This document shows positions 1-64,000 of a stretch of 64,000 nt of DNA, piece after piece. Numbering within the stretch: position 1 is the stretch's first letter; each line of letters opens with the position of its first letter. The stretch is from NCBI RefSeq assembly GCF_014640975.1, contig NZ_BMHO01000002.1, positions 282,696 through 346,695 of the forward strand. Direction: 5' to 3'. Position numbers and translations under genes: made by a program. A model generated the notes under the pieces. That model saw only the letters and a list, made by a program, of their open reading frames with translations. It did no database searches and was not told where the DNA came from. Origin of the DNA: Microbacterium faecale. GTDB lineage: Bacteria > Actinomycetota > Actinomycetes > Actinomycetales > Microbacteriaceae.

Positions 1-509
1 AAGGGGTTCAGGCCCACCGGATCGACCGAGAGCACGTGTTCGAGCCCCAGGAACGGGACCGCCCAGTGCGCGACGCCCGCTTCCTGCGCGAGTCGCCTCG
101 TCCGCTGCAGCACCCGCCAGGCGTCGGGCGCGCCGGGCACGATGGCGGCGTTCGGGTCGAGCGCCGTCGCGATCCGCAGGCGCAGCACGCCCGCGCTTCC
201 GAGCAGACCCGGGGCGTCCGGGAGCAGCGGGGGCGGGGCGTCGCCGGGCGGGAGCGGGTCGCCCAGGAGGCTCTCGACCGACACGTCCCAGCCGAAGGCG
301 CTCGCCGCGTCCGCTGTCAGTTCGAGCACCTCGGCGGCCTCGCCGGGCACATACGTCAGCAACAGGGTGTCGGAGCGATACACCGTCGGGTAGGCCCGGA
401 TCCCGTCGATCGGATCGACCTCGGGGTCGAGCACCTTTCCCGCCGGGATCGACCCCGACGCGCGATCTTGCCAGTCCCATCCCTTCGGTTCGGGGGTTTC
501 ATCGGACAT
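1..509 (-). CDS. Uncharacterised protein next to an ECF sigma factor (C-terminus beyond window)
   Basis: The N-terminal 169 residues of a protein that runs off the left edge. The ATG at 509 has GGAGGAG a suitable distance upstream, which fixes the start. The visible part is acidic and proline-rich, with no signal peptide, membrane segment or family motif that I recognise. It begins 18 bases after the stop of the ECF sigma gene, so the two are probably co-transcribed. Genes at this position in actinobacteria are often anti-sigma factors or subtilisin-like peptidases. A peptidase domain, if present, would lie outside the window, so that idea is only a guess. Confidence 0.6.
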   Translation of the reverse strand, partial: MSDETPEPKGWDWQDRASGSIPAGKVLDPEVDPIDGIRAYPTVYRSDTLLLTYVPGEAAEVLELTADAASAFGWDVSVESLLGDPLPPGDAPPPLLPDAPGLLGSAGVLRLRIATALDPNAAIVPGAPDAWRVLQRTRRLAQEAGVAHWAVPFLGLEHVLSVDPVGLNP

Positions 510-527
510 GCGTGGTGCTCCTCCGCG

Positions 528-1115
528 TCACTGACTTCGTGTCGACGCGGGATCGCAGTCGATGGGGCTTTCCTGCAGCAGCTTCTTCAGCTTCGTCAGG
601 CAGCGGCGCCGTGTGGGCCCGATACTGCCCACGGGCATATCCAGCTCCACGGCGAGGTTCTCGTAATCGGGCCGCACGGAGAACGCGACGACGCGTAGCA
701 GGCGCCGACAACGATCGTCGAGCGTATGCACGGCCCGCCACAGGTGCTGTTCCTCCTCGCGCACGACGATCTCCTCCTCGACGGAAGCAGCGGGCGGCAG
801 CCTTCGTTCGAGGTCGTCCTCTGACACGGAGCGCCTGGCGCGCCCCGCCGCGCGCCACGCTTCGCGGCGCACCGTCGTGATGAGCCATCCCGCCACGGCG
901 GCGGGATCCTCGATCATGTCGTGCTTGCGCACGAGAGCGAGCCACGTCGACTGCACGACGTCTTCGGCGACCGACGCCGAGACGGAGTACGAGCGCGCAA
1001 TGTGCCACAGCACGGGAGTCATCTCGCGCACGAGTTCGTCCATCGCGCGCGCGTCGCCATCGCGCCATCGCGCAAACCAGTGCGCGGCATCGCCAGAAGT
1101 CGGTAATGCAGTCAT
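528..1115 (-). CDS. RNA polymerase ECF-type sigma factor
   Basis: 195 residues. Region 2 lies at about residues 15-85, with the DVVQSTWLALVRKH helix at 52-65. Region 4 lies at about 125-180, ending in the helix-turn-helix with PVGSIGPTRRRCL at 161-173. The spacing and length are those of extracytoplasmic-function sigma factors, which redirect RNA polymerase to stress or envelope regulons. The ATG at 1115 follows GAGGAAC with good spacing. It sits between an uncharacterised 151-residue gene upstream and a truncated gene 18 bases downstream on the same strand. No zinc-finger anti-sigma factor is visible, so how it is controlled is unknown. Confidence 0.9.
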   Translation of the reverse strand: MTALPTSGDAAHWFARWRDGDARAMDELVREMTPVLWHIARSYSVSASVAEDVVQSTWLALVRKHDMIEDPAAVAGWLITTVRREAWRAAGRARRSVSEDDLERRLPPAASVEEEIVVREEEQHLWRAVHTLDDRCRRLLRVVAFSVRPDYENLAVELDMPVGSIGPTRRRCLTKLKKLLQESPIDCDPASTRSQ

Positions 1116-1285
1116 CGATGTTCCTCGAACACCCTCGGGGAAGTTCAGGCTCTGGCCTCTGCCGCACTCAGGGTAGTTGCACGATCCGCCATGGATACGG
1201 GCCCTGACGCCATTTTCAGGGCCCCATCATCGGCTTATCCTAGCGATCGAATGCCTGCCCGTAAAGAGTCGGTCTGACAATTACC

Positions 1286-1741
1286 TCAGAACTCGAACCA
1301 CGGGGTGGCGACCTCGCGGATCCGGTCGGCGCCGCGCACCGCCATCCGCAGGTGGGTCCGGCCGCGCGCGACGCCGTCGAACGTGAAGCGCCCCGAGTTC
1401 GATACGTCGGCCTCCCACTCACGCTCGGCCTGCGCCAGGCGTGCCGCAACGACGGGCGGATCCGACCACCCGTCCACCCGACACCTGCCCTCACGCGATG
1501 TCACGCGCACGAGCACATTCGCGTGGCCGTCGCCGAATTGGAGGACGCTCTCATCCGCCGCCGCACGAACCGGCGCGCGCTCCGGGACCTCGAGCAGATC
1601 GAGGAGCGCGAAATCTCGCGAAAGGTCATCCACGGCAACCGCGGCAACCATGCGGTCCGCGAGGGTCACGGGAACGGGGTCCGAGAACTCCCACATCTCG
1701 CGGAGCGCATCGAGGAGGACTGCCTCGTCGTGTTCAGCCAT
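1286..1741 (-). CDS. Uncharacterised protein upstream of ECF sigma factor
   Basis: 151 residues from the ATG at 1741, which is preceded by AGGGAG; a GTG at 1780 has no ribosome site and was not chosen. The N-terminal half is an acidic helical stretch (DALREMWEFSDPVPVTLADR). The C-terminal half, with several short strands ending in PWFEF, could be a small beta-sandwich. There are no membrane segments and no cysteine pair, so it is not a classic ZAS anti-sigma factor. It lies 170 bases upstream of the sigma gene on the same strand and may belong to the same regulatory cassette. I do not recognise its family. Confidence 0.6.
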   Translation of the reverse strand: MAEHDEAVLLDALREMWEFSDPVPVTLADRMVAAVAVDDLSRDFALLDLLEVPERAPVRAAADESVLQFGDGHANVLVRVTSREGRCRVDGWSDPPVVAARLAQAEREWEADVSNSGRFTFDGVARGRTHLRMAVRGADRIREVATPWFEF

Positions 1742-1892
1742 GCGTCCGCACTCCCTGCTCGAGGCACCGCCACCTGCCACGCCGGGGGGTGTGCGCAGAG
1801 GCGTCAGTGCCGCTTACGGCAGATCGTATCAACTCGCGCCGGTGAACGGTGGCATCCGCACGAATCGCTTCCACGCAAGGCAGGATGGGGCC

Positions 1893-2879
1893 ATGCCCCT
1901 GCCGCCGCTGCCCCCTGTCGCCGATGTGATGCAGACGCTGCACGTCGTGGCCCTTCCCCTGACCACACGCTTCCGCGGCGTCGATCACCGCGAGGCCGCC
2001 CTGTTCGAGGGCCCGGAGGGCTGGGCGGAATTTTCGCCGTTCGTCGAGTACGGCAATGCCGAGGCCACGACCTGGCTGCGCGCCGCGATCGACTTCGCCT
2101 GGAACCCGCAACCGACGCCGCACCGTACCCACATCGGCGTCAACGCCACCGTTCCGGCGGTCACGGCCGCCCGGGTATCCGAGATCCTCGACCGTTACGG
2201 TCCGTGCCGCACGGCGAAGGTGAAGGTCGCCGAGTCGGGGCAGACGCTCGATGACGACATCGCGCGTGTCGCGGCCGTGCGCGACGCGCTCGGACCCGAG
2301 GGTCGGATCCGCGTCGACGCGAATGCCGGCTGGAACGTCGACGAGGCCGAGCGCGCCCTCCACGCGCTTGCCGAGTTCGACCTCGAGTACGCGGAGCAGC
2401 CGTGCGCGAGCGTCGAGGAACTCGCTGAGGTGCGCTGGCGGCTGCGGAAGTGGGACATCCCCATCGCGGCCGATGAATCGGTGCGCAAGGCCGAGGATCC
2501 GATTGCCGTTGCCCGGGCGGGCGCCGCCGACATCGTCATCATCAAGGCGCAGCCGCTCGGAGGCGTGCGTGATGCCCTCGACATCGTCGAGCGATCCGGG
2601 CTCCCCGCCGTCGTCTCGTCGGCACTCGACACGAGCATCGGCCTCGCGCAGGGCGCGCACCTCGCCGCCGCGCTGCCCGCACTCGAGCACGACTGCGGCC
2701 TCGGCACGGGGGCGCTCTTCGCCCGCGACGTCGTCTCCCCCGCGCTCGTCCCTACGGACGGACGGATCCGCGTCGAGCGCCTCGTCCCCTCTCTCGACGC
2801 GCTCGCGGAGACCGCGGCGACTCCCGAGCGGCGCGCGTGGTGGGAGTCGCGGATTCGCTCCTGCTACGCGCGGCTCTGA
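1893..2879 (+). CDS. menC: o-succinylbenzoate synthase
   Basis: 328 residues. An enolase-superfamily enzyme that dehydrates SHCHC to o-succinylbenzoate in menaquinone synthesis in the cytoplasm. The catalytic pattern is complete: TAKVKV (Lys pair) at 107-112, DANAGW at 142-147, EQP at 168-170, ADES at 193-196 and the second catalytic Lys in IIKAQPLGG at about 218. The ATG at 1893 follows a GGATGGGG stretch. It is a single gene here, away from other men genes, and its last 16 bases overlap the convergent tetR gene. Confidence 0.93.
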   Translation: MPLPPLPPVADVMQTLHVVALPLTTRFRGVDHREAALFEGPEGWAEFSPFVEYGNAEATTWLRAAIDFAWNPQPTPHRTHIGVNATVPAVTAARVSEILDRYGPCRTAKVKVAESGQTLDDDIARVAAVRDALGPEGRIRVDANAGWNVDEAERALHALAEFDLEYAEQPCASVEELAEVRWRLRKWDIPIAADESVRKAEDPIAVARAGAADIVIIKAQPLGGVRDALDIVERSGLPAVVSSALDTSIGLAQGAHLAAALPALEHDCGLGTGALFARDVVSPALVPTDGRIRVERLVPSLDALAETAATPERRAWWESRIRSCYARL

Positions 2880-3541
2880 GCCGCGTTCGGGCGCTCGAGG
2901 AGCAGTTCGACGACCCCGCTGAGCCTCCGCGTGCGCATCTCGGTCGCCGCGGCAGCGTCCAGCCCCGAGACTGCGGCGCGCGTGGCCGCATCCGTCCACA
3001 CCGCGAGGATGATGACCGCCGCCGCACGTGAATCCGCGCGCAGCGCGAGACCCTTCATCTCGACGATGTCGTCCATCAGCTGCACGACCTCCGCGAGAAT
3101 CTCCTCCTCCTGTGCCCGATAGGCCACCGCGAATTCCGCATCACGCATGGCCTTGATGCTGATCTCGTGCATGAGCAGGGTCGAGTGCCGGTCATCGCCG
3201 ACGACGTCGAGCGCTCGGATGATGACGCTCGCATCCGTCGCCTGCGGATCGAAGCGATCCGCGGCGGTGAGATCCGCGACGCGCACCCGCACTCCGGCGA
3301 CGCGCTCGCGCGCGACCTCGCCCGCCAGCTCCAGGAACATCTCGTCTTTCGAGGCGAAGTTCGAGTAGAACGCCCCGCGCGTGAAGCCTGCTCGGTCGCA
3401 GATGCGCTCGACGGACGCCTCGCCGAGGCCGACCTCGGCGAACACCTCGGACGCCGCGGCGAGCAGGCGCGCGCGCGTGGCGGCGCGGCTACGCGTGGCG
3501 GGCTGCGGCGGATCCACAGGGGGGCGTTCAGACACGACCAT
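2864..3541 (-). CDS. TetR/AcrR-family repressor, probably of the adjacent MMPL exporter
   Basis: 225 residues from the ATG at 3541 (GAAAG upstream). The N-terminal helix-turn-helix is typical: ARLLAAASEVFAEVGL, then ASVERICDRAGFTRGAFYSNF, the last being the recognition helix motif of the family. The C-terminal ligand domain is divergent, as expected. It is divergent from the MMPL gene with only 59 bases between, and that gap holds two tandem operator-like repeats, so it very probably represses the exporter and itself. Its 3' end overlaps menC by 16 bases. Confidence 0.9.
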   Translation of the reverse strand: MVVSERPPVDPPQPATRSRAATRARLLAAASEVFAEVGLGEASVERICDRAGFTRGAFYSNFASKDEMFLELAGEVARERVAGVRVRVADLTAADRFDPQATDASVIIRALDVVGDDRHSTLLMHEISIKAMRDAEFAVAYRAQEEEILAEVVQLMDDIVEMKGLALRADSRAAAVIILAVWTDAATRAAVSGLDAAAATEMRTRRLSGVVELLLERPNAAQSRA

Positions 3542-3544
3542 TAC

Positions 3545-3577
3545 GATACACTTTCGTACTGGATACACTTCTGTATC
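3545..3577. promoter_or_regulatory. Tandem TetR operator candidates
   Basis: Two copies of a 16-base partly palindromic unit begin 17 bases apart in the tetR/MMPL divergent gap. GATACACTTCTGTATC (3562-3577) has perfect 6-base arms around a 4-base centre. The left copy, GATACACTTTCGTACT (3545-3560), is degenerate in its right half. The placement over both promoters is that of an autoregulating TetR repressor. Assignment to this TetR is inferred from position. Confidence 0.6.
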
Positions 3578-3600
3578 GAGATCTCCGGAGGCCCCCACCC

Positions 3601-6342
3601 GTGTCCACCCTGCTCTCGTCCCTCGGACGCTGGTCCTTCCGCAACCCCTGGCGCGTTATCGGATCCTGGATCCTGCTGCTGCTCGTCGCCGGCGGCGCCG
3701 CCCTCGGGCTCGGCAAGGGCTTCGACGACTCGATCACGATCCCCGGCACCGAGGCACAGGACGGAATCGAGCAGCTCGAGCGCACCTTCCCGCAGGTGTC
3801 GGGCACGGCGGCACAGATCATCGTGGTCGCCGCCGACGGCGACAGCGTCGACGCGGCTTCCTATCGGGATCCCATCGAGACGGCGGTCGACGAGTTCAGC
3901 GAGTTCGAGACGATGTCCAATGCCACTTCACCGTACGACGAGGTCGTCGAGGGGCTCGTCTCAACCGACGAGACCGCCGCGATCGTGCAACTCCAGCTCG
4001 AGGGTCAGGCCACGACGATCTCGGACGAGGTCAAGGACGCGATCACCGAGCGCGTGCACGAGCTCGGTGACGAGTTGCCGGACGGGTCGACGACGAAGCT
4101 CGGCGGCGACCTGTTCAGCACGGAGCTGCCGGCGATCAGCGCGACGGAAGCGGTCGGCGTGCTCATCGCACTTCTCGTGCTCATCGTCACCTTCCGCTCG
4201 TTCGTGATGGCCGGACTTCCGCTGGTGACAGCGCTGATCGGCGTCGGCGTCTCGATGCTCGGCGTCGTCGCGGTCACGGCGTTCACGGAGGTTAGCTCGA
4301 CCACGCCCCTGCTCGCGCTCATGCTCGGTCTGGCCGTCGGTATCGACTATGCGCTGTTCATTGCGGCCCGCCACCAGGACCAGGTGCGCGGGGGCATGGA
4401 TCCCGAGGACGCGGCGGCGCGCGCGACGGGCACCGCGGGCAGCGCGGTCGTGTTCGCCGGCGTCACGGTGCTCATCGCCCTCGTCGGGCTCGGGTTCGCG
4501 GGGATCCCGTTCCTCACCGTCATGGGTATCGCCGCGGCCGTCGCCGTGGCGGTGGCCGTCGCGATCGCGGTGACGATGACACCGGCTCTGCTCCGCTTCG
4601 TCGGCCACCGCGCCGCTGGCCGACCGCGCAAGGAGCGCCCGCAGAAGGTGCGTCACGCCAGCTTCTCGCAGCGGTGGGTCAAGACGGTCACCGCACACCC
4701 GGTCGTCACCACGATCGCGGTCGTGGTCGGGCTCGGCGTCGTGGCGCTGCCGGCGACGCAGCTCGGCCTCGCCCTGCCGAACGCCGGGTCCCTCCCGCAG
4801 GACAGCGAGGCGCGCCAGGCGTACGACCTCACGGATCAGCACTTCGGCGAGGGTTTCAACGGCCCACTCATCCTCACCGGCTCCATCATCACGAGCACCG
4901 ACCCTCTCGGCCTCATGGAGGATCTCGCGGACGAGGTCGAGCGTCTCGACGGGGTGAAGGAGGTCGCGCTCGCGACACCGAACGAGACGGCGGACACGGG
5001 GATCGTGCAGATCATCCCGGAGACCGGGCCGTCGGATCCGGCCACGAGCGAGCTCGTGCACGAACTGCGGGATCACCACGACGAGTGGCTCGACGAGTAC
5101 GGCGTCGATCTGACCGTCACCGGCTTCACGGCGGTGGCGATCGATGTGTCGGCAAAGCTCGGGCAGGCGCTCCTCCCCTTCGGAATCTTCGTCGTCGGCC
5201 TCAGCGTCATCCTGCTGATGGTCGTGTTCCGCTCGATCTGGGTGCCGCTGAAGGCCGCCGTCGGGTACCTGCTGTCGATCGTCACGGCGTTCGGCGTCGT
5301 CGCGATGGTGTTCCAGTTCGGCTGGGGCGCCGATCTGCTGCACGTCACGAAGACGGGCCCGGTGATCGCCTTCATGCCGATCGTCGTGATGGGCGTCCTG
5401 TTCGGGCTCGCGATGGACTACGAGGTCTTCCTCGTCTCGCGCATGCGCGAGGACTACGTGCACGCGATCCGCCGCCGACCGGCGACGCGCGAGGTCGCCG
5501 TCGATGCCATCCGCACGGGCTATGCCGCATCGGCGCGTGTCGTGACGGCGGCCGCCGTGATCATGTTCGCCGTCTTCGCTGCGTTCGTCCCCGAGGGCGA
5601 CATCAACATCAAACCGATCGCACTTGCGCTCGCCGTGGGCATCGCGGTCGATGCTTTCCTCGTGCGGATGACGCTCGTGCCCGCCGTCATGGCACTGCTC
5701 GGGAAACACGCGTGGTGGATGCCGGCCTGGCTCTCGCGCCGCCTCCCGAGCCTCGACATCGAGGGCGAGGCCGTCGAGCGCGAAGACCGGCTGGCCGACT
5801 GGCCCGAGCCGGACTCGCGCTCCGTGCTCGCCGCCGAGGATGTCACGATCACCGCGGACGGCGAGGCCCTCGTACAGGACCTGCAGGCGCGCGTCGAGCC
5901 GGGCGACGCCCTCGTGATCACGGCGACGGATCCGCGTTCTTCCCGCGCCGCGCTGCTCGCGTTCGCCGGACGCATCACGACTGACGAAGACAGTCGACTG
6001 CGGGTGGCCGGTCATCTCCTGCCGGGACGCGCATCGTGGGTACGCGCCCACGTCGGCGTCGCGCTGCTCGACGACTCTCCGGATCCCGAATCGGCTCTCG
6101 CCGAGGCGCTCTCCGGATCCGCGACGATCGTCGCCGTGAGCGGCCTCGATCGCGCCTCCGCGGCCTCCCTCTCCGCCCTGAGCGCGGCCCGCGAGCGGTC
6201 CACCGGATCCCTCACCGTCGTCGCGACCGCGGCCGATGCCGCCCGCGCCACCGACCTCCTCGACGACGCCGGCTGGTCCGGTGCGTCGGTTCTCGATGCC
6301 ACGCCGCACGCCGCGGCCCGTCCCTCCGAGGTGATCGCATGA
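3601..6342 (+). CDS. MMPL-family RND transporter with degenerate ABC-ATPase-like tail
   Basis: 913 residues from GTG at 3601 (GGAGG nine bases upstream). It has two repeats of one N-terminal helix, an extracytoplasmic domain and a bundle of membrane helices. The family motifs are GIDYALFIAARHQD at about 247-260 and AMDYEVFLVSRMRED at about 604-618. MMPL proteins export lipids or hydrophobic compounds using the proton gradient. From about residue 739 the protein carries a soluble extension of some 175 residues that resembles an ABC nucleotide-binding domain but lacks a Walker A Gly-Lys-Ser/Thr. It overlaps the YhgE/Pip gene by ATGA, so the two are translationally coupled. Confidence 0.92.
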   Translation: MSTLLSSLGRWSFRNPWRVIGSWILLLLVAGGAALGLGKGFDDSITIPGTEAQDGIEQLERTFPQVSGTAAQIIVVAADGDSVDAASYRDPIETAVDEFSEFETMSNATSPYDEVVEGLVSTDETAAIVQLQLEGQATTISDEVKDAITERVHELGDELPDGSTTKLGGDLFSTELPAISATEAVGVLIALLVLIVTFRSFVMAGLPLVTALIGVGVSMLGVVAVTAFTEVSSTTPLLALMLGLAVGIDYALFIAARHQDQVRGGMDPEDAAARATGTAGSAVVFAGVTVLIALVGLGFAGIPFLTVMGIAAAVAVAVAVAIAVTMTPALLRFVGHRAAGRPRKERPQKVRHASFSQRWVKTVTAHPVVTTIAVVVGLGVVALPATQLGLALPNAGSLPQDSEARQAYDLTDQHFGEGFNGPLILTGSIITSTDPLGLMEDLADEVERLDGVKEVALATPNETADTGIVQIIPETGPSDPATSELVHELRDHHDEWLDEYGVDLTVTGFTAVAIDVSAKLGQALLPFGIFVVGLSVILLMVVFRSIWVPLKAAVGYLLSIVTAFGVVAMVFQFGWGADLLHVTKTGPVIAFMPIVVMGVLFGLAMDYEVFLVSRMREDYVHAIRRRPATREVAVDAIRTGYAASARVVTAAAVIMFAVFAAFVPEGDINIKPIALALAVGIAVDAFLVRMTLVPAVMALLGKHAWWMPAWLSRRLPSLDIEGEAVEREDRLADWPEPDSRSVLAAEDVTITADGEALVQDLQARVEPGDALVITATDPRSSRAALLAFAGRITTDEDSRLRVAGHLLPGRASWVRAHVGVALLDDSPDPESALAEALSGSATIVAVSGLDRASAASLSALSAARERSTGSLTVVATAADAARATDLLDDAGWSGASVLDATPHAAARPSEVIA

Positions 6343-9227
6343 CAACCTCCCTCGAACGCCCCACCACGAAGCGCCCCGTCACCTGGCTGACGATCGCGGG
6401 CCTGGTCGCGCTGCCCGCCGTTGTCGGCGGCGTGCTCGTCGCCGCGCTCGACGACCCGACCGGTCGCCTCGACAACATGACCGCGGCCATCGTGAACCTC
6501 GACGACGGCGTGGAGATCGACGGTCGGCTCACACCGCTCGGCCGCCAGCTCGCGGCGGGGCTCGTCGAGGGCTCCGACGACGTCGACAGCAACATCGAGT
6601 GGGTGATCTCGAACGCACAGGACGCGTCTGACGGCGTCGCCGACGGCACCTATCAGGCGATCGTGACGATCCCCGAGTCGTTCAGCACCGCGGCGATGTC
6701 GTCCGCAAACGCGATTCAGGGCGAGGAGGATCCCTCGACCGCGACCATCGACGTCGACACCGCGAGCGATGCGCTGATCTTCGACGAGGCGATCATGCAG
6801 CAGGTCTCCACGGTCGCCGCGGGCGAGATGAGCGCCATGCTCTCCGAGGCGACGCTCGAGAACGTCTTCGTCAGCTTCACGGACCTCGGCTCACAGCTGG
6901 GCGACGCGTCGGACGGGGCGACACAGCTCGCGGACGGCGCGGGCGAGGCCCAGAACGGGGCCGAGGAGCTCTCGGGCGGAGCGGGCGAGCTCGCGGACGG
7001 CGCCGGGGAGCTCGCGGGCGGGATCTCGCAGCTCGCAGGCGGGGCCACCGATGCCTCTGTGGGCGCGGGCGAACTCGCGGACGGCACCGCTGCGCTGGCG
7101 GACGGCGCGGCCGGGGTGGCGGACGGATCGAGCGCGCTCGCGGGCGGGGCGAGCCAACTGCGCGATGGCCTCGGGCAGCTCGACGCTGGCATCTCCCCGC
7201 TCGCGGAGGGCGCGACGCAGGTCGCTGGCGGCGTCGCTGCCGTGGACGTCGGGCTGAACGGGTCCGGCGACGAGCCGGGGCTCGCGCAGGGTGCGGCTTC
7301 GATTGTGGCGGCGCTCGGCGACATCTCCGGCGCGATGAACGGATCAGACGACCAGCCCGGCCTCGCGGGCGGATCCGCCGACGTGGCGGACGGCGCGGCC
7401 GAGCTCGCGACCGGGGCGCGGCAGCTGTCGGACGGGGCGACGCAGATCGCCGACGGCGTCGACGGACTGGCGACCGGGGCGAACGACCTCGCCGGCGGCG
7501 CCGGTCAGGTCGCGGACGGCGTCGACGGAATCACGACCGGCGCGAATGACCTCGCGGGCGGGGCGACGCAGATCGCCGACGGCGTCGACGGACTGTCCTC
7601 CGGCGCGAATGACCTCGCGGGCGGGGCGACCCAGGTCGCCGACGGCGTCGACGGACTGGCGACCGGGGCGAACGACCTCGCCGGCGGCGCCGGCCAGCTC
7701 GCGGGTGGTCTGGCGGAACTCGCCGACGCCTGCGACCAGGCGGGCGCGACGCTGGAGTTCTGCGAGCAGCTCGGCCAGCTTGTCGGATCCGCGCAGGGCG
7801 TCGCCGACGGCACCGCCGGGCTGGCCGCGGGCGCCGAGGACCTCGCTCCGGGTGCGCGCGGCGTCGCGACGGGCGTGACGGAGCTCTCAGCCGGCGCCGC
7901 CGACCTCGCCCCGGGTGCGCGTCAACTCGCCGACGGGGCGGCGGAACTCTCTGACGGGGCGGCACAGCTCGCCCCCGGCGCACGCCAGGTTGCCGACGGG
8001 GCGGCAGGACTCTCGGATGGGGCCGCGCAGCTCGCCCCGGGCGCACGCCAGGTCGCTGGCGGCACGACCGACCTCGCACACGGTGCCGAACAGCTCGCCC
8101 CGGGTGCACGCCAGGTCGCCGACGGGGCCGCGCAGCTCGGGTCCGGCCTGACCGAGGTCACCGACGGCGCGGCGCAGATCGCCGATGGAACGTCTCAGCT
8201 CGCGGGCGGCACCGCGCAGCTCACCCCCGGCGCACAGCAGGTCGCCGGCGGGCTCTCGCAGGTCGCCGGGAACACGCCCGCGCTCGTGGACGGCGCGGCG
8301 GCTCTCGCGACGGGAGCGGGCGACCTCAGCGGGGGCGCGGCGCAGCTTGCGGCCGGCGCGACCGAGGCCTCGACCGGAACGTACTCGCTCGCGGACGGCA
8401 TCGCCGCCCTCGGCGATGGCGCGCGCGAAGCCTCCTCCGGGGCCGGGGCGCTCGGCGAGGGCGTATCCGCGCTCTCGGAGGGAGCAGCGGACCTCGGCGA
8501 CGGCATCGGCCAGCTGGGCACCGGGGTGAGCGAACTCGGCGACGGTCTCGGCACCGCGGTCGATCAGCTGCCCACCTTCACCGACCAGGAGGCGTCCGAT
8601 GTCGCCGCGAACGTGCGCGAGCCGGTCACGTCCTCCTCGAGCGGCCTGTCGATGTTCGGCGCGAGCGCGGTCCCGCTGCTCGCCGCGATCGTGCTGTGGT
8701 TCGGCGGCCTGGCGACGTTCCTCGCCGTGCGGCCGGTGACTGCCGCCACATTGACGTCGCGGCGCTCGTCGGTCGCCCTCGCGGCGCGTGGTTTCCTCCC
8801 CGGCGGCCTCATCGGCCTCGTCCAGGGTCTGCTCGTGGGAGCGATCCTCGTGTGGGTGGGCGACCACTCGACCGCGACGTCGTTCGCCCTCATCGGGATC
8901 TCCGCTCTCGTGGGCGTCGCCTTCAGTGCGGTGCACCAGGCGCTGGCGGCGGCCCTCGGCGGCATCGGCCGGTGGATCGCAGCGATGGCCGGCGCGCTCG
9001 CCGTCGCGGTCGGCATCGTCTCGGCCGTGCCGGGCGTCCTCGTGGGTCTCGCGGGGATCCTGCCGACCGCGCCCGCGCTCGAGGCGCTACTCGCGCCGAC
9101 CACCGGATCCGCTGTCGGCGGCGCGATCGCCGCGCTCGTGACGTGGGCGGTCCTGGCCTTCGCCGCCACGACCCTCGTCACGGCGACCCGGCGCACCACC
9201 ACTCCGGTCGCCCTCGCTGCGGCCTGA
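6339..9227 (+). CDS. YhgE/Pip-family membrane protein with long heptad-like repeats
   Basis: 962 residues. One membrane helix lies at about residues 17-37. A long extracytoplasmic section follows, of which roughly 190-745 is built of Gly/Ala-rich heptads of the type LADGA. A C-terminal group of about five or six membrane helices starts near residue 770. This is the architecture of the phage infection protein / YhgE family, some members of which are phage receptors and others work with exporters. Coupling to the MMPL gene (ATGA overlap) suggests a partner in export or envelope remodelling. Two blocks of nearly identical 63-bp repeats lie inside (listed separately). Confidence 0.88.
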   Translation: MTTSLERPTTKRPVTWLTIAGLVALPAVVGGVLVAALDDPTGRLDNMTAAIVNLDDGVEIDGRLTPLGRQLAAGLVEGSDDVDSNIEWVISNAQDASDGVADGTYQAIVTIPESFSTAAMSSANAIQGEEDPSTATIDVDTASDALIFDEAIMQQVSTVAAGEMSAMLSEATLENVFVSFTDLGSQLGDASDGATQLADGAGEAQNGAEELSGGAGELADGAGELAGGISQLAGGATDASVGAGELADGTAALADGAAGVADGSSALAGGASQLRDGLGQLDAGISPLAEGATQVAGGVAAVDVGLNGSGDEPGLAQGAASIVAALGDISGAMNGSDDQPGLAGGSADVADGAAELATGARQLSDGATQIADGVDGLATGANDLAGGAGQVADGVDGITTGANDLAGGATQIADGVDGLSSGANDLAGGATQVADGVDGLATGANDLAGGAGQLAGGLAELADACDQAGATLEFCEQLGQLVGSAQGVADGTAGLAAGAEDLAPGARGVATGVTELSAGAADLAPGARQLADGAAELSDGAAQLAPGARQVADGAAGLSDGAAQLAPGARQVAGGTTDLAHGAEQLAPGARQVADGAAQLGSGLTEVTDGAAQIADGTSQLAGGTAQLTPGAQQVAGGLSQVAGNTPALVDGAAALATGAGDLSGGAAQLAAGATEASTGTYSLADGIAALGDGAREASSGAGALGEGVSALSEGAADLGDGIGQLGTGVSELGDGLGTAVDQLPTFTDQEASDVAANVREPVTSSSSGLSMFGASAVPLLAAIVLWFGGLATFLAVRPVTAATLTSRRSSVALAARGFLPGGLIGLVQGLLVGAILVWVGDHSTATSFALIGISALVGVAFSAVHQALAAALGGIGRWIAAMAGALAVAVGIVSAVPGVLVGLAGILPTAPALEALLAPTTGSAVGGAIAALVTWAVLAFAATTLVTATRRTTTPVALAAA
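7446..7697 (+). repeat. Four in-frame 63-bp repeats in the Pip gene
   Basis: Units at 7446, 7509, 7572 and 7635 each encode a 21-residue variant of the pattern ADGVDGLATGANDLAGGA plus two or three residues. Units 1 and 4 are almost identical at the DNA level, including third positions, which points to recent duplication or gene conversion. Confidence 0.9.
7842..8156 (+). repeat. Five in-frame 63-bp repeats in the Pip gene (second block)
   Basis: Units start at 7842, 7905, 7968, 8031 and 8094. Each encodes 21 residues beginning LAPGAR and continuing with variants of QVADGAAQLSDGAAQ. The register is the same three-heptad period as the first block but the consensus is different, so the two arrays expanded separately. 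Confidence 0.9.
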
Positions 9228-9251
9228 CCGCCCGCGGGGTGCCCTGCTCCG

Positions 9252-9299
9252 GTCGCGCAAAAGCACCTTCGTTCTTGAACGAAGGTGCTTTTGCGCGAC
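9252..9299. terminator. Perfect 23-bp inverted repeat, bidirectional terminator / repeat family member
   Basis: Arms 9252-9274 and 9277-9299 are perfectly complementary around a TT centre. Each arm has a run of four A or T (CGCAAAAGC / GCTTTTGCG). It lies between the ends of the convergent Pip and ccsB genes and would terminate both. The core GGTCGCGCAAAAGCACCTT recurs at 14687-14705. Confidence 0.8.
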
Positions 9300-9319
9300 G
9301 GGAGTGAGGCGTGGGCGCG

Positions 9320-10321
9320 TCAGCTGATGCCCGAGTAGGCGTGGAGCCCCTCAAAGAACATGTTCACGATCGTGAAGTTGAACAGCACCGCGGCGAAGCC
9401 GACGATCGAGAGCCAGGCCGAGCGCGTGCCGCGCCATCCGCGCGTCGCACGAGCGTGGATGTATCCGGCGTAGAGCACCCAGATGATGAAGGTCCACACT
9501 TCCTTGGTGTCGAAACCCCAATAGCGGCCCCACGCATCCTGCGCCCAGATCGAACCGGCGATGAGGGTGAAGGTCCAGAAGATGAAGCCGATGATCGCCA
9601 CACGGTACGCGAGCGATTCGAGCTCGTCGGCGTTCGGAACCGTCCGCAGCAGCGACCGCTTCTCACCTCGCGACGCATCCTCGCGCACGCGACGCTCGCG
9701 ACCCGTCTGGAACAGCTGCAGCACGCTCAGCGCGAAGGCGAGGCCCATGAACGCGGTGGCGAGCGACGCGACGAACACGTGGATGACGAGCCAGGCCGAC
9801 TTGAGCGGGTCCGCGAGCGGCACGATCTCGGTGTAGATCGCGGGCAGCGCGGCCGCGCCGAGCAGCACGGCGACGAGCCCCGTCATGAACGCGCCCACAT
9901 AACGCAGGTCGCGCCAGAAGAGCACGCCGAGGTAGACGGCCGTGAACAGCAGCGTCGACGTCATCGCGAACTCGTACATGTTCGACCAGGGCACGCGGCC
10001 CGCGCCGATTCCGCGCAGGATCGTCGCGGCCAAGTGCAGCAGGAATGCGATCGCCGTCAGGGTGGTGCCGATGCGGCCCATGACGTTGTTTGTGTGCGGC
10101 ACCGGGGCGCTGTCGCGCTCGAGGACCGCGGTGGCTGCGCCTCCGGCCGACGTCGTTCCACCGGCGGCGACGAGCTCGCGATCCTTCTGCCGGATCGAGG
10201 CGTCGGACCGTTTCGCGAGGTCCACGGCGTAGCACACGAAGGCAAGCACGTACACGATGATCGCGGTCCACAGCGAGATGACAGACCACGTGTCGAACAT
10301 GAGGGCGTTCGCGGAGGGCAT
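9320..10321 (-). CDS. ccsB: Cytochrome c maturation protein CcsB (CcsA/ResC-type heme handler)
   Basis: 333 residues, polytopic. The heme-handling tryptophan-rich segment is present as WGRYWGFDTKEVW near residue 255, the usual actinobacterial form, and membrane helices flank it. With ResB it forms the System II synthetase that brings heme out of the cell and attaches it to apocytochrome c. It is the last gene of the TlpA-CcdA-ResB-CcsB operon, nine bases after resB, and is followed by a strong terminator. The start is the ATG at 10321. Confidence 0.92.
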   Translation of the reverse strand: MPSANALMFDTWSVISLWTAIIVYVLAFVCYAVDLAKRSDASIRQKDRELVAAGGTTSAGGAATAVLERDSAPVPHTNNVMGRIGTTLTAIAFLLHLAATILRGIGAGRVPWSNMYEFAMTSTLLFTAVYLGVLFWRDLRYVGAFMTGLVAVLLGAAALPAIYTEIVPLADPLKSAWLVIHVFVASLATAFMGLAFALSVLQLFQTGRERRVREDASRGEKRSLLRTVPNADELESLAYRVAIIGFIFWTFTLIAGSIWAQDAWGRYWGFDTKEVWTFIIWVLYAGYIHARATRGWRGTRSAWLSIVGFAAVLFNFTIVNMFFEGLHAYSGIS

Positions 10322-10330
10322 GCGCTGATC

Positions 10331-11978
<1,648 letters not shown>

Positions 11979-11998
<20 letters not shown>

Positions 11999-12728
11999 CC
12001 GCGATCACCCCCTGGAGTCGCGACATGATCATGGTCCAGACTCCCGACACCATCAGCACACCGATCAGGATCAGCAGCGCACCGCCGATGACGTTCACGG
12101 TGCGCACGTGGCGGCGCAGGACGGCGACCGACTTCGCGGCCCATCCCAGTCCGAGTGCGATGAGCAGGAACGGAAGCCCTAGCCCGAGCGAGTAGGCGAG
12201 ACCGAGTGCGGCGGCCCGCCACACGTCGCCCGTGTTCCACGACAGTCCCATGATCACGATGAGCGTCGGGCCGATGCACGGCGCCCATCCGATGCCGAGC
12301 GCGAGGCCGAGCAGCGGGGCGCCCGCGAGCCCGAGGTTGGAGTTCATCGCGGGGCGGGCCTGTCGCTGCATGAGCCGAAACATGCCGAGGAACACCAGGC
12401 CCATCAGGATGATGATGGCGCCGAGCACCCGGGTAATGACGTCGTTGTACTGCAGGAAGAACCGGCCGAGGCCCCCGGAGAAGATGTTCATGGCCATGAA
12501 CACGACGGTGAACCCCGCGATGAACAGCAGCACCCCGCCGACGAGGCGACCGCGCGGGGCGAGCGACTCCTGCGCGTCGCGCGGCAGCACGGATCCGGAG
12601 ATGAAGCCGAGGTAGCCCGGCACAAGCGGGAGGACGCAGGGCGACAGGAACGAGAGCAGACCGGCGGCGAGCGCGATCGGCAGCGCCAGCCAGAGGGATC
12701 CGGCCCCGACGAGCTGCTCGAGACTCAC
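11979..12728 (-). CDS. ccdA: CcdA-family thiol-disulfide transporter
   Basis: 249 residues with about six membrane helices. The N-terminal signature FLSPCVLPLVPGYL holds the first redox cysteine. The family carries electrons across the membrane to keep apocytochrome thiols reduced. The GTG start at 12728 overlaps the stop of the TlpA-like gene (GTGA), and the 3' end overlaps resB. Its operon position identifies its role in cytochrome c maturation. Confidence 0.92.
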
Positions 12729-13333
12729 GCGGACTCTTCGAGGACGTCGCTGACAAGCGTGTCGAGGATCGACGCCCCCTCGAGCTTGCCGATGATGCGG
12801 GCAGCGACGCGGCCGTCACGGTCGAGCACGAGCGTGATGGGCGTCGACTGGAGCGGTGACTCGGCGGCGAAGGCGAGCTTCACGGATCCGGTCTCGACGT
12901 CCATGATGCTCGGGTAGGTGATGCCGTTGTCCTTCGCGAACGAGATCGCGGATTCGGGCTGGTCGTAGATGTTCACGCCGACGAACTTCACGCCGTCGTC
13001 CTTGTGGGTCTGCCAGACCTGCTCGAGGTCGGGCGCCTCGACGATGCAGGGCGGGCACTCGGCGTACCAGAAGTTCACGACGGTGACGTGCCCGGCGGTG
13101 TCGTCGCTCGACAGCTCGTCGCCGTGCTCGGTGACGCCGGCCCATTCGACGGAGTCGCCGCGTTCGTCGGCCGGGATCTCCTGCACCTGGAACTGGCCGG
13201 CGATGTATCCGGTGTTCTCCCCCGCGAGGTACTGCTCCGAGACGGGGTCGTTCGCGCATGCGGCGACCGACGCGGCCAATGCGACCGCGGCCAGCGCGGC
13301 GGCGACGCGACGGATCCGATAAGTCAGGGGCAC
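12725..13333 (-). CDS. TlpA/ResA-like membrane-anchored thiol-disulfide reductase
   Basis: 202 residues. A lipoprotein signal ends at Cys26 (ASVAAC). A thioredoxin-fold domain follows with the redox motif CPPC inside VNFWYAECPPCIVEAPDLE at about residue 94. It probably reduces the CxxCH thiols of apocytochrome c outside the membrane, using electrons from the CcdA protein encoded next. It is the first gene of the four-gene maturation operon. The start is GTG at 13333. Confidence 0.9.
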   Translation of the reverse strand: MPLTYRIRRVAAALAAVALAASVAACANDPVSEQYLAGENTGYIAGQFQVQEIPADERGDSVEWAGVTEHGDELSSDDTAGHVTVVNFWYAECPPCIVEAPDLEQVWQTHKDDGVKFVGVNIYDQPESAISFAKDNGITYPSIMDVETGSVKLAFAAESPLQSTPITLVLDRDGRVAARIIGKLEGASILDTLVSDVLEESA

Positions 13334-13390
13334 GCCCGTAATTCTACGCGGCGTAGTAAGAGGAGGCTGAGTGCGGCCCGCCGCCTGGAG

Positions 13391-13528
13391 ATGGGTCGCC
13401 AGAGTTTGCCGGGCGCACGCCTCTCATCCCGTCATCTCTGGCGACGCTTACCTCGGGGCGGGGTCGCCGACGAATGGGTCGCCAGAGTTTGCGGCTCACT
13501 GGCCGCTCGCGTTGCCATCTCTGGCGAC
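13391..13528. repeat. Two copies of an inverted-repeat element
   Basis: ATGGGTCGCCAGAGTTTGC occurs at 13391-13409 and again at 13474-13492, 83 bases apart. Each copy is followed by CTCTGGCGAC (13436-13445 and 13519-13528), which pairs with the leading GTCGCCAGAG to give two separate 10-bp-arm hairpins of about 50 bases. No coding capacity. They fill the gap between the tlpA-like gene and the DUF3054 gene. Confidence 0.85.
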
Positions 13529-13545
13529 CCTCACGCTGGGTGGGG

Positions 13546-13926
13546 TCAGGTGCGCGCGCGACGGCGGGCGAGGATCCTGTCGATTCCGGCCACGACGAGG
13601 CGCCAGCCGACGATCCCGGCAAACAGCACGAGTGCGGTGACGAGGAAGAACGTCCACGCGAAGCCGCCACCCGTGGCCACCCGGAGGATCATGCCGCAGC
13701 CGACGGCGAAGAACCAAACGGTCACCCCCGCGCGGATCGGTGCGGCGGGCGCCCTCCAGGCGATCGAGACGAGCCACCCGAGCGCGGCGCCGACGGCGAA
13801 TGGCCAGACGACGCGCAGGAGGTCGGCGATGATCTCGCCACTGTGGGTGGAGATGCCCGTGGTGGCGAAACCGACGATGACCACCGCGTCGAGGAGCGCA
13901 GCGAGGGTCCACGGGAAGCGGCGCAT
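13546..13926 (-). CDS. DUF3054-family small membrane protein
   Basis: 126 residues with four predicted membrane helices and a basic C-terminal tail (ARRRART). The pattern of TTGISTHSGEI in the first loop and LLRVVWPFAVGAALGW in helix 2 is that of the DUF3054 family, whose function is unknown. The ATG at 13926 is preceded by a weak GGGAT. It stands alone, divergent from the histidine phosphatase gene. Confidence 0.8.
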   Translation of the reverse strand: MRRFPWTLAALLDAVVIVGFATTGISTHSGEIIADLLRVVWPFAVGAALGWLVSIAWRAPAAPIRAGVTVWFFAVGCGMILRVATGGGFAWTFFLVTALVLFAGIVGWRLVVAGIDRILARRRART

Positions 13927-14044
13927 GATCCCAACGTACCGTCCGCACGTGGACGGCCGCCGCGACCGCTGGCGACGACGGATCCGCGGTTCGCAGTGTT
14001 CGCCGGTGCCGTCTGCCGTGGTCCCGTCCGGGTAGCGTGGCCGT

Positions 14045-14668
14045 ATGCCCGCCGCGCGCCTGCACCTCGTCCGCCACGGAGAAGTCCACAACCCCCAGCG
14101 ACTGCTCTACGAGCGGATCCCCGGATACGGTCTGAGCGAAGCGGGCCGCGAGATGGCACGCGCGGCGGCCGAGCACGTGAACTCCGAGGGGCGCGCCGTC
14201 TCGCGCCTCATCTCCTCGCCGTTGCAGCGGGCCCGGGAGTCGGCCGAGCCGTTCGTCGAGCTGTTCGACCTCACGCCGGAACAGGACGAGCGTGTCATCG
14301 AACCGTGGAACTCGTTCGCTGGCAAGCGCATGAAGCGGGCCGTTCTGAACCCGATCAACTGGCGCCTGCTCATCGACCCGTCGAAGCCGAGCTGGGGCGA
14401 GCCGTTCGCTGCGACGGCAGAGCGCATGGTCGAGGCCATGGAAGATGCGTGGGAGTCGACCGATTCCGGAGACGTCGTGATCGTCTCGCACCAGGCTCCG
14501 ATCTGGATCGCGCACCTCGCGATCGCGGGCGAGAAGCTCGCGCACTCCCCCACGAAGCGCCGCTGCGCCCTCTCGAGCGTGACGACCTTCGAGCGCACGG
14601 GCGGATCCTTCACCGAGGTCGCCTACGCGGAACCTGCGGCCGCAGGCATCGACCTCGGCGCGGTGTGA
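14045..14668 (+). CDS. Histidine phosphatase family protein (phosphoglycerate mutase-like)
   Basis: 207 residues. The phospho-accepting histidine lies in LHLVRHGEVHNPQ near the N-terminus. SSPLQRARESAEP follows in the usual place, and the second histidine is in VVIVSHQAPIW at about residue 150. These are the RHG and SH motifs of the family, which hydrolyses small phosphate esters or phosphoproteins; the substrate cannot be read from the sequence. It is a single gene, followed by a large inverted repeat. Confidence 0.88.
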   Translation: MPAARLHLVRHGEVHNPQRLLYERIPGYGLSEAGREMARAAAEHVNSEGRAVSRLISSPLQRARESAEPFVELFDLTPEQDERVIEPWNSFAGKRMKRAVLNPINWRLLIDPSKPSWGEPFAATAERMVEAMEDAWESTDSGDVVIVSHQAPIWIAHLAIAGEKLAHSPTKRRCALSSVTTFERTGGSFTEVAYAEPAAAGIDLGAV

Positions 14669-14682
14669 GCGGAGTTCTTCCC

Positions 14683-14740
14683 TTCCGGTCGCGCAAAAGC
14701 ACCTTTATCGCGCGACGAAGCTGCCTTTGCGCGACCGGAA
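14683..14740. repeat. Imperfect 23-bp inverted repeat, second member of the 9252 family
   Basis: The left arm 14683-14705 and right arm 14718-14740 pair with two mismatches. The left arm shares GGTCGCGCAAAAGCACCTT with the palindrome at 9252-9299. It sits between the convergent phosphatase and DUF368 genes and may serve both as terminator. Confidence 0.75.
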
Positions 14741-14753
14741 CGGACGGTGCGGG

Positions 14754-15689
14754 CTACTCCGGGAGTTCGCCGACGCGGCGCTTCGTGATCGCGTGCTCGA
14801 TCGCGACGAGGATGAGCACCACGATCGCTCCCGCGACCGCGAAGACGGTCGGCCAGAGCGGATCCGAGGGAGCGAGAAGCGCTCCGTGCCCGTCCTCGCT
14901 GCCCGCGCCTCCCTGCCATGGCCACAACGCGCGCAGGGACCCGAGCATGAGTCCCGCCATGATGATCAGCGTCATGCGACGGTGCTTCTCGAGGAGGACC
15001 CGCATCACGCGGACGACCGTGAGCAGTCCGAGAATGGCGCCCACCGCGAAAACGCTGATATAGGTCATGTCGCGCTCGTCGACGGCCTGGAGCGTCGGCG
15101 AGTAGAGGCCGACGGCGAGCAGAAAGAAGGATCCGGAGACGCCAGGCACGACGAGGGCGCACACCGCCACCGCGGCCGCGGCGAAAACGAACACGAGGTT
15201 CGGATTCTCGACGGTGCCTCCGCCGGCGAAGCCGACGAGGAAGAACGCCACGGCGACCGCAAGGATGAACGCCACGATGTCGACCGCGAGGTTCTTGCGC
15301 TTCGGCAGCAGCCGGTACGGCACGACGAGGCTCGCCGCGACGAGCCCGAAGAAGAGTCCGCGCGCGTTGACCGGGTTCGAGGAGACCAGGCTCTCGATGG
15401 TTCCGGCGGCAAAGAGGACGGCGCTCGCCATGCCGATGAGCATGGGGAGAACGAGCCACCAGTCGACCTCGGCGATGCGTCGACGGAAGCCGGCCGCGCG
15501 GTCGGGCCCGGTGACAAGGGTCTTGAAGGCGCCGCCCAGCGCGCTCGCCGCGTGCAACGCTCGCTCGTAAACGCCTACGACGAGCGCGACGGTCCCCCCG
15601 GAGATCCCGGGGACCAGCTCCGCCATCCCGATAAGGAATCCGCGAATCGCGTTCCACGGGGTGTGGATCGGCTTGGCCGTGTCGTTCAC
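14754..15689 (-). CDS. DUF368-family polytopic membrane protein
   Basis: 311 residues with eight or more membrane helices. The N-terminal signature [17 protein letters not shown] and the related second-half motif [16 protein letters not shown] form the inverted-repeat pattern of DUF368 proteins, which are related to undecaprenyl-phosphate flippases of the PopT type. A role in lipid-carrier recycling is therefore possible but not shown by the sequence. ATG start at 15689. It is a single gene, divergent from aspS. Confidence 0.85.
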
Positions 15690-15922
15690 GTTGTCTCGCT
15701 TCCGTCGTGCGCCACGTCGACACTACCCATCGCGTGCACGTGCGTCCCTGGGGAAAACCCGCGCGCCGCCAGGGGAAGTCCCGACGCGGCGGCGGGGGAC
15801 GGATCCGCGAAACGCGCCGCGGACAACATGGATCCGCCGCCCGCACCACAGTCGGGTCGCCTCCACAGCCGCTGCGGATAGGATCGTGCCGTCCCTTTCG
15901 CCTCACCAGAAGGATCGTAGAA

Positions 15923-17692
15923 GTGCTGCGCACCCACACCGCTGGCTCGCTCAGAGCCGCGCACATCGGTCAGACCGTCACCCTCACGGGTTGGGTCGAT
16001 CGTCGCCGCGATCACGGCGGGGTGGCATTCATCGATCTGCGTGATTCGTCGGGCATCGCCCAGGTGGTCATCCGTGACGAAGAGGTGGCCCACCCGCTCC
16101 GGAGCGAGTTCGTCCTCAAGGTCACCGGCGAGGTGTCCGAGCGCCCCGAGGGGAACGCGAACGAGAACCTGCCGACGGGCGACATCGAGGTGATCGCGAC
16201 CGACGTCGAGGTGCTCAACGCCTCGGCCCCGCTGCCGTTCCAGGTGTCGACCGCTCTCGACGGCCAAGAGACCGTCGGCGAGGAAGCGCGCCTCAAGCAC
16301 CGCTACCTCGACCTGCGCCGCCCCGGTCCCGCCGCAGCCCTGCGCCTGCGCTCCAAGGCCAACCAGGTCGCGCGCCGCGTGCTCGACGAGCACGAGTTCG
16401 TCGAGATCGAGACGCCCACCCTCACGCGTTCGACACCCGAGGGTGCCCGAGACTTCCTCGTCCCGGCGCGGTTGAACCCCGGATCCTGGTATGCGCTTCC
16501 GCAGTCCCCGCAGCTCTTCAAGCAGCTGCTGATGGTCGGCGGCATGGAGCGTTATTACCAGCTCGCGCGCAGCTATCGCGACGAGGACTTCCGTGCCGAC
16601 CGTCAGCCGGAGTTCACGCAGCTCGACATCGAGATGAGCTTCGTCGACCAGGAGGACGTCATCGCGCTCGGCGAGCAGGTCGTCGCGGAGCTCTGGAAGC
16701 TCATCGACGTCGAGATTCCGACGCCGATCGAGCGGATCACGTTCGCCGACGCGATGCGGCTGTACGGATCCGACAAGCCGGACCTGCGCTTCGGCAACAC
16801 GATCGTCGAGCTCGCCGAGTACTTCGCCGACACGTCCTTCCGCGTCTTCCAGCAGGAGTATGTCGGATCCGTCGTCATGCCCGGCGGCGCCTCGCTGCCG
16901 CGCCGCCAGTTTGACGCCTGGCAGGACTGGGCGAAGTCGCGCGGCGCGAGGGGGCTCGCGTACGTCACGTTCGCCGAGGACGGCACGCTCGGCGGTCCTG
17001 TCGCCAAGAACCTCACCGACACCGAGCGCGACGGACTCGCCGCAATCACGGGGGCACAGCCCGGTGACGCCGTGTTCTTCGCCGCGGGCAAGACGAACGA
17101 GGCGCGTGCGCTGCTCGGCGCCGCGCGCGTCGAGATCGCCCACCGCACCGACCAGATCTCGGACGACGACTGGGCGTTCGTGTGGGTCGTCGACGCACCG
17201 CTGTTCAAGCCGACCGGTGAGGATCCGGAGGACGTCGACCTCGGCAACTCGGCATGGACGGCGGTGCACCACGCATTCACCTCGCCGAAGCCAGAGCACC
17301 TCGACACGTTCGACAAGGATCCCGAAAGCGCCTTGTCGTACGCGTACGACATCGTCTGCAACGGCGTCGAGATGGGCGGCGGCTCGATCCGTATCCACCA
17401 GCGCGACGTGCAGGAGCGCATCTTCCAGGTGATGGGCATCGGCGAGGAGGAGGCGCAGGAGAAGTTCGGCTTCCTGCTCGACGCCTTCGCCTTCGGTGCG
17501 CCCCCGCACGGCGGCATCGCGTTCGGCTGGGATCGCGTGCTGCAGCTGCTGACCAAGACCGACTCGATCCGCGAGGTCATCGCCTTCCCCAAGTCGGGCA
17601 ACGGTTACGACCCGCTCACCGCGGCTCCTGCTCCGATCACGCCGGAGCAGCGCGCCGAGGCCGGCGTCGACTACGAACCAGAAGAGGACTGA
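15923..17692 (+). CDS. aspS: Aspartate--tRNA ligase
   Basis: 589 residues, class II synthetase of the bacterial AspRS type. The N-terminal OB-fold anticodon domain contains [19 protein letters not shown]. Motif 1 is around [20 protein letters not shown], motif 2 around [18 protein letters not shown], a GAD insertion follows, and motif 3 is [10 protein letters not shown]. It charges tRNA-Asp in the cytoplasm. The start is GTG at 15923 (AGAAGGA upstream); earlier in-frame codons would add a basic tail not found in the family. A perfect terminator follows 11 bases after the stop. Confidence 0.95.
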
Positions 17693-17703
17693 CCCTCTGA
17701 ACT

Positions 17704-17743
17704 GACGAGGTGCCCCCGCTCGCTCGAGCGGGGGCACCTCGTC
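17704..17743 (+). terminator. Rho-independent-type terminator of aspS
   Basis: Perfect 19-bp arms (17704-17722 and 17725-17743) around a two-base centre, GC-rich at the core, with GTTT directly after. Its place 11 bases downstream of aspS makes it the gene's terminator. Confidence 0.85.
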
Positions 17744-17747
17744 GTTT

Positions 17748-17837
17748 CGGAAGGAGATTTCGCCTTCGGAAGGGGGTGTCGCCTTCGCCGGGCCTTACCG
17801 GCGAGAATGCCCCTTCGTACAGGGAAATCTCCTTCCG
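17748..17837. repeat. Nested hairpin element downstream of aspS
   Basis: The outer arms CGGAAGGAGATTTC (17748-17761) and GAAATCTCCTTCCG (17824-17837) are perfectly complementary. Between them are further matching pieces (GAAGGGG with CCCCTTC; TTCGCC with GGCGAG, allowing a wobble), so the whole 90 bases can fold into one long stem. No open frame. It could terminate the Dabb gene on the other strand or be a mobile palindromic repeat. Confidence 0.6.
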
Positions 17838-17872
17838 GGTCGACCCCGTGCCGGGTACGGGGCGGGCCCCGC

Positions 17873-18172
17873 CTACAGCTCGATGTCGATAGCGGCGCGG
17901 CGCGTCTTGAACGTGCCGATGAGGGCGGCGACCTCGAGGTGCGCCGGGTGCGTGGCGTACGTTTCAAGGGCGGCGGCGTCGTCAAGATCCGCCACGAGCG
18001 CGAAGTCGTAGTTGCCGTCGAGTTCGACGGCGTTCGCGCCGACCGTCATCGAGCGCAGGCCGGGCACGACGCCGACCAGCTGCTCGAGCCGCACCGCGGC
18101 ATCGGTGATCTTGGCGTTACGGTCCTCGGCGGTCTCGGCGTCGACGCCGAACATCACGATATGGCGGATCAT
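17873..18172 (-). CDS. Dabb-family (stress-responsive alpha/beta barrel) protein
   Basis: 99 residues. It opens with MIRHIVMFGV, the first strand of Dabb domains, and contains NYDFALVADLDD and TYATHPAHLEVA, which match the conserved core of this dimeric ferredoxin-like barrel. Members range from plant stress proteins to small bacterial enzymes; no specific activity can be assigned. Single gene. Confidence 0.85.
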   Translation of the reverse strand: MIRHIVMFGVDAETAEDRNAKITDAAVRLEQLVGVVPGLRSMTVGANAVELDGNYDFALVADLDDAAALETYATHPAHLEVAALIGTFKTRRAAIDIEL

Positions 18173-18211
18173 GCTCCCACCCTAGGGTCCTTCCCGTCGC
18201 GAAGGGAACGC

Positions 18212-19753
18212 TCACGCCGCCGTCACCCCCACGCTGTGCCAGCCCTGCGCTCCGTCCGGCGCGGGCGGCAGCTGCGTCGCCGACTGCGTCTGGCCGCGGC
18301 GGCTCAGCGCGCGGCACGTGAGCGTGTGCGCGCCGGACGGGATGTCGATCGGCAGGCTCCACTGCACCCACGTGTCGTCGGAGGTCGCCCGCGCGAGTTC
18401 GGCGCGCTGCCAGGTCCCCTCGTCGACGCGCACCTCGACGCCCGCGATGCCCGTGTGCGGCTGCCACGCGATTCCCGCGACGATCGTTTCGCCCGCCGCG
18501 ATATCGGTGGACCGCGGCACGTCGATCCTCGACTGCAGCTTGATCGGCCCCCGTGCGGACCAGCCGCGGTCGGTCCAGTAGGCGCGGGCCTGGTCGAACC
18601 GCGTGACCTCGAGGTCGACCACCCACTTCGTCGCAGATGCGTACCCGTAGAGCCCCGGCACCACCATCCGCACCGGGAAACCGTGCTGGATCGGCAGCGG
18701 ATCACCGTTCATGCCGACGGCGAGAATCGCGTTGCGGCCATCGGTGAGCGCCTCGAGCGGTGTGCCCGCCGTGAACCCGTCGTGCGAGCGAGACAGCACC
18801 ATGTCGGCCGAGCCCTGCACCCCGGCGTCGGTGAGCAGGTGATGGATCGGATAGCCGAGCCATCGCGCGGTTCCGACGAGGTCGCCGCCAACCGGGTTCG
18901 ACACGCACGCAAGCGTCGTGACGGACTCCTCGAGTGGCAGGGCGAGCAGGTCGTCCCACGTGAGGGTCAGCTCGCGGTCGACAAGCCCGTGGATCCGCAG
19001 GCTCCAGTCGGCGGGGTCGATCTCGGGCACGATGAGCGCCGTGTCGATGCGGTAGAAATCGCGGTTCGGCGTGAGGTACGGGGCGAGCCCGTCGATGCCG
19101 AGATCCGCACCCGCGGGGACGTTCGCGATGCGTGCTGCGGTCGGCAGCCGCAGTCCGTCGCGGATCGCGCGCACCGATGCGCTCGCGGTCCGTCCCGTGG
19201 CCGCCCAGGCGACCGCGCCGGCCCCGATGACCGCGGCGCCCACACTTCCGAGCACAAATCCACGGCGAGAAAGCGCCGCCGTCGCCCCCGCGGATGGCGT
19301 GACGGCCGCTGCGGGGTCTGCGGTGGTCGGTCGCACGAAGATCCACACGCCGACGGACCCGATCACTCCCGCGAGCACGGAGGGAAGCGCCGCGAGCGCG
19401 TCCGCATCGGCACGGGTGATCGCCGCCGCCGCTCCGACGAATCCGAGGATGCCCGCGCCGACGGCGCCCCACGGTGGCCGGGCCCGTTGGACCAGTCCCG
19501 CGGCCACGGCGACCGCGAGCAGCATGATCGCGATGAGCACGAGTAGCGCGAGCTTGTCGTTCGTCCCGAACACGGCGATCGCGACGTCCTTCGCCCAGGT
19601 GGGCGCCGCGTCGATGAGTGCGGATCCGATCGCGGCGAACGGGCTTGATCGCGGTGCGACGAGAGCGGCGAGGATCTCTCCGGCACCCGCACCCGCGATC
19701 GCGGCGGCGATTCCCGCCCACGCCGCCGCACCGCGCCCGATCCGCGCCTCCAT
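18212..19753 (-). CDS. Membrane-anchored molybdopterin-dependent oxidoreductase (sulfite oxidase fold)
   Basis: 513 residues from the ATG at 19753 (a GTG two codons earlier is possible). Four N-terminal membrane helices lie in about residues 5-135 and a fifth near 165-190. A sulfite-oxidase-type molybdopterin domain follows, with the metal-binding Cys in LACVSNPVGGDLVGTARW at about 305. The C-terminal dimerisation domain ends the protein. The catalytic domain should face outside, as in YedY-like enzymes. The physiological substrate is unknown. Single gene, with no heme partner nearby. Confidence 0.85.
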   Translation of the reverse strand: MEARIGRGAAAWAGIAAAIAGAGAGEILAALVAPRSSPFAAIGSALIDAAPTWAKDVAIAVFGTNDKLALLVLIAIMLLAVAVAAGLVQRARPPWGAVGAGILGFVGAAAAITRADADALAALPSVLAGVIGSVGVWIFVRPTTADPAAAVTPSAGATAALSRRGFVLGSVGAAVIGAGAVAWAATGRTASASVRAIRDGLRLPTAARIANVPAGADLGIDGLAPYLTPNRDFYRIDTALIVPEIDPADWSLRIHGLVDRELTLTWDDLLALPLEESVTTLACVSNPVGGDLVGTARWLGYPIHHLLTDAGVQGSADMVLSRSHDGFTAGTPLEALTDGRNAILAVGMNGDPLPIQHGFPVRMVVPGLYGYASATKWVVDLEVTRFDQARAYWTDRGWSARGPIKLQSRIDVPRSTDIAAGETIVAGIAWQPHTGIAGVEVRVDEGTWQRAELARATSDDTWVQWSLPIDIPSGAHTLTCRALSRRGQTQSATQLPPAPDGAQGWHSVGVTAA

Positions 19754-19827
19754 GGGCACGAGGCTACGCCCGGATCACACGCGGAGCGCGAATCCTGACG
19801 AAACCGTTGCCGTGAGCGGGAGAGGCC

Positions 19828-20079
19828 CTACGTCAATGCCGCGGCAAGCCGATCGGACGAGACTCGCCAGTGGGCGTGAAGAGCGCCGTCGATCAGCACC
19901 ACCGGAATCTTCTCCCACCATGCGTCGTAGAGCTCCTCGTCGTCGACGATCGACAGCTCCGTGACCTCGACGCGTTCGGCGACCGCATCGGGAACGGTCG
20001 CGAGCGTCTGGTCGATCACCTCGCGCGCCACGTCACAGAGGTGGCAGTCCGGCTTCGTGATGAGGGTGAGCGCGGTCAC
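19828..20079 (-). CDS. Glutaredoxin-like thiol protein
   Basis: 83 residues of thioredoxin fold with the redox pair CHLC in TLITKPDCHLCDVAREV, then the cis-proline strand IPVVLIDG. It belongs to the short glutaredoxin-family proteins common in actinobacteria that lack glutathione, so its reductant is probably not glutathione. The ATG at 20079 overlaps the rhodanese gene stop (ATGA), making a two-gene redox/sulfur unit. Confidence 0.87.
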   Translation of the reverse strand: MTALTLITKPDCHLCDVAREVIDQTLATVPDAVAERVEVTELSIVDDEELYDAWWEKIPVVLIDGALHAHWRVSSDRLAAALT

Positions 20080-20366
20080 CGCTCGACCTCGTAGCCGGCC
20101 TCGATCCAGGCATCGGTGCCGCCCGCGACGTTCGTCGCGTCGTATCCTCGCGAGTCGAGCGCGATCGCGGCCTGGCTCGACCGTCCACCGACCTTGCAGA
20201 TCACGTCGAACTCGTCGGGCAGCTCGTCGAGACGTGCCCCGAGCTGCGAAAGCGGGATGTTGATCGCGCCGGGCACGCGGCCGGCCGCGAACTCGTCCTC
20301 TTCGCGGACGTCGATGAGCGGGGTGGCCGTGCGCGCCTTCAGTTCGGCGACCGTGATCTCCTGCAT
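20076..20366 (-). CDS. Single-domain rhodanese-like protein
   Basis: 96 residues covering one complete rhodanese domain. It has PLIDVREEDEFAAGRVPGAINIP near the start, split here as DVREEDEF and GRVPGAINIP, and the active-site loop VICKVGGRSS with the persulfide-accepting Cys. Such proteins handle sulfane sulfur in the cytoplasm. The start is the ATG at 20366. It overlaps the glutaredoxin-like gene and follows the bS22 terminator. Confidence 0.88.
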   Translation of the reverse strand: MQEITVAELKARTATPLIDVREEDEFAAGRVPGAINIPLSQLGARLDELPDEFDVICKVGGRSSQAAIALDSRGYDATNVAGGTDAWIEAGYEVER

Positions 20367-20417
20367 GGTTCCATTCTCGCGCACCACGCGCGGGGCGGCG
20401 TTCGCGCGCACAACGAA

Positions 20418-20449
20418 AACGCCGGCCCGATCAGATCGGAGCCGGCGTT
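20418..20449 (-). terminator. Terminator of the bS22 gene
   Basis: AACGCCGGC (20418-20426) pairs with GCCGGCGTT (20441-20449), extended inward by CCGATC/GATCGG with one bulge. Read on the minus strand the stem is followed by TTTTCGTTG. It lies 12 bases past the bS22 stop. Confidence 0.8.
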
Positions 20450-20461
20450 CGGTGTTGTCGC

Positions 20462-20560
20462 TTACTTCTTGTTGCGACGCTGGTGGCGAGTCTTCCGCAG
20501 TAGCTTGCGGTGCTTCTTCTTCGCCATGCGCTTGCGGCGCTTCTTGATGACAGAACCCAC
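20462..20560 (-). CDS. 30S ribosomal protein bS22 (AURKAIP1/COX24-domain)
   Basis: 32 residues, almost entirely Lys and Arg, starting MGSVIKKRRKRMAKKKHRK and ending HQRRNKK. This is the very short basic protein known as bS22 from mycobacterial ribosome structures, conserved across actinobacteria. The start is GTG at 20560 with GAGG seven bases upstream, and a clear terminator follows. It is easy to miss because of its size. In many relatives it lies next to a BldC/excisionase-type HTH gene, as here. Confidence 0.92.
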   Translation of the reverse strand: MGSVIKKRRKRMAKKKHRKLLRKTRHQRRNKK

Positions 20561-20679
20561 TTGAAACCTCACTAATTCGGGGGCTGGATGCCTGGCACGA
20601 ACGTGTGCCGACGTCCATGAACGATCGCGGCAGAAAGAGTGCCTGGGAGTACTTTAACGTATGCGCGGGGGCGCTCCTG

Positions 20680-20883
20680 TCAGGAAGCGGCCGTCCCACG
20701 TCCGTCGCCGGGCAGTTGCACGTACTGCGTGACCGCACTCTCGGGGACGCGATAGCTGCGTCCGAACCGCACGGCGGGCAGTTCGCCCGAGTGCACAAGG
20801 CGGTACACCGTCATCTTCGAGACGCGCATGATGTCGGCGACCTCTGCGACAGTGAGGAACCGCACGTCGGGCATTTCGGCCAT
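20680..20883 (-). CDS. BldC/excisionase-type helix-turn-helix protein
   Basis: 67 residues with one MerR-like winged helix: LTVAEVADIMRVSKMTVYRL, then GELPAVRFGRSYRVPESAV. This is the compact fold shared by phage excisionases and the actinobacterial developmental regulator BldC. With no phage genes near and its place beside bS22, a BldC-like regulator is much more likely than an excisionase. ATG at 20883 with GGGGGAGAG upstream; a TTG two codons earlier was not chosen. Confidence 0.85.
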   Translation of the reverse strand: MAEMPDVRFLTVAEVADIMRVSKMTVYRLVHSGELPAVRFGRSYRVPESAVTQYVQLPGDGRGTAAS

Positions 20884-20971
20884 ATTCAACTCTCCCCCGA
20901 GACTCTGGTTCCCTCACCATATGGGGAAGAGGGTGCTCGTGTAAACCCGCGTGACGGGTGATGTCCCATGT

Positions 20972-21580
20972 TCAGAGCCATCCTTTGGCCTCTGCGGTGC
21001 GTGCGGCCCCCACTCGGTTCGCCGCCCCGGTCTTCGCGATCGCATCCGAGAGATAGTTCCGCACGGTGCCCTGCGACAGGTGCACGCGGCGCGCGATCTC
21101 GGCGACGGGCTCACCCGCGAGCGCCACTCGCAGGATCTCGCGCTCGCGTTCGGAGAGCGGGTTCGAGCCGCCGATGAGCGAGTCGGCGGCGAGAGACGGA
21201 TCCACGACGCGCTGTCCCGCGTGCACGGCGCGCACGGCGTCGGCCAGCTCGCCCGCCGGGGTGTCCTTGACGACGAATCCGCTCGCGCCCGCTTCCAGCG
21301 CACGGCGCACGTAGCCGGGGCGCCCGAACGTCGTCACGATGAGCGACCGCACTGCCGGCAACTCGTCCCGCAGCCGCTCCGCGACCTCGATGCCGTCGGC
21401 GCCCGGCATCTCGATGTCAAGCAGGCACACGTCGGCCTCGGCAGCACGCGCGGCCGCCACGACCTCGTCGCCGCGCCCGACCTGGGCGACCACGTCGATG
21501 TCGCCCTCGAGTTGGAGCAGCGCGGCGAGCGCGCCCCGCACGAGAGCCTGATCGTCGGCCAACAGGATCCGGATCACCAT
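20972..21580 (-). CDS. NarL/DesR-type response regulator
   Basis: 202 residues. The receiver domain has the acidic pair near residues 9-10, the phospho-acceptor Asp55 in LLDIEMPG and the Lys in FVVKDTP at about 104. A LuxR-type helix-turn-helix occupies about 143-185 (LSEREREILRVALAGEPVAE, then SQGTVRNYLSDAIAKTGA). The ATG at 21580 overlaps the kinase stop by seven bases. As the last gene of an ABC exporter operon it probably regulates that exporter in response to membrane or antibiotic stress. Confidence 0.93.
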   Translation of the reverse strand: MVIRILLADDQALVRGALAALLQLEGDIDVVAQVGRGDEVVAAARAAEADVCLLDIEMPGADGIEVAERLRDELPAVRSLIVTTFGRPGYVRRALEAGASGFVVKDTPAGELADAVRAVHAGQRVVDPSLAADSLIGGSNPLSEREREILRVALAGEPVAEIARRVHLSQGTVRNYLSDAIAKTGAANRVGAARTAEAKGWL

Positions 21581-22752
21581 CGCACCTCCACGCGCGTCCC
21601 GCGCCCATCGCCCGCGGAATCGACCAGCAGTCGAGCGCCGGCCGCGTCGACGCGCTCGCGGATCCCCCGTAGCCCCTTCTCGGCAACAGCCGCGGGCGTA
21701 CCGACGCCGTCGTCCTCGACGACGATCCCGTGCGCGTCGAGCGAGACGATGCAGCGAGAGGCTCGCGAATGTCGAACGATGTTCGTGATCGCCTCGCGCA
21801 GCACCCAGGCGACGACGATCCGGTGACGCGGATCCACCGTGTCGGCCGCATCGGGAATCTCGGCGGCGATACCGGCTCCTTCCAGCGCCATGCACGCAGA
21901 TTCGAGCTCGTCGGCGAGACGCGCGACGCGCAGCCCCGACACGGTCGCCCGTACTTCGGCGAGCGCCTCCCGCGCCAGGCTGCGCACCTGGGCGATCTCT
22001 TCCTTCGCGCGTCCCGGATCGAGGTCGACGAGCCGTTCGGCGAGCTCGGCCTTGACGGTCACGACGGTGAGGCTGTGGCCGAGCACGTCGTGCACGTCGC
22101 GCGCCACCCGTTCACGCTCGGCGACGAGCGTCACCTGCTTCTCAATCTCATCGTGCCGCTCCTGCGCGCTCGTGATGAGGCGGATGCAGCCGACCGTGAC
22201 GAACACGATCGCGAAGGGAATGAAGAGCACGCCGAACGACTCGAATCCATTCGGATAGTTCGAGAGCACGATCGCGAGCACGATGCACTGCACGACGAAC
22301 GCGGCCCCGGCGAGCGCGAACGCGAACGCGACGGGGCCGGAGAACATCGCGATCGAGATCAGGAAGGCTCCCGCACCGAGGGATCCGGGCCCGGTGAGGA
22401 TCGCCGACGCCGCCATCAGCACGACCATCACGACGAGGCCGAGCGCGCCACGACGCGCAGCGATGTGCCACTCGGGAGAGCGGATCATCCACGTGTACGT
22501 CGCGATGTACACAGCCGAGTAGACGACGAGCACCGTCACGGACGCGACGCGCGCGGGCTGTGACGCTGAGCTCCCCCAGGCAGACCCGATCGGGAACATC
22601 ATGAACACGATCCAGACGGTTCCGAACAACCAGGCGAACCGCTCCCACGGTCCGCGCACGTTCTCCCCCGCGATCTGCCACGTCCGCCCCGTCGTCACGT
22701 CTGCGTCACGTGCGGGAGGAGGTTCGGAGGCCGCCGCGGTCATGATCCCCAT
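21574..22752 (-). CDS. DesK-type sensor histidine kinase
   Basis: 392 residues from ATG at 22752 (GGAG upstream). Five to six membrane helices lie between about 40 and 195 without a large extracytoplasmic loop, so the sensor is probably in the membrane itself. A HisKA_3 dimerisation domain carries the phospho-acceptor His221 in RDVHDVLGHSL. The ATPase domain has REAITNIVRHSRAS and GLRGIRERV. It pairs with the downstream NarL-type regulator. Membrane-embedded kinases next to ABC-2 exporters commonly sense drug or lipid state. Confidence 0.92.
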   Translation of the reverse strand: MGIMTAAASEPPPARDADVTTGRTWQIAGENVRGPWERFAWLFGTVWIVFMMFPIGSAWGSSASQPARVASVTVLVVYSAVYIATYTWMIRSPEWHIAARRGALGLVVMVVLMAASAILTGPGSLGAGAFLISIAMFSGPVAFAFALAGAAFVVQCIVLAIVLSNYPNGFESFGVLFIPFAIVFVTVGCIRLITSAQERHDEIEKQVTLVAERERVARDVHDVLGHSLTVVTVKAELAERLVDLDPGRAKEEIAQVRSLAREALAEVRATVSGLRVARLADELESACMALEGAGIAAEIPDAADTVDPRHRIVVAWVLREAITNIVRHSRASRCIVSLDAHGIVVEDDGVGTPAAVAEKGLRGIRERVDAAGARLLVDSAGDGRGTRVEVRW

Positions 22753-22815
22753 GGTGTCACTCCGTTCGACGACGCGGAGCGGGCGACGCTTCTCCACGCC
22801 GCCCGCACCGTCTGC

Positions 22816-23580
22816 TCACTGCCTGGCGCGTCCGCGCCGCGAGATGAGGATCGTGGCGACGATGAACACCGCCGCCCACACGCCCATATTGACGATCGGC
22901 AGCCACAGTTCGTCGCGCTCGGGTTCGGCACCGGCCGACATCGCAGCGAGATACCCGTCCGTCAGTGGGTAGCGTGCGAGCGCGACGAATCCGTACAGCG
23001 GGGTGAACCGCGCGATGTCGAGAAGTGCACCCTCGAGCGGGAAGAAGAGGTTCCCGAGGAAGGCGAGGATCACGAGGGATCCGCTCGCCGCGCCAACCGC
23101 GCCCTCGCTGCGGAACAGCACGCCGGCCAGGAGGCCGAAGAAGGAGAACATCGCCGCGCCGAGGAGTACGACGAGCCCGCTGACGATCCACACGTCCGCG
23201 TTCGCCTCGGCCCCCGTGAAGGCGCCGAGGATGTAGATCAGCGCGACGGGGATGATCGCGACGACGAAGCCGACCGCGGCTTTCGTGACGATCCGCTGCG
23301 TGTCGCTCATCGGCGTCAGGCCGAGCTGCCGACCCCAGCCCTGCATCTGCTCGACCGCTGCCATGCCGCCGACGCCGACCGTCGCCGTGACCGCGCCGTA
23401 CGCGGCCATGCCGATCATGACGTACGCGGTCACGTTGCCGTTGCCGATGTCGGTGGATCCATAGTCCTGCGCCGCACCGAAGATGACGTACATGAAGGCG
23501 GGCAGGATCGCGACGAAGAACATGGTGACGAAGTCGCGCCCCACCCGCGCGAGCTCGATGCGGAAGTAGGTGACGTTCAT
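22816..23580 (-). CDS. ABC-2-type transporter permease
   Basis: 254 residues with six membrane helices (including ALYILGAFTG-like and LVVLLGAAMFSFFGLLAGVL segments) and no other domain. It forms the exporter with the ATPase encoded just upstream (ATGA overlap). Substrates of this class are often antibiotics or lipids; none can be named. The two-component genes follow 63 bases downstream on the same strand. Confidence 0.87.
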   Translation of the reverse strand: MNVTYFRIELARVGRDFVTMFFVAILPAFMYVIFGAAQDYGSTDIGNGNVTAYVMIGMAAYGAVTATVGVGGMAAVEQMQGWGRQLGLTPMSDTQRIVTKAAVGFVVAIIPVALIYILGAFTGAEANADVWIVSGLVVLLGAAMFSFFGLLAGVLFRSEGAVGAASGSLVILAFLGNLFFPLEGALLDIARFTPLYGFVALARYPLTDGYLAAMSAGAEPERDELWLPIVNMGVWAAVFIVATILISRRGRARQ

Positions 23581-24494
23581 CGCTCGGCTCCCTCGGTGAT
23601 CATGCGGAATGCGTCGTCCATGCTGCCCGCGGCGATCTCGAGATCGTGCGCTCCGAGCTCCGTCAGCAAGGTCCGCGCGACGGCGTCGGAGTCCCCTGCG
23701 CTGATGGTGAGGCGTCCGACATCGGCCGAGACCGACAGCACGTCGGAGCGCTGTTCCAGGGCACTCACGACCTGCGCCTCGCGCTCGGCCGGGACGTACG
23801 CGGTGATGCGACGGCCCGTCGCGCGTTCGCGGATCTCGGCGGTCGTCCCGTCGGCGACGACGCGCCCGCCGGCCATCATCACGATGCGCTGCGCGAAGGC
23901 ATCGGCCTCCTCGAGGTAGTGCGTGGCGAAGATGACGGTGCGTCCGGCACGCGCGTCCTCGCGCATGGTGCTCCAGAACGCGCGTCGTGCCGTGACGTCC
24001 ATCCCGGCCGTCGGCTCATCGAGGATGAGCAGGTCCGGATCCGGGAGCAGCGCGAGCGCGAACCGCAGACGCTGCTGCTCTCCGCCGGAGCACTTCGAGA
24101 CTCGGCGCTTCGCGATCTCCGTGATCCCGGCGCGCTCCATCACCTCGTCGACGGGAAGCGCGTTGGGGAACGTCGAGGCGATCAGCGAGACGGTCTCCTG
24201 AACCGACAGGTCCCGCAGCAGACCTCCCGACTGGAGGACGGCGGATACGCGCCCCGCACGCACGGCGCGCCGCGGGGCGTTGCCGAACACGGACACGTCG
24301 CCGTCCGTCGGGTTCGTGAGCCCCACGACCATGTCGAGCGTCGTCGTTTTGCCCGCGCCGTTCGGGCCGAGCAGGGCGACGATCTCTCCCCGGTTGATCG
24401 TGAGGTCTATGTCGTCGACGGCGCGGAAGGCGGATCCGCCGGAGCGGAACTCCTTGACCGCGCCGCGGATCGATACCGCATGTGTGTCTTTCAT
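23577..24494 (-). CDS. ABC transporter ATP-binding protein
   Basis: 305 residues. Walker A is GPNGAGKTTTLD near residue 40, the signature is KCSGGEQQRLRFALAL, and Walker B is LLILDEPTAGMD. A C-terminal domain of about 90 residues (DVLSVSADVGRLTISAGDSD) is typical of DrrA/NatA-like export ATPases. It is the first gene of the operon ATPase-permease-kinase-regulator. A 'CSGGE' start to the signature instead of LSGGQ is a mild variation. Confidence 0.92.
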   Translation of the reverse strand: MKDTHAVSIRGAVKEFRSGGSAFRAVDDIDLTINRGEIVALLGPNGAGKTTTLDMVVGLTNPTDGDVSVFGNAPRRAVRAGRVSAVLQSGGLLRDLSVQETVSLIASTFPNALPVDEVMERAGITEIAKRRVSKCSGGEQQRLRFALALLPDPDLLILDEPTAGMDVTARRAFWSTMREDARAGRTVIFATHYLEEADAFAQRIVMMAGGRVVADGTTAEIRERATGRRITAYVPAEREAQVVSALEQRSDVLSVSADVGRLTISAGDSDAVARTLLTELGAHDLEIAAGSMDDAFRMITEGAER

Positions 24495-24583
24495 ACGGCC
24501 ATTAAAGCGCCCGCCGCATCCACGTGCCGATCCCCGACTGTCATGTTTCGCGGGTGACGAATGTCACGTGGACACGCGGTTGA

Positions 24584-25507
24584 CTACCCGCGCGCCTCGC
24601 GAATGGCCTGCTCCTCGAGCCGACGCGCCTGACGAAGCGCCTTCTCTGCCTGACGCACGTCCTTCTCCGCCGCGAGGCGCGCCTTCACGGCCGCGCGGTA
24701 CTTTTTCTCGTCGGCAACGTCCGATAGGTCGTCGATCGATTCGACAACGCGCGGAGGCGCGACATCCGCGCGGTCGGTGACGAAGGCCTCGACACCGTCG
24801 AGCGTCCGGTCGAGACCGAAGCGGAACGGGTCCGCCTCGGCCACGAACCCGCCAGCGTCCACCAACGCACGCAGCAGCGGATAGTCGTCGGCGTCGACCA
24901 CGCGCTCGTACAGGCGCTGCTCGCGAGTCGCGACCTCGTCGGACGTCAGGCCCAACTCGCGCGCGGTGGCGTCGTAGCCGGCGTACACCATCCCCTGCCA
25001 CCTCGCCGTCCCGGTCACGGCGAGGACGACGGCGAGCTGGTCGGTGAGATCGAGCGGCAGACCGTTGATGGCTTCGAGGCCCGCTTCGATCCACCGCGAA
25101 CTGTTGGGCGTGACGGGAGATCCCGTGATCGGCAGCGAGAGGATCCACGGATGCCGCAGGTAGATCGCGACCTGCTCACGAAACAGCACGTCGAGCTTCG
25201 CGCGCCAGCCCTCGGCATCGCGATACGCGAGCGTCGGCACCCCCGTCGCCTCATCCTGCATGAGGAGGAGCAGGTCGTCTTTCGCTGTCACATACCGATA
25301 CAACGACATCGGTGTGAAGCCGAGCCGCTTGGCGACGGCGGCCATCGACACGGCTCCGATCCCTTCGGCATCGGCGAGCTCGACCGCGGCCTCGACGATC
25401 CGCTCGACGCTCATCTCGCGTTTCGGCCCGCGTTGCGGATTGGCGGCGATGCCCCACGCGAGGGCGATGCTCCGCGGGAGCTCGATGTCTTCCAGGTCTT
25501 CGGGCAT
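24584..25507 (-). CDS. TetR-family regulator (TetR class C-terminal domain), likely of drrAB
   Basis: 307 residues. The DNA-binding domain begins only near residue 30: SVERIVEAAVELADAEGIGA, then KRLGFTPMSLYRYVTAKDDL. A TetR_C-type ligand domain fills about 100-235. A charged coiled tail of about 40 residues (KARLAAEKDVRQAEKALRQA) ends the protein. It is divergent from the DrrA-like gene 80 bases away, and the gap holds a palindrome, so local repression is the likely role. ATG at 25507. Confidence 0.9.
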   Translation of the reverse strand: MPEDLEDIELPRSIALAWGIAANPQRGPKREMSVERIVEAAVELADAEGIGAVSMAAVAKRLGFTPMSLYRYVTAKDDLLLLMQDEATGVPTLAYRDAEGWRAKLDVLFREQVAIYLRHPWILSLPITGSPVTPNSSRWIEAGLEAINGLPLDLTDQLAVVLAVTGTARWQGMVYAGYDATARELGLTSDEVATREQRLYERVVDADDYPLLRALVDAGGFVAEADPFRFGLDRTLDGVEAFVTDRADVAPPRVVESIDDLSDVADEKKYRAAVKARLAAEKDVRQAEKALRQARRLEEQAIREARG

Positions 25508-25540
25508 GACACCAGCCTATGAAGTATATGAGGTAAACAG

Positions 25541-25560
25541 TGTGTTATGGTCATAAACAG
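25541..25560. promoter_or_regulatory. Operator candidate for the TetR/drrAB divergent region
   Basis: TTATGGTCATAA (25545-25556) has 5-base arms TTATG/CATAA, extended imperfectly by TGT on the left and ACA on the right. It is AT-rich in a GC-rich region, lies 30-45 bases before drrA, and is the only clear dyad in the gap. Assignment to the divergent TetR is inferred. Confidence 0.5.
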
Positions 25561-25587
25561 TTTCACTCATACACAGAAAGGATCCTC

Positions 25588-26457
25588 ATGTCCCTTGCCA
25601 TCGATGTTCGGAATCTGCGGAAGCGATTCGGGACGCACACCGTGCTCGACGGCGTCGATCTCGACGTCCGGCGCGGCGAGATCTTCGCCCTTCTCGGCCC
25701 GAACGGGGCGGGAAAGACCACCATCGTGAACATCCTGACCACGCTCGTCCGCCCGGACGACGGCCACGCCCATGTGGCCGGTATCGACGTCGCCGCGGAT
25801 CCCGTGTCGGTCACGCAGCGAATCGCGTTCACGGGGCAGGCCGCCGCGGTCGATGAGCGGCTGACCGCGCGCGAGAATCTCGTGATGTTCGCGCGCCTGT
25901 CCGGACTCCCCGGTCGCGCCGCCGGCGCGCGCGCCGAGGATCTCCTCGACCGCTTCGCCCTCTCCGAGGCGAGCGGACGGCGCGTGGGCACCTTCTCCGG
26001 CGGGATGCGTCGCCGCCTCGATCTCGCACTGAGCCTTGTCGCGCAGCCGGAGGTTCTCTTCCTCGACGAGCCGACGACGGGACTGGACACCCGCAGTCGA
26101 CGAGAGCTGTGGCAGATCATCGCCTCACTTGCTGGCTCGGGCACGACCGTCTTCCTCACGACGCAGTACCTCGAGGAGGCCGACCAGCTCGCCGATCGCA
26201 TCGCCGTGCTGAACGACGGCCGCGTGGCGGCGCTCGGTACGGCCGACGAACTCAAGGCACGCATCGGGGGCGGATCCGTCGTGCTGCGGGAGCACGACGG
26301 CACCCTGCGGCGGGAGGTTCCGACCGACGGCACCATCGCGTCGATCCGTCGCGCGCTCGACGACCTCGAGCAAGACAACGTGGACGGCGAGATCGCCATC
26401 GAGCACCCGACGCTCGATGACGTCTTCCTCGCCCTGACGGAGAAGGAGACCGTATGA
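25588..26457 (+). CDS. DrrA-type ABC exporter ATPase
   Basis: 289 residues from ATG at 25588 (AGAAAGGAT upstream). Walker A is GPNGAGKTTIVN, the signature is FSGGMRRRLDLALSLV, and Walker B is LFLDEPTTGLD. The C-terminal segment contains the DDVFLALT motif typical of daunorubicin-resistance-type ATPases. It overlaps the permease gene by ATGA. The pair probably exports a hydrophobic drug, under control of the divergent TetR. Confidence 0.92.
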   Translation: MSLAIDVRNLRKRFGTHTVLDGVDLDVRRGEIFALLGPNGAGKTTIVNILTTLVRPDDGHAHVAGIDVAADPVSVTQRIAFTGQAAAVDERLTARENLVMFARLSGLPGRAAGARAEDLLDRFALSEASGRRVGTFSGGMRRRLDLALSLVAQPEVLFLDEPTTGLDTRSRRELWQIIASLAGSGTTVFLTTQYLEEADQLADRIAVLNDGRVAALGTADELKARIGGGSVVLREHDGTLRREVPTDGTIASIRRALDDLEQDNVDGEIAIEHPTLDDVFLALTEKETV

Positions 26458-27239
26458 CGACCATCGCCCCTCGCCCCCGGCTCCGCGGGCTCACCGCAGA
26501 AGCCGTATTCATCGGCCGGAGCCTCAGGCACGCGTTGCGCGACGCGGAGTCGATGCTGATGTCGATCGCGTTGCCCGTGCTCATGATGCTCATGTTCACG
26601 TACGTGTTCGGCGGAGCGATCGACCCCAGCGGCGGCTACGTGGACTACGTCGTGCCGGGAACGATCCTCACGTGCGCGGGATTCGGAGCCGCGACGACCG
26701 CGACCTTCGTCGCGAACGACATGACGGGCGGCATCATCGACCGCATCCGCACCATGCCGCTCCGGCCGGGCGCTGTTCTCACAGGCCACGTCGTGGCATC
26801 GCTGGCCCGCAACCTCGTCGCGACGGGCGTGGTGTTCCTCGTCGCGGTCGCGATCGGATTCCGCCCGACGGCGACCCCCCTCGAGTGGCTCGGCACCTTC
26901 GCCATCATCGCGCTGTGGATCTTCGCGATCACCTACCTGTTCGCGGCGATCGGGCTCGCATCGGGATCCGCGGAGGCCGCGAGCGGTTACGGCTTCATCC
27001 TGCTGTTCCTGCCGTACGTCTCGAGCGGCTTCGTGCCGACCGACACTATGCCGAACTGGCTGCGCGTCTTCGCCGAAGTGCAACCGGTCACGCCCGTCAT
27101 CGAGACGATGCGCGCGCTGCTGATGGGAACCGATCCGGGTGCGGCACCGCTCGCCGCGGTCGCCTGGTGCGTCGGCATCGTCATCGTGGCAGCCATCTGG
27201 GGCGCCTGGCTTTTCCGCCACAAGGCGGGAAGGCGCTAG
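26454..27239 (+). CDS. DrrB-type ABC-2 exporter permease
   Basis: 261 residues with six membrane helices. The family pattern includes SIALPVLMMLMFTYVFGGAI near residue 40, DYVVPGTILTCAGFG, IDRIRTMPLRPGAV and a late YVSSGFVPTDTMPNWLR. This is the membrane half of the DrrAB exporter. The stop is followed by a large GC-rich palindrome that probably ends the transcript. Confidence 0.9.
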   Translation: MTTIAPRPRLRGLTAEAVFIGRSLRHALRDAESMLMSIALPVLMMLMFTYVFGGAIDPSGGYVDYVVPGTILTCAGFGAATTATFVANDMTGGIIDRIRTMPLRPGAVLTGHVVASLARNLVATGVVFLVAVAIGFRPTATPLEWLGTFAIIALWIFAITYLFAAIGLASGSAEAASGYGFILLFLPYVSSGFVPTDTMPNWLRVFAEVQPVTPVIETMRALLMGTDPGAAPLAAVAWCVGIVIVAAIWGAWLFRHKAGRR

Positions 27240-27278
27240 CGACTGCCAAGCGATCGCAACTGCAACTGCAAAGCGCAG

Positions 27279-27367
27279 CGGGTGACCTGGCGGCGCCGCT
27301 GGCATCGGGCCTGGCGGGAGGATCCGCCCCGCGGATCCGGGGGACTGCGGCGCCGCCAGGTCACCCG
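27279..27367. terminator. Nested palindrome after drrB
   Basis: Outer arms of 21 bases (27279-27299 and 27347-27367) are perfectly complementary. An inner hairpin GGATCCGC-CCC-GCGGATCC sits at 27320-27338. It lies 40 bases past drrB and just outside the left end of the IS481-type element. No U-tract follows, so it may be a repeat or an mRNA-stabilising structure as well as a terminator. Confidence 0.65.
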
Positions 27368-27389
27368 CGCAGCGGCAGCGGCGGCGAAA

Positions 27390-27395
27390 TCTAGG
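27390..27395. repeat. Left target-site duplication TCTAGG
   Basis: TCTAGG directly abuts the element's left TGT end and is repeated exactly at 29812-29817. IS481-group elements are known to insert at NCTAGN sites. Confidence 0.8.
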
Positions 27396-27810
27396 TGTTG
27401 CGGGATGGGAGGTTGTTGACGCGTCTGCTCGCGGCGATGGCAGGTTGATTCGCGATGGCCCATTTGGCGAGGCCCGACAACGGCTCCAGTAGGGACTTGC
27501 CGAGGGGTGTGAGGCTGTACTCAACGCTTGGTGGGATGGTCGCGAAGACCTCCCGGTGGACCAGTCCGTCTTCTTCCAGACCACGCAACGTGCGGGTGAG
27601 CATGCGTTGACTGATCGTTTCGATGCCGCGGTGAAGTTCGTTGAACCGATGTGCTCGTTGGCCGAGCAGGACCACGACAAGCACGGTCCATTTGTCGCCG
27701 ACTCGGCGCAGGACGTCAGTCACCGGACACTGCTCGTGCTCGTCGCCGGGCACCGGGCTCGGCAATGCGGTGTCAAGTGGAGCGGGCACATGCATGTTCG
27801 CTGCTGACAT
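27391..27810 (-). CDS. HxlR-family winged-helix regulator (element-borne)
   Basis: 139 residues from ATG at 27810 (AAGAAGG eight bases upstream). The HxlR domain is full: CPVTDVLRRVGDKWTVLVV, then FNELHRGIETISQRMLTRTL and LEEDGLVHREVFATIPPSVEY. The single Cys before PVTDVL is at the place of the redox-sensing Cys of HypR/QorR-type members. It is divergent from the SDR gene, with an operator candidate between. Its last codons run out of the element, and its TAG stop lies in the duplicated target TCTAGG. Confidence 0.88.
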   Translation of the reverse strand: MSAANMHVPAPLDTALPSPVPGDEHEQCPVTDVLRRVGDKWTVLVVVLLGQRAHRFNELHRGIETISQRMLTRTLRGLEEDGLVHREVFATIPPSVEYSLTPLGKSLLEPLSGLAKWAIANQPAIAASRRVNNLPSRNT

Positions 27811-27856
27811 CAAACTGCCTTCTTTCGCGTTCGGTGTCGGTTACCGATGATGGAGG

Positions 27857-27873
27857 TACTTACCAAGAGTAAC
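27857..27873. promoter_or_regulatory. Candidate HxlR operator
   Basis: TACTTACCAAGAGTAAC is an imperfect dyad (TACT/AGTA arms, TTAC/GTAA pairs) of the kind bound by HxlR-type regulators such as QorR. It lies 12-29 bases before the SDR start in the divergent gap of the element. Binding is inferred. Confidence 0.5.
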
Positions 27874-27885
27874 TAGGGAGAATCG

Positions 27886-28806
27886 ATGGTCAATCAACAT
27901 CATGGCGGTACGGGCCCGGATGCGGAAGGGCGGGCGGGCCAGACGGTCGTAGTTACCGGCGGCAGTGACGGCATGGGACGGGGCATCGCGCTCGGCCGGG
28001 CGGCACGGGGCGACCGAGTCCTCGCAGTCGGGAGCAACCCGATGAAAGGCGAGCGGCTGCTCGCTGACGCCGCGGCGTCGGGGTTGGGTGATCGGGTTGA
28101 GTTCCTGACTGCGGATCTAAGCACGATCGCGGGCAACCAGACGGTGATCGACCACGTCGCGGCCAACTACAGGGCCATCGATGGCTTGGTGATGGCGGCG
28201 AACCGTCAGTCACCGCAGCGCGTCCAGACGAGCGACGGGCTCGAGTCGACCTTTGCGCTCTACTACCTGAGTCGCCACGTGCTGGGCCACGGCCTGATGC
28301 CCGCGTTGTCGGCCGGCTCGAAGCCCGTGATCGTCAACATCGCCGGAGTCGGACTCGCCTCCGGAAAGATCAACTGGGATGACCTCCAATTGCGGCACCG
28401 CTACCGCACCATCGCCGCGCAACTCCAGGCAGGACGTGCCAACGATCTCCTGGGAGTGGCGATGGCGGCGCAGTTCGGCGAGCAGGTTCCCTACGTCCTC
28501 TACCACCCCGGGTTCACCCGCAGCGGCGACTCGGCGATGGAGCAGATCAACCCGCTGACCCGGGCAATCATCAAGACCGTCGCTATGGTTGCTGCCCGGT
28601 CCGTTGAACGGGCCATCGCGCCGGTGCACGGTTTTCTCGACTCGCCACCCACGGTCCCGTTGACGGCGGTCGACCGCGGCAAGCTGCTGCCGTCTGAACT
28701 GAAGACGCTCGACCCCGCCGCAGCGCGACGTCTCGCCGACGCGACCGACCAGATCCTGGCCGAAGCCGATCCGACGGCGGTCAAGCGCGAGGACGGCACC
28801 CGGTGA
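27886..28806 (+). CDS. SDR-fold protein lacking the catalytic Tyr-Lys pair (element-borne)
   Basis: 306 residues from ATG at 27886 (AGGGAGA upstream). The Rossmann start is VVTGGSDGMGRGIALGRA, fitting NAD(P) binding. INWDDLQ aligns with the FNWDDLQ-type segment of WWOX/retinol-dehydrogenase-like members, which normally runs on to YxxSKxAN. Here that stretch reads QLQAGRAND, so Tyr is Gln and Lys is Gly. Ordinary dehydrogenase activity is doubtful. Its TGA overlaps the GTG start of the transposase, so the two are translationally coupled. Confidence 0.85.
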   Translation: MVNQHHGGTGPDAEGRAGQTVVVTGGSDGMGRGIALGRAARGDRVLAVGSNPMKGERLLADAAASGLGDRVEFLTADLSTIAGNQTVIDHVAANYRAIDGLVMAANRQSPQRVQTSDGLESTFALYYLSRHVLGHGLMPALSAGSKPVIVNIAGVGLASGKINWDDLQLRHRYRTIAAQLQAGRANDLLGVAMAAQFGEQVPYVLYHPGFTRSGDSAMEQINPLTRAIIKTVAMVAARSVERAIAPVHGFLDSPPTVPLTAVDRGKLLPSELKTLDPAAARRLADATDQILAEADPTAVKREDGTR

Positions 28807-29816
28807 GCCAGACTGGGCACGCGAACGCCCCGTTGAGTCGTGAAGGCAGACGGCGGCTGGTGGAGCGCTGCACCACTCGTCCCATCGCGCACGTTGCGGC
28901 CGAGATGGGCATCTCCCGTGCCTGCGCGTCGAAGTGGGTCAACCGGTGGCGTCGTCATGGCGACGCCGGATTGCTCGATCGTTCCTCGAGCCCCCACCGC
29001 AGTCCGAGCGCGACACCAGCCTGGGTTATCAACAAGATCGAGTCCTCACGACGCGAGCACAAGTGGTCCGCCCAGCGCATCACCGACGAGCTCGCAGACC
29101 TCGGATTCACGATCAACCGACGAACCGTCACTCGGCACCTGACCAGACTCGGTCTCGGCAGACGCAAGTTCATCGACCCCGGCGGAGACAACAACCGCAA
29201 GCCCGGGAAGATCACCGCCCGCTGGCCCGGTCACATGGTGCACCTGGACGTGAAGAAGGTCGGCAGGATCCCCGACGGCGGAGGGTGGCGTGTCCATGGG
29301 CGTGACAGTGACCAGGCCAAGACCGTCGATCGAGCGAAGTCGGCTGGTGCACGGCGTGGGTACACCTACTTGCACTCCGCCATTGACGGGTTCTCCCGGC
29401 TCTCCTACACCGAGCCACTACCCGATGAGAAGGGAGCCACCGCGGCAGCGTTCCTAGGCCGAGCCAAGGTCTGGTTCGCCGCCCATGGCATCACCCACAT
29501 CCACCGTGTCGTGACCGACAACGGCGCGTGCTATCGCTCGGGGGACTTCGCCCGGATCGTTGGCAATCAATCCCGGCACCAGAAGACCAAGCCCTACACC
29601 CCTCGCCACAACGGGAAGGTGGAGCGTTATCAGCGGATCCTGGCCGAAGAACTGCTCTACGCCCGACACTTCACCAGCGAGGAAGCTCGCTCAGCTGCGA
29701 TCGCGGTCTGGAACATCCACTACAACTACCACCGACCACACTCCGGCGCGGAAGGTCAGCCACCGGCATCCCGACTGTCGGAAGGCGTCACCAACGTCCA
29801 GCCCTCATACATCTAG
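28803..29816 (+). CDS. IS481-family transposase
   Basis: 337 residues. The N-terminal helix-turn-helix is IAHVAAEMGISRACASKWVN, with a second HTH in the following 90 residues. The DDE core has Asp in MVHLDVKKVGR, Asp in VVTDNGACYRS and Glu in HNGKVERYQRILAEE. All three catalytic residues are present and the length is normal, so it looks intact. It starts at GTG 28803 inside the SDR stop, and its TAG lies in the right-hand TCTAGG. It moves the 27396-29811 element. Confidence 0.93.
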   Translation: MSQTGHANAPLSREGRRRLVERCTTRPIAHVAAEMGISRACASKWVNRWRRHGDAGLLDRSSSPHRSPSATPAWVINKIESSRREHKWSAQRITDELADLGFTINRRTVTRHLTRLGLGRRKFIDPGGDNNRKPGKITARWPGHMVHLDVKKVGRIPDGGGWRVHGRDSDQAKTVDRAKSAGARRGYTYLHSAIDGFSRLSYTEPLPDEKGATAAAFLGRAKVWFAAHGITHIHRVVTDNGACYRSGDFARIVGNQSRHQKTKPYTPRHNGKVERYQRILAEELLYARHFTSEEARSAAIAVWNIHYNYHRPHSGAEGQPPASRLSEGVTNVQPSYI

Positions 29817-29817
29817 G
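29812..29817. repeat. Right target-site duplication TCTAGG
   Basis: An exact copy of 27390-27395, immediately after the element's right end. It also contains the stop codon of the transposase (plus strand) and of arsR (minus strand). Confidence 0.8.
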
Positions 29818-30217
29818 CCCCGAGCCGCTTAAGGGCCGTCTGCACGACGGCGGCCGTGCGACCGAGCGACTCGGCGAAGCGTGTGGCCGGCTCTGGCAAC
29901 GGCGCGTAGATCGACTGAGCGGCCTGCGTCGCGAGCTCTCCCTCGTCGACGAAGAACGGCATGAGCCAGTCGTCGACCTCCTCGAGAGGAACGGGGTCGA
30001 TGCTGTAGAACCGGTGCTGGCCCTCTTCTCGCACCGTGACGAGCCCCGCCTCGCGCAGCACCTTGAGGTGCTTCGACACCGTGGGCTGACTGACGGTGAG
30101 CTCAGCGACGAGCTGCGAGACGCTCGTACCGCCGTCCGAATCCTGATCGCGACGCTGCAGAACGCGCAGGATCTCGCGCCGGGTCCCGTCGGCTATCACG
30201 TCGAAGATGTCGGCCAT
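29813..30217 (-). CDS. ArsR-family regulator
   Basis: 134 residues with an N-terminal winged helix: MADIFDVIADGTRREILRVL, then LVAELTVSQPTVSKHLKVLR and GLVTVREEGQHRFYSI. No metal-binding cysteines are visible, so it is of the non-metal or unassigned type. The ATG at 30217 is taken because upstream sequence lacks the fold. Its TAG stop lies in the target duplication of the IS481-type element, which inserted exactly at the gene's end without altering it. It is divergent from trkH, 99 bases away. Confidence 0.9.
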   Translation of the reverse strand: MADIFDVIADGTRREILRVLQRRDQDSDGGTSVSQLVAELTVSQPTVSKHLKVLREAGLVTVREEGQHRFYSIDPVPLEEVDDWLMPFFVDEGELATQAAQSIYAPLPEPATRFAESLGRTAAVVQTALKRLGA

Positions 30218-30316
30218 AACGCTCAGCGTATGCCATGGCAGCGATATGCGGCACGGCGGGCGCGTCGGAGATACGATGTTCGCTGTTCGTCTCGGACGAG
30301 GAGAGGCGGTCGGCCG

Positions 30317-31777
30317 ATGTCCGGCAGGCAGCATGCCCGCGGTGATGCCTGGCCGCAGCGCGTCGCGCGGCGGCTCGGGCAGTGGTTTCGCGCGTTCACG
30401 ACGCACTCGCCGTCGCGCTTCGCGATCGTCGTCTTCGCCAGCCTCGTCCTCGTGACGACGGCGCTGCTCTCCCTGCCCATCGCATCGGCCGACCGCACGG
30501 TCACGCCGCTCGCTGACGCCGTCTTCACCGCGGTCTCGGCCGTGTGCGTGACGGGCCTGACGAGCGTCGACATGACGAGCCACTGGTCGCACTTCGGCGA
30601 GGCGGTCATCTACGGCGCGGTCAACGTCGGGGGGATGGGTGCGCTCACGCTCGCCTCCATGCTCGGATTGATCATCTCGAAGCGCATGGGGCTACGCGCG
30701 AAGCTCATCGCCGCTGGCGACACGAATCCGCTGCGCGCGCACGGCGGCGCGGTGAACGAATCGCAGACGGTCCGCCTCGGCGAGGTCGGATTGCTGCTGC
30801 GCACGGTGGCGCTGTCGACCGTGATCATCGAGGTCGTCGTCGGGCTCCTGATCTATCCGTCGATGCTACAGAAGTTCGGCTGGGCCGCGGCCCTGTGGGA
30901 AGCACCGATGTACGCCGCGATGGCGTTCACCAATACGGGCTTCACCCTCAACGAGGGGGGCATCGGCATCTTCGCCGACGACTACTTCTTCATGACGGTC
31001 ATCATGATCACCGCGTTCATCGGCAGCGTCGGTTTCCCCGTGCTGTTCGCCCTGTCCCGCCACCTTGTGACGCCCGGCAGGGCGGCACTCCTGAGGCCGT
31101 CGACCTGGTCGCTCCACGTGAAGCTCACGCTGATCACCTCCGGGCTGCTGCTCGTCGGCGGCGCGGTCTCGTTCCTCGCGCTCGAGTACGACAATCCGCA
31201 CACGTTCGGCCAGCTCGACGTCACCGACACGATTTTCCAATCGTTCTTCCTGTCGACGATGACGCGCTCGGGCGGCATGACGTTCATCGATCCGGGCGAG
31301 CTGTACGGATCCGGGATGGTCGTCGGCTCGATGCTGATGTTCGTCGGGGGCGGATCCGCGTCGACTGCAGGCGGGATCAAGGTCACGACGCTCGCGGTCC
31401 TCGCGCTCGCGGTGTGGTCAGAGGCGCGCGGACGCCAGTCGGTGCAGGCGTTCGGACGGCGCATCCCCTCGGACGTGCAGCGCGTCGCGGTCGCCGTCCT
31501 CGCCTGGGGCGCGACGATCTGCGCGGTCGCGACGATCGTCATCGCGCAGATCACGCACGCGCCGATCGCCGAGGTGCTGTTCGACGTCATCTCGGCGTTC
31601 GGAACGGTCGGCCTGTCGACCGGGCTGACCGAGGCGCTTCCGGATCACGCGCTCTACGTGATGGGGATCACCATCTTCATGGGGCGCGTTGGTACAGTCA
31701 CTCTGGCCGCGGCGGTTGCCGCGACCTCCCGAACGCAGCATTACGCACTGCCTGTCGAAAGGCCGATCGTTGGTTGA
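30317..31777 (+). CDS. TrkH/KtrB-type potassium uptake channel subunit
   Basis: 486 residues from ATG at 30317 (GAGGAGAGG upstream). Four pore repeats are visible with selectivity-filter segments such as AVSAVCVTGLTSVD, AMAFTNTGFTLNE, MTRSGGMTF and ISAFGTVGLSTGL. It carries K+ across the membrane with a TrkA/KtrA ring. The regulatory subunit is encoded directly downstream with overlap. The downstream gene pair and length (KtrB-like) support potassium rather than another cation. Confidence 0.92.
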   Translation: MSGRQHARGDAWPQRVARRLGQWFRAFTTHSPSRFAIVVFASLVLVTTALLSLPIASADRTVTPLADAVFTAVSAVCVTGLTSVDMTSHWSHFGEAVIYGAVNVGGMGALTLASMLGLIISKRMGLRAKLIAAGDTNPLRAHGGAVNESQTVRLGEVGLLLRTVALSTVIIEVVVGLLIYPSMLQKFGWAAALWEAPMYAAMAFTNTGFTLNEGGIGIFADDYFFMTVIMITAFIGSVGFPVLFALSRHLVTPGRAALLRPSTWSLHVKLTLITSGLLLVGGAVSFLALEYDNPHTFGQLDVTDTIFQSFFLSTMTRSGGMTFIDPGELYGSGMVVGSMLMFVGGGSASTAGGIKVTTLAVLALAVWSEARGRQSVQAFGRRIPSDVQRVAVAVLAWGATICAVATIVIAQITHAPIAEVLFDVISAFGTVGLSTGLTEALPDHALYVMGITIFMGRVGTVTLAAAVAATSRTQHYALPVERPIVG

Positions 31778-32441
31778 ACGGATCCACGGCGACTCCCCGG
31801 TCCTGGTCATCGGTCTCGGACGATACGGTGCGGCGTGCGCGGGAGAGCTCGATCGTCTCGACCGCGACGTGCTCGCCGTCGACGCCGACCTCGCACTCGT
31901 CCAGAAATGGTCCGAACGCGTCACCCACGCGGTGCAGGCTGATGCGCGCAATCTGGAGGCGCTGCAACAGATCGGCGCGCAGGACTTCGACGTCGCAGTC
32001 GTCGCGACGGGATCGTCGATCGAAGCGTCCGTACTCATCACCGCGAACCTCGTCGACCTCAAGGTGCCGCAGATCTGGGCCAAGGCGACAAGCCAGTCCC
32101 ACGGCAAGATCCTCTCCCGCGTCGGCGCGAATCACGTGATCTACCCCGAGCGCGAAGCCGGGGAGCGCGTGGCGCACCTCGTCAGCGGCCAGATGCTCGA
32201 CTTCATCCGCTTCGACGACGACTTCGTGCTCGCGAAGATGTTCCCCCCGAAGTTCATCCGCGGCGTGAGCCTCGCCGACTCGGGTGTGCGGACGAAGTAC
32301 AACGTGACCGTCGTCGGCGTGAAGTCACCCGCGCGCGCGTTTCACTACGCCGAGCCGACGACCGTCGTGACCAATCACGATCTCATCATCGTCTCCGGCA
32401 CGAACGCCGACGTCGAGCGGTTCGCCGCGCTCGACCGCTGA
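31770..32441 (+). CDS. TrkA/KtrA-type potassium uptake regulatory subunit
   Basis: 223 residues. The N-terminal RCK domain has the nucleotide-binding GLGRYGAACAGELDRLDRDV and the downstream Asp in VLAVDADLALV. A C-terminal RCK_C domain follows (about 140-223, SLADSGVRTKYNVTVVGVK). The start is taken as TTG at 31770, overlapping the trkH stop, with GAAAGG upstream; an in-frame start earlier would lie deep in trkH. It gates the TrkH channel in response to nucleotides. Confidence 0.9.
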   Translation: MVERIHGDSPVLVIGLGRYGAACAGELDRLDRDVLAVDADLALVQKWSERVTHAVQADARNLEALQQIGAQDFDVAVVATGSSIEASVLITANLVDLKVPQIWAKATSQSHGKILSRVGANHVIYPEREAGERVAHLVSGQMLDFIRFDDDFVLAKMFPPKFIRGVSLADSGVRTKYNVTVVGVKSPARAFHYAEPTTVVTNHDLIIVSGTNADVERFAALDR

Positions 32442-32443
32442 GG

Positions 32444-33283
32444 TCAGCCCTCTTCGGCCAGTTCCTTGGCGCGTGCGTAGGCGGCATCGGACGCCCGGCG
32501 GAACAGGTCGTCGAGCCCCGCGGCTTCGAACACCTCCACCGCGCGTTCCGTCGTTCCCTTCGGGCTCGTCACGCGGCGACGCAGCTCGGCGGGAGGAAGA
32601 TCGTCCGCCTGGAGGAGCGCCGTCGCTCCGGTGAACGTGCCCGCCGCAATCTCGAGCGCGGTCGCGTCATCGAATCCGCGGTGCTTCGCCGCCTCCACGA
32701 GCTTCTCGATCAGCAGGAAGACGTAGGCGGGCCCGGATCCGGAAATCGTCGAGATCGCGTCGATGCCGTCGTCCCCGTCGACCTCGACCACGGTTCCCAC
32801 CGTCTCGAAGAGCCGTCGCACAAGGGCGATGTCCTCGTGCGTCGCGCGCGTTCCGCCGGCGATCCCGGTCACGCCCCGACCGACGGTGGACGGCGTATTC
32901 GGCATGGACCGCACGACGGCGACCTCGCCGAGCCGCTCTTCGAACTGCGCGAGCGTGATCCCCGCGGCGAGGCTGACGACGATCGCGTCGTCTCGCAGAT
33001 GCGGCGAGATGTCGGCGAGCAGGTCGGCGACCATGGACGGCTTCACGCCGACGACGACGATCCGCGCGTCGGCGACGGCTCTGACGTTGCCGTCCGGCGT
33101 GTCCTCGAGCGCGATGCTCGTCACGCCCTCGAGGCGCGCGAGATCCTCGGCCTTCGCCGCGGTGCGGTTCGTGACGGTGAGTCCGCCATCGATCTCGAGG
33201 CCGCTCGCGACGATGCCGCGCAGGATCGCACCCCCCATGGATCCGGCTCCGACGAACGCGATTGCGGGAAGACTGTGGGCCAT
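32444..33283 (-). CDS. proC: Pyrroline-5-carboxylate reductase
   Basis: 279 residues. An NADPH-binding Rossmann start, IAFVGAGSMGGAILRGI, is followed by GVKPSMVADLLADI and the substrate/dimer motif ISGSGPAYVFLLIEKLVEAA. It makes proline in the last biosynthetic step in the cytoplasm. ATG at 33283; GGAGG lies almost against it, so the transcript may be leaderless or the GTG three codons earlier may be used. Convergent with trkA (2-base gap) and divergent from the CDF gene. Confidence 0.94.
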   Translation of the reverse strand: MAHSLPAIAFVGAGSMGGAILRGIVASGLEIDGGLTVTNRTAAKAEDLARLEGVTSIALEDTPDGNVRAVADARIVVVGVKPSMVADLLADISPHLRDDAIVVSLAAGITLAQFEERLGEVAVVRSMPNTPSTVGRGVTGIAGGTRATHEDIALVRRLFETVGTVVEVDGDDGIDAISTISGSGPAYVFLLIEKLVEAAKHRGFDDATALEIAAGTFTGATALLQADDLPPAELRRRVTSPKGTTERAVEVFEAAGLDDLFRRASDAAYARAKELAEEG

Positions 33284-33320
33284 ACCTCCCACGGTACCGC
33301 CGACCCTTACACTCGGTGGC

Positions 33321-34292
33321 ATGAGTGCACATGGGGGCGGCAAGGCCATACTCGCGGCGTTCATCGCCAACATGGGGATCGCCATCGCCAAGTTCGTCGG
33401 CTGGCTGCTGTCGGGGTCGACCTCCCTCCTCGCGGAGGCGGTTCACTCGCTGGCCGATTCGGGCAACCAGGTCCTGCTGTACGTGGGCGGCCGGGTCTCG
33501 CGACGAGAAGCCGACCGCGAGCATCCGTTCGGCTACGGACGCGAGCGTTACGTCTATGCCTTCGTGGTGGGCATCATCCTCTTCTCGGTCGGCGGCCTCT
33601 TCTCGATCTATGAGGGCGTCAACAAGCTCGTCCACCCTCACGAGTTGAACGAGCGATGGTGGTGGCTGCCCATCGTGATCCTCGTGTTCGGCATCCTGCT
33701 CGAGATCTATTCGCTGCGCACGGCCATCAAGGAGGCGAATGAGATCCGCGAGCGCGGCCAGTCGTGGTGGGAGTTCATCCGCCGTTCGCGTTCGCCCGAG
33801 CTGCCGGTGCTCCTGCTCGAAGACACCGGCGCGCTGCTCGGACTCGTCTTCGCCCTCACGGGCGTCTCGCTCACGGTCGCCACCGGGGATCCGATGTACG
33901 ACGCCGCGGGCACCCTCGCGATCGGCGTCCTGCTCATCGTCATCGCGATCGTCATCGGCATCGAGATGAAGAGCCTCCTCGTCGGTGAGGGCGCCACGAA
34001 GAAACAGCTGCACGCGATCATCGCTGCGATCGAGACGGGCGCCGAGCCCCCGAAGGTCATCCACATCAAGACGCTCTACGTCGGCCCGGAAGAACTGATG
34101 GTGGCCGCGAAGATCGGCCTCGCGGCGGACAAGCCGCTGGGGGCAGCCGCGCGCGACATCGACGAGATCGAACAGCGCGTACGCACCGCCGTGCCGCACG
34201 CCCGGATCATCTATCTCGAGCCCGACGTCTACCGCGAGGTGAGCGGAAAGAAGCCGAGCACGGAAGCATTCGTCTTCCCATCGAGCGATTAG
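33321..34292 (+). CDS. Cation diffusion facilitator (CDF) metal exporter
   Basis: 323 residues with six membrane helices. The metal site of helix 2 reads AEAVHSLADSGNQ and that of helix 5 LLEDTGALLGL, so the second site is Glu/Asp rather than His/Asp. DREHPFGYGRERY follows helix 2, as in the ZitB/FieF group. A cytoplasmic domain ends the chain. It probably exports Zn, Mn or Fe in exchange for protons; the metal is not fixed by the sequence. ATG at 33321. Confidence 0.9.
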   Translation: MSAHGGGKAILAAFIANMGIAIAKFVGWLLSGSTSLLAEAVHSLADSGNQVLLYVGGRVSRREADREHPFGYGRERYVYAFVVGIILFSVGGLFSIYEGVNKLVHPHELNERWWWLPIVILVFGILLEIYSLRTAIKEANEIRERGQSWWEFIRRSRSPELPVLLLEDTGALLGLVFALTGVSLTVATGDPMYDAAGTLAIGVLLIVIAIVIGIEMKSLLVGEGATKKQLHAIIAAIETGAEPPKVIHIKTLYVGPEELMVAAKIGLAADKPLGAAARDIDEIEQRVRTAVPHARIIYLEPDVYREVSGKKPSTEAFVFPSSD

Positions 34293-34307
34293 TGCCACGA
34301 TGGACGC

Positions 34308-35246
34308 ATGACCACTCTGGAGTTCTGCGTCTTCACCGAGCCCCAGCAGGGCGCCTCGTACGACACCCAGCTCGCATTCGCCCAGCAGGCGGAGGAGAGC
34401 GGATTCGACGGGTTCTTCCGCTCGGACCACTACCTCGCGATGGGCGACTTCTTCAGCGGTGAGCCCGGGCCGACGGATGCGTGGACGACGCTCGCCGGTC
34501 TCGCACGCGAGACAACGTCACTGCGCCTCGGCACGCTCGTATCGAGCGTGACCTACCGCTCCCCCGGCGTGCTCGCGATCCAGGTCGCGCAGGTCGACCA
34601 GATGTCGGGCGGGCGCGTGGAGCTCGGCCTGGGCACGGGCTGGTTCGAGGCGGAGCATGCGGCCTATGGAATCCCGTTCCCGCGCCGCCGGTTCGATCTG
34701 CTCGAAGAGCAGCTCGAGGTCGTCACCGGCCTGTGGGGCACGCCGGCGGGTGAGACGTTCTCCTACGACGGATCGCACTATCAGCTCACCGACTCGCCCG
34801 CGCTGCCCAAACCGGTCCAGAGTCCGCTGCCGGTGATCGTGGGCGGCGCGGGCCTCAAGCGCACCCCGAGTCTCGCGGCGCGCTTCGCCGCCGAGCACAA
34901 CATCGCGTTCCAGCCCGAGGACGTCGTCGTGGACCGCTGGGCGCGCGGCCGCGCCGCGTGCGAGGAGATTGGGCGCGACCCGGCGACGCTGCGGCAGACC
35001 GTGGCGCTGACGACACTCGCGGGCGCGAACGAGGCCGAGGTCGCCCGCCGGGCGTCCGCCACGGGCGTCGCGCTCGACGACTTCCGCACCGGGCACACGT
35101 TCTGCGGATCCGCGCAGGAGATCGTCGACCGCGCGGGCCGGCTCATCGAACTGGGCGCGAGGCGGATCTACTTCCAGATGATCGATATGACCGACCTCGA
35201 TCACGTCGCATTCCTGGGCGAAGAGGTGCTGCCTCAGCTGCGCTAG
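34308..35246 (+). CDS. LLM-class F420-dependent oxidoreductase
   Basis: 312 residues of luciferase-like TIM barrel: FAQQAEESGFDGFFRSDHY near residue 25, LGTLVSSVTYRSPGVLAIQV, then GRVELGLGTGWFEAEHAAYG. These are features of actinobacterial F420-dependent members rather than FMN-only ones. The substrate is unknown. It follows the CDF gene after 15 bases on the same strand, although their functions seem unrelated. Confidence 0.87.
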   Translation: MTTLEFCVFTEPQQGASYDTQLAFAQQAEESGFDGFFRSDHYLAMGDFFSGEPGPTDAWTTLAGLARETTSLRLGTLVSSVTYRSPGVLAIQVAQVDQMSGGRVELGLGTGWFEAEHAAYGIPFPRRRFDLLEEQLEVVTGLWGTPAGETFSYDGSHYQLTDSPALPKPVQSPLPVIVGGAGLKRTPSLAARFAAEHNIAFQPEDVVVDRWARGRAACEEIGRDPATLRQTVALTTLAGANEAEVARRASATGVALDDFRTGHTFCGSAQEIVDRAGRLIELGARRIYFQMIDMTDLDHVAFLGEEVLPQLR

Positions 35247-35297
35247 GGCGCGTTGCTGACTTCAGCGCCTCGGCGGGGCCAGGTCGAGCAGCGCGCC

Positions 35298-35765
35298 CTA
35301 TTCGCCACGCCGCGAGCGGAAGAACGTCTCGAGCCTCGATCGCGCGTCGGCCTCGAGTACGCCGCCGACCACCTCGGCGCGGACCGGAAGGCGGCGGTCG
35401 CGCACGACGTCGTAGAGGGATCCGGCAGCGCCGGCCTTGTCGTCCCACGCGCCGAACACCAGGCGCGCGATGTGCGCCTGCAGAAGCGCGCCGGAGCACA
35501 TGAGGCACGGCTCGAGCGTGACGACGAGCGTGCACTCGCCGAGGTTCCAGCTCCCGAGGGTCCGGGCCGCCTCACGCATCGCGACGACTTCCGCGTGGGC
35601 GCTCGGGTCGGTCGTCTCCTCGCGGCGGTTGCGACCGGATCCGATGATCGCGCCGTCGGGGCCGAGAACCACCGCGCCGACCGGCACTTCCCCGGCCGCG
35701 GCAGCCTCATCGGCAAGCACGAGTGCTCGGCGCATGTGGGCGACGAGCTCCGGTGGGGCGTTCAC
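35298..35765 (-). CDS. tadA: tRNA-adenosine deaminase
   Basis: 155 residues. The zinc site is complete: HAE at 57-59 and PCLMC at 86-90. It converts A34 to inosine in tRNA-Arg(ACG), an essential step. The start is GTG at 35765 with TGAGG just upstream; a longer reading (to 35864) would add unlike residues. It is divergent from upp with 60 bases between. Confidence 0.92.
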
Positions 35766-35825
35766 GTGCCTCAGCGTACGCGCGATCCGAAGGAACTTCC
35801 CGCCCGCGGCACGTACGCTGATCAC

Positions 35826-36461
35826 ATGCGCGTGCACATTGCCGACCATCCGCTCATCACTCACAAGCTGACCGTCCTTCGCGACGCGACCACTCCTTCG
35901 CCGATGTTCCGTCAGCTCACGGAGGAGCTGATGACGCTGCTCGCCTACGAGGCCACGCGCAGCGTGCGCGTCGAGGAGTGCGAGGTCACCACGCCCGTCA
36001 CGACGACGACTGGCGTGAAGATCGCCGACCCGAAGCCGCTGGTGGTGCCGATCCTGCGCGCCGGGCTCGGCATGCTCGAGGGCATGACGAAGCTCATCCC
36101 GACGGCGGAGGTCGGGTTCCTCGGCCTGGTCCGTGATGAGGAGACGCTCAAGCCGACGACGTACGCGGAGCGGCTACCTGACAACCTGGCGGGGCGGCAG
36201 TGCTTCGCGCTCGACCCGATGCTCGCGACCGGTGGATCCCTCGCGGCTGCGATCACCTACCTCTTCGACCGCGGCGCGACAGAGGTCACCGCGGTGTGCC
36301 TGCTCGGTACGCCGGAGGGCGTGCACGCCATCGAGAGCCTCGTGGGGGACCGCGACGTGACGCTCGTGCTCGGCGCACTCGACGAGCGCCTCGACCAGAA
36401 GGGCTTCATCGTTCCCGGGCTCGGCGACGCCGGAGACCGCCTCTACGGCACGACGGTATAG
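35826..36461 (+). CDS. upp: Uracil phosphoribosyltransferase
   Basis: 211 residues. The family start is [17 protein letters not shown], with [14 protein letters not shown] and the PRPP-binding loop [16 protein letters not shown]. It salvages uracil to UMP. ATG at 35826. Its last 19 bases overlap the convergent nuclease-helicase gene. Confidence 0.95.
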
Positions 36462-39400
36462 CCGCCGCGCGCACGCGTCAGCCGCACGAACGCGCTGAGC
36501 CGTGCGACCGCGTCGCCACGGTGGGGCAGATCGTCGATGAGCCCCGGACTGAACACGAGATACGCCGCCACCTTTGCGCGGCTGATGCCGACGTTGAGGC
36601 GGTTCTCGAGCAGGAGGAACTCCGGCCCGCGCGGCGCGTCTCGACCGGAGGACGCTGCGAGCGTGAGGATCGCGACGGCGGCCTCCTGCCCCTGGAATCG
36701 GTCGACGGTGCCGACGCGCACGTCGGCGAAGCCGGCCTCGATGAGCGCCTGTTCAACGAGTCTCTGCTGAGCGTTGTAGGGGGCGACGACGATCACGTCG
36801 GCTGGCGTCAGCGGCCGCGCCGGGCGCGCCGTCACCCCCTGTGCGCCGTCGATCGAGATGTCGACGTAGTCGCGGCCGACGACATCGCGCACGATCCGGA
36901 CGACCTGCTCCGCCTCTTCGGCGGACTCGGTCGCGTTCCCCCGGTGCACCACGGGGACCGGGTGCACGCCCGGCTCGATGCCGGCCACTGAGCGGTGTTC
37001 GGTTCCGGGGCGAGCCTGCAGCTTGCCGCCGTATGCCAGCGCCGACACCGCCTGCGCGACGCTCGGGTGCAATCGCCACGTCTGCGCGAGGAACGCGCCG
37101 TGGCCGCTCGGCAGCACGGCGGCGTCGCCCATCAGCCATCCCAGCGCCGAGGTGTCGACGGGTGCCGGGTGCGTGCCCTGGCTGACCTGTGGCAGCTGCT
37201 GCGGGTCGCCGAGCAGCAGAAGTCGTCTCGTCGACTGCGCGACGGCGATCGTCGAGGCGAGCGAGAACTGTCCGGCCTCGTCGACGACGAGCAGGTCGAG
37301 GCTGTGTCGCGCGACGCGCCCCGGGTGCGCGAGATCCCAGGCCGTGCCGCCGATCACGACGCCAGCGGAAGCCGACCGTTGGAAGGCGGCAAGCTGGGTC
37401 TTGGGCACCGCGGTGAAACGCACCTCACGGGCGTCGTCCTTCACCGCCTTGCCAACCTGTTCGGGCGGGACGCCGGCGGCCACGACGCGGTCGAGCAGGT
37501 TCTCCACCACCGCGTGCGACTGTGCCACGACCCCGATTCGCCACCCGTGCTCGTTCACGAGGCGCGCGATGACGTGCGACCCGACGTATGTCTTGCCGGT
37601 GCCGGGCGGCCCCTGCACGGCGAGGTAGGTCGGCACGCTGAGGAGCGATCGCACGATCGCGTCGACCTCGCCTCCGGGCGCCGGGTCGGCGATGTCCCCC
37701 GCATGGTGATCAGCCCGCACGCGACGCAAGATGTCGGTCGCGGCGTCGACGGGGAAGGACTCCCCCGCGTCGAGGAGCCGGTCTGCCCACTCGTCGATCG
37801 CCTGCTGCTGTGCGCCGGCCACGGGCGGTGACGGCGGCGTCAGCGCGATCGGGAGGTCGTTCCACGTCTCGCCGTCGATCGCGAACTCCTCGACGATCGC
37901 GCCGTCCTCGAGTTCCTCGACGACGGTCACCTGGCGCGGCACGTGGATCCACCGATTCGACGGGGTCGCGGGGAACGGCGCGGGCACCGGATACAGCGCG
38001 AACGGGCGCGATCCGACCGCCAGTCGGGTCCCCGGCCCCGGCGCGCCGCGCAGCTCGACGCGACGGCGGTCAGAGCGGGCGCCGTCGGGTCGGTGCCAGT
38101 CGTCGCGAACGGCGCTGCGCGGGCTGTCCGTGACGATCACATCGCGCGTCTCCGCCCAGAGGGAGACGGGCTCGCGCAAGCGCGAGAAGTGCGACTGCCA
38201 GAACGCCTTCGCCTCGCGCGGGTAATAGTCGATCGCGGCAGCGGCCAGGCGCAGTGCGGCTTCGTCGTCGGTCACCGGATCCGCGGGATCGGCGGCCGCG
38301 CGCAACGTATCGGCCCGCGCGACGAGGGCGGTCGCCCGGGCCGAGGGCGCGTAGGTGTCCTGGCTCTCCTCGTCGGGCCGCGCGGGCGTCGCCCCCGCCT
38401 CGCGCGCCCGATCGACCAGCCAATCGCGCAGGCGCCGGGTCGACACGCAGTCGTAACGGTTGTAGTCGGCGAGGTCGTCGAGGATTCGCTGACCGGCATC
38501 AGCCTGCCCCGCGGCGATCAGACCACGCGCCTCGACGTACTGGACGATGGAGTCGTCGCCCTTCTGAACGTCCTGCGTGCGCACGTCGGCGCCCATATAG
38601 AGCGGTTCGAGTTTCTTGATCGAGTACGAGCGCGATCCGACGCGAAGCGCGTTCTTCACGATCGGGTACAGATCGACGAACAGCTCGTCGCGCAGCATGC
38701 GGTCGACGTCGGCCTCTCGCACGCCGTGACGCGCCGCCATCGCCGCCAGGTGCGTCGGCTCGTAGGGCGCGTAGTGGTAGATGTGCATGCCCGGATGCGC
38801 GCGTCGCTGCGCAGCCACCAGGTCGCAGAAACGCTCGAGCGCGCGGCGCTCGGCGTCGAGGTCGTGCGCCCACAGCGCGGTGTACTGCTCGCGCACGTCG
38901 ACCCACCCGAACAGGTAGTCGAGACCCCACACGACGGCGCCGCCGGGGGTCGCTTCGCTGTGGAGCGGATCGCCCTCGAAGTCGAAGAAGATGTCGCCCT
39001 CATCGGGGCGCGGCATCGCCCCGAACCCCGTCGGATCCACGATCTCGTACAGCGGCGCGGCGCTCCCGTCGCGCTCCGTGGCGAGCTGCAGTCGGGCCTG
39101 CGTGCGCAGCCGCGCGAACGTCTCGGCGTTCATGCGATCCGGGCCCTGCTCTGCCGCGGCGAGCGCGTCGATCGTCATGATGCCGGCCGAGCGCAGCCGC
39201 TCCCGCTGCGTGGGGCGCATGCTCGCGACGAGCAGGACGTCGCGGTGCGCGTGCACCTGCTCGTCGCACGTCGCGCAGCGGCCGCAGGCGCGCACCTGCA
39301 GGGGCCCGCGTTCATCTCCCCAGGTGACGGGCTCGGCGTCGGCGCGCGCGCCGAGGCGGCGGTCGGCGACGAGCGCGCGGAGGCGGTCGCGGCGCACCTC

Positions 39401-39973
39401 GAACAGCGGCAGCAGGTCGTCGGCAGCGTGCGTCGAGATCGACCCGTCGCCGAGGAGAAGGTCGACCTCGTCTGCGCGCGGCACGCCTTGTGTATCGAGC
39501 TGATCGACGTATGCCGCCAGCTGCATGAGCGCGGTCGACCGCGCTCTGCGCGCGAGCTTCGTGTCTTGCACGCGCCACCGGCCGTCGGCGTCGCGCACGA
39601 GGAAGTCAGCGAAGCCGACGAAGTCATCGGCCGCGAACGCCGCCTGGAAGACGACGCGTGCGCCCGGATCCGCAAATGCGCGCCGCGTGCGCTCTGTCGC
39701 CTCGGCGAGCGCGCCGGCGTCGGCCGACGATACGCGCTCGATCTCGATGACCGCGTCGCCGTACGCCTCACGGTAGGCGGCGAGCGTGCGCGCCTCATGC
39801 GCATCGCCCAGTGCGGCGGCCCGAGTCAGCATGGCATCGGCGGGATCGTCGACGGGGGCGCAGCGACCCAGCCTCGCGTCAATCGCCCGCAGCCACGCGA
39901 ACTCGCATTCGGCTGCAGCTTTGAGATCGCTGGCGCTCCAGATCAGCCGGGCGTCGTCACGGAGGATTCGCAT
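36443..39973 (-). CDS. RecB-like nuclease fused to superfamily 1 helicase (TM0106 type)
   Basis: 1176 residues. The N-terminal half is a PD-(D/E)XK-type putative nuclease, with a cysteine group [12 protein letters not shown] near 230-245 and the acidic stretch [12 protein letters not shown] near 325-336. The C-terminal half is an SF1 helicase: [14 protein letters not shown] (Walker A), [44 protein letters not shown] and NVGISRAK. It probably processes DNA or RNA ends in repair. It is stand-alone, without Cas or restriction partners, so a housekeeping repair role is more likely than defence. ATG at 39973. Confidence 0.88.
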
Positions 39974-40062
39974 GCGTCAACGGTAGTTCCCACCTCCGAC
40001 ATCGCGAGCGGAGTTCTCGCCGAGGCGCGACGCCGCGAAGGCAGGCGTGGAAGACTGGCGGC

Positions 40063-42129
40063 GTGACGGACTTCGATTTCATGAGCGCCTACGGCCACGG
40101 CTTCGCGCGCGTCGCGGCGTGCCACGTGCCGATCGCGATCGCGGACCCCACTGCGAACGCCGACGCCGTGCTCGACACCGCCCGCCGGCTGCACGACGAC
40201 GCGGTCGCCGTCGCCGTCTTCCCCGAGCTGACTCTGACCGGCTACTCCGCAGACGACCTCGTCCTGCAGGACGTCGTGCTCGACGACGCGCGCGTCGGCA
40301 TCGAGCGAATCCGTGCGGCGTCCGCCGACCTGATGCCGCTCCTTCTCGTGGGCGCGCCCCTCGCGCGCGGCGGGCGCGTGTTCAACTGCGCGGTCGCGAT
40401 CCACCGCGGGCGGTTCCTCGGCGTGGTCCCGAAGTCGTATCTGCCCACGTACCGGGAGTTCTATGAGCGTCGCTGGTTCGCGCCGGGCGACGACCAGCGC
40501 GGCACGATCCGCCTCGGCGACGACGACGTTCCGTTCGGCCCCGACCTCCTCTTCGACGCCGCCGACGTGCCCGGCCTCGTCGTGCACGCGGAGATCTGCG
40601 AAGACCTGTGGGTGCCGGTCCCCCCGTCCGCCCAGGCCGCGCTCGCCGGCGCCACCGTGCTCGCGAACCTGTCGAGCAGCCCCATCACGATCGCGCGCGC
40701 AGAGGACCGCCACGCGCTCGTGCAGTCCTCTTCCGCCCGATACCTCGCGGCCTCGGCGTACGCGGCGGCCGGCCTCGGCGAATCGACGAACGACGTCTCC
40801 TGGGACGGCCAGACGATGATCTGTGAAGCGGGCGAGCTGCTCGCCGACACCGAGCGGTTCCCTCATGGCGCGACGCACGCGGTCGCCGACGTCGACCTCG
40901 ATCGGATCCGGCAGGACCGCCTCCGCCAGGGCACCTTCGACGACAACCGGCGCACGCACGCTCCGGAGTTCCGTCGCGCGACGTTCGAGCTGAATCCGCC
41001 ATCAACCGATGTCGGCCTGCGCCGACACGTCGAGCGGTTCCCGTTCGTGCCGAACGATCCCGCCCGCCTCGCGCAGGACTGCTACGAGGCCTTCCACATC
41101 CAGGTCTCTGGCCTCATCCAGCGGATGCGCGCCATCGGGGATCCGAAGCCCGTGATCGGCGTCTCGGGCGGGCTCGATTCGACGCACGCGCTGCTCGTGA
41201 TTGCACGGGCGATGGATCGCATGGGTCGCCCGCGCAGCGACATCCTCGCGTACACGATGCCCGGCTTTGCGACGAGCGAGCACACGAAGTCGAATGCCCT
41301 CGCACTCGCAGCGGCGGTGGGGGCTTCGATCGAGACGATCGACATCCGGCCCGCTGCGAACGAGATGCTCGCGCAGCTCGGCCACCCGGCCGCGGCGGGC
41401 GAGCCCGCCTACGATGTGACGTTCGAGAATGTGCAGGCGGGTCTGCGCACGGATTACCTCTTCCGCCTCGCGAACCACCACGGGGGCATCGTCGTCGGCA
41501 CGGGCGACTTGTCGGAGGCGGCACTCGGCTGGTCGACGTACGGCGTCGGCGACCACATGAGCCACTACGTGGTCAACAGCGGGGTACCGAAGACGCTGAT
41601 GCAGCACCTGATCCGCTGGGTCATCTCCGAGGGTGACGCTCAGGGCATCTCCGACGACGCACAGCGCGTGCTGCGCTCGGTGCTCGATACCGAGGTCTCC
41701 CCCGAGCTCGTTCCCGCCGACGCGGACGGCCGCACGCAGTCGACGGAGGACACGATCGGGCCGTACGCGCTGCACGACTTCACCCTCGCGCACGTGCTGC
41801 GCCGGGGATCGCGCCCCTCGAAGATCGCTTTCCTCGCCACGCACGCCTGGAGCGACGCCTCGCGCGGAGCGTGGCCAGCAGGGTTCCCTGCCGACGAGCG
41901 CCCCGAGTACGACCGCGACACGATCGTCCGGTGGCTGCGCGTGTTCCTGAAGCGCTTCTTCGGCTTCGCACAGTTCAAGCGGTCCGCCGTTCCGAACGGC
42001 CCGAAGGTGTCACACATCGGGTCCCTCTCACCTCGGGGTGACTGGCGCGCTCCCTCGGACGGGAACGCGCGCGCCTGGCTCGCCGAGCTCGACCGCGCCC
42101 TCGGTGATGCGTCGTCTCCCACGCCCTGA
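40063..42129 (+). CDS. nadE: Glutamine-dependent NAD+ synthetase
   Basis: 688 residues from GTG at 40063. The N-terminal nitrilase-type glutaminase has the catalytic triad Glu55 (FPELTLTG), Lys124 (VPKSYLPTY) and Cys179 (HAEICEDLWVP). The C-terminal ATP-pyrophosphatase has SGGLDST at 368-374. It amidates nicotinate adenine dinucleotide using glutamine. The length and two-domain form match the actinobacterial type. A terminator follows 12 bases after the stop. Confidence 0.94.
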   Translation: MTDFDFMSAYGHGFARVAACHVPIAIADPTANADAVLDTARRLHDDAVAVAVFPELTLTGYSADDLVLQDVVLDDARVGIERIRAASADLMPLLLVGAPLARGGRVFNCAVAIHRGRFLGVVPKSYLPTYREFYERRWFAPGDDQRGTIRLGDDDVPFGPDLLFDAADVPGLVVHAEICEDLWVPVPPSAQAALAGATVLANLSSSPITIARAEDRHALVQSSSARYLAASAYAAAGLGESTNDVSWDGQTMICEAGELLADTERFPHGATHAVADVDLDRIRQDRLRQGTFDDNRRTHAPEFRRATFELNPPSTDVGLRRHVERFPFVPNDPARLAQDCYEAFHIQVSGLIQRMRAIGDPKPVIGVSGGLDSTHALLVIARAMDRMGRPRSDILAYTMPGFATSEHTKSNALALAAAVGASIETIDIRPAANEMLAQLGHPAAAGEPAYDVTFENVQAGLRTDYLFRLANHHGGIVVGTGDLSEAALGWSTYGVGDHMSHYVVNSGVPKTLMQHLIRWVISEGDAQGISDDAQRVLRSVLDTEVSPELVPADADGRTQSTEDTIGPYALHDFTLAHVLRRGSRPSKIAFLATHAWSDASRGAWPAGFPADERPEYDRDTIVRWLRVFLKRFFGFAQFKRSAVPNGPKVSHIGSLSPRGDWRAPSDGNARAWLAELDRALGDASSPTP

Positions 42130-42140
42130 CCCCACACGAA

Positions 42141-42181
42141 CGCGAACAGCGCCCCCACACAGAGCGAGGGCGCTGTTCGCG
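42141..42181. terminator. Bidirectional terminator between nadE and the downstream convergent gene
   Basis: Perfect 14-bp arms CGCGAACAGCGCCC (42141-42154) and GGGCGCTGTTCGCG (42168-42181) with a 13-base loop, between two convergent stop codons. Confidence 0.85.
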
Positions 42182-42190
42182 TATCGTCGG

Positions 42191-42628
42191 TCAGTCGGAT
42201 CCGGCTGAGGCGACCGAGCCGGCGCTCGGAGCCGACTGCGCACTCGGGGGCGAGGCCGGGCTCGGAGGCGTGACGGGGCTGGGGACGGACTGCACACTCG
42301 GCGCCGACTGCACGCTCGGTGCAGATGCCTGCGCCGGCGCACTCGCCGCGCTCGGCGCGCTGTCGGTGTTGGCGGCACCCCGCTGATCGGCGGGAGATGC
42401 CGTGCTCTTCGGCGTGACGACGGACATGCCCTCGCCCTTCTCGGACGGACGCAGCTGCACGGACTTCGCGAGGTCGAGCGACCACTGCGGTCCCGTGAGC
42501 GCGGGGATCGATTCGCTCGACGTGCCCGTACGCAGGTCCATGCTCGCCGCGGCGGCAGCCGCGCCACCCGCCACCACGCCGACGCCGACGAGTCCGGTGA
42601 CGCCGTAGGCGATCCACTTCTTGGTCAT
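42191..42628 (-). CDS. Membrane-anchored or secreted Pro/Ser/Ala-rich protein
   Basis: 145 residues from ATG at 42628 with a strong AGGAGGAG site. An N-terminal hydrophobic segment (AYGVTGLVGVGVVAGG, about 7-30) after Lys-Lys serves as signal or anchor. A short folded piece containing WSLDLAKSVQLRP follows. The last 70 residues are a low-complexity run of APS, PSVQSAP and SPASPP units. It has no known domain. A 21-base motif about 104 bases upstream is shared with the nearby two-component operon, which may control it. Confidence 0.75.
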   Translation of the reverse strand: MTKKWIAYGVTGLVGVGVVAGGAAAAAASMDLRTGTSSESIPALTGPQWSLDLAKSVQLRPSEKGEGMSVVTPKSTASPADQRGAANTDSAPSAASAPAQASAPSVQSAPSVQSVPSPVTPPSPASPPSAQSAPSAGSVASAGSD

Positions 42629-42731
42629 GATGTCTCCTCCTGGGTCCGGCGGGTGAGTGCTGTGTGAAGAGCCCGATCCCCGATGCTGTCTCCAGTCTGG
42701 CAACGACTCCTAAACTTGCTCGCAAGATCCG

Positions 42732-42752
42732 ATGAGACGGTTCTTATCTTCG
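42732..42752. promoter_or_regulatory. First copy of a shared 21-bp motif
   Basis: The sequence GAGACGGTTCTTATCTTCG plus the preceding AT recurs with one change at 43946-43966. It lies upstream of the Pro/Ser-rich gene (minus strand), in the gap after the phosphotransferase gene. It is a probable response-regulator binding site. Confidence 0.55.
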
Positions 42753-42766
42753 CTCGGTGCGCGCGC

Positions 42767-43900
42767 TCAGACATCGAGCGGTCCTCCCGTGGCCGCCTGC
42801 TCCGCGCACGCGAGAAGACGCGCGGCCCGTTCCTGATCGCCCGTGAGTTGTGCGCCAAGAGCGTGTCCGAGCAGATGCGTCCCGGTGAGTGCGCCCGTTC
42901 GCGGGCCCGCCCAGCGTGCCACGGCATCGGCGACGAGAGCGCGCATTCGTGCCCTCCCGTCCGATGCGGGCGTAATCAGGGCGCTTGCCACGGCGTGGGA
43001 GAGAAACGCCGCGGCATCTTCTGCCGGGTCTCCGATGCCGGCGGTGTCGACGTCGATCACGTCGCTCACCCGGGGCGCCCGGTCGCTGCCCGTGAGAAAG
43101 AGCTGCCCGATGTGCAGGTCCCCGTGGATCGTACGGGCAGGCCCGGGATCCGTCGCGAAGCCGCGTTCACAGGCGTGGCCGATCCGTGCCACTCGGTCGG
43201 CGTGGCCGCGGAGGACGACGCGTGCCTGTCGCTCGTACCAGGCCAGACGTTCGGGGATCCCCGTCTTCGCCGCGCGCGTGAGCGGCACCGCCGCGAGGTG
43301 CTCGCGCAGCCGGTCGACCTCGTCGAGCAGCCCGCGGGGGTCCCAAGCGACATCCGTCGCGGCAATTCCGTGCGCGTCGTCGAGCACGATGATGCCGTCG
43401 GGGGCCCAGCCGCGTACGCGCGGCGTCGGGATGCCCTGCTCGAGCAGCGCGCGATGGGTGTCGACGATGCGCTCGATACGGCTCGGGAGGACGACCTTGA
43501 GCCAGACGCGTCCGGATTCCGTGGGAACGCGCACGACGGCTCGGCGGCCGGGGCGGTACGCGATGATTTCGGGGGCGCCCACCGCGCGAATCCCGATACG
43601 TTCGAGCAGCACGCTGACGGCGCCGCCGAAGGCGACGGGCGCGAGCGCGGGCAGGTGCGGATCCGCCGGGTGCGTCCAGATGCGGGCGACGCCGTCGAGC
43701 ACCAGCCCTGTCTCGGCGGGCACGGCGATGCCCGAGGTGTCGACGTATGCGATCGTCGTCTCGGCCGCGGCGCCGGCTCCGTGGGCGACGTCGAAGCCCG
43801 CGACGGTGCCGTCGCCGAGCGGCTCCTTGCTGATCAGGCGGAGCGCACCTGCTGACACGGCGAGCGCGTCGGAGAGGAGCTCAGAGTCGCGATCGGGCAT
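42767..43900 (-). CDS. Aminoglycoside-phosphotransferase-like kinase
   Basis: 377 residues. The kinase-like fold shows the catalytic loop IHGDLHIGQLFL (Gln where HGDLHxxN kinases have Asn) and the metal motif VIDVDTAGIGDP. The N-terminal lobe has RRAVVRVP and WLKVVLP for nucleotide binding. Small-molecule kinases of this type include resistance and maltokinase-like enzymes; the substrate cannot be told. It starts at ATG 43900, divergent from the two-component operon. Confidence 0.8.
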   Translation of the reverse strand: MPDRDSELLSDALAVSAGALRLISKEPLGDGTVAGFDVAHGAGAAAETTIAYVDTSGIAVPAETGLVLDGVARIWTHPADPHLPALAPVAFGGAVSVLLERIGIRAVGAPEIIAYRPGRRAVVRVPTESGRVWLKVVLPSRIERIVDTHRALLEQGIPTPRVRGWAPDGIIVLDDAHGIAATDVAWDPRGLLDEVDRLREHLAAVPLTRAAKTGIPERLAWYERQARVVLRGHADRVARIGHACERGFATDPGPARTIHGDLHIGQLFLTGSDRAPRVSDVIDVDTAGIGDPAEDAAAFLSHAVASALITPASDGRARMRALVADAVARWAGPRTGALTGTHLLGHALGAQLTGDQERAARLLACAEQAATGGPLDV

Positions 43901-43945
43901 GCCCTCAGTCCAACACAGCGGCCGTCGCGGCCCGGGAAGGGACCC

Positions 43946-43966
43946 ATGAGACAGTTCTTATCTTCG
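43946..43966. promoter_or_regulatory. Second copy of the shared 21-bp motif
   Basis: It reads GAGACAGTTCTTATCTTCG after AT, 50 bases upstream of the histidine kinase start, and matches 42732-42752 at 20 of 21 positions. Its position fits an autoregulatory site of the downstream OmpR-type regulator. Confidence 0.6.
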
Positions 43967-44015
43967 GCTGGGCCGCCAACCCTCATCAGGACGATTCGGG
44001 ATACTGAGAGGTGTG

Positions 44016-45593
44016 ATGACGCCGGAACAGAAGCGACGCCGCCGACCGCGGTGGCGGCTGCCCGTGCTTTCGGTGCGCACGCGGCTGCTGACGGTCATCG
44101 CCCTGGTCGCCGCGATCGGTCTGCTCGGCGTCGGGCTGACGGTCTACGTGACCGAGCGCCAGCGGATCCTGGCGAGCACCGACGACCTGCTCCGCAGCAA
44201 CCTCGAATCGGCGCAGATGCTCATCGAGCAGCACACCGAAGAGGAACCCGACACCACGGCCGAGGAGGCGCTGCGCATCATCGTGCAGCGGGTCAGCCCT
44301 GACGACAACATGGGCGTGCTGGGCGTCGTCGATGGCACGGCGAGCCTCGTTCCCGGGGTGGCGCTGGACCTCAGCCTCGAATCGCGCCCGGATTTCGTCT
44401 CGCACGTCGTCTCGGCGGCCGACCGGCGGGGAGGACACCTCGGCCGATATGCCACCGACGACGTCGCCTGGGCGTACTTCGCGACGCCCGTACTCCTGTC
44501 TGGTCTGCAGGAGGAAGACGTGCTGTTCGTCATGGCGTACGACCTGCAGGCAGAGCTCGGGGAGATCAATACGGCCGGCCGCGCCTACCTCGTCGCGTCC
44601 GCGGCGATGCTCGTATTCATCATCGCGATCGGTGGGGCGGTGGCCGGTCGCCTGCTGCGCCCGCTGCGGCAGATGCGCGAAACCGCCGAACGCGTCTCCG
44701 GTCAGGCCCTCGATGAGCGTCTGCCGATCGTGGGACGTGACGACGTCTCGGAGCTCGCGCGCACGATGAACGACATGCTCGACCGCATCGACGCGTCGCT
44801 CGGGGCGCAGCGCAAACTCGTGAGCGACGTACGGCACGAGCTGCGCACCCCGATCACCATCGTGCGCGGTCACCTCGAGCTGATGGATCCCGCGCACCCG
44901 GACGACGTCGCGGACACCCGTGAGCTGACGATGGACGAGCTCGACCGGATGAGCTCCCTGGTACAGGACCTCTCGGAGATGGCGGCCCTCGAAGGCCGTC
45001 CGGAGCTGCGGCCCGAGCCGACCGACGTGGGCGATCTCATCGATCAGATCGTCCGCAAAGCGAGGGCGATCGATGGGGCGGCCGTCTCGCGGCGCAGTTC
45101 CGTGACGCTCGTCGCTGATGTGGATCCCGGTCGCATCACACAGGCGATGCTCCAGCTCGTGCAGAACGCCGTGACGCACGGTGGCGGCCAGATCGAGATC
45201 GGCAGCCGGGTCACGTCCGACGCTCTCGAACTGTGGGTGCGCGATCACGGACCCGGCGTTCCGGAAGACGCGAAGCAGAAGGTCTTCGATCGCTTCTTCC
45301 GCGGATCCGAATCGACGTCCGGAAGCGGCCTCGGTCTGCATATCGTGGGCGCGATCGCCCGGGCCCACGGCGGCACGGCGCGGGTGCACGACGCGAGCGG
45401 CGGCGGCGCCGTGTTCGTGCTGTCGGTTCCACTCTCGCCCGCTGCGGCGAGTGCTGCGGTGAGCGCGCCGGATGTGCCGGATCCCGGCACAATTCCCCCG
45501 CGGCCCCCGCTTCCGGGCCCGGGCGGACTGCGACGCGCGCCTGACGCGCACGGAGACAAGGAGATGACCGATGGCATCGATTCTGATCGCTGA
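44016..45593 (+). CDS. OmpR-system sensor histidine kinase
   Basis: 525 residues from ATG at 44016. One membrane helix lies near 25-45 and a second near 195-215, with an extracytoplasmic sensor domain of about 150 residues between. A HAMP domain follows. HisKA carries the phospho-acceptor His274 in VSDVRHELRTPITIVRGHL. The HATPase domain has QNAVTHG, RDHGPGVPEDAK (about 409-420) and GSGLGLHIV. A proline-rich tail ends the protein. It overlaps the regulator gene by 23 bases. Confidence 0.93.
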   Translation: MTPEQKRRRRPRWRLPVLSVRTRLLTVIALVAAIGLLGVGLTVYVTERQRILASTDDLLRSNLESAQMLIEQHTEEEPDTTAEEALRIIVQRVSPDDNMGVLGVVDGTASLVPGVALDLSLESRPDFVSHVVSAADRRGGHLGRYATDDVAWAYFATPVLLSGLQEEDVLFVMAYDLQAELGEINTAGRAYLVASAAMLVFIIAIGGAVAGRLLRPLRQMRETAERVSGQALDERLPIVGRDDVSELARTMNDMLDRIDASLGAQRKLVSDVRHELRTPITIVRGHLELMDPAHPDDVADTRELTMDELDRMSSLVQDLSEMAALEGRPELRPEPTDVGDLIDQIVRKARAIDGAAVSRRSSVTLVADVDPGRITQAMLQLVQNAVTHGGGQIEIGSRVTSDALELWVRDHGPGVPEDAKQKVFDRFFRGSESTSGSGLGLHIVGAIARAHGGTARVHDASGGGAVFVLSVPLSPAAASAAVSAPDVPDPGTIPPRPPLPGPGGLRRAPDAHGDKEMTDGIDSDR

Positions 45594-46233
45594 CGATGAA
45601 GCGCGGATCGCGGGGTTCATCGAGAAGGGCCTGCGCGCAGCAGGCTACGCGACCCGCATCGCGTCGAATGGCACGGACGCGCTCGCGCTCGCCCAGACCG
45701 ACGAGTTCGACCTGCTCGTGCTCGATGTGAACATGCCGGGCATGACCGGGTTCGAAGTGCTCGAAGCGCTGCGCGGCCAGGGGTCGCGGATGCCGATCAT
45801 CATGCTCACGGCGCGCACCGACCTCGGCGACACGATCGCGGGCCTCGAGGGCGGGGCCGACGACTACCTCGGCAAGCCGTTCCGATTCGACGAGCTGCTC
45901 GCGCGGATCCGCGTGCGCATGCGCCCCGCCAGCGAACAGGTCACCTCGACTGAGCTGCGGCACCGCGACCTCACGCTCGACGTGCATGCCCGTCGCGTCA
46001 CCATCGATGACGGTACGTCCGTCGAGTTGTCGGCGCGCGAGTTCGCGCTGGCGGAGGAGCTCATCCGGCACGCGGGGATGGTGCTGAGTCGCGAGCAGCT
46101 ACTGAGCCGGGTGTGGGGGTACGACTTCGATCCGGGGTCAAACGTCGCCGACGTCTACATCGGGTATCTGCGCCAGAAGCTCGGCTCGAACCGCATCGAG
46201 ACGGTGCGCGGGGCCGGCTACCGCCTGGTGTGA
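45571..46233 (+). CDS. OmpR-family response regulator
   Basis: 220 residues. The receiver has its acidic pair at 8-9, phospho-acceptor Asp52 in LVLDVNMPGM and Lys102 in LGKPFRFDELL. A C-terminal winged helix follows, with VELSAREFALAEELIRHAG and the final VRGAGYRLV. ATG at 45571 (AAGGAGATG upstream, inside the kinase gene). It is the partner of the kinase just upstream; likely targets are the two 21-bp motifs at 42732 and 43946. Confidence 0.94.
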   Translation: MASILIADDEARIAGFIEKGLRAAGYATRIASNGTDALALAQTDEFDLLVLDVNMPGMTGFEVLEALRGQGSRMPIIMLTARTDLGDTIAGLEGGADDYLGKPFRFDELLARIRVRMRPASEQVTSTELRHRDLTLDVHARRVTIDDGTSVELSAREFALAEELIRHAGMVLSREQLLSRVWGYDFDPGSNVADVYIGYLRQKLGSNRIETVRGAGYRLV

Positions 46234-46234
46234 G

Positions 46235-46414
46235 TCAGGACTCGCGGCGGCGGAAGACGGAGCGCAGCACGAAGAAGACCACGAGCGCAACGACCGCGAC
46301 GACCGCGACTTTGAAGAGGAACCACATCACGGAGAACAGCGCCTGCACGAGAATGATGGCGATGATGATCGACGCGATAACGCCGAGCACCGTCCAGATG
46401 GTTCCCTTAGCCAT
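46235..46414 (-). CDS. Small membrane protein, uncharacterised
   Basis: 59 residues. The first hydrophobic stretch (IWTVLGVIASIIIAIILVQA, about 6-25) and a second (AVVAVVALVVFFVLRSVF) are separated by a short turn, and RRRES ends the chain. ATG at 46414. It is convergent with the response regulator gene (1-base gap) and upstream of sbcC on the minus strand's far side. No family recognised; similar tiny two-helix proteins are common in Microbacteriaceae. Confidence 0.75.
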   Translation of the reverse strand: MAKGTIWTVLGVIASIIIAIILVQALFSVMWFLFKVAVVAVVALVVFFVLRSVFRRRES

Positions 46415-46458
46415 GGCTCCAGTCTACGGCGCGAATCGGACGCCGTCCCCGTGCGCCG

Positions 46459-49400
46459 TCAGCGTTGGTCGATCACGCTCCATCCGCCGTGGGCACGCCG
46501 CACCTGCAGCTGCGTGAGGATCTGCTCCTTCATGGATTCCACGTGGCTGATGAGACCGATCGTGCGTCCGCCCTGCCGGAGGTCCTCGAGCGTGCGCATC
46601 GCGACGTCAAGCGTCTCGGCGTCGAGGGAGCCGAAGCCTTCGTCGATGAAGAGGGTGTCGAGGCGCAGGCCACCGGCGCGGTTCGTGACGACTTCAGCGA
46701 GGCCGAGCGCGAGCGCGAGCGAGGCGAGGAACGTCTCGCCGCCGGAGAGCGAGTGGGGCGGCCGTGCACGGCCCGTGAACGCGTCGAACACCTCGATGCC
46801 GAGCCCGGAGGCGGCGTTGCGGTGAGCGCGCGCGTCGGAGTGCCGCAGCTCATAGCGGTTACCACTCATCTCGGCGAGGCGCAGGTTCGCCGCCTGCACA
46901 ATCTCTTCCAGCTCGGCCGCGAGCACGAAGGTCTCGAGATTCATCCGCAGCTCGTTCGGCGCCCGGCCGGCGACAGAATGGGCGAGCCGCGTGATGACGT
47001 TCGCACGTGCGAGCACGTCGTGCACGCGTTCGAGCGCCGCGTGCGCACGCTGCGCTGCAGAGGCCAGCGAGGACGCCGCCTGCCGCGTCGCCTGCACGCG
47101 CTCGAGGGCGTTATCGTGGGCAGTCCGCGCCGCGGCGAGCGCCGCGGCCGTCGCGTCGACGTCGACGCGCTCGTCGGGGAGCTCGAACTCCGTCAGCTCG
47201 GCGAGGTCGCGTTCGGCGGAGGCCCGTGATGCATCGGCGTCGGTGATCCGCTTCTCGAGGCGCACGATCTCGTCGGCCGACCGCCGGGCGAGCTGGGCTG
47301 CGTCCACCGACGCGAACTCGGCCTCGGCGAGCGCTGCGTCGCGCGCGGAGGCCGCTTCTTCTTCCGCGGTGCCGGCCCGTTCCCGCTCACGCGTGGCCGC
47401 AGCGCACGCCCGCGCGGTTGCGGCACGACGCTTTACCGTCTCGATACGCGCGGTGACCGAGTCGAACGGGCCGCGCGCCGCGTCGATCGCCTCCCGCTCG
47501 GCGGCGAGGAGCTTCTCGGCCGTGATGATCTCGCTGTCGGCGCCCGACCGCGCTTCGAGTGCGGCCGTGCGGTCCTCATCGAGACGGGCACGCTCCGCGT
47601 CGAGCTCGCGGATCCTCTTTTCGCGCTCGTCGGTCTCGCCGCGCGCGCGTTCGGCGTCGTCGCGTTGTTCGCGGGCCGCTCCCAGAGCCGCCTCGACGTC
47701 TTCGACGGTGCGACCATCGGCGCGCTCCTGCACGGCACGAAGCTCCGTGTAGGAGCGTTGCCTCGCTTCGACGGCCTGGTCGTGGGCGCCCGCGGCAGCC
47801 GCACGCGCCTCTCCTGCGCGGTCGATCTCGCCGTCGGTGACGCGATCGTCCGCGGGATCGGCGGGCGAGGGGTGTGCGGTGGATCCGCACACGGTGCACG
47901 GCTCGCCAGGCGTGAGGCTCGCAGCGAGCTCGCCGGAGTATCCCGCTAGCCGTCGGCGCTGCAGGTCGTTGAGGACGTGATCGGCTGCATCACGTTCGCG
48001 GGCGGTTTGCTGCGCGGCCTTCTCCGCCTCGGCGTAGGCATCCGTGCGCGGGGCGATCTCTCGCGCGGCGCGGAGGCGCAGACCGAGCTCGTCGATGCGG
48101 TTCCGGGCGCTGTCGGCCGTCGCGGCGCGCGCGATCGCCGCGTCACGGTGAGCGCGCTCTTCGTCAAGCTCGACGGGGATCTGTTCCCCGCGCTGCTGCA
48201 GCCTCGCGATCCGCTCGTCGTGCTCCGTACGCTGAGCACGCAGGCGCACGATCTGCTCGGCCCGCTCGTCGAGCTGCGCCTCGCGATCGCGCAACGGCTC
48301 CCACCGGCCGATGCGCTGATGGCACGCGTCGTCGAAGTCGTCGAGGACGTCGGGGAGAGCGTCCGCAGCCGGCAGCGCGGGGTCGTCGGCGCCGTGCAGG
48401 TCAGCGGCGGCCTGGCGTTCTTCCGCCCACGCCTGGCGGGCGTTCTCGGCCGCATCGGTCCGACGTTCGCGTTCGGCGTGCGCCCGGGCGAGGGCGTCGA
48501 TCGCGGAGGTAACGGTCGTCGCCCGACGTGCGGCGGCGAGCTCCCGCCGCGCGGCGTCGAGCGCGTCCCGCTCGGCGTCGAGGGTGCCGATCCGCGCCCG
48601 CGCGGCGTCGCGCCGCTCTTGTCGTTCGGCGGTGCGGCGGCGTTTCTCGTGCGCGGCCTCCGCCGCGTCGCGGGCCACTGTCGCATCGTCCTGGGCGCGG
48701 CGCGCCGCGGCGGCGTGCTCGTCCGCGCGCTCCATCGCAGCGTCGACGGAACCGATCCGCGCGTCGACGTCGCCGGGATCCGCGCCGCCCGCGTCGTTCG
48801 GTTCCTCGTTCGTGCTCGCGCCGTTCGCGTCGGTGTCGGCATCCGGCTCCTCGGATGCCTCCGGTGTCTCGTCCTCCCCCGCGCCGGTCCGGCCCTCCGT
48901 GTCTGTGAGGTCGGCGGAGTCCTCCTCGGCGTTCTCATCCGTGCGTTCCGCGGCGTCGCGTTCGCGGACCTCCGCGAGGAGATCCTCCACCTGGTCAAGA
49001 ATCGCCTGCAGGTCGCCGGACCGGCGTGCGACATCAGCCTCGGCCGTCTTGCGCCGCTCATCGAGCGTGCGTTCGTAATCCTCGAAGCGGCGAGTTCCGA
49101 ACAGCGACCGGAGCAGGCGCTGACGTTCGTCGTTCTTCGCCAGGAGGAAGCGCGCGAACCGGCCCTGCGCGAGCAGGATCACCTGCTGGAACTGTTCGCC
49201 GTTCATGCCGACGATCTCCGCGATGCGGCTCGCGACCTCCCGCTCGCGCGCGGCGACGCCGATCCACTCGCCGCCGTCCTTCCGAAACAGCGTGACAGCG
49301 GACGGCTCGGTCGTCGTGCCCTCGCCACGCAGCTTCGGTCGCTCGTACTGCGGCCGACGTTCGATGCGCCATCGGTCACCGGCGACGCCGAACTCGAGCG

Positions 49401-49638
49401 CGACCTCGGTCGGGTCGCCGACCTCGGCGTAGTCGCTGCGCAGGCGCTTCTCGGAGTCGTCGTAGCGCGGCGCCGATCCGTAGAGCGCGAAGCAGACGGC
49501 GTCAAGGATGCTGGACTTTCCGGCGCCGGTACGTCCGGCGATGAGGAAGATCCCCTCGCCCGTGTAGCGCTCGAAGTCGATCGTCTGCAGGTCGCGAAAC
49601 GGCCCGAAGCCGCGGATCTCGAGGCGGTCAATCCTCAT
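46459..49638 (-). CDS. sbcC: SbcC-type SMC-family nuclease subunit
   Basis: 1059 residues. Walker A is GRTGAGKSS at 35-43. Two long coiled coils flank a zinc hook with the CxxC in GEPCTVCGSTAH near residue 580. The C-terminal half-site is LSGGETFLASLALALGLAE with Walker B TLFIDEGFGSLD. With SbcD it forms the Mre11-Rad50-like complex that opens hairpins and processes double-strand ends. The first coiled coil carries an unusual acidic insertion at 228-293. The ATG overlaps the sbcD stop. Confidence 0.94.
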   Translation of the reverse strand: MRIDRLEIRGFGPFRDLQTIDFERYTGEGIFLIAGRTGAGKSSILDAVCFALYGSAPRYDDSEKRLRSDYAEVGDPTEVALEFGVAGDRWRIERRPQYERPKLRGEGTTTEPSAVTLFRKDGGEWIGVAAREREVASRIAEIVGMNGEQFQQVILLAQGRFARFLLAKNDERQRLLRSLFGTRRFEDYERTLDERRKTAEADVARRSGDLQAILDQVEDLLAEVRERDAAERTDENAEEDSADLTDTEGRTGAGEDETPEASEEPDADTDANGASTNEEPNDAGGADPGDVDARIGSVDAAMERADEHAAAARRAQDDATVARDAAEAAHEKRRRTAERQERRDAARARIGTLDAERDALDAARRELAAARRATTVTSAIDALARAHAERERRTDAAENARQAWAEERQAAADLHGADDPALPAADALPDVLDDFDDACHQRIGRWEPLRDREAQLDERAEQIVRLRAQRTEHDERIARLQQRGEQIPVELDEERAHRDAAIARAATADSARNRIDELGLRLRAAREIAPRTDAYAEAEKAAQQTARERDAADHVLNDLQRRRLAGYSGELAASLTPGEPCTVCGSTAHPSPADPADDRVTDGEIDRAGEARAAAAGAHDQAVEARQRSYTELRAVQERADGRTVEDVEAALGAAREQRDDAERARGETDEREKRIRELDAERARLDEDRTAALEARSGADSEIITAEKLLAAEREAIDAARGPFDSVTARIETVKRRAATARACAAATRERERAGTAEEEAASARDAALAEAEFASVDAAQLARRSADEIVRLEKRITDADASRASAERDLAELTEFELPDERVDVDATAAALAAARTAHDNALERVQATRQAASSLASAAQRAHAALERVHDVLARANVITRLAHSVAGRAPNELRMNLETFVLAAELEEIVQAANLRLAEMSGNRYELRHSDARAHRNAASGLGIEVFDAFTGRARPPHSLSGGETFLASLALALGLAEVVTNRAGGLRLDTLFIDEGFGSLDAETLDVAMRTLEDLRQGGRTIGLISHVESMKEQILTQLQVRRAHGGWSVIDQR

Positions 49639-50798
49639 CGCGCGACCTCCGCTCCGTGCGCGGCGACGACGTCTGCGATGATGCGTGCCTCATCATCCGT
49701 CGCCGCTTCCCCGCGACGGACGTGCCGCAGGAAGCCGTCGACGATCTGCGGATCGGGCGTTCCGCGCCCCACACGGTCGCGATAGCTGGCCGCGCGCTCG
49801 TCTGCGTCACCGTCCGGGCGTCGCTCAATCGTTGCGCAGAACGGGAAGCGCTGACGTAGCCGCCGCATGGGTTCGAGCGGAGCCGTGCGATCGGTCAGGA
49901 CCGCGCACACCCAGGAATCCGCGTGGGCGTCGTACTCCGGCGCGCTCAGCAGTTCCTCGATCGTGCCGTCGAGCGTGACGAGCGGACGCGGAACCGCGAA
50001 GTCGATCCAGTCGGTGGCGGCGAGGCCCTCCGCGTCGAGCTCGACGAGCCAGGCGCCGCGCGGTTTGTCAGCCTCCCCGAAGCTGTAGTGCAGCGGGGCC
50101 CCCGCGTAGCGGACGCGGTCGGAGAGCTGCGCACGCCCGTGGATGTGGCCGAGCGCGATGTAGTCGGGCCCCTCGAGATCGGCGACCGGGACGACGTCGA
50201 GCGTGCCCTGTGTGAGGCTCTGTCGCACCTCGCGTTCGAGCTGCGGGGTCGCCTCGACGCCCGCGGCAAAGATGTGGGCGATCGCGACGGATCGACCGCC
50301 CCGCGCCGCACGGTCGTCGTTGATGAGGCGCATCGCGTGACGCACGACCTGTTCGTGCGTGCGCAGCGTCTCCTCGGGCCAGAGGTGCCGCACGAGAGCG
50401 GGCTCGAGGTAGGGGATCGGGTAGATGTGCACGGGACCGTGCTCGTCGTCCAGCGTGATCGGCGTGCCGACGGCGCTCGGATCCGTCGCGACGTGGATCC
50501 CCTCTCGGAGGAGCGGAGCCTGGAAGCCGAGCCGCGCGGGCGAGTCGTGGTTGCCGCTCGTCACAACGACGCGGGCGCCTGCCTCACGGATGCCCGTGAG
50601 CATGTCCGTCAGGAGGCGGTAGCAGTCAGCGGCCGGCATCGCGGAGTCGAACACATCGCCCGCGACGATGACGAGGTCGACCGCGCGCTGGCGCACCTCG
50701 CTCACGAGACCGTCGAGCACCCTCCGGAGCGCGTCGAGCGTGGAATGGCCGTGAAACGATCTCCCAATGTGCCAGTCGGAGGTGTGGAGGATCCGCAT
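49635..50798 (-). CDS. sbcD: SbcD-type exonuclease subunit
   Basis: 387 residues, calcineurin-like phosphoesterase. Metal motifs: HTSDWHIGRSFHG at the start, VIVAGDVFDSAMP, TSGNHDSPARLGF and LGHIHGRAQL. It is the nuclease partner of SbcC, encoded with an ATGA overlap. ATG at 50798. The terminator of the arabinofuranosidase operon lies just inside the downstream gap. Confidence 0.94.
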   Translation of the reverse strand: MRILHTSDWHIGRSFHGHSTLDALRRVLDGLVSEVRQRAVDLVIVAGDVFDSAMPAADCYRLLTDMLTGIREAGARVVVTSGNHDSPARLGFQAPLLREGIHVATDPSAVGTPITLDDEHGPVHIYPIPYLEPALVRHLWPEETLRTHEQVVRHAMRLINDDRAARGGRSVAIAHIFAAGVEATPQLEREVRQSLTQGTLDVVPVADLEGPDYIALGHIHGRAQLSDRVRYAGAPLHYSFGEADKPRGAWLVELDAEGLAATDWIDFAVPRPLVTLDGTIEELLSAPEYDAHADSWVCAVLTDRTAPLEPMRRLRQRFPFCATIERRPDGDADERAASYRDRVGRGTPDPQIVDGFLRHVRRGEAATDDEARIIADVVAAHGAEVAR

Positions 50799-50831
50799 GC
50801 CTCCACGTTATTGGTCTGCCCCGACAAACGG

Positions 50832-50878
50832 GGACGGCGGGGGCGCGCCGAAGTGAACCGCGGCGCGCCCCGCCGTCC
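50832..50878 (-). terminator. Terminator of the arabinoside operon
   Basis: A 19-base arm (50832-50850) pairs with an 18-base arm (50861-50878), one G bulged, with a 10-base loop. It follows the arabinofuranosidase stop by four bases on the minus strand, and TTTG comes after. Confidence 0.75.
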
Positions 50879-50882
50879 ACGA

Positions 50883-52394
50883 TCAGCGGCGCGCCAGGCG
50901 CAGCATCGACCACGACACGGGCGGGAGCACCGCGGTCAGCCGCTCCCCCGTGATCGTGGCGCTGTCGTTCGCGCGCGGGAGAACCGTGTCGGGGTCGTCG
51001 GCCGTGGCCTGCCACATCGGGTCACTGTGCGCGAACGTCACGGCCTCGACGAGCTGCAGGTCGCTGGCACCGCGCACGTCAACCGCGAGCTCGAGGTCCT
51101 CGCCCGTCGCCCGGTTCACGGCGAACACCACGATGTCGCCCGAGGCCGGGTCGTGGGTGGCGACGGCGTCGATCACCGGCACCGCTCCGAACTTCGCCGT
51201 CTCCTGCGTCGGCGCATCGATCGCGAGGCGCAGCACCTCCCCTGCGGCATGCCGCGCGGTCAGCGCGAACGGGTGGAAGATCGTCTGGCGCCAGCTCCGG
51301 CCGCCGGGCTCGGTCATGATCGGCGCGATGACATTCACCAGCTGCGCAAGCGACGCGGAGTGCACGCGGTCGGTGTGTCGCAGCAGCGAGATGAGCAGGT
51401 TGCCGACCACGACGGCGTCGGCCACGTTGTACTTGTCCTCGAGGAGGACGGGAGCAACCGGCCAGTCGTCGCCTTCCGGCACCTTCGACTCGGCTCGCTT
51501 CTGGTACCAGACGTTCCACTCGTCGAAGGAGATCGCGATCCGCTTGCTGTGCTTGCCCGACGCCCGAACAGCGTCGGCAGTCGCCGCGACCGAGTCGATG
51601 AAGTGGTCCATATCGATCGAGGAGGCGAGGAACGATGCGAGGTCACCGTCCTCCTCGTAGTAGTAGGCGTGGGCCGACACCATGTCGACGTGCTCGTACG
51701 ACTCGGTCAGCACGACCCGTTCCCAGTCGCCGAACGTCGGCATGGCGGATTTGGACGAACCGCACGCGACCAGCACGAGGTCCGGATCCATCATCCGCAT
51801 CGCGCGCGCGGTCTCGGCCGCGATCCTGCCGTATTCCTCGGCCGTCTTGTGACCGATCTGCCACGGGCCGTCCATCTCGTTTCCGAGGCACCACATCTTG
51901 ATGTCGTACGGCTCGTCGGATCCGTTCGCCCGCCGGAGGTTCGCGAAGTGCGTGTCCCCGGCGCCGTTGCAGTACTCGAGCAGATCGAGCGCCTCCTGCA
52001 CTCCGCGGGTGCCGAGGTTGACGGCCATCATCGGCTCGACATCGGCCGATCGGCACCAGCGGATGAACTCGTCGACGCCGACGAGGTTCGGCTCCGTGGA
52101 GTGCCACGCCAATTCGGGGCGCCGCGGACGCTCGTCAACCGGACCGATCGCGTCCTCCCAGCGGTACCCGGAGACGAAGTTGCCGCCCGGGTAGCGCACC
52201 GTCGTCACGCCGAGCTCACGCAAGAGGTCAATGACGTCGTGCCGAAAGCCATCCGCGTCCGCGGAAGGGTGCTCCGGTTCGAAGATGCCGGTGTAGACGC
52301 AGCGCCCGAGGTGCTCAACGAACGAGCCGAACGTTCGCGGGCGCACGGGCCCGACGACGAAGGCGGGGTCGACCGTGACGGAAGCAGTCAGCAT
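50883..52394 (-). CDS. GH51 alpha-L-arabinofuranosidase
   Basis: 503 residues without a signal peptide, so intracellular. TIM barrel with the acid/base Glu in MWCLGNEMDGPW at about 180 and the nucleophile Glu in AISFDEWNVWY at about 297, then a C-terminal beta-sandwich. It releases arabinose from imported arabino-oligosaccharides. It is the last gene of the permease-permease-binding protein-enzyme operon. ATG at 52394, AAAGGAT upstream. Confidence 0.93.
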   Translation of the reverse strand: MLTASVTVDPAFVVGPVRPRTFGSFVEHLGRCVYTGIFEPEHPSADADGFRHDVIDLLRELGVTTVRYPGGNFVSGYRWEDAIGPVDERPRRPELAWHSTEPNLVGVDEFIRWCRSADVEPMMAVNLGTRGVQEALDLLEYCNGAGDTHFANLRRANGSDEPYDIKMWCLGNEMDGPWQIGHKTAEEYGRIAAETARAMRMMDPDLVLVACGSSKSAMPTFGDWERVVLTESYEHVDMVSAHAYYYEEDGDLASFLASSIDMDHFIDSVAATADAVRASGKHSKRIAISFDEWNVWYQKRAESKVPEGDDWPVAPVLLEDKYNVADAVVVGNLLISLLRHTDRVHSASLAQLVNVIAPIMTEPGGRSWRQTIFHPFALTARHAAGEVLRLAIDAPTQETAKFGAVPVIDAVATHDPASGDIVVFAVNRATGEDLELAVDVRGASDLQLVEAVTFAHSDPMWQATADDPDTVLPRANDSATITGERLTAVLPPVSWSMLRLARR

Positions 52395-52416
52395 GAAGGG
52401 ATCCTTTCAGCAGTTT

Positions 52417-52490
52417 CCGTCGACGCGCGTCGACGGCGGAGGGAGAAGATGCGCCCGCTGGCAGCGCGTGACGAGCGCTGCCAGCGGGCG
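52417..52490 (-). promoter_or_regulatory. Stem-loops between binding-protein and arabinofuranosidase genes
   Basis: A perfect hairpin has 15-base arms CGCCCGCTGGCAGCG (52452-52466) and CGCTGCCAGCGGGCG (52476-52490). Next to it is a 20-base perfect palindrome at 52417-52436, CCGTCGACGC with its complement. Such structures after a binding-protein gene usually protect its mRNA and reduce read-through, keeping the binding protein in excess over the following gene product. Confidence 0.65.
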
Positions 52491-52501
52491 TGTGGGGCGT
52501 G

Positions 52502-53830
52502 CTAGCCGAGTTCGTTCTCGAGATCGGCCTGGGCTTGTTCGAGAGCGTCCTCGGCGGGCACGCCGTTCTCGAACACCTCATTGAGGGTCACCGTGCGGAA
52601 GAGGTTGTCCACCGACGGCCAGTTCGGCCACGAGAACGACTCCCAGTGCCCGATGTCTCCCTTGACCTCGTTCAGAACATCGAACAGGTTCGTCTGGAAG
52701 TACTCGTTGAACTTGTTGTCGGGGTTGTGTGTGACCTCTTCGTCCTCCCACACCGCCATGTTCACCGGGTCGAAGCCGAGTTCCTCCCACACCGCGACGT
52801 TCGCCTCGGGCGAGAGCTTGGCGAACGCCAGCCACTCCGATGCAAACTCCGCGACCGGCGACGAGCCGACGACGGCAGTACCCGTGCCGCCACCGCCGAT
52901 GGTCTTGACCGTCGCGTCTTCGGTCACCGGAGCGGGCGCGATCGCGACCTTGCCTGCGAGGTCCGGCATGTAGTCGACGAAACGCGAGGTGTACCAGGCG
53001 GGGTACACGACGGCGGCGAAGTCGCCGGCGTTGATCGCGCCGAACGCTTCCTCGTCATCGGGGCTGCCGCCGGGGATGGTGGAGATCGCTCCGGCCTCCT
53101 GCATGTCCTGGAGCATCGAGATCGTCTCGATGGCTTCCGGGCTGTTGACGAGCGGATTGCCCTCGTCATCCATCCACTCGCCGCCGAGCTGCGCCGTGAT
53201 CAGCGGCTCGACGAACGTGACGCCCGTCTCGGCGATGCCGAAGTTCTTGTCGGTGGCTTCGTTGTAGGCCTGGCCCGCCTCGCTGAAGTCGGTCCACGTC
53301 TCGATCGTCGTGTAGTCGATCCCCGCGCCCTCGAGCAGCTCGGTGTTGTAGAAGGCGACGAACGCTCCCACGTGCGTGGGGTAGGCGTAGACCGCTCCGT
53401 CCTTGGAGTACAGGTCGAGGCGCGCCTGAACCACATCGTCGACGTACGGCTCCGCTGCCGCGGTGAGGTCGGCGAGCGGCGGGTTCTCGCCGCGCATGAA
53501 GTTCGCGAACTTGTTGACCTCGATGTCGACGACATCGGGGAGGCCCTCGCCCGCGTTCAGACCGAGCTGCAGCTTGTTGTGCATGTCTTCATACGGGTAG
53601 ATCGTCATCTGGAGGTCGATCGCCTTGTCCGGGTTCTCGTCGTTCCAGGCCTCGGCCATGGCCTCGTAGAACGCCGCGTGGACCTCAGCGAAGACCCACA
53701 TGTCGACGACGGTCGAGCCGTCGTCATTGACCGCGGCCTCCTCGGGCTCTCCCCCGCCCCCGCACCCGGCAAGAGTGATGGCTCCGAGCGCGACGACCGC
53801 CGCGACCGGCGTGATCCTGCGTCTGTTCAT
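52502..53830 (-). CDS. Sugar ABC transporter substrate-binding lipoprotein
   Basis: 442 residues from ATG at 53830 (AAGGAGA seven bases upstream). The lipoprotein signal has the lipobox LAGCGGGG near residue 23. The body is a family 1-type (MalE-like) sugar-binding protein, with GLPDVVDIEVNKFANF and GDFAAVVYPAWYTSRF. It feeds the MalFG-type permeases encoded upstream. With the GH51 enzyme next to it, arabinose-containing oligosaccharides are the probable ligand. No ATPase gene is present; a shared MsiK-like ATPase elsewhere would be needed. Confidence 0.92.
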   Translation of the reverse strand: MNRRRITPVAAVVALGAITLAGCGGGGEPEEAAVNDDGSTVVDMWVFAEVHAAFYEAMAEAWNDENPDKAIDLQMTIYPYEDMHNKLQLGLNAGEGLPDVVDIEVNKFANFMRGENPPLADLTAAAEPYVDDVVQARLDLYSKDGAVYAYPTHVGAFVAFYNTELLEGAGIDYTTIETWTDFSEAGQAYNEATDKNFGIAETGVTFVEPLITAQLGGEWMDDEGNPLVNSPEAIETISMLQDMQEAGAISTIPGGSPDDEEAFGAINAGDFAAVVYPAWYTSRFVDYMPDLAGKVAIAPAPVTEDATVKTIGGGGTGTAVVGSSPVAEFASEWLAFAKLSPEANVAVWEELGFDPVNMAVWEDEEVTHNPDNKFNEYFQTNLFDVLNEVKGDIGHWESFSWPNWPSVDNLFRTVTLNEVFENGVPAEDALEQAQADLENELG

Positions 53831-53877
53831 GATGTTCTCCTTGAGCGTGCTGTGTGTGAGGGATAGACGGATATTGC

Positions 53878-54765
53878 TCACCCTTTGACCGCGCCCGCGG
53901 TCATGCCTTCAATGAAGTAGCGCTGGAAGGCGAGGAAGAGCACGAGAATCGGAATCAGCGAGAAGAACGCGCCGACGATCAGCAGGTCGTAGTTGTTGCC
54001 GTGCGGCGTCAGCAGCGCGTTCAGACCGATCGGCAGGATGAACTTCTCGGAGCTGCGCAGCACGAGCAGCGGCCACAGAAAGTTGTTCCAGCACAGCATG
54101 CCGTTCAGGATCGCCATCGCCGCAATGGCCGGCTTGGCGATGGGCAGCACGAGTCGGAAGAAGATGCCGAACTCTGTCACGCCGTCCACACGGCCCGCTT
54201 CGACGAGTTCGTACGGCACCCCGAGGAAGTACTGGCGGAAGAAGAAGATCGTCATCGCGTGGGCGAGGAACGGGAGGAAGATCACGATGAAGGTGTCGGC
54301 GAGGTCGAAGTCGTTGATCTGCACGTACAGCGGGAGCATGATCATTTCGAACGGCACCGTCATCACGATGAGCACAGCGATGAAGACCGCTTGCTTGCCG
54401 CGGAAGTTGTACATGGCGAGGCCGTACGAGACGAACGAACTGACCAGCAGCGTGAGCACGACCTGAACGGCTGTCAGCCAGAGGCTGTTCCAGAACCAGA
54501 TGAAGTAGTCACCCGAGTCGGTGAAGAGCACCTCGTAGCTGTCGAGATCGAACGACCCGAAGTCAATGGAGAAGGTGACGCCACTGCGCAGGAGCGTCCC
54601 GCCGTCCTGGAAGGAACCGAGGAAGATCGCAATGATCGGGACCAGCGCGACGAGCGCCATAAGGATCAGCAGCCCCGACTGGATCCGGCCCGCCCAGCGC
54701 ACCGACCAGGGAAGCTGCGGGCGCTCGCCCTCGACGATCGTGATGCTTGCGCGTGTATCCGTCAT
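53878..54765 (-). CDS. Carbohydrate ABC transporter permease (MalG type)
   Basis: 295 residues, six membrane helices. The EAA loop reads ELVEAGRVDGVTEFGIFFRLVLPIAKP in full; its core EAGRVDGVTEFGIF contacts the ATPase. ATG at 54765 overlaps the stop of the MalF-type gene. It pairs with that gene to import oligosaccharides bound by the adjacent lipoprotein. Confidence 0.92.
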   Translation of the reverse strand: MTDTRASITIVEGERPQLPWSVRWAGRIQSGLLILMALVALVPIIAIFLGSFQDGGTLLRSGVTFSIDFGSFDLDSYEVLFTDSGDYFIWFWNSLWLTAVQVVLTLLVSSFVSYGLAMYNFRGKQAVFIAVLIVMTVPFEMIMLPLYVQINDFDLADTFIVIFLPFLAHAMTIFFFRQYFLGVPYELVEAGRVDGVTEFGIFFRLVLPIAKPAIAAMAILNGMLCWNNFLWPLLVLRSSEKFILPIGLNALLTPHGNNYDLLIVGAFFSLIPILVLFLAFQRYFIEGMTAGAVKG

Positions 54766-55661
54766 CGCGCATCCGCCTTCCGGAAGGTGCCCGTCAAGGC
54801 AAGCTGCGTGATGTTGATGGTCAGGACCACGACGAGCAGCACGACGCCCACCGCCGAGGCGAAGCCCATGTCGTTCTTCTCAATGCCCTGTCGGTAGAGG
54901 TATCCGACGATCGTCAGGCCCTGGTTGTTCGGGGAGTTGTTGCCCGCGTAGAGCATGAAGCTCTCGGTGAACATCGCCAGCCCGCCGTAGATGCTGATCG
55001 TGACGACGTACACGATCGTCGGCTTCAGGTTCGGAATCGTGATCTGGAGGAACTGCTGGACGCGCCCCGCCCCGTCGATCGAGGCGGCCTCGTAGTACTC
55101 ACGCGGAATCGACTGCATCCCCGCGAGGAAGTACATCGTGTTCACACCGGCCCAGCGCCAGAGCGCAAGGGCGAGCAGCACGAGCAGGCCCGGGATGTCC
55201 TCGCGCAGCCACCGCACGGGGTCGAGGCCGATCGACGTCAGGATCTGGTTCATCATGGCCGTCTCGCTCTCGGAGAACATCAGCCGGAAGACGAGACCGG
55301 CGACGACGAGAGACGTGAGCGCGGGGACGAACAGCGACGCTTTGAAGAACGTCTTGACGCGGTCGCTGCCGATCTTCGAGTTGAGAATCGCAGCCAGCAC
55401 CATGGGGATCGGCACCAGCAGGATCAGAGTGAACACCATGTAGCGGAAGCTGTTGCCCATGGCCTGCCAGAAGACGCGGTCGCCCAGCATCCGCTCGTAG
55501 TTCTTGGCGCCGATGAAGGTCTCTTGGCCGTAGAGCACCTCGTGGAAGCTCAAGACGAACGAACGTCCGATCGGGAGTGCCCAGAAGAGCAGCAGCGTGA
55601 TCACGAACGGCAGCACGAACAAATACGGTGCGGCCTTCGTCGAATAAAGCAGTCGCTTCAT
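54762..55661 (-). CDS. Carbohydrate ABC transporter permease (MalF type)
   Basis: 299 residues, six membrane helices. The EAA loop core is EYYEAASIDGAGRVQQFLQI. It is the first gene of the operon; the promoter region upstream contains two operator copies. ATG at 55661. With the MalG-type partner it forms the import channel for arabino-oligosaccharides. Confidence 0.92.
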   Translation of the reverse strand: MKRLLYSTKAAPYLFVLPFVITLLLFWALPIGRSFVLSFHEVLYGQETFIGAKNYERMLGDRVFWQAMGNSFRYMVFTLILLVPIPMVLAAILNSKIGSDRVKTFFKASLFVPALTSLVVAGLVFRLMFSESETAMMNQILTSIGLDPVRWLREDIPGLLVLLALALWRWAGVNTMYFLAGMQSIPREYYEAASIDGAGRVQQFLQITIPNLKPTIVYVVTISIYGGLAMFTESFMLYAGNNSPNNQGLTIVGYLYRQGIEKNDMGFASAVGVVLLVVVLTINITQLALTGTFRKADAR

Positions 55662-55700
55662 TGCGCCTTCCAGGGTATGCGGCGGCGTCGCCAGCAGGTC

Positions 55701-55733
55701 GTTACAACGCTGTAGATTTTACAACGCTGTAAA
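55701..55733. promoter_or_regulatory. Two tandem LacI-type operators of the arabinoside operon
   Basis: TTACAACGCTGTA occurs at 55702-55714 and 55719-55731, 17 bases apart; the second extends to the dyad TTTACAACGCTGTAAA. They lie 40-72 bases before the MalF-type gene and about 100 before the divergent lacI. The central CG within an AT-rich dyad is typical of LacI/GalR sites. The same core recurs before the esterase gene. Confidence 0.75.
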
Positions 55734-55830
55734 CTCGTGCGCAAGAGCGGTCGCGAGTCGAGGGATCCCGCCCCGATTAGAATGGCCGGAAGTTGCGGGA
55801 TGGGCGATCGACGGGATTTTGGGGGGCGAA

Positions 55831-56862
55831 ATGGCATCCACGTTGCGTGACGTCGCGCGCCTCGCCGACGTCTCGATCAAGACAGTCTCCAATGTCATCC
55901 ACGACTATCCGCATGTACGGCCGGCGATGCGCGAGCGCGTGCAGGCTGCGATCGACGAGCTCGGCTACCGCCCCAACATGTCGGCACGAGGCCTGCGCTC
56001 CGGACGCACCGGGGTGATCGGACTCGCCGTACCCTCGCTTCGAGAGAATTACTTCGCCGAGCTCGCGGACTCGGTTATTCGTGCGGCAGATAGCCGCGGG
56101 CTCAGCGTCGTCGTTGAACAGACGGGCGGGGAACGCGAACGCGAGCTCGAGGTGCTCGGCGACAAGCGCGCACGACTCACGGATGGATTGCTGTTCAGCC
56201 CGGCCGCACTGGGACAGGGTGACCTCCCGAAGCTTCACACCACGTTCCCGCTCGTCCTCCTGGGCGAGCGCATCTTCGGTGGGCCGACCGACCACGTCAC
56301 GATGCACAACACCTCGTCGGCACGCGCGGCAGTCGAGCACCTGATCGACATCGGACGGCGCCGCATCGCCGTGATCGGCGCAGACCACCAGGACGGTGAG
56401 GGGGCGAGTTCCGCCACGCTTCGCGTATCCGGGTATCTTCAGGCGCTCGAGGGCGCCGGCTACCCTGTCGATCCGGAACTCATCCGCACCGGTGCGCACT
56501 GGAGCCGCGCGACCGGTGCCGAATCGATCCGCGAGCTCCTCCGCACCGGCGTCGAGTTCGACGCGGTGTTCGCGCTCAACGATTCGCTCGGACTCGGGGC
56601 GCTGCGCGCGCTCGGCGAGGCGGGTCTACGCTCCCCGGAGGACGTTGCGGTCATCGGATTCGACAACATCGACGAAGCACAGTTCACCATTCCGTCGATG
56701 TCGAGCGTCGACGTCGGTCGCGATCAGATCGCGACCGACGCCGTCGAGATGCTCATCGAACGCATCGAGGACAAGGAACCCGGACGACGCCCACGCGTCG
56801 CGAAACCCGATTACCGGATCGTCCGGCGCGAGTCGACCGGGTTCCCCGCCCACGAGCGGTAA
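55831..56862 (+). CDS. LacI-family repressor of the arabinoside locus
   Basis: 343 residues. The N-terminal HTH and hinge are ASTLRDVARLADVSIKTVSN, then RPAMRERVQAAIDELGYRPN and SARGLRSGRTGVIGL. The sugar-binding domain includes FDAVFALNDSLGLGALRAL and VIGFDNIDEAQFT. ATG at 55831; GGGGGG lies four bases upstream. Divergent from the transport operon and convergent with the esterase gene (5-base gap), it probably represses both through the TTACAACGNTGTA sites. Confidence 0.93.
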   Translation: MASTLRDVARLADVSIKTVSNVIHDYPHVRPAMRERVQAAIDELGYRPNMSARGLRSGRTGVIGLAVPSLRENYFAELADSVIRAADSRGLSVVVEQTGGERERELEVLGDKRARLTDGLLFSPAALGQGDLPKLHTTFPLVLLGERIFGGPTDHVTMHNTSSARAAVEHLIDIGRRRIAVIGADHQDGEGASSATLRVSGYLQALEGAGYPVDPELIRTGAHWSRATGAESIRELLRTGVEFDAVFALNDSLGLGALRALGEAGLRSPEDVAVIGFDNIDEAQFTIPSMSSVDVGRDQIATDAVEMLIERIEDKEPGRRPRVAKPDYRIVRRESTGFPAHER

Positions 56863-56867
56863 CGCCT

Positions 56868-59084
56868 CTACTCGCCCGCAGTGAATAGGTCCGGCAGGAA
56901 GTCGATGAGCGACTTCTGCCACACGTCCCAGCTGTGCGGACCGGGAATCAGCGGGTGGAAGACGTGGTCGACACCGTTCTCCTCCAGAGACTCCACGAGC
57001 GCCAGCGTGGGCTGAAGGGTGAAGTCCTGCACGTCACCGGAATAGATGCTGAGCAGTTCCGTCCCCTCGTTGAGGGCGTCGACGTCGGCGTCGTCCGGCA
57101 CCGAGCCGAACGTGGAGAACAGCCCGACGTACGCGAACTCACCGGGGTGCGCCAGGAGCGTGCTGAACGCGTGACCCGATCCCATCGACAACCCCGCCAA
57201 CGCACGGTCAGCGCTGTCTCCGCTCACGTGGTAGTTCTGCTCGGCCGTCGGCACGATCACCTCGGTGATCTCCGTCGGGAAATCGACGCCGTTGCCGTTC
57301 GCCATGACGACGACCATCGGATCGATGCTTCCACGCAGATAGTGGTTGTCGAGGATCTGCGCGGCCCGCCCGACCTGGATCCAGTCACTCCAGGTCTGTC
57401 CCCCGCCGTGCTGCAGATACAGCACAGGGTAGGCTTCGGCGCGCGCGGGGTCATAGTCGGACGGTGTCCACACATACGCGGAGCGACTCTCGTCAGCCGT
57501 GCTGTCGTAGGACATCGTCGTGACTTCGCCGCGATTCTCGGGTGCCACGTCTGCCGTGTACTTGGCGCGCGGACCCTCGCCCGCGACGTAGAAGGTGCTC
57601 CACGTGGGTTCGGAATTCACGAAGGTCGGGTTCGACTCGTCCTTCATGTCGACGCCGTCGCCCGTGAACTTGTAGTAGTACGAACCGCCGTCCAGCGGTC
57701 CGACCGTCAACCGCCACCGGTCGCCGTCGCGGACCATCGGGATGCGCAACCAGTTCCCGGCGGGGCCCCAGTTCGCCCACACCACAACCTCCGACGCCTC
57801 CGGGAATTCGTCGGTCTCGAACGTCACGATCCCGTTCTCGTCGATCCATGGCGTCGGCGTCGTCCCCGCGTCGGGCAGTGAGTGCTCACCGTCGAGCGCG
57901 AGGTGCCCCTCGCTCATCTCGCCGTCGCTGCCCTGGAACAAGCGTGGCGCGAAGTCAGCCAACGCCTCCTGCCACGTGTTCCAGATGTCGCCGTACGCGG
58001 GGTTCGAGCCGTCCGTCTCATACTCGACACCAGCGGCGTCGAGCGTCTCCGACAGCGCGACATTGTCATTGTAGGAAGCGTCGGTGGTGTTTCCGACGTA
58101 CAGCCTGACGAGGTCTGCGTTCCGGTTGATCTGCTTCGCGTGGCCGTTGCTGATGAAGCCGTCGAAATGCCCGGAGAAGGAACCGAAGCTTGAGAACTCC
58201 TTCGACTTCTTCACCATCAGTTCCAAGGTCTGAGCGGCCCCGCGCCCAATACCCGCGAGTGCACGCTGATCCGAATCGGACGAGACGTGGAAGCTCTCTT
58301 CCACGGCCGGAATCAGATTGCGCAGCACCTCCCCGTCCACCCTGGACGTGTCCCCATCGCCCATCACGACAACCATCGGTTCGATCTCGCCGTTGCTCAC
58401 GAGATTGTCGAAGATCTGCGCGGCGCGCCCGAGCTCGGTCCACTCGCTGTAAGCCTGGCCCTCGTCCTGCAGGAGGTACAGCACCGGGTACGGTTCCGTG
58501 CGGTTCGCGTCGTAGTTCGGCGGCGTCCACACCTGAGCCGCCCGGTCGGCGTGTGCGACGCGGCTGTCATAGTCGAGGGTCGTCAGCTCGCCGCCGTTCG
58601 GAACGTCTTGCAACCATTCGGCCGATTCCCCCTCAACGAACAAGGTCGACAGGCTCGGCTGTGCGGTGACGGCCTGCGGCGTCTCCGGATTCCGGAACTC
58701 GACAACTCCCCCGCCGTCGACCTTCGCCTCGTAGTGGAATGAGTATTGTCCAGGGTCAAGCGGGCCGATCTTGGCCGACCAGATATCGCCGTCTCGACCG
58801 AGACTCAAGCGTGACGATTGGTGACCGGGGCCGAAGCTGCCCTCGACCGCGAAGCTGTCCGGAACAGCACCGACTTCGTCCACCACCACCGAGTGAGGGA
58901 CCGAGAACTGGTAGATACCGTCCGAGATCTCGGAGATCCAGGGGTCGTCAGCGATCAGGTCGGCCGCGGCGGGTTGAACCGCCAGCAATGCGCCCGCGCT
59001 GATCGCTCCCGTCGCGATCAGCGCTGTCCATCTGCGGCTCACGCCGCGACGGCGGCGGACGCGTGTCCGAGTTGTCATCACCAT
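56868..59084 (-). CDS. Secreted two-domain esterase (feruloyl/acetyl-esterase-like) with one degenerate domain
   Basis: 738 residues from ATG at 59084 (AGAGGA upstream). A signal peptide ends around residue 41 (AVQPAAAD). Two copies follow of an E-set/CBM48-like beta domain plus an esterase-D-type alpha/beta hydrolase. The second hydrolase is intact: HGGG at 560-563, Ser633 in GLSMGSG and His717 in GPHSWDVW. The first has QDEG, GIGRG (Ser replaced by Gly280) and NPAYGDIW (His replaced by Ala363). It probably removes feruloyl or acetyl groups from arabinoxylan outside the cell. Confidence 0.88.
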   Translation of the reverse strand: MVMTTRTRVRRRRGVSRRWTALIATGAISAGALLAVQPAAADLIADDPWISEISDGIYQFSVPHSVVVDEVGAVPDSFAVEGSFGPGHQSSRLSLGRDGDIWSAKIGPLDPGQYSFHYEAKVDGGGVVEFRNPETPQAVTAQPSLSTLFVEGESAEWLQDVPNGGELTTLDYDSRVAHADRAAQVWTPPNYDANRTEPYPVLYLLQDEGQAYSEWTELGRAAQIFDNLVSNGEIEPMVVVMGDGDTSRVDGEVLRNLIPAVEESFHVSSDSDQRALAGIGRGAAQTLELMVKKSKEFSSFGSFSGHFDGFISNGHAKQINRNADLVRLYVGNTTDASYNDNVALSETLDAAGVEYETDGSNPAYGDIWNTWQEALADFAPRLFQGSDGEMSEGHLALDGEHSLPDAGTTPTPWIDENGIVTFETDEFPEASEVVVWANWGPAGNWLRIPMVRDGDRWRLTVGPLDGGSYYYKFTGDGVDMKDESNPTFVNSEPTWSTFYVAGEGPRAKYTADVAPENRGEVTTMSYDSTADESRSAYVWTPSDYDPARAEAYPVLYLQHGGGQTWSDWIQVGRAAQILDNHYLRGSIDPMVVVMANGNGVDFPTEITEVIVPTAEQNYHVSGDSADRALAGLSMGSGHAFSTLLAHPGEFAYVGLFSTFGSVPDDADVDALNEGTELLSIYSGDVQDFTLQPTLALVESLEENGVDHVFHPLIPGPHSWDVWQKSLIDFLPDLFTAGE

Positions 59085-59165
59085 TGATTCCTCTCTGTAC
59101 GCGAGTGCTGCGGCACTCTCCGCCGTGGTCCTTTCCACGGCGAAGACGATGAAACCGGCCGTCCA

Positions 59166-59245
59166 TTTACAACGTCGTACATCGTCCTGTGTGCAAGGAT
59201 GGAACCAACGAGCGGATAAGTCAACAGAAATTACTACGTTGTATA
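59166..59245. promoter_or_regulatory. LacI-type operators flanking the esterase promoter
   Basis: TTTACAACGTCGTACA (59166-59181) and TTACTACGTTGTATA (59231-59245) resemble the operators at 55701-55733. A TTGACT -35-like box (59224-59219, minus strand) lies between them. This suggests control of the esterase by the LacI protein, possibly by looping. Confidence 0.65.
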
Positions 59246-59336
59246 TGCGCTGGGCGTGACACAGGTCTCACCCAACGCGCTGCGCCGCCTAGCCGACAAT
59301 TACCGCTCATCCCCGCAGGCCGCGTACCGTGGCCGC

Positions 59337-60116
59337 ATGTCCGGCACCCCGAAGAACGTCGTCCAGAACGCACGCGTGCAGGAGGCCCTCGACGTGTGGG
59401 CCGACACCAAGGATCCCCAGACGCACAGTGACGTCCTCCGGCGCGCAGCCTCCGGGTGGCTGCTGCTCGACATCTCGCACTCCGAGTTCGCGGATCCCGA
59501 CAACCCGATGCAGGAAGGCGACAAGCTCGCGCTCACGAGCGTGAGTGACGGCGACGGCAACGATCTGTTGCTCGCCTTCACGGACAATCCGCGCCTCGAG
59601 GAATTCGCGGGCGAGGGCACGGTGCGGTCGCTCGCGCAGCGCGCGTCGAGCGTGCTCGCCCAGGCCGTGAGCCAGCACGACGGCCTCGCGATCGACGCGG
59701 GAACCGACGGCGCCTTCATCGCGTACAGCGACGAGATCCGGCGCGCCTTCGGCGACGATCAGGACAGCGCCACGCGACTCGCATCGGCGATCGTCGACGG
59801 CGAGCACGACCTCGGCCAGTTCGTTGCGTTGCTCCGCGAGTCCGTCGTCTACATCGGCGGGATCCCCGTCACCGGCGACGATGGCGACACGGTCGGCTAC
59901 AACATCGCGAGCGCATCGCGCGACGACGGATCCGTGTTGCATGCGGTCTTCACGAGCCCCGCGGAGCTGTGGGCGTGGCAGCCAAATGCGGTCGCCCAGC
60001 CGACCACGCTCGACGCGATTGTCCTCTCGGCTCGGCAGGACGAGATGGTGGGCCTCGTCGTGAACCCCGTCGGCCCGGCCGCGGAGATCCCACTCGAGGC
60101 GTTCGACGCCGAGTAG
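59337..60116 (+). CDS. SseB-like protein
   Basis: 259 residues. The N-terminal SseB domain spans about 15-120 (VQEALDVWADTKDPQTHSDV, LLLAFTDNPRLEEF), and a C-terminal SseB_C-like part follows (VYIGGIPVTGDDGDTVGYNI). SseB-type proteins are common in actinobacteria, of unclear role. ATG at 59337 is preferred over an upstream start at 59256 that would overlap the esterase promoter region. Single gene. Confidence 0.8.
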   Translation: MSGTPKNVVQNARVQEALDVWADTKDPQTHSDVLRRAASGWLLLDISHSEFADPDNPMQEGDKLALTSVSDGDGNDLLLAFTDNPRLEEFAGEGTVRSLAQRASSVLAQAVSQHDGLAIDAGTDGAFIAYSDEIRRAFGDDQDSATRLASAIVDGEHDLGQFVALLRESVVYIGGIPVTGDDGDTVGYNIASASRDDGSVLHAVFTSPAELWAWQPNAVAQPTTLDAIVLSARQDEMVGLVVNPVGPAAEIPLEAFDAE

Positions 60117-60136
60117 GCGCTGACCGTGCCAGCGGG

Positions 60137-60430
60137 TCAGGCGTCGGCGAGCAGCTTCGCGCGCTCCGGGTGCGCGTCGAACCATTCGGCGACGTACCAG
60201 CACACGGGCGACACTCGGTGCTCCCCCGCGCTCTCGATCGCGTCGACCGCGCGCTCGGTCACGATCGCGGCGTAGCCGCTGCCACGCTTGGCGGGGTTCG
60301 TGAAGGCGCGCGTGAGCGCGATCGTGTCGCCGTTGATCCGATAGTCGAGCACGCTGACGAGCTCGCCCGCGTCTCGCAACTCGAAGCGCGACTGCTCGAC
60401 GGCGTCGGTGAAAGTCAATGAATCGGTCAC
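60137..60430 (-). CDS. Small GNAT-fold N-acetyltransferase (YjdJ type)
   Basis: 97 residues from GTG at 60430. It is a short GNAT form: SVLDYRINGDTIALTRAFT, then the acetyl-CoA loop RGSGYAAIVTERAVDAI and PVCWYVAEWFDAHPE. The domain (GNAT_YjdJ / YidJ-like) lacks the first strands of full GNATs, and its substrate is unknown. Convergent with the SseB gene. Confidence 0.85.
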   Translation of the reverse strand: MTDSLTFTDAVEQSRFELRDAGELVSVLDYRINGDTIALTRAFTNPAKRGSGYAAIVTERAVDAIESAGEHRVSPVCWYVAEWFDAHPERAKLLADA

Positions 60431-60544
60431 ACCTGGTGCAACGTGCGGTCTCCGATGTTCATTCCACGACGCGCGACGACATGTTTCGTCATGAAGACCG
60501 TCATTCGTTGACATGTGACGAGATGCGCCGCCACAATTGCACTC

Positions 60545-60646
60545 ATGACTGACGACACGCTGCTTCTGTCCGCCCGGGAGGCGAACGGAGTGACCGGTGC
60601 GATGATGCCGCACCGGGTCGTCATGTGTTGTCGAATGTGTCGCTGA
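60545..60646 (+). CDS. Possible short leader peptide ending VVMCCRMCR
   Basis: A 33-codon frame (or 14 codons from an internal ATG) in the 373-base gap 60431-60803, which holds no other gene. It ends with three Cys codons in five positions before TGA. A GCGCG/CGCGC hairpin and further GC-rich repeats lie in the 150 bases after it, before the winged-helix gene. No good ribosome site is visible. It could be a translated attenuation leader or mere chance. Confidence 0.3.
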   Translation: MTDDTLLLSAREANGVTGAMMPHRVVMCCRMCR

Positions 60647-60803
60647 GCGAACCCCGCCTGCTGCACCACAGATCCCCCGCGCGCTGATCATTCGCGCGCC
60701 CGGCCGGTGATCTGATCCGCACGCCGCCCCTCCGGGCCGCGCGAACACCGACACGCATTCCGTGGATCCGACGGATCCGCGCCCTTCGAAGGACACATTC
60801 GTC

Positions 60804-61577
60804 ATGACCGTTCTGGCCACTCGCCGCCCCACGACCACCACCCGAACGACGCGCTCGCCCCACCTGCACGCGGTACCCTCTCTGCGTGAGCAACAGGCAG
60901 CGCGTGCGGCGCACCCCGCAAAGGTCAGGGTCGTGACCAGCGACGCCGCGCCGACACCGCCCACCTCTCTGCCGGCCGGAACCTCCGAGCCGCGCGGATT
61001 CGCGCTGTACGTCGGCCTCGACGAGGCGCAGGCCGCCTCCGACGGCATCAGCCTCAACGTGCTGGTCGACGCCCTTCGACGCACGATTGGCGAGCTCGCA
61101 CCGCACGCCGAGACCTACGCCACCGTCGCGCTCGCCCCGCAGTCTGCCGGCGGCCGGGACATCGACGTCGTGCGCCTGGCTCTGAAGGAGCCGGGTGCCG
61201 TGGCGCGCGTTCGCGCCGAGGCGCCCGCCCGCAACACAGACACCGGAGTCACCGTCGACATCTCGCGCAAGCGGGTCACGATCGACGGCGAGAACGCGTC
61301 GCTCACGTACAAGGAGTTCGAACTGCTGCAGTACCTCGTGCTGCGTGAGGGCCGCACGATCGAGCGCTCCGAGCTCGTCGACTCGCTGTGGCAGGCGGGC
61401 GACGACTCCGCCCCCGGCGAGCGCACGATCGACGTACACGTGCGTCGGCTGCGTTCGAAGCTGAGCCGTTACGAGGACATCGTGCGGACCGTGCGCGGCG
61501 TCGGGTATCGATTCGACCGTCACGCCGACGTCGTCATCCGATACGGCACCGGCGCCCCCTCGCCCGACAGGTTCTGA
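60804..61577 (+). CDS. Winged-helix regulator without receiver domain
   Basis: 257 residues from ATG at 60804 (AAGGA twelve bases upstream). The C-terminal OmpR-type winged helix (about 150-245) is complete: SLTYKEFELLQYLVLREGRT, DVHVRRLRSKL and VRGVGYRFD. The N-terminal 150 residues are low-complexity, then a small domain starting GFALYVGLDEAQAASDG, which is not a receiver: no phospho-acceptor Asp or Lys pattern. No kinase is next to it. Control by something other than phosphorylation is likely. Confidence 0.85.
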   Translation: MTVLATRRPTTTTRTTRSPHLHAVPSLREQQAARAAHPAKVRVVTSDAAPTPPTSLPAGTSEPRGFALYVGLDEAQAASDGISLNVLVDALRRTIGELAPHAETYATVALAPQSAGGRDIDVVRLALKEPGAVARVRAEAPARNTDTGVTVDISRKRVTIDGENASLTYKEFELLQYLVLREGRTIERSELVDSLWQAGDDSAPGERTIDVHVRRLRSKLSRYEDIVRTVRGVGYRFDRHADVVIRYGTGAPSPDRF

Positions 61578-61627
61578 GGCCCGCCGCTCACGGCTCGTTT
61601 GTCGGACGTCGCGCGTAGCGTGACGGC

Positions 61628-62542
61628 ATGACCCTCCCCCTGCAGACCACCTACCGGCCGCGCACCGCGGTCGACCTGGGCACGACGGTCGGCAGTCTGC
61701 AGCGCGGGCCCGGCGATCCGACGCAGCACCGGTCCGGCGGCGTGATCTGGCGCGCGTCCCGCACCCCCGCGGGGCTCGCGACGGTTGCGCTCGCGCAGCG
61801 ACCAGACGGATCCATCAGGGCGGCCGCGTGGGGCGCCGGACGAGAATGGGCACTCGCGCAGGTGCCCGCCCTCTGCGGCGCACACGACGACGCCCGCGGC
61901 TTCGACGCCGCGCTCCACCCGGTCGTGGCGCGCGCGGCGAGCCGACGGCCGGGCATGCATCTCGCGCGCACCGACCTCGTCTTCGACGCATTCGCGCAGG
62001 CCATCCTCGAACAGAAGGTCACCGTGCGGCAGGCCTTCGGCGCGTGGCGTCGGCTCGTCACCTGGCAGGGTGACCGCGCCCCAGGGCCGACTCCCCGCCC
62101 GCTGTTCGCCCCGCCAGCGCCCGACGCCTGGGGGCAGATCCCGTCCTGGACGTGGCATCGCGCGGGGGTCGAGCCGCCACAGTCGAAGACCATCGTCGGC
62201 GCGGCCCGGCGCCCCGACGCGGTCGAGCGCGCGACCCGCGGTGCAACGGGCCGGCCCACCGATCCCCTGACGTCGTTCGCCGGTGTCGGTGCGTGGACGG
62301 CCGCCGAGACACGGATTCGCGCCCTCGGGGATCCGGACGCGGTGAGTGTCGGCGACATTCACCTCTCGCACGAGGTGGGTTATGCGCTCACGGGCCAGCG
62401 CACCGATGACGCCGGCATGCTCGCCCTGCTCGAACCGTGGCGCGGCCACCGACAGCGCGTGATCCGCCTGCTGTTGGCCTGCGGCCCGCGAGAGCCGCGC
62501 CGCGCGCCGAGGCTCCACATCGAAGATCATCGCGCCCGCTGA
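61628..62542 (+). CDS. DNA-3-methyladenine glycosylase-like (HhH-GPD) protein
   Basis: 304 residues. The helix-hairpin-helix with GVGAWTAAETRIRALG is followed by the catalytic Asp243 in VSVGDIHLSHEVG, and FAQAILEQKVTV is the usual helix before it. This is the AlkA/HhH-GPD base-excision fold; activity on alkylated bases is likely. There is no Ada partner here. ATG at 61628. The next small gene follows after 33 bases. Confidence 0.88.
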   Translation: MTLPLQTTYRPRTAVDLGTTVGSLQRGPGDPTQHRSGGVIWRASRTPAGLATVALAQRPDGSIRAAAWGAGREWALAQVPALCGAHDDARGFDAALHPVVARAASRRPGMHLARTDLVFDAFAQAILEQKVTVRQAFGAWRRLVTWQGDRAPGPTPRPLFAPPAPDAWGQIPSWTWHRAGVEPPQSKTIVGAARRPDAVERATRGATGRPTDPLTSFAGVGAWTAAETRIRALGDPDAVSVGDIHLSHEVGYALTGQRTDDAGMLALLEPWRGHRQRVIRLLLACGPREPRRAPRLHIEDHRAR

Positions 62543-62575
62543 GCCGGGCGGCGCGGATCGCGAGACAATGGAGGC

Positions 62576-62776
62576 ATGTCCCCTCGCGTCCGCCGGATCC
62601 TCATCACCGTCGGCCTGTTCGCCCTCGCAGTCCTCGTCGGCACCGTCCTCGGCAACCCGTGGCTCGGCGTCGCGCTCGGGATCCTTATCGGCATCGGCGC
62701 GCTGATCGGCATGTCTTCAAAGGCGGCCGGCAACCAGGGCATCTACGACCGCGACGACGACGGAACCGAACTCTGA
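62576..62776 (+). CDS. Small two-helix membrane protein
   Basis: 66 residues. Helix 1 is ILITVGLFALAVLVGTVLG (about 8-26), helix 2 is WLGVALGILIGIGALIGMS, and an acidic tail DRDDDGTEL follows. ATG at 62576. It follows the glycosylase gene on the same strand and may be co-transcribed. No family recognised. Confidence 0.75.
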   Translation: MSPRVRRILITVGLFALAVLVGTVLGNPWLGVALGILIGIGALIGMSSKAAGNQGIYDRDDDGTEL

Positions 62777-63091
62777 CCAGCCGCGCGAGAACCGTTCTCA
62801 CCACTCTCGAAGCGGATTCCGAGGCGCCCACCGTTATCGGTTCGTTATAGAGTAACCGGCAGCGCTGCGATCGGCATCGTGACGCGGATCCGGCACCTCT
62901 CGGCCGCGTTCTCAGGTTCGACGACTCCCGGCCGAGCCACGAGCGCGATTTCGGCTCGCACCGGGTGATTTCTACGGCCCCGTTCAGGATCAGATCGCAT
63001 TCTCGTCAGGTCCCCCGACCGAGCCAGCGTCGTCATCGGTCCCGCCGCGCGCGGCAACCCACCGCGCCGCACAGACCGTGAGAGCACCCGC
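62777..63091. other. Long gap before the transglycosylase-like gene
   Basis: 315 bases without a credible gene. It contains a weakly AT-rich stretch (TTATCGGTTCGTTATAGAGTA, split as TTATCGG and TTATAGAG) near 62832-62853, which may be a promoter, leaving a 5' leader of about 230 bases. I searched it for c-di-AMP (ydaO) riboswitch motifs, known before actinobacterial cell-wall hydrolase genes, and could not match them. Confidence 0.4.
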
Positions 63092-63913
63092 ATGACGCAC
63101 GACGACGCCCCGTTGCCCCTGACCCCTTACCCGCGACCGAGCCACATCATCCGCCTCCGACAGGAGCGCGAGCGCCGCCGTCGCCGGATCAGCATCGGCG
63201 TCGCCGTCGCGACCGCCGCGCTCGCTGTCGTGAGCGGAACGGCCGCGGCATCCCTGGGATCCGCGACGCCGCGCGAATCGGCCGGACCCGTTCAGCTCGC
63301 GAGCGGCGACATCGCCAAGCAGGCGGCAAAGACGCTCGATTCCGCCACCGACCTCCTCACCCGCGCCGAGAAGACACGCGTCGATGCCTCGTCCCTCACT
63401 GGATACGTGGAATACCTCGAGGACTACGAAGGGCTGCCCGCGTCCGTCGCGAGCAACGTGACCGCCGACGCCAACGCCGAGATCGACCGACTCGAGCCGA
63501 ACGTCACGAAGGCCGAGAAGAAGCAGGAGCGCCGCGAACGCAAAGAACGCGAGGAGCGCGAAGCGCGCGAGGCCGAGGAAGCCGCCGCTCTCGCCGAGGC
63601 CAACACCGTCGAGGGCGCGAAGGCCACCGCGAGCGAGCTGATGTCATCGACCTACGGCTGGGGAGCCGACCAGTTCGGCTGCCTCGACGCGCTGTGGACG
63701 AAGGAATCCGGCTGGAATTACCAGGCGACCAACCCCTCCAGCGGCGCCTACGGGATCCCGCAGTCCCTGCCCGGCAGCAAGATGGGGACCGTCGCCGGCG
63801 ACTGGGCGACCAACGCCACAACGCAGATCACCTGGGGCCTCGACTACATCTCGCGCGCCTACGGCACCCCCTGCGCCGCCTGGGGGCACTCCCAAGCCGT
63901 CAACTGGTACTAA
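63092..63913 (+). CDS. Secreted transglycosylase-like cell-wall protein
   Basis: 273 residues. A basic N-terminus (RLRQERERRRRR) precedes a signal or anchor helix at about 33-55 (ISIGVAVATAALAVVSGTAA). A coiled stretch rich in Glu, Arg and Lys follows at about 145-175. A C-terminal lysozyme-like domain contains FGCLDALWTKESGWNYQATN and GAYGIPQSLPGSKM; the Glu in TKESGW is the expected catalytic residue. Such proteins cut peptidoglycan outside the cell. GTG/ATG choice: ATG at 63092 is used. Confidence 0.85.
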   Translation: MTHDDAPLPLTPYPRPSHIIRLRQERERRRRRISIGVAVATAALAVVSGTAAASLGSATPRESAGPVQLASGDIAKQAAKTLDSATDLLTRAEKTRVDASSLTGYVEYLEDYEGLPASVASNVTADANAEIDRLEPNVTKAEKKQERRERKEREEREAREAEEAAALAEANTVEGAKATASELMSSTYGWGADQFGCLDALWTKESGWNYQATNPSSGAYGIPQSLPGSKMGTVAGDWATNATTQITWGLDYISRAYGTPCAAWGHSQAVNWY

Positions 63914-63949
63914 TGCTGAGGCGCCGGGGCGTGCCGCCTGCGGCGTTGT

Positions 63950-63973
63950 CGTCGATCGACGTACATTCGTACG
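63950..63973. repeat. Two adjoining short palindromes after the transglycosylase gene
   Basis: CGTCGATCGACG (63950-63961) and CGTACATTCGTACG (63960-63973) lie 37-60 bases past the stop. They may form small hairpins at the transcript end. Nothing else is visible in the last 87 bases. Confidence 0.5.
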
Positions 63974-64000
63974 CCTTCACTCCTCCGCCTTGCACGCGAC

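Follow-up and report, generated by a model that had tools for sequence, protein, structure and literature searches.

The DNA between positions 27396 and 29811 of the 64-kb stretch analysed here (the window) is a genuine IS481-family cargo transposon of 2416 bp. It belongs to the NCTAGN-targeting, TnRErm46-like kind, combines a divergent hxlR/SDR cargo with a DDE transposase, and lies on contig C2 of a 3.12 Mb host genome in 4 contigs. The fuller reading, in which the element captured its hxlR/SDR pair and places its transposase on an HxlR-controlled SDR message, is held with good confidence. As a single element it is ordinary for its kind, and its interest lies in the comparison with its relatives. 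That comparison suggests that passenger genes may have taken over the switch that controls jumping.

Table 1. Features of the element and of its flanks.
Feature	Position	Strand	Basis and remarks
Permease gene, 261 aa, left neighbour	26454-27239	+	Reading frame
Terminator-like palindrome after the ABC-permease gene, left flank, outside the element	27278..27368		Arms 27278-27318 and 27328-27368
Left target-site duplication TCTAGG (NCTAGN)	27390..27395		Sequence; its CTAG supplies the hxlR TAG stop
hxlR regulator, 140 aa	27391..27813	-	PF01638, 94 bits; left repeat encodes C-terminal tail VNNLPSRNT, stop from the duplication
Left terminal inverted repeat, TGTTGCGGG...	27396..27425	+	18/28 against the right end; leave-one-out profile rank 1
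Divergent intergenic/promoter region	27814..27885		Partly resembles chromosomal hxlR-SDR pairs (by eye)
SDR-fold protein, 306 aa	27886..28806	+	PF00106, 56 bits; NAD(P)-binding motif kept
IS481-family DDE transposase, 337 aa	28803..29816	+	GTG start, 4-bp overlap with the SDR stop; TAG stop in the right duplication
Right terminal inverted repeat, TGTATGAGGG... on the minus strand	29782..29811	-	Encodes transposase tail VTNVQPSY; end match and leave-one-out profile
Right target-site duplication TCTAGG	29812..29817		Sequence; also contains the arsR stop codon
Host arsR-type gene, flank, outside the element	29813..30220	-	Frame and profile matches

The 6-mer TCTAGG occurs at only two sites in the 64-kb window, 27390 and 29812, and these flank the element as the direct repeats that the original prediction had proposed. 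The terminal repeats run TGT...ACA, in agreement with the TG...CA ends of the IS481 family, and their first 28 bases agree at 18 positions, a similarity equalled or beaten by 53 of 200,000 random window pairs. Leave-one-out end profiles, built from 65 other elements, rank 27396 (plus strand) and 29811 (minus strand) first across both strands. The left end scored 34.4 and the right end 47.5, against 9.7 and 5.0 at the best sites outside the element, and the imperfect, TGT-ended inverted repeats that had been predicted are thereby confirmed. The boundaries are further supported because relatives hold other cargo in the same place.

Both hxlR and the transposase gene read outward, taking their last codons from the terminal repeats and their TAG stops from the duplicated CTAG. 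The neighbouring arsR-type gene, as seen in the sequence, still has a stop codon after insertion of the element. It had been claimed that removing the element would rejoin the drrB palindrome and the arsR stop. This does not hold: the palindrome arms lie wholly to the left of the element and the arsR stop lies inside the right duplication, so nothing is rejoined. The upstream 261-aa permease gene is taken to be the drrB of that claim.

The transposase is intact, as predicted, with an open frame and a 286-bit match to the NCBIfam profile transpos_IS481 (NF033577; cut-off 224) over profile positions 1-284 of 284. Its catalytic residues D149, D239 and E274 are each conserved in 85 of 87 aligned rows. 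The TGA stop of the SDR gene and the GTG start of the transposase share 4 bp, and the transposase ends within the duplication, where 60 of 66 elements with placed ends have a TAG in that frame.

NCTAGN targeting, cargo-bearing IS481 elements and stop codons drawn from a duplicated CTAG are already published, for TnRErm46, ISArsp12 and ISLxc2. The TnRErm46/ISRe46 report (PMC6794481) describes a 6.9 kb element of Rhodococcus equi, found at many sites, with an IS481 transposase at its right end, NCTAGN duplications, and a cargo that includes erm(46) and a regulator. Its terminal repeat reads TGTTGCGGGTCATGACGTTG, compared with TGTTGCGGGATGGGAGGTTG in the window element, and its transposase region (record KY494640) has about 70% DNA identity to that of the window. 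In both elements the transposase stop comes from the duplicated CTAG, and some TnRErm46 target genes are likewise left with a stop codon; TnRErm46 differs in being larger and in carrying other cargo (PMC6794481). ISArsp12, as described in PMC6305408, is an IS481 element of 2,615 bp; its duplication reads CCTAGA, its two passenger genes encode a regulator and an effector, and ISPfr21 is its 86% relative. ISArsp12 differs from the window element in its terminal sequence and in having ArsR and a permease instead of HxlR and an SDR protein. The report on ISLxc2/ISLxx4 from Leifsonia xyli (PMC2516522) gives an NCTAGN duplication and a transposase stop codon in the host site, both as in the window, whereas ISLxc2 is a cargo-free element of 1,105 bp with a single transposase gene.

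The cmx and erm(36) elements of Micrococcus and Brachybacterium plasmids (L185-L187) share with the window element an IS481 transposase and a 4-bp overlap of cargo stop and transposase start. L186 and L187 also have identical NCTAGN 6-mers at both ends, as in the window, whereas L185 lacks CTAG at its left flank. Unlike the window element, all three carry drug-resistance cargo, and no regulator gene is annotated or called in them.

Comparison with relatives drew on 91 transposase-bearing loci, comprising the best 80 of 215, 6 further distinct loci, 4 plasmid records and the window; L036 and L040 were excluded as copies of L077 and L102. Both ends were placed for 66 of the 91, and these divide into 39 cargo-bearing elements (1.9-7.3 kb) and 27 cargo-free elements (1.1-1.2 kb). 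Placement followed a rule requiring the same 6-mer at both ends in 40 elements and the end profile alone in 26, so the counts of identical duplications (28/39 cargo-bearing, 15/27 cargo-free) hold largely by construction. Among the 26 profile-placed elements, 3 have identical 6-mers and 13 have CTAG at both ends; CTAG stands at both ends in 53 of the 66, 40 of which were placed by the same-6-mer rule. In a control for end placement, 60 loci whose right end has CTAG were searched upstream for a 6-mer followed by TGT and a repeat of at least 16/28: the true 6-mer succeeded at 39 of them, and the remaining fifteen NCTAGN 6-mers in 10 of 900 trials. Some of these 10 matches may be real ends that have drifted.

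Cargo was called by Pfam scans of 50 proteins, with frames picked by length and GC3 or by eye, which amounts to a rough gene call. The regulators found in cargo-bearing elements are of HxlR, MerR, TetR, ArsR-like, MarR, WYL and MLTR types. The effectors include MFS transporters, SDR and NAD(P)-binding proteins, zinc alcohol dehydrogenase, an F420-type oxidoreductase, hydrolases, glyoxalase, rRNA methylase and a class I Tyr/Trp-tRNA-synthetase-like protein. Three of the 50 proteins scanned gave no Pfam match, and two, both from L188, are IS21-type genes. HxlR regulators occur in five placed elements (the window, L072, L081, L085 and L089), each with an effector of nucleotide-binding fold. To present cargo as a departure from the usual IS481 layout, as the original prediction did, was an overstatement, given that 39 of the 66 placed elements of this branch carry it and that published cases exist.

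The transposase tree retained 87 of 90 rows, 14 of them without a cargo label; labels were assigned from Pfam and by eye, and the loci are the best 80 of 215 plus others. Cargo-bearing or cargo-free status requires 3 changes on this tree, against a shuffle mean of 24.6 (0/500). The cargo-bearing rows form two large groups and a single row, L078, with L065 lacking a firm place at the base of one group. Cargo type, in contrast, has 24 labels over 36 labelled cargo rows and requires at least 23 changes; the group that contains the window, with 20 rows, has 11 cargo labels and 10 changes. Thus, by change counts of 23 and 3, cargo has been swapped often and the cargo-carrying state changes rarely. 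Such counts do not separate gain from loss.

Pfam confirmed the two predicted non-transposition genes between the left end and the transposase as hxlR and an SDR gene. The HxlR tail VNNLPSRNT is absent from all 16 homologues compared, and within the PF01638 fold the cysteine of ...EQCP..., a candidate for the N-terminal Cys of HxlR-type redox regulators, aligns with 1yyv and YybR (4a5m). The hxlR/SDR intergenic stretch of the window contains a match to TACT-N7-AGTA, presumably a YodB-like operator motif; the match had no counterpart in the 16 other intergenic stretches scanned, and a YodB-like HxlR operator was dropped as a candidate. The SDR protein retains TGxxxGxG, the NAD(P)-binding motif. 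Aligned to 3rd5, however, the positions of the usual YxxxK tyrosine and lysine fall on Q179 and G183, which recur in 121/121 and 114/121 rows of an alignment of the window protein with the best 120 of 732 homologues. The classical catalytic YxxxK is therefore missing and the label 'dehydrogenase' is unsure; the protein has an SDR fold, and classical SDR activity is not supported by its sequence.

From an SDR search of 394 genomes of the class, 29 loci besides that of the window were taken for comparison. Fifteen of these (L156-L170) have a divergent hxlR, 53-77% identical, with no transposase within about 1.5 kb on each side, and the other 14 have no hxlR match. A further hxlR-SDR pair (L008/L037; HxlR 73%, SDR 57%) has no transposase match in 13 kb. 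Because similar pairs thus occur elsewhere in the class without a transposase within 1.5 kb, the hxlR-SDR pair was probably captured whole. Homology stops at HxlR residues 123-134 of 140, and at SDR residues 291-297 of 306 in 13 of 16 pairs (283, 302 and 304 in the rest). From these limits, capture probably included the promoter of the pair, and the terminal repeat wrote a new HxlR tail. By eye, the intergenic sequence of the chromosomal pairs is alike in parts to that of the element.

At the locus itself, 58 of 59 genomes of the genus, the own genome included, have a match to the right flank (29818-32441), and the two closest genus relatives, G164 and G451, are about 80% identical there. The permease and arsR genes of G164 are adjacent, with no insert and neither hxlR nor SDR between them, and G451 has a different sequence beside arsR. 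G164 lacks the insert but is not an exact empty site, because its arsR gene, like that of G451, ends in TGA without the CTAG target of the element. In the class sample of 394 genomes, no genome of the genus besides the own one has an SDR match at 1e-30. It had been noted that the cargo would fall outside the element if relatives carried hxlR and SDR here without the transposase, or if transposase copies ended near 28803; G164 lacks both genes, and the cargo-free relatives end at a left repeat of their own, about 100-120 bp before the transposase. The end profile finds no left end near 28803 in the window. The relatives, the locus comparison, the donor-type pairs and the left repeats of the cargo-free elements place the cargo genes inside the ends of the transposon, as part of it.

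For the 27 cargo-free elements, the sequence from left repeat to transposase start was aligned. The predicted leader fold has 12 pairs, 9 of which are changed on both sides, and 94.2% of its paired cells are filled by pairs compared with 33-61% in slid controls, a comparison that favours the fold in so far as it was derived from the same leader sequences. Covariation scores 0.465, where shuffles average 0.255 (0/500), and the 9 pairs with both-side change compare with a shuffle mean of 5.3 (1/500); further pair types are unremarkable (17 against 15.8; 107/500 shuffles). Single folds of 7 leaders gave z values of -1.8 to -5.5, with 3/7 beating all 200 shuffles, and the fold at the SDR/transposase junction of the window is not unusual (z 0.86). 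A covariance model finds the leader in 35 of the 91 sources, namely the 27 used in building it and 8 others (L061, L071, L082, L094, L101, L107, L108 and L122), and in 0/39 cargo-bearing elements at E 0.1. The leader is taken as the older state because the same leader occurs in separate groups while the cargo differs.

A known Rfam family for the leader was rejected at the sources and thresholds used: scans of 6 sources at gathering level gave only tRNA, with nothing in the window, and relaxing to E 0.5 in L098 and L112 gave only the same tRNA. Folds that silence read-through transcripts only are known from IS10 and IS50, and no paper on impinging transcription or stem-loops with IS481 was found in the open-access literature. 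In the examples read, the right arm of the leader includes a GAAAG-like ribosome site and stops close to the start codon, a layout that would suit a fold silencing read-through transcripts only. The leader loop of these examples also has a conserved GGCAGGATG, which could be a candidate -10 box.

A hand count across the 39 cargo-bearing elements gave 18, the window included, with a 4-bp overlap between the upstream cargo gene and the transposase start, 3 with a 1-bp overlap and another 3 with a gap of 3-5 nt. The remaining 15 have a larger gap, an unclear start or no co-directional cargo gene at the transposase. The 21 overlapping junctions cover 12 cargo labels and one unlabelled element (L090). 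Overlaps of 4 bp are common in bacterial operons generally, and common descent makes many of the 18 cases non-independent.

It is proposed that the transposase acts on the TGT-ended repeats, inserts into CTAG and duplicates 6 bp, as the anatomy and the family would suggest. The slot between left repeat and transposase is occupied by the cargo, an hxlR/SDR pair of chromosomal type with its shared promoter region. Because the SDR stop overlaps the transposase start by 4 bp, translation of the transposase most likely proceeds from the SDR message. That message would start at the divergent promoter, which HxlR probably controls. A thiol, redox or electrophile signal would accordingly raise SDR and transposase together. 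Across the relatives, cargo most likely replaced an anti-read-through leader, so that the transposase would now be expressed from the cargo operon.

A broader model is offered tentatively, at somewhat short of even confidence. In it, regulator-effector operons that end in the transposase took the place, on more than one occasion in evolution, of a covarying leader hairpin, which probably folds only in read-through transcripts and hides the ribosome site. With the leader and its promoter lost, the cargo lineages would depend on their cargo for transposase expression; they would swap it without losing it and would jump on its signal. The comparison points to a rule: in these IS lineages a single slot, lying between left repeat and transposase, receives different regulated modules for detoxification, efflux or resistance, and an overlap of stop and start codons often links them to the transposase. 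Should this coupling prove true, a chemical that selects for the cargo would also trigger its spread, and the cargo would persist because transposase expression requires it.

That a plain 1.1-kb IS481 element inserted beside a resident hxlR-SDR pair, the left repeat being either fortuitous or a second, solo end, is very improbable. Cargo-free elements with related transposases do exist (27/66), as do hxlR-SDR pairs without a transposase within 1.5 kb, but no other site in the 64 kb comes close to 27396 in the left-end profile, the only two TCTAGG sites of the window flank the element, and the left repeat encodes the HxlR tail. Nor does the window have a profile-supported left end near 28803 or the leader of the cargo-free elements, and the genus, represented by G164 at the locus and by the 1e-30 search in the class sample, supplies no resident pair.

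The captured-pair transposon could instead express its transposase from a promoter of its own inside the SDR gene, the 4-bp overlap being mere packing. This is judged unlikely, though it is the most serious of the alternatives: an overlap by itself is no proof of coupling, 15 of the 39 cargo-bearing elements lack a tight junction (a gap above 5 nt, an unclear start or no co-directional cargo end), and the cargo of L065 points away from the transposase. The recurrence of 4- or 1-bp overlaps across 12 cargo labels and one unlabelled element argues against it, as does the lack of any leader-model match in the 39 cargo-bearing elements. An improbable further reading is a dead relic that retained its cargo and lost transposition. 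The own genome has no second intact copy and has a degraded right-end fragment on C1, as a relic might, yet the transposase frame and DDE residues are intact, the duplications are identical and the cargo frames are open.

Near-identical copies with different flanks, which the original prediction had anticipated, were likewise absent elsewhere: 397 other genomes of the family gave no full-length DNA match, no match in plasmid records spanned 80% of the element, and all SDR matches in plasmid records were less than 60% identical. SDR searches of 394 class genomes, of two genera with 40 and 12 genomes, and of viral contigs yielded no other hxlR-SDR-transposase copy, the neighbouring transposase having been looked for at the 30 SDR loci fetched from the class search. 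An SDR homologue (P0004, 85%) and a transposase homologue (P0143, 87%, 337 aa) share one figure, a longest contig of 15,869 bases, and that figure is the sole basis on which a second element carrying both is considered likely.

A covarying hairpin leader adjoins the start of the IS481 transposase gene in the 27 cargo-free elements, including the three loci tabulated below. Of the 91 sources searched, 35 contained a match to the leader model; no match fell in any of the 39 cargo-bearing elements. No Rfam family matched the hairpin at the thresholds applied.

Hairpin leaders in three cargo-free IS481 elements
Feature	Coordinates	Element
Hairpin leader	L098:7895-7988	cargo-free
Hairpin leader	L088:7909-8000	cargo-free
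Hairpin leader	L118:4286-4380	cargo-free

In the SDR-fold family, comprising the window protein (27886-28806) and the 120 best of 732 homologues (P0001-P0120), the catalytic Tyr position is occupied by an invariant Gln, and the Lys position is mostly Gly. The SDR-fold gene is partnered by a divergent hxlR gene at 15 of the 29 loci checked.

The genome that carries the window element also contains a degraded right-end remnant of a related IS481 element (L044; G000:C1:2654509-2654749), with 79% identity over ~210 bp. The end profile found no left end for this fragment, and CTAG is absent from its edge.

Other cargo was observed in related elements. A class I Tyr/Trp-tRNA-synthetase-like protein is the sole called cargo gene of the IS481 element at L078:6905-7945, which lies outside both large cargo groups in the transposase tree; at a guess, this cargo may be a drug-insensitive synthetase copy. 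The 7339 bp element at locus L077, flanked by matching NCTAGN 6-mers, may be a cargo element of a larger or composite kind, and the first two frames in its left part are the same as those in the 2219 bp element at L076. Finally, the stretch containing the related IS481 element at L188:212-4995 also contains IS21-type istA/istB-like genes, which probably represent a nested insertion.
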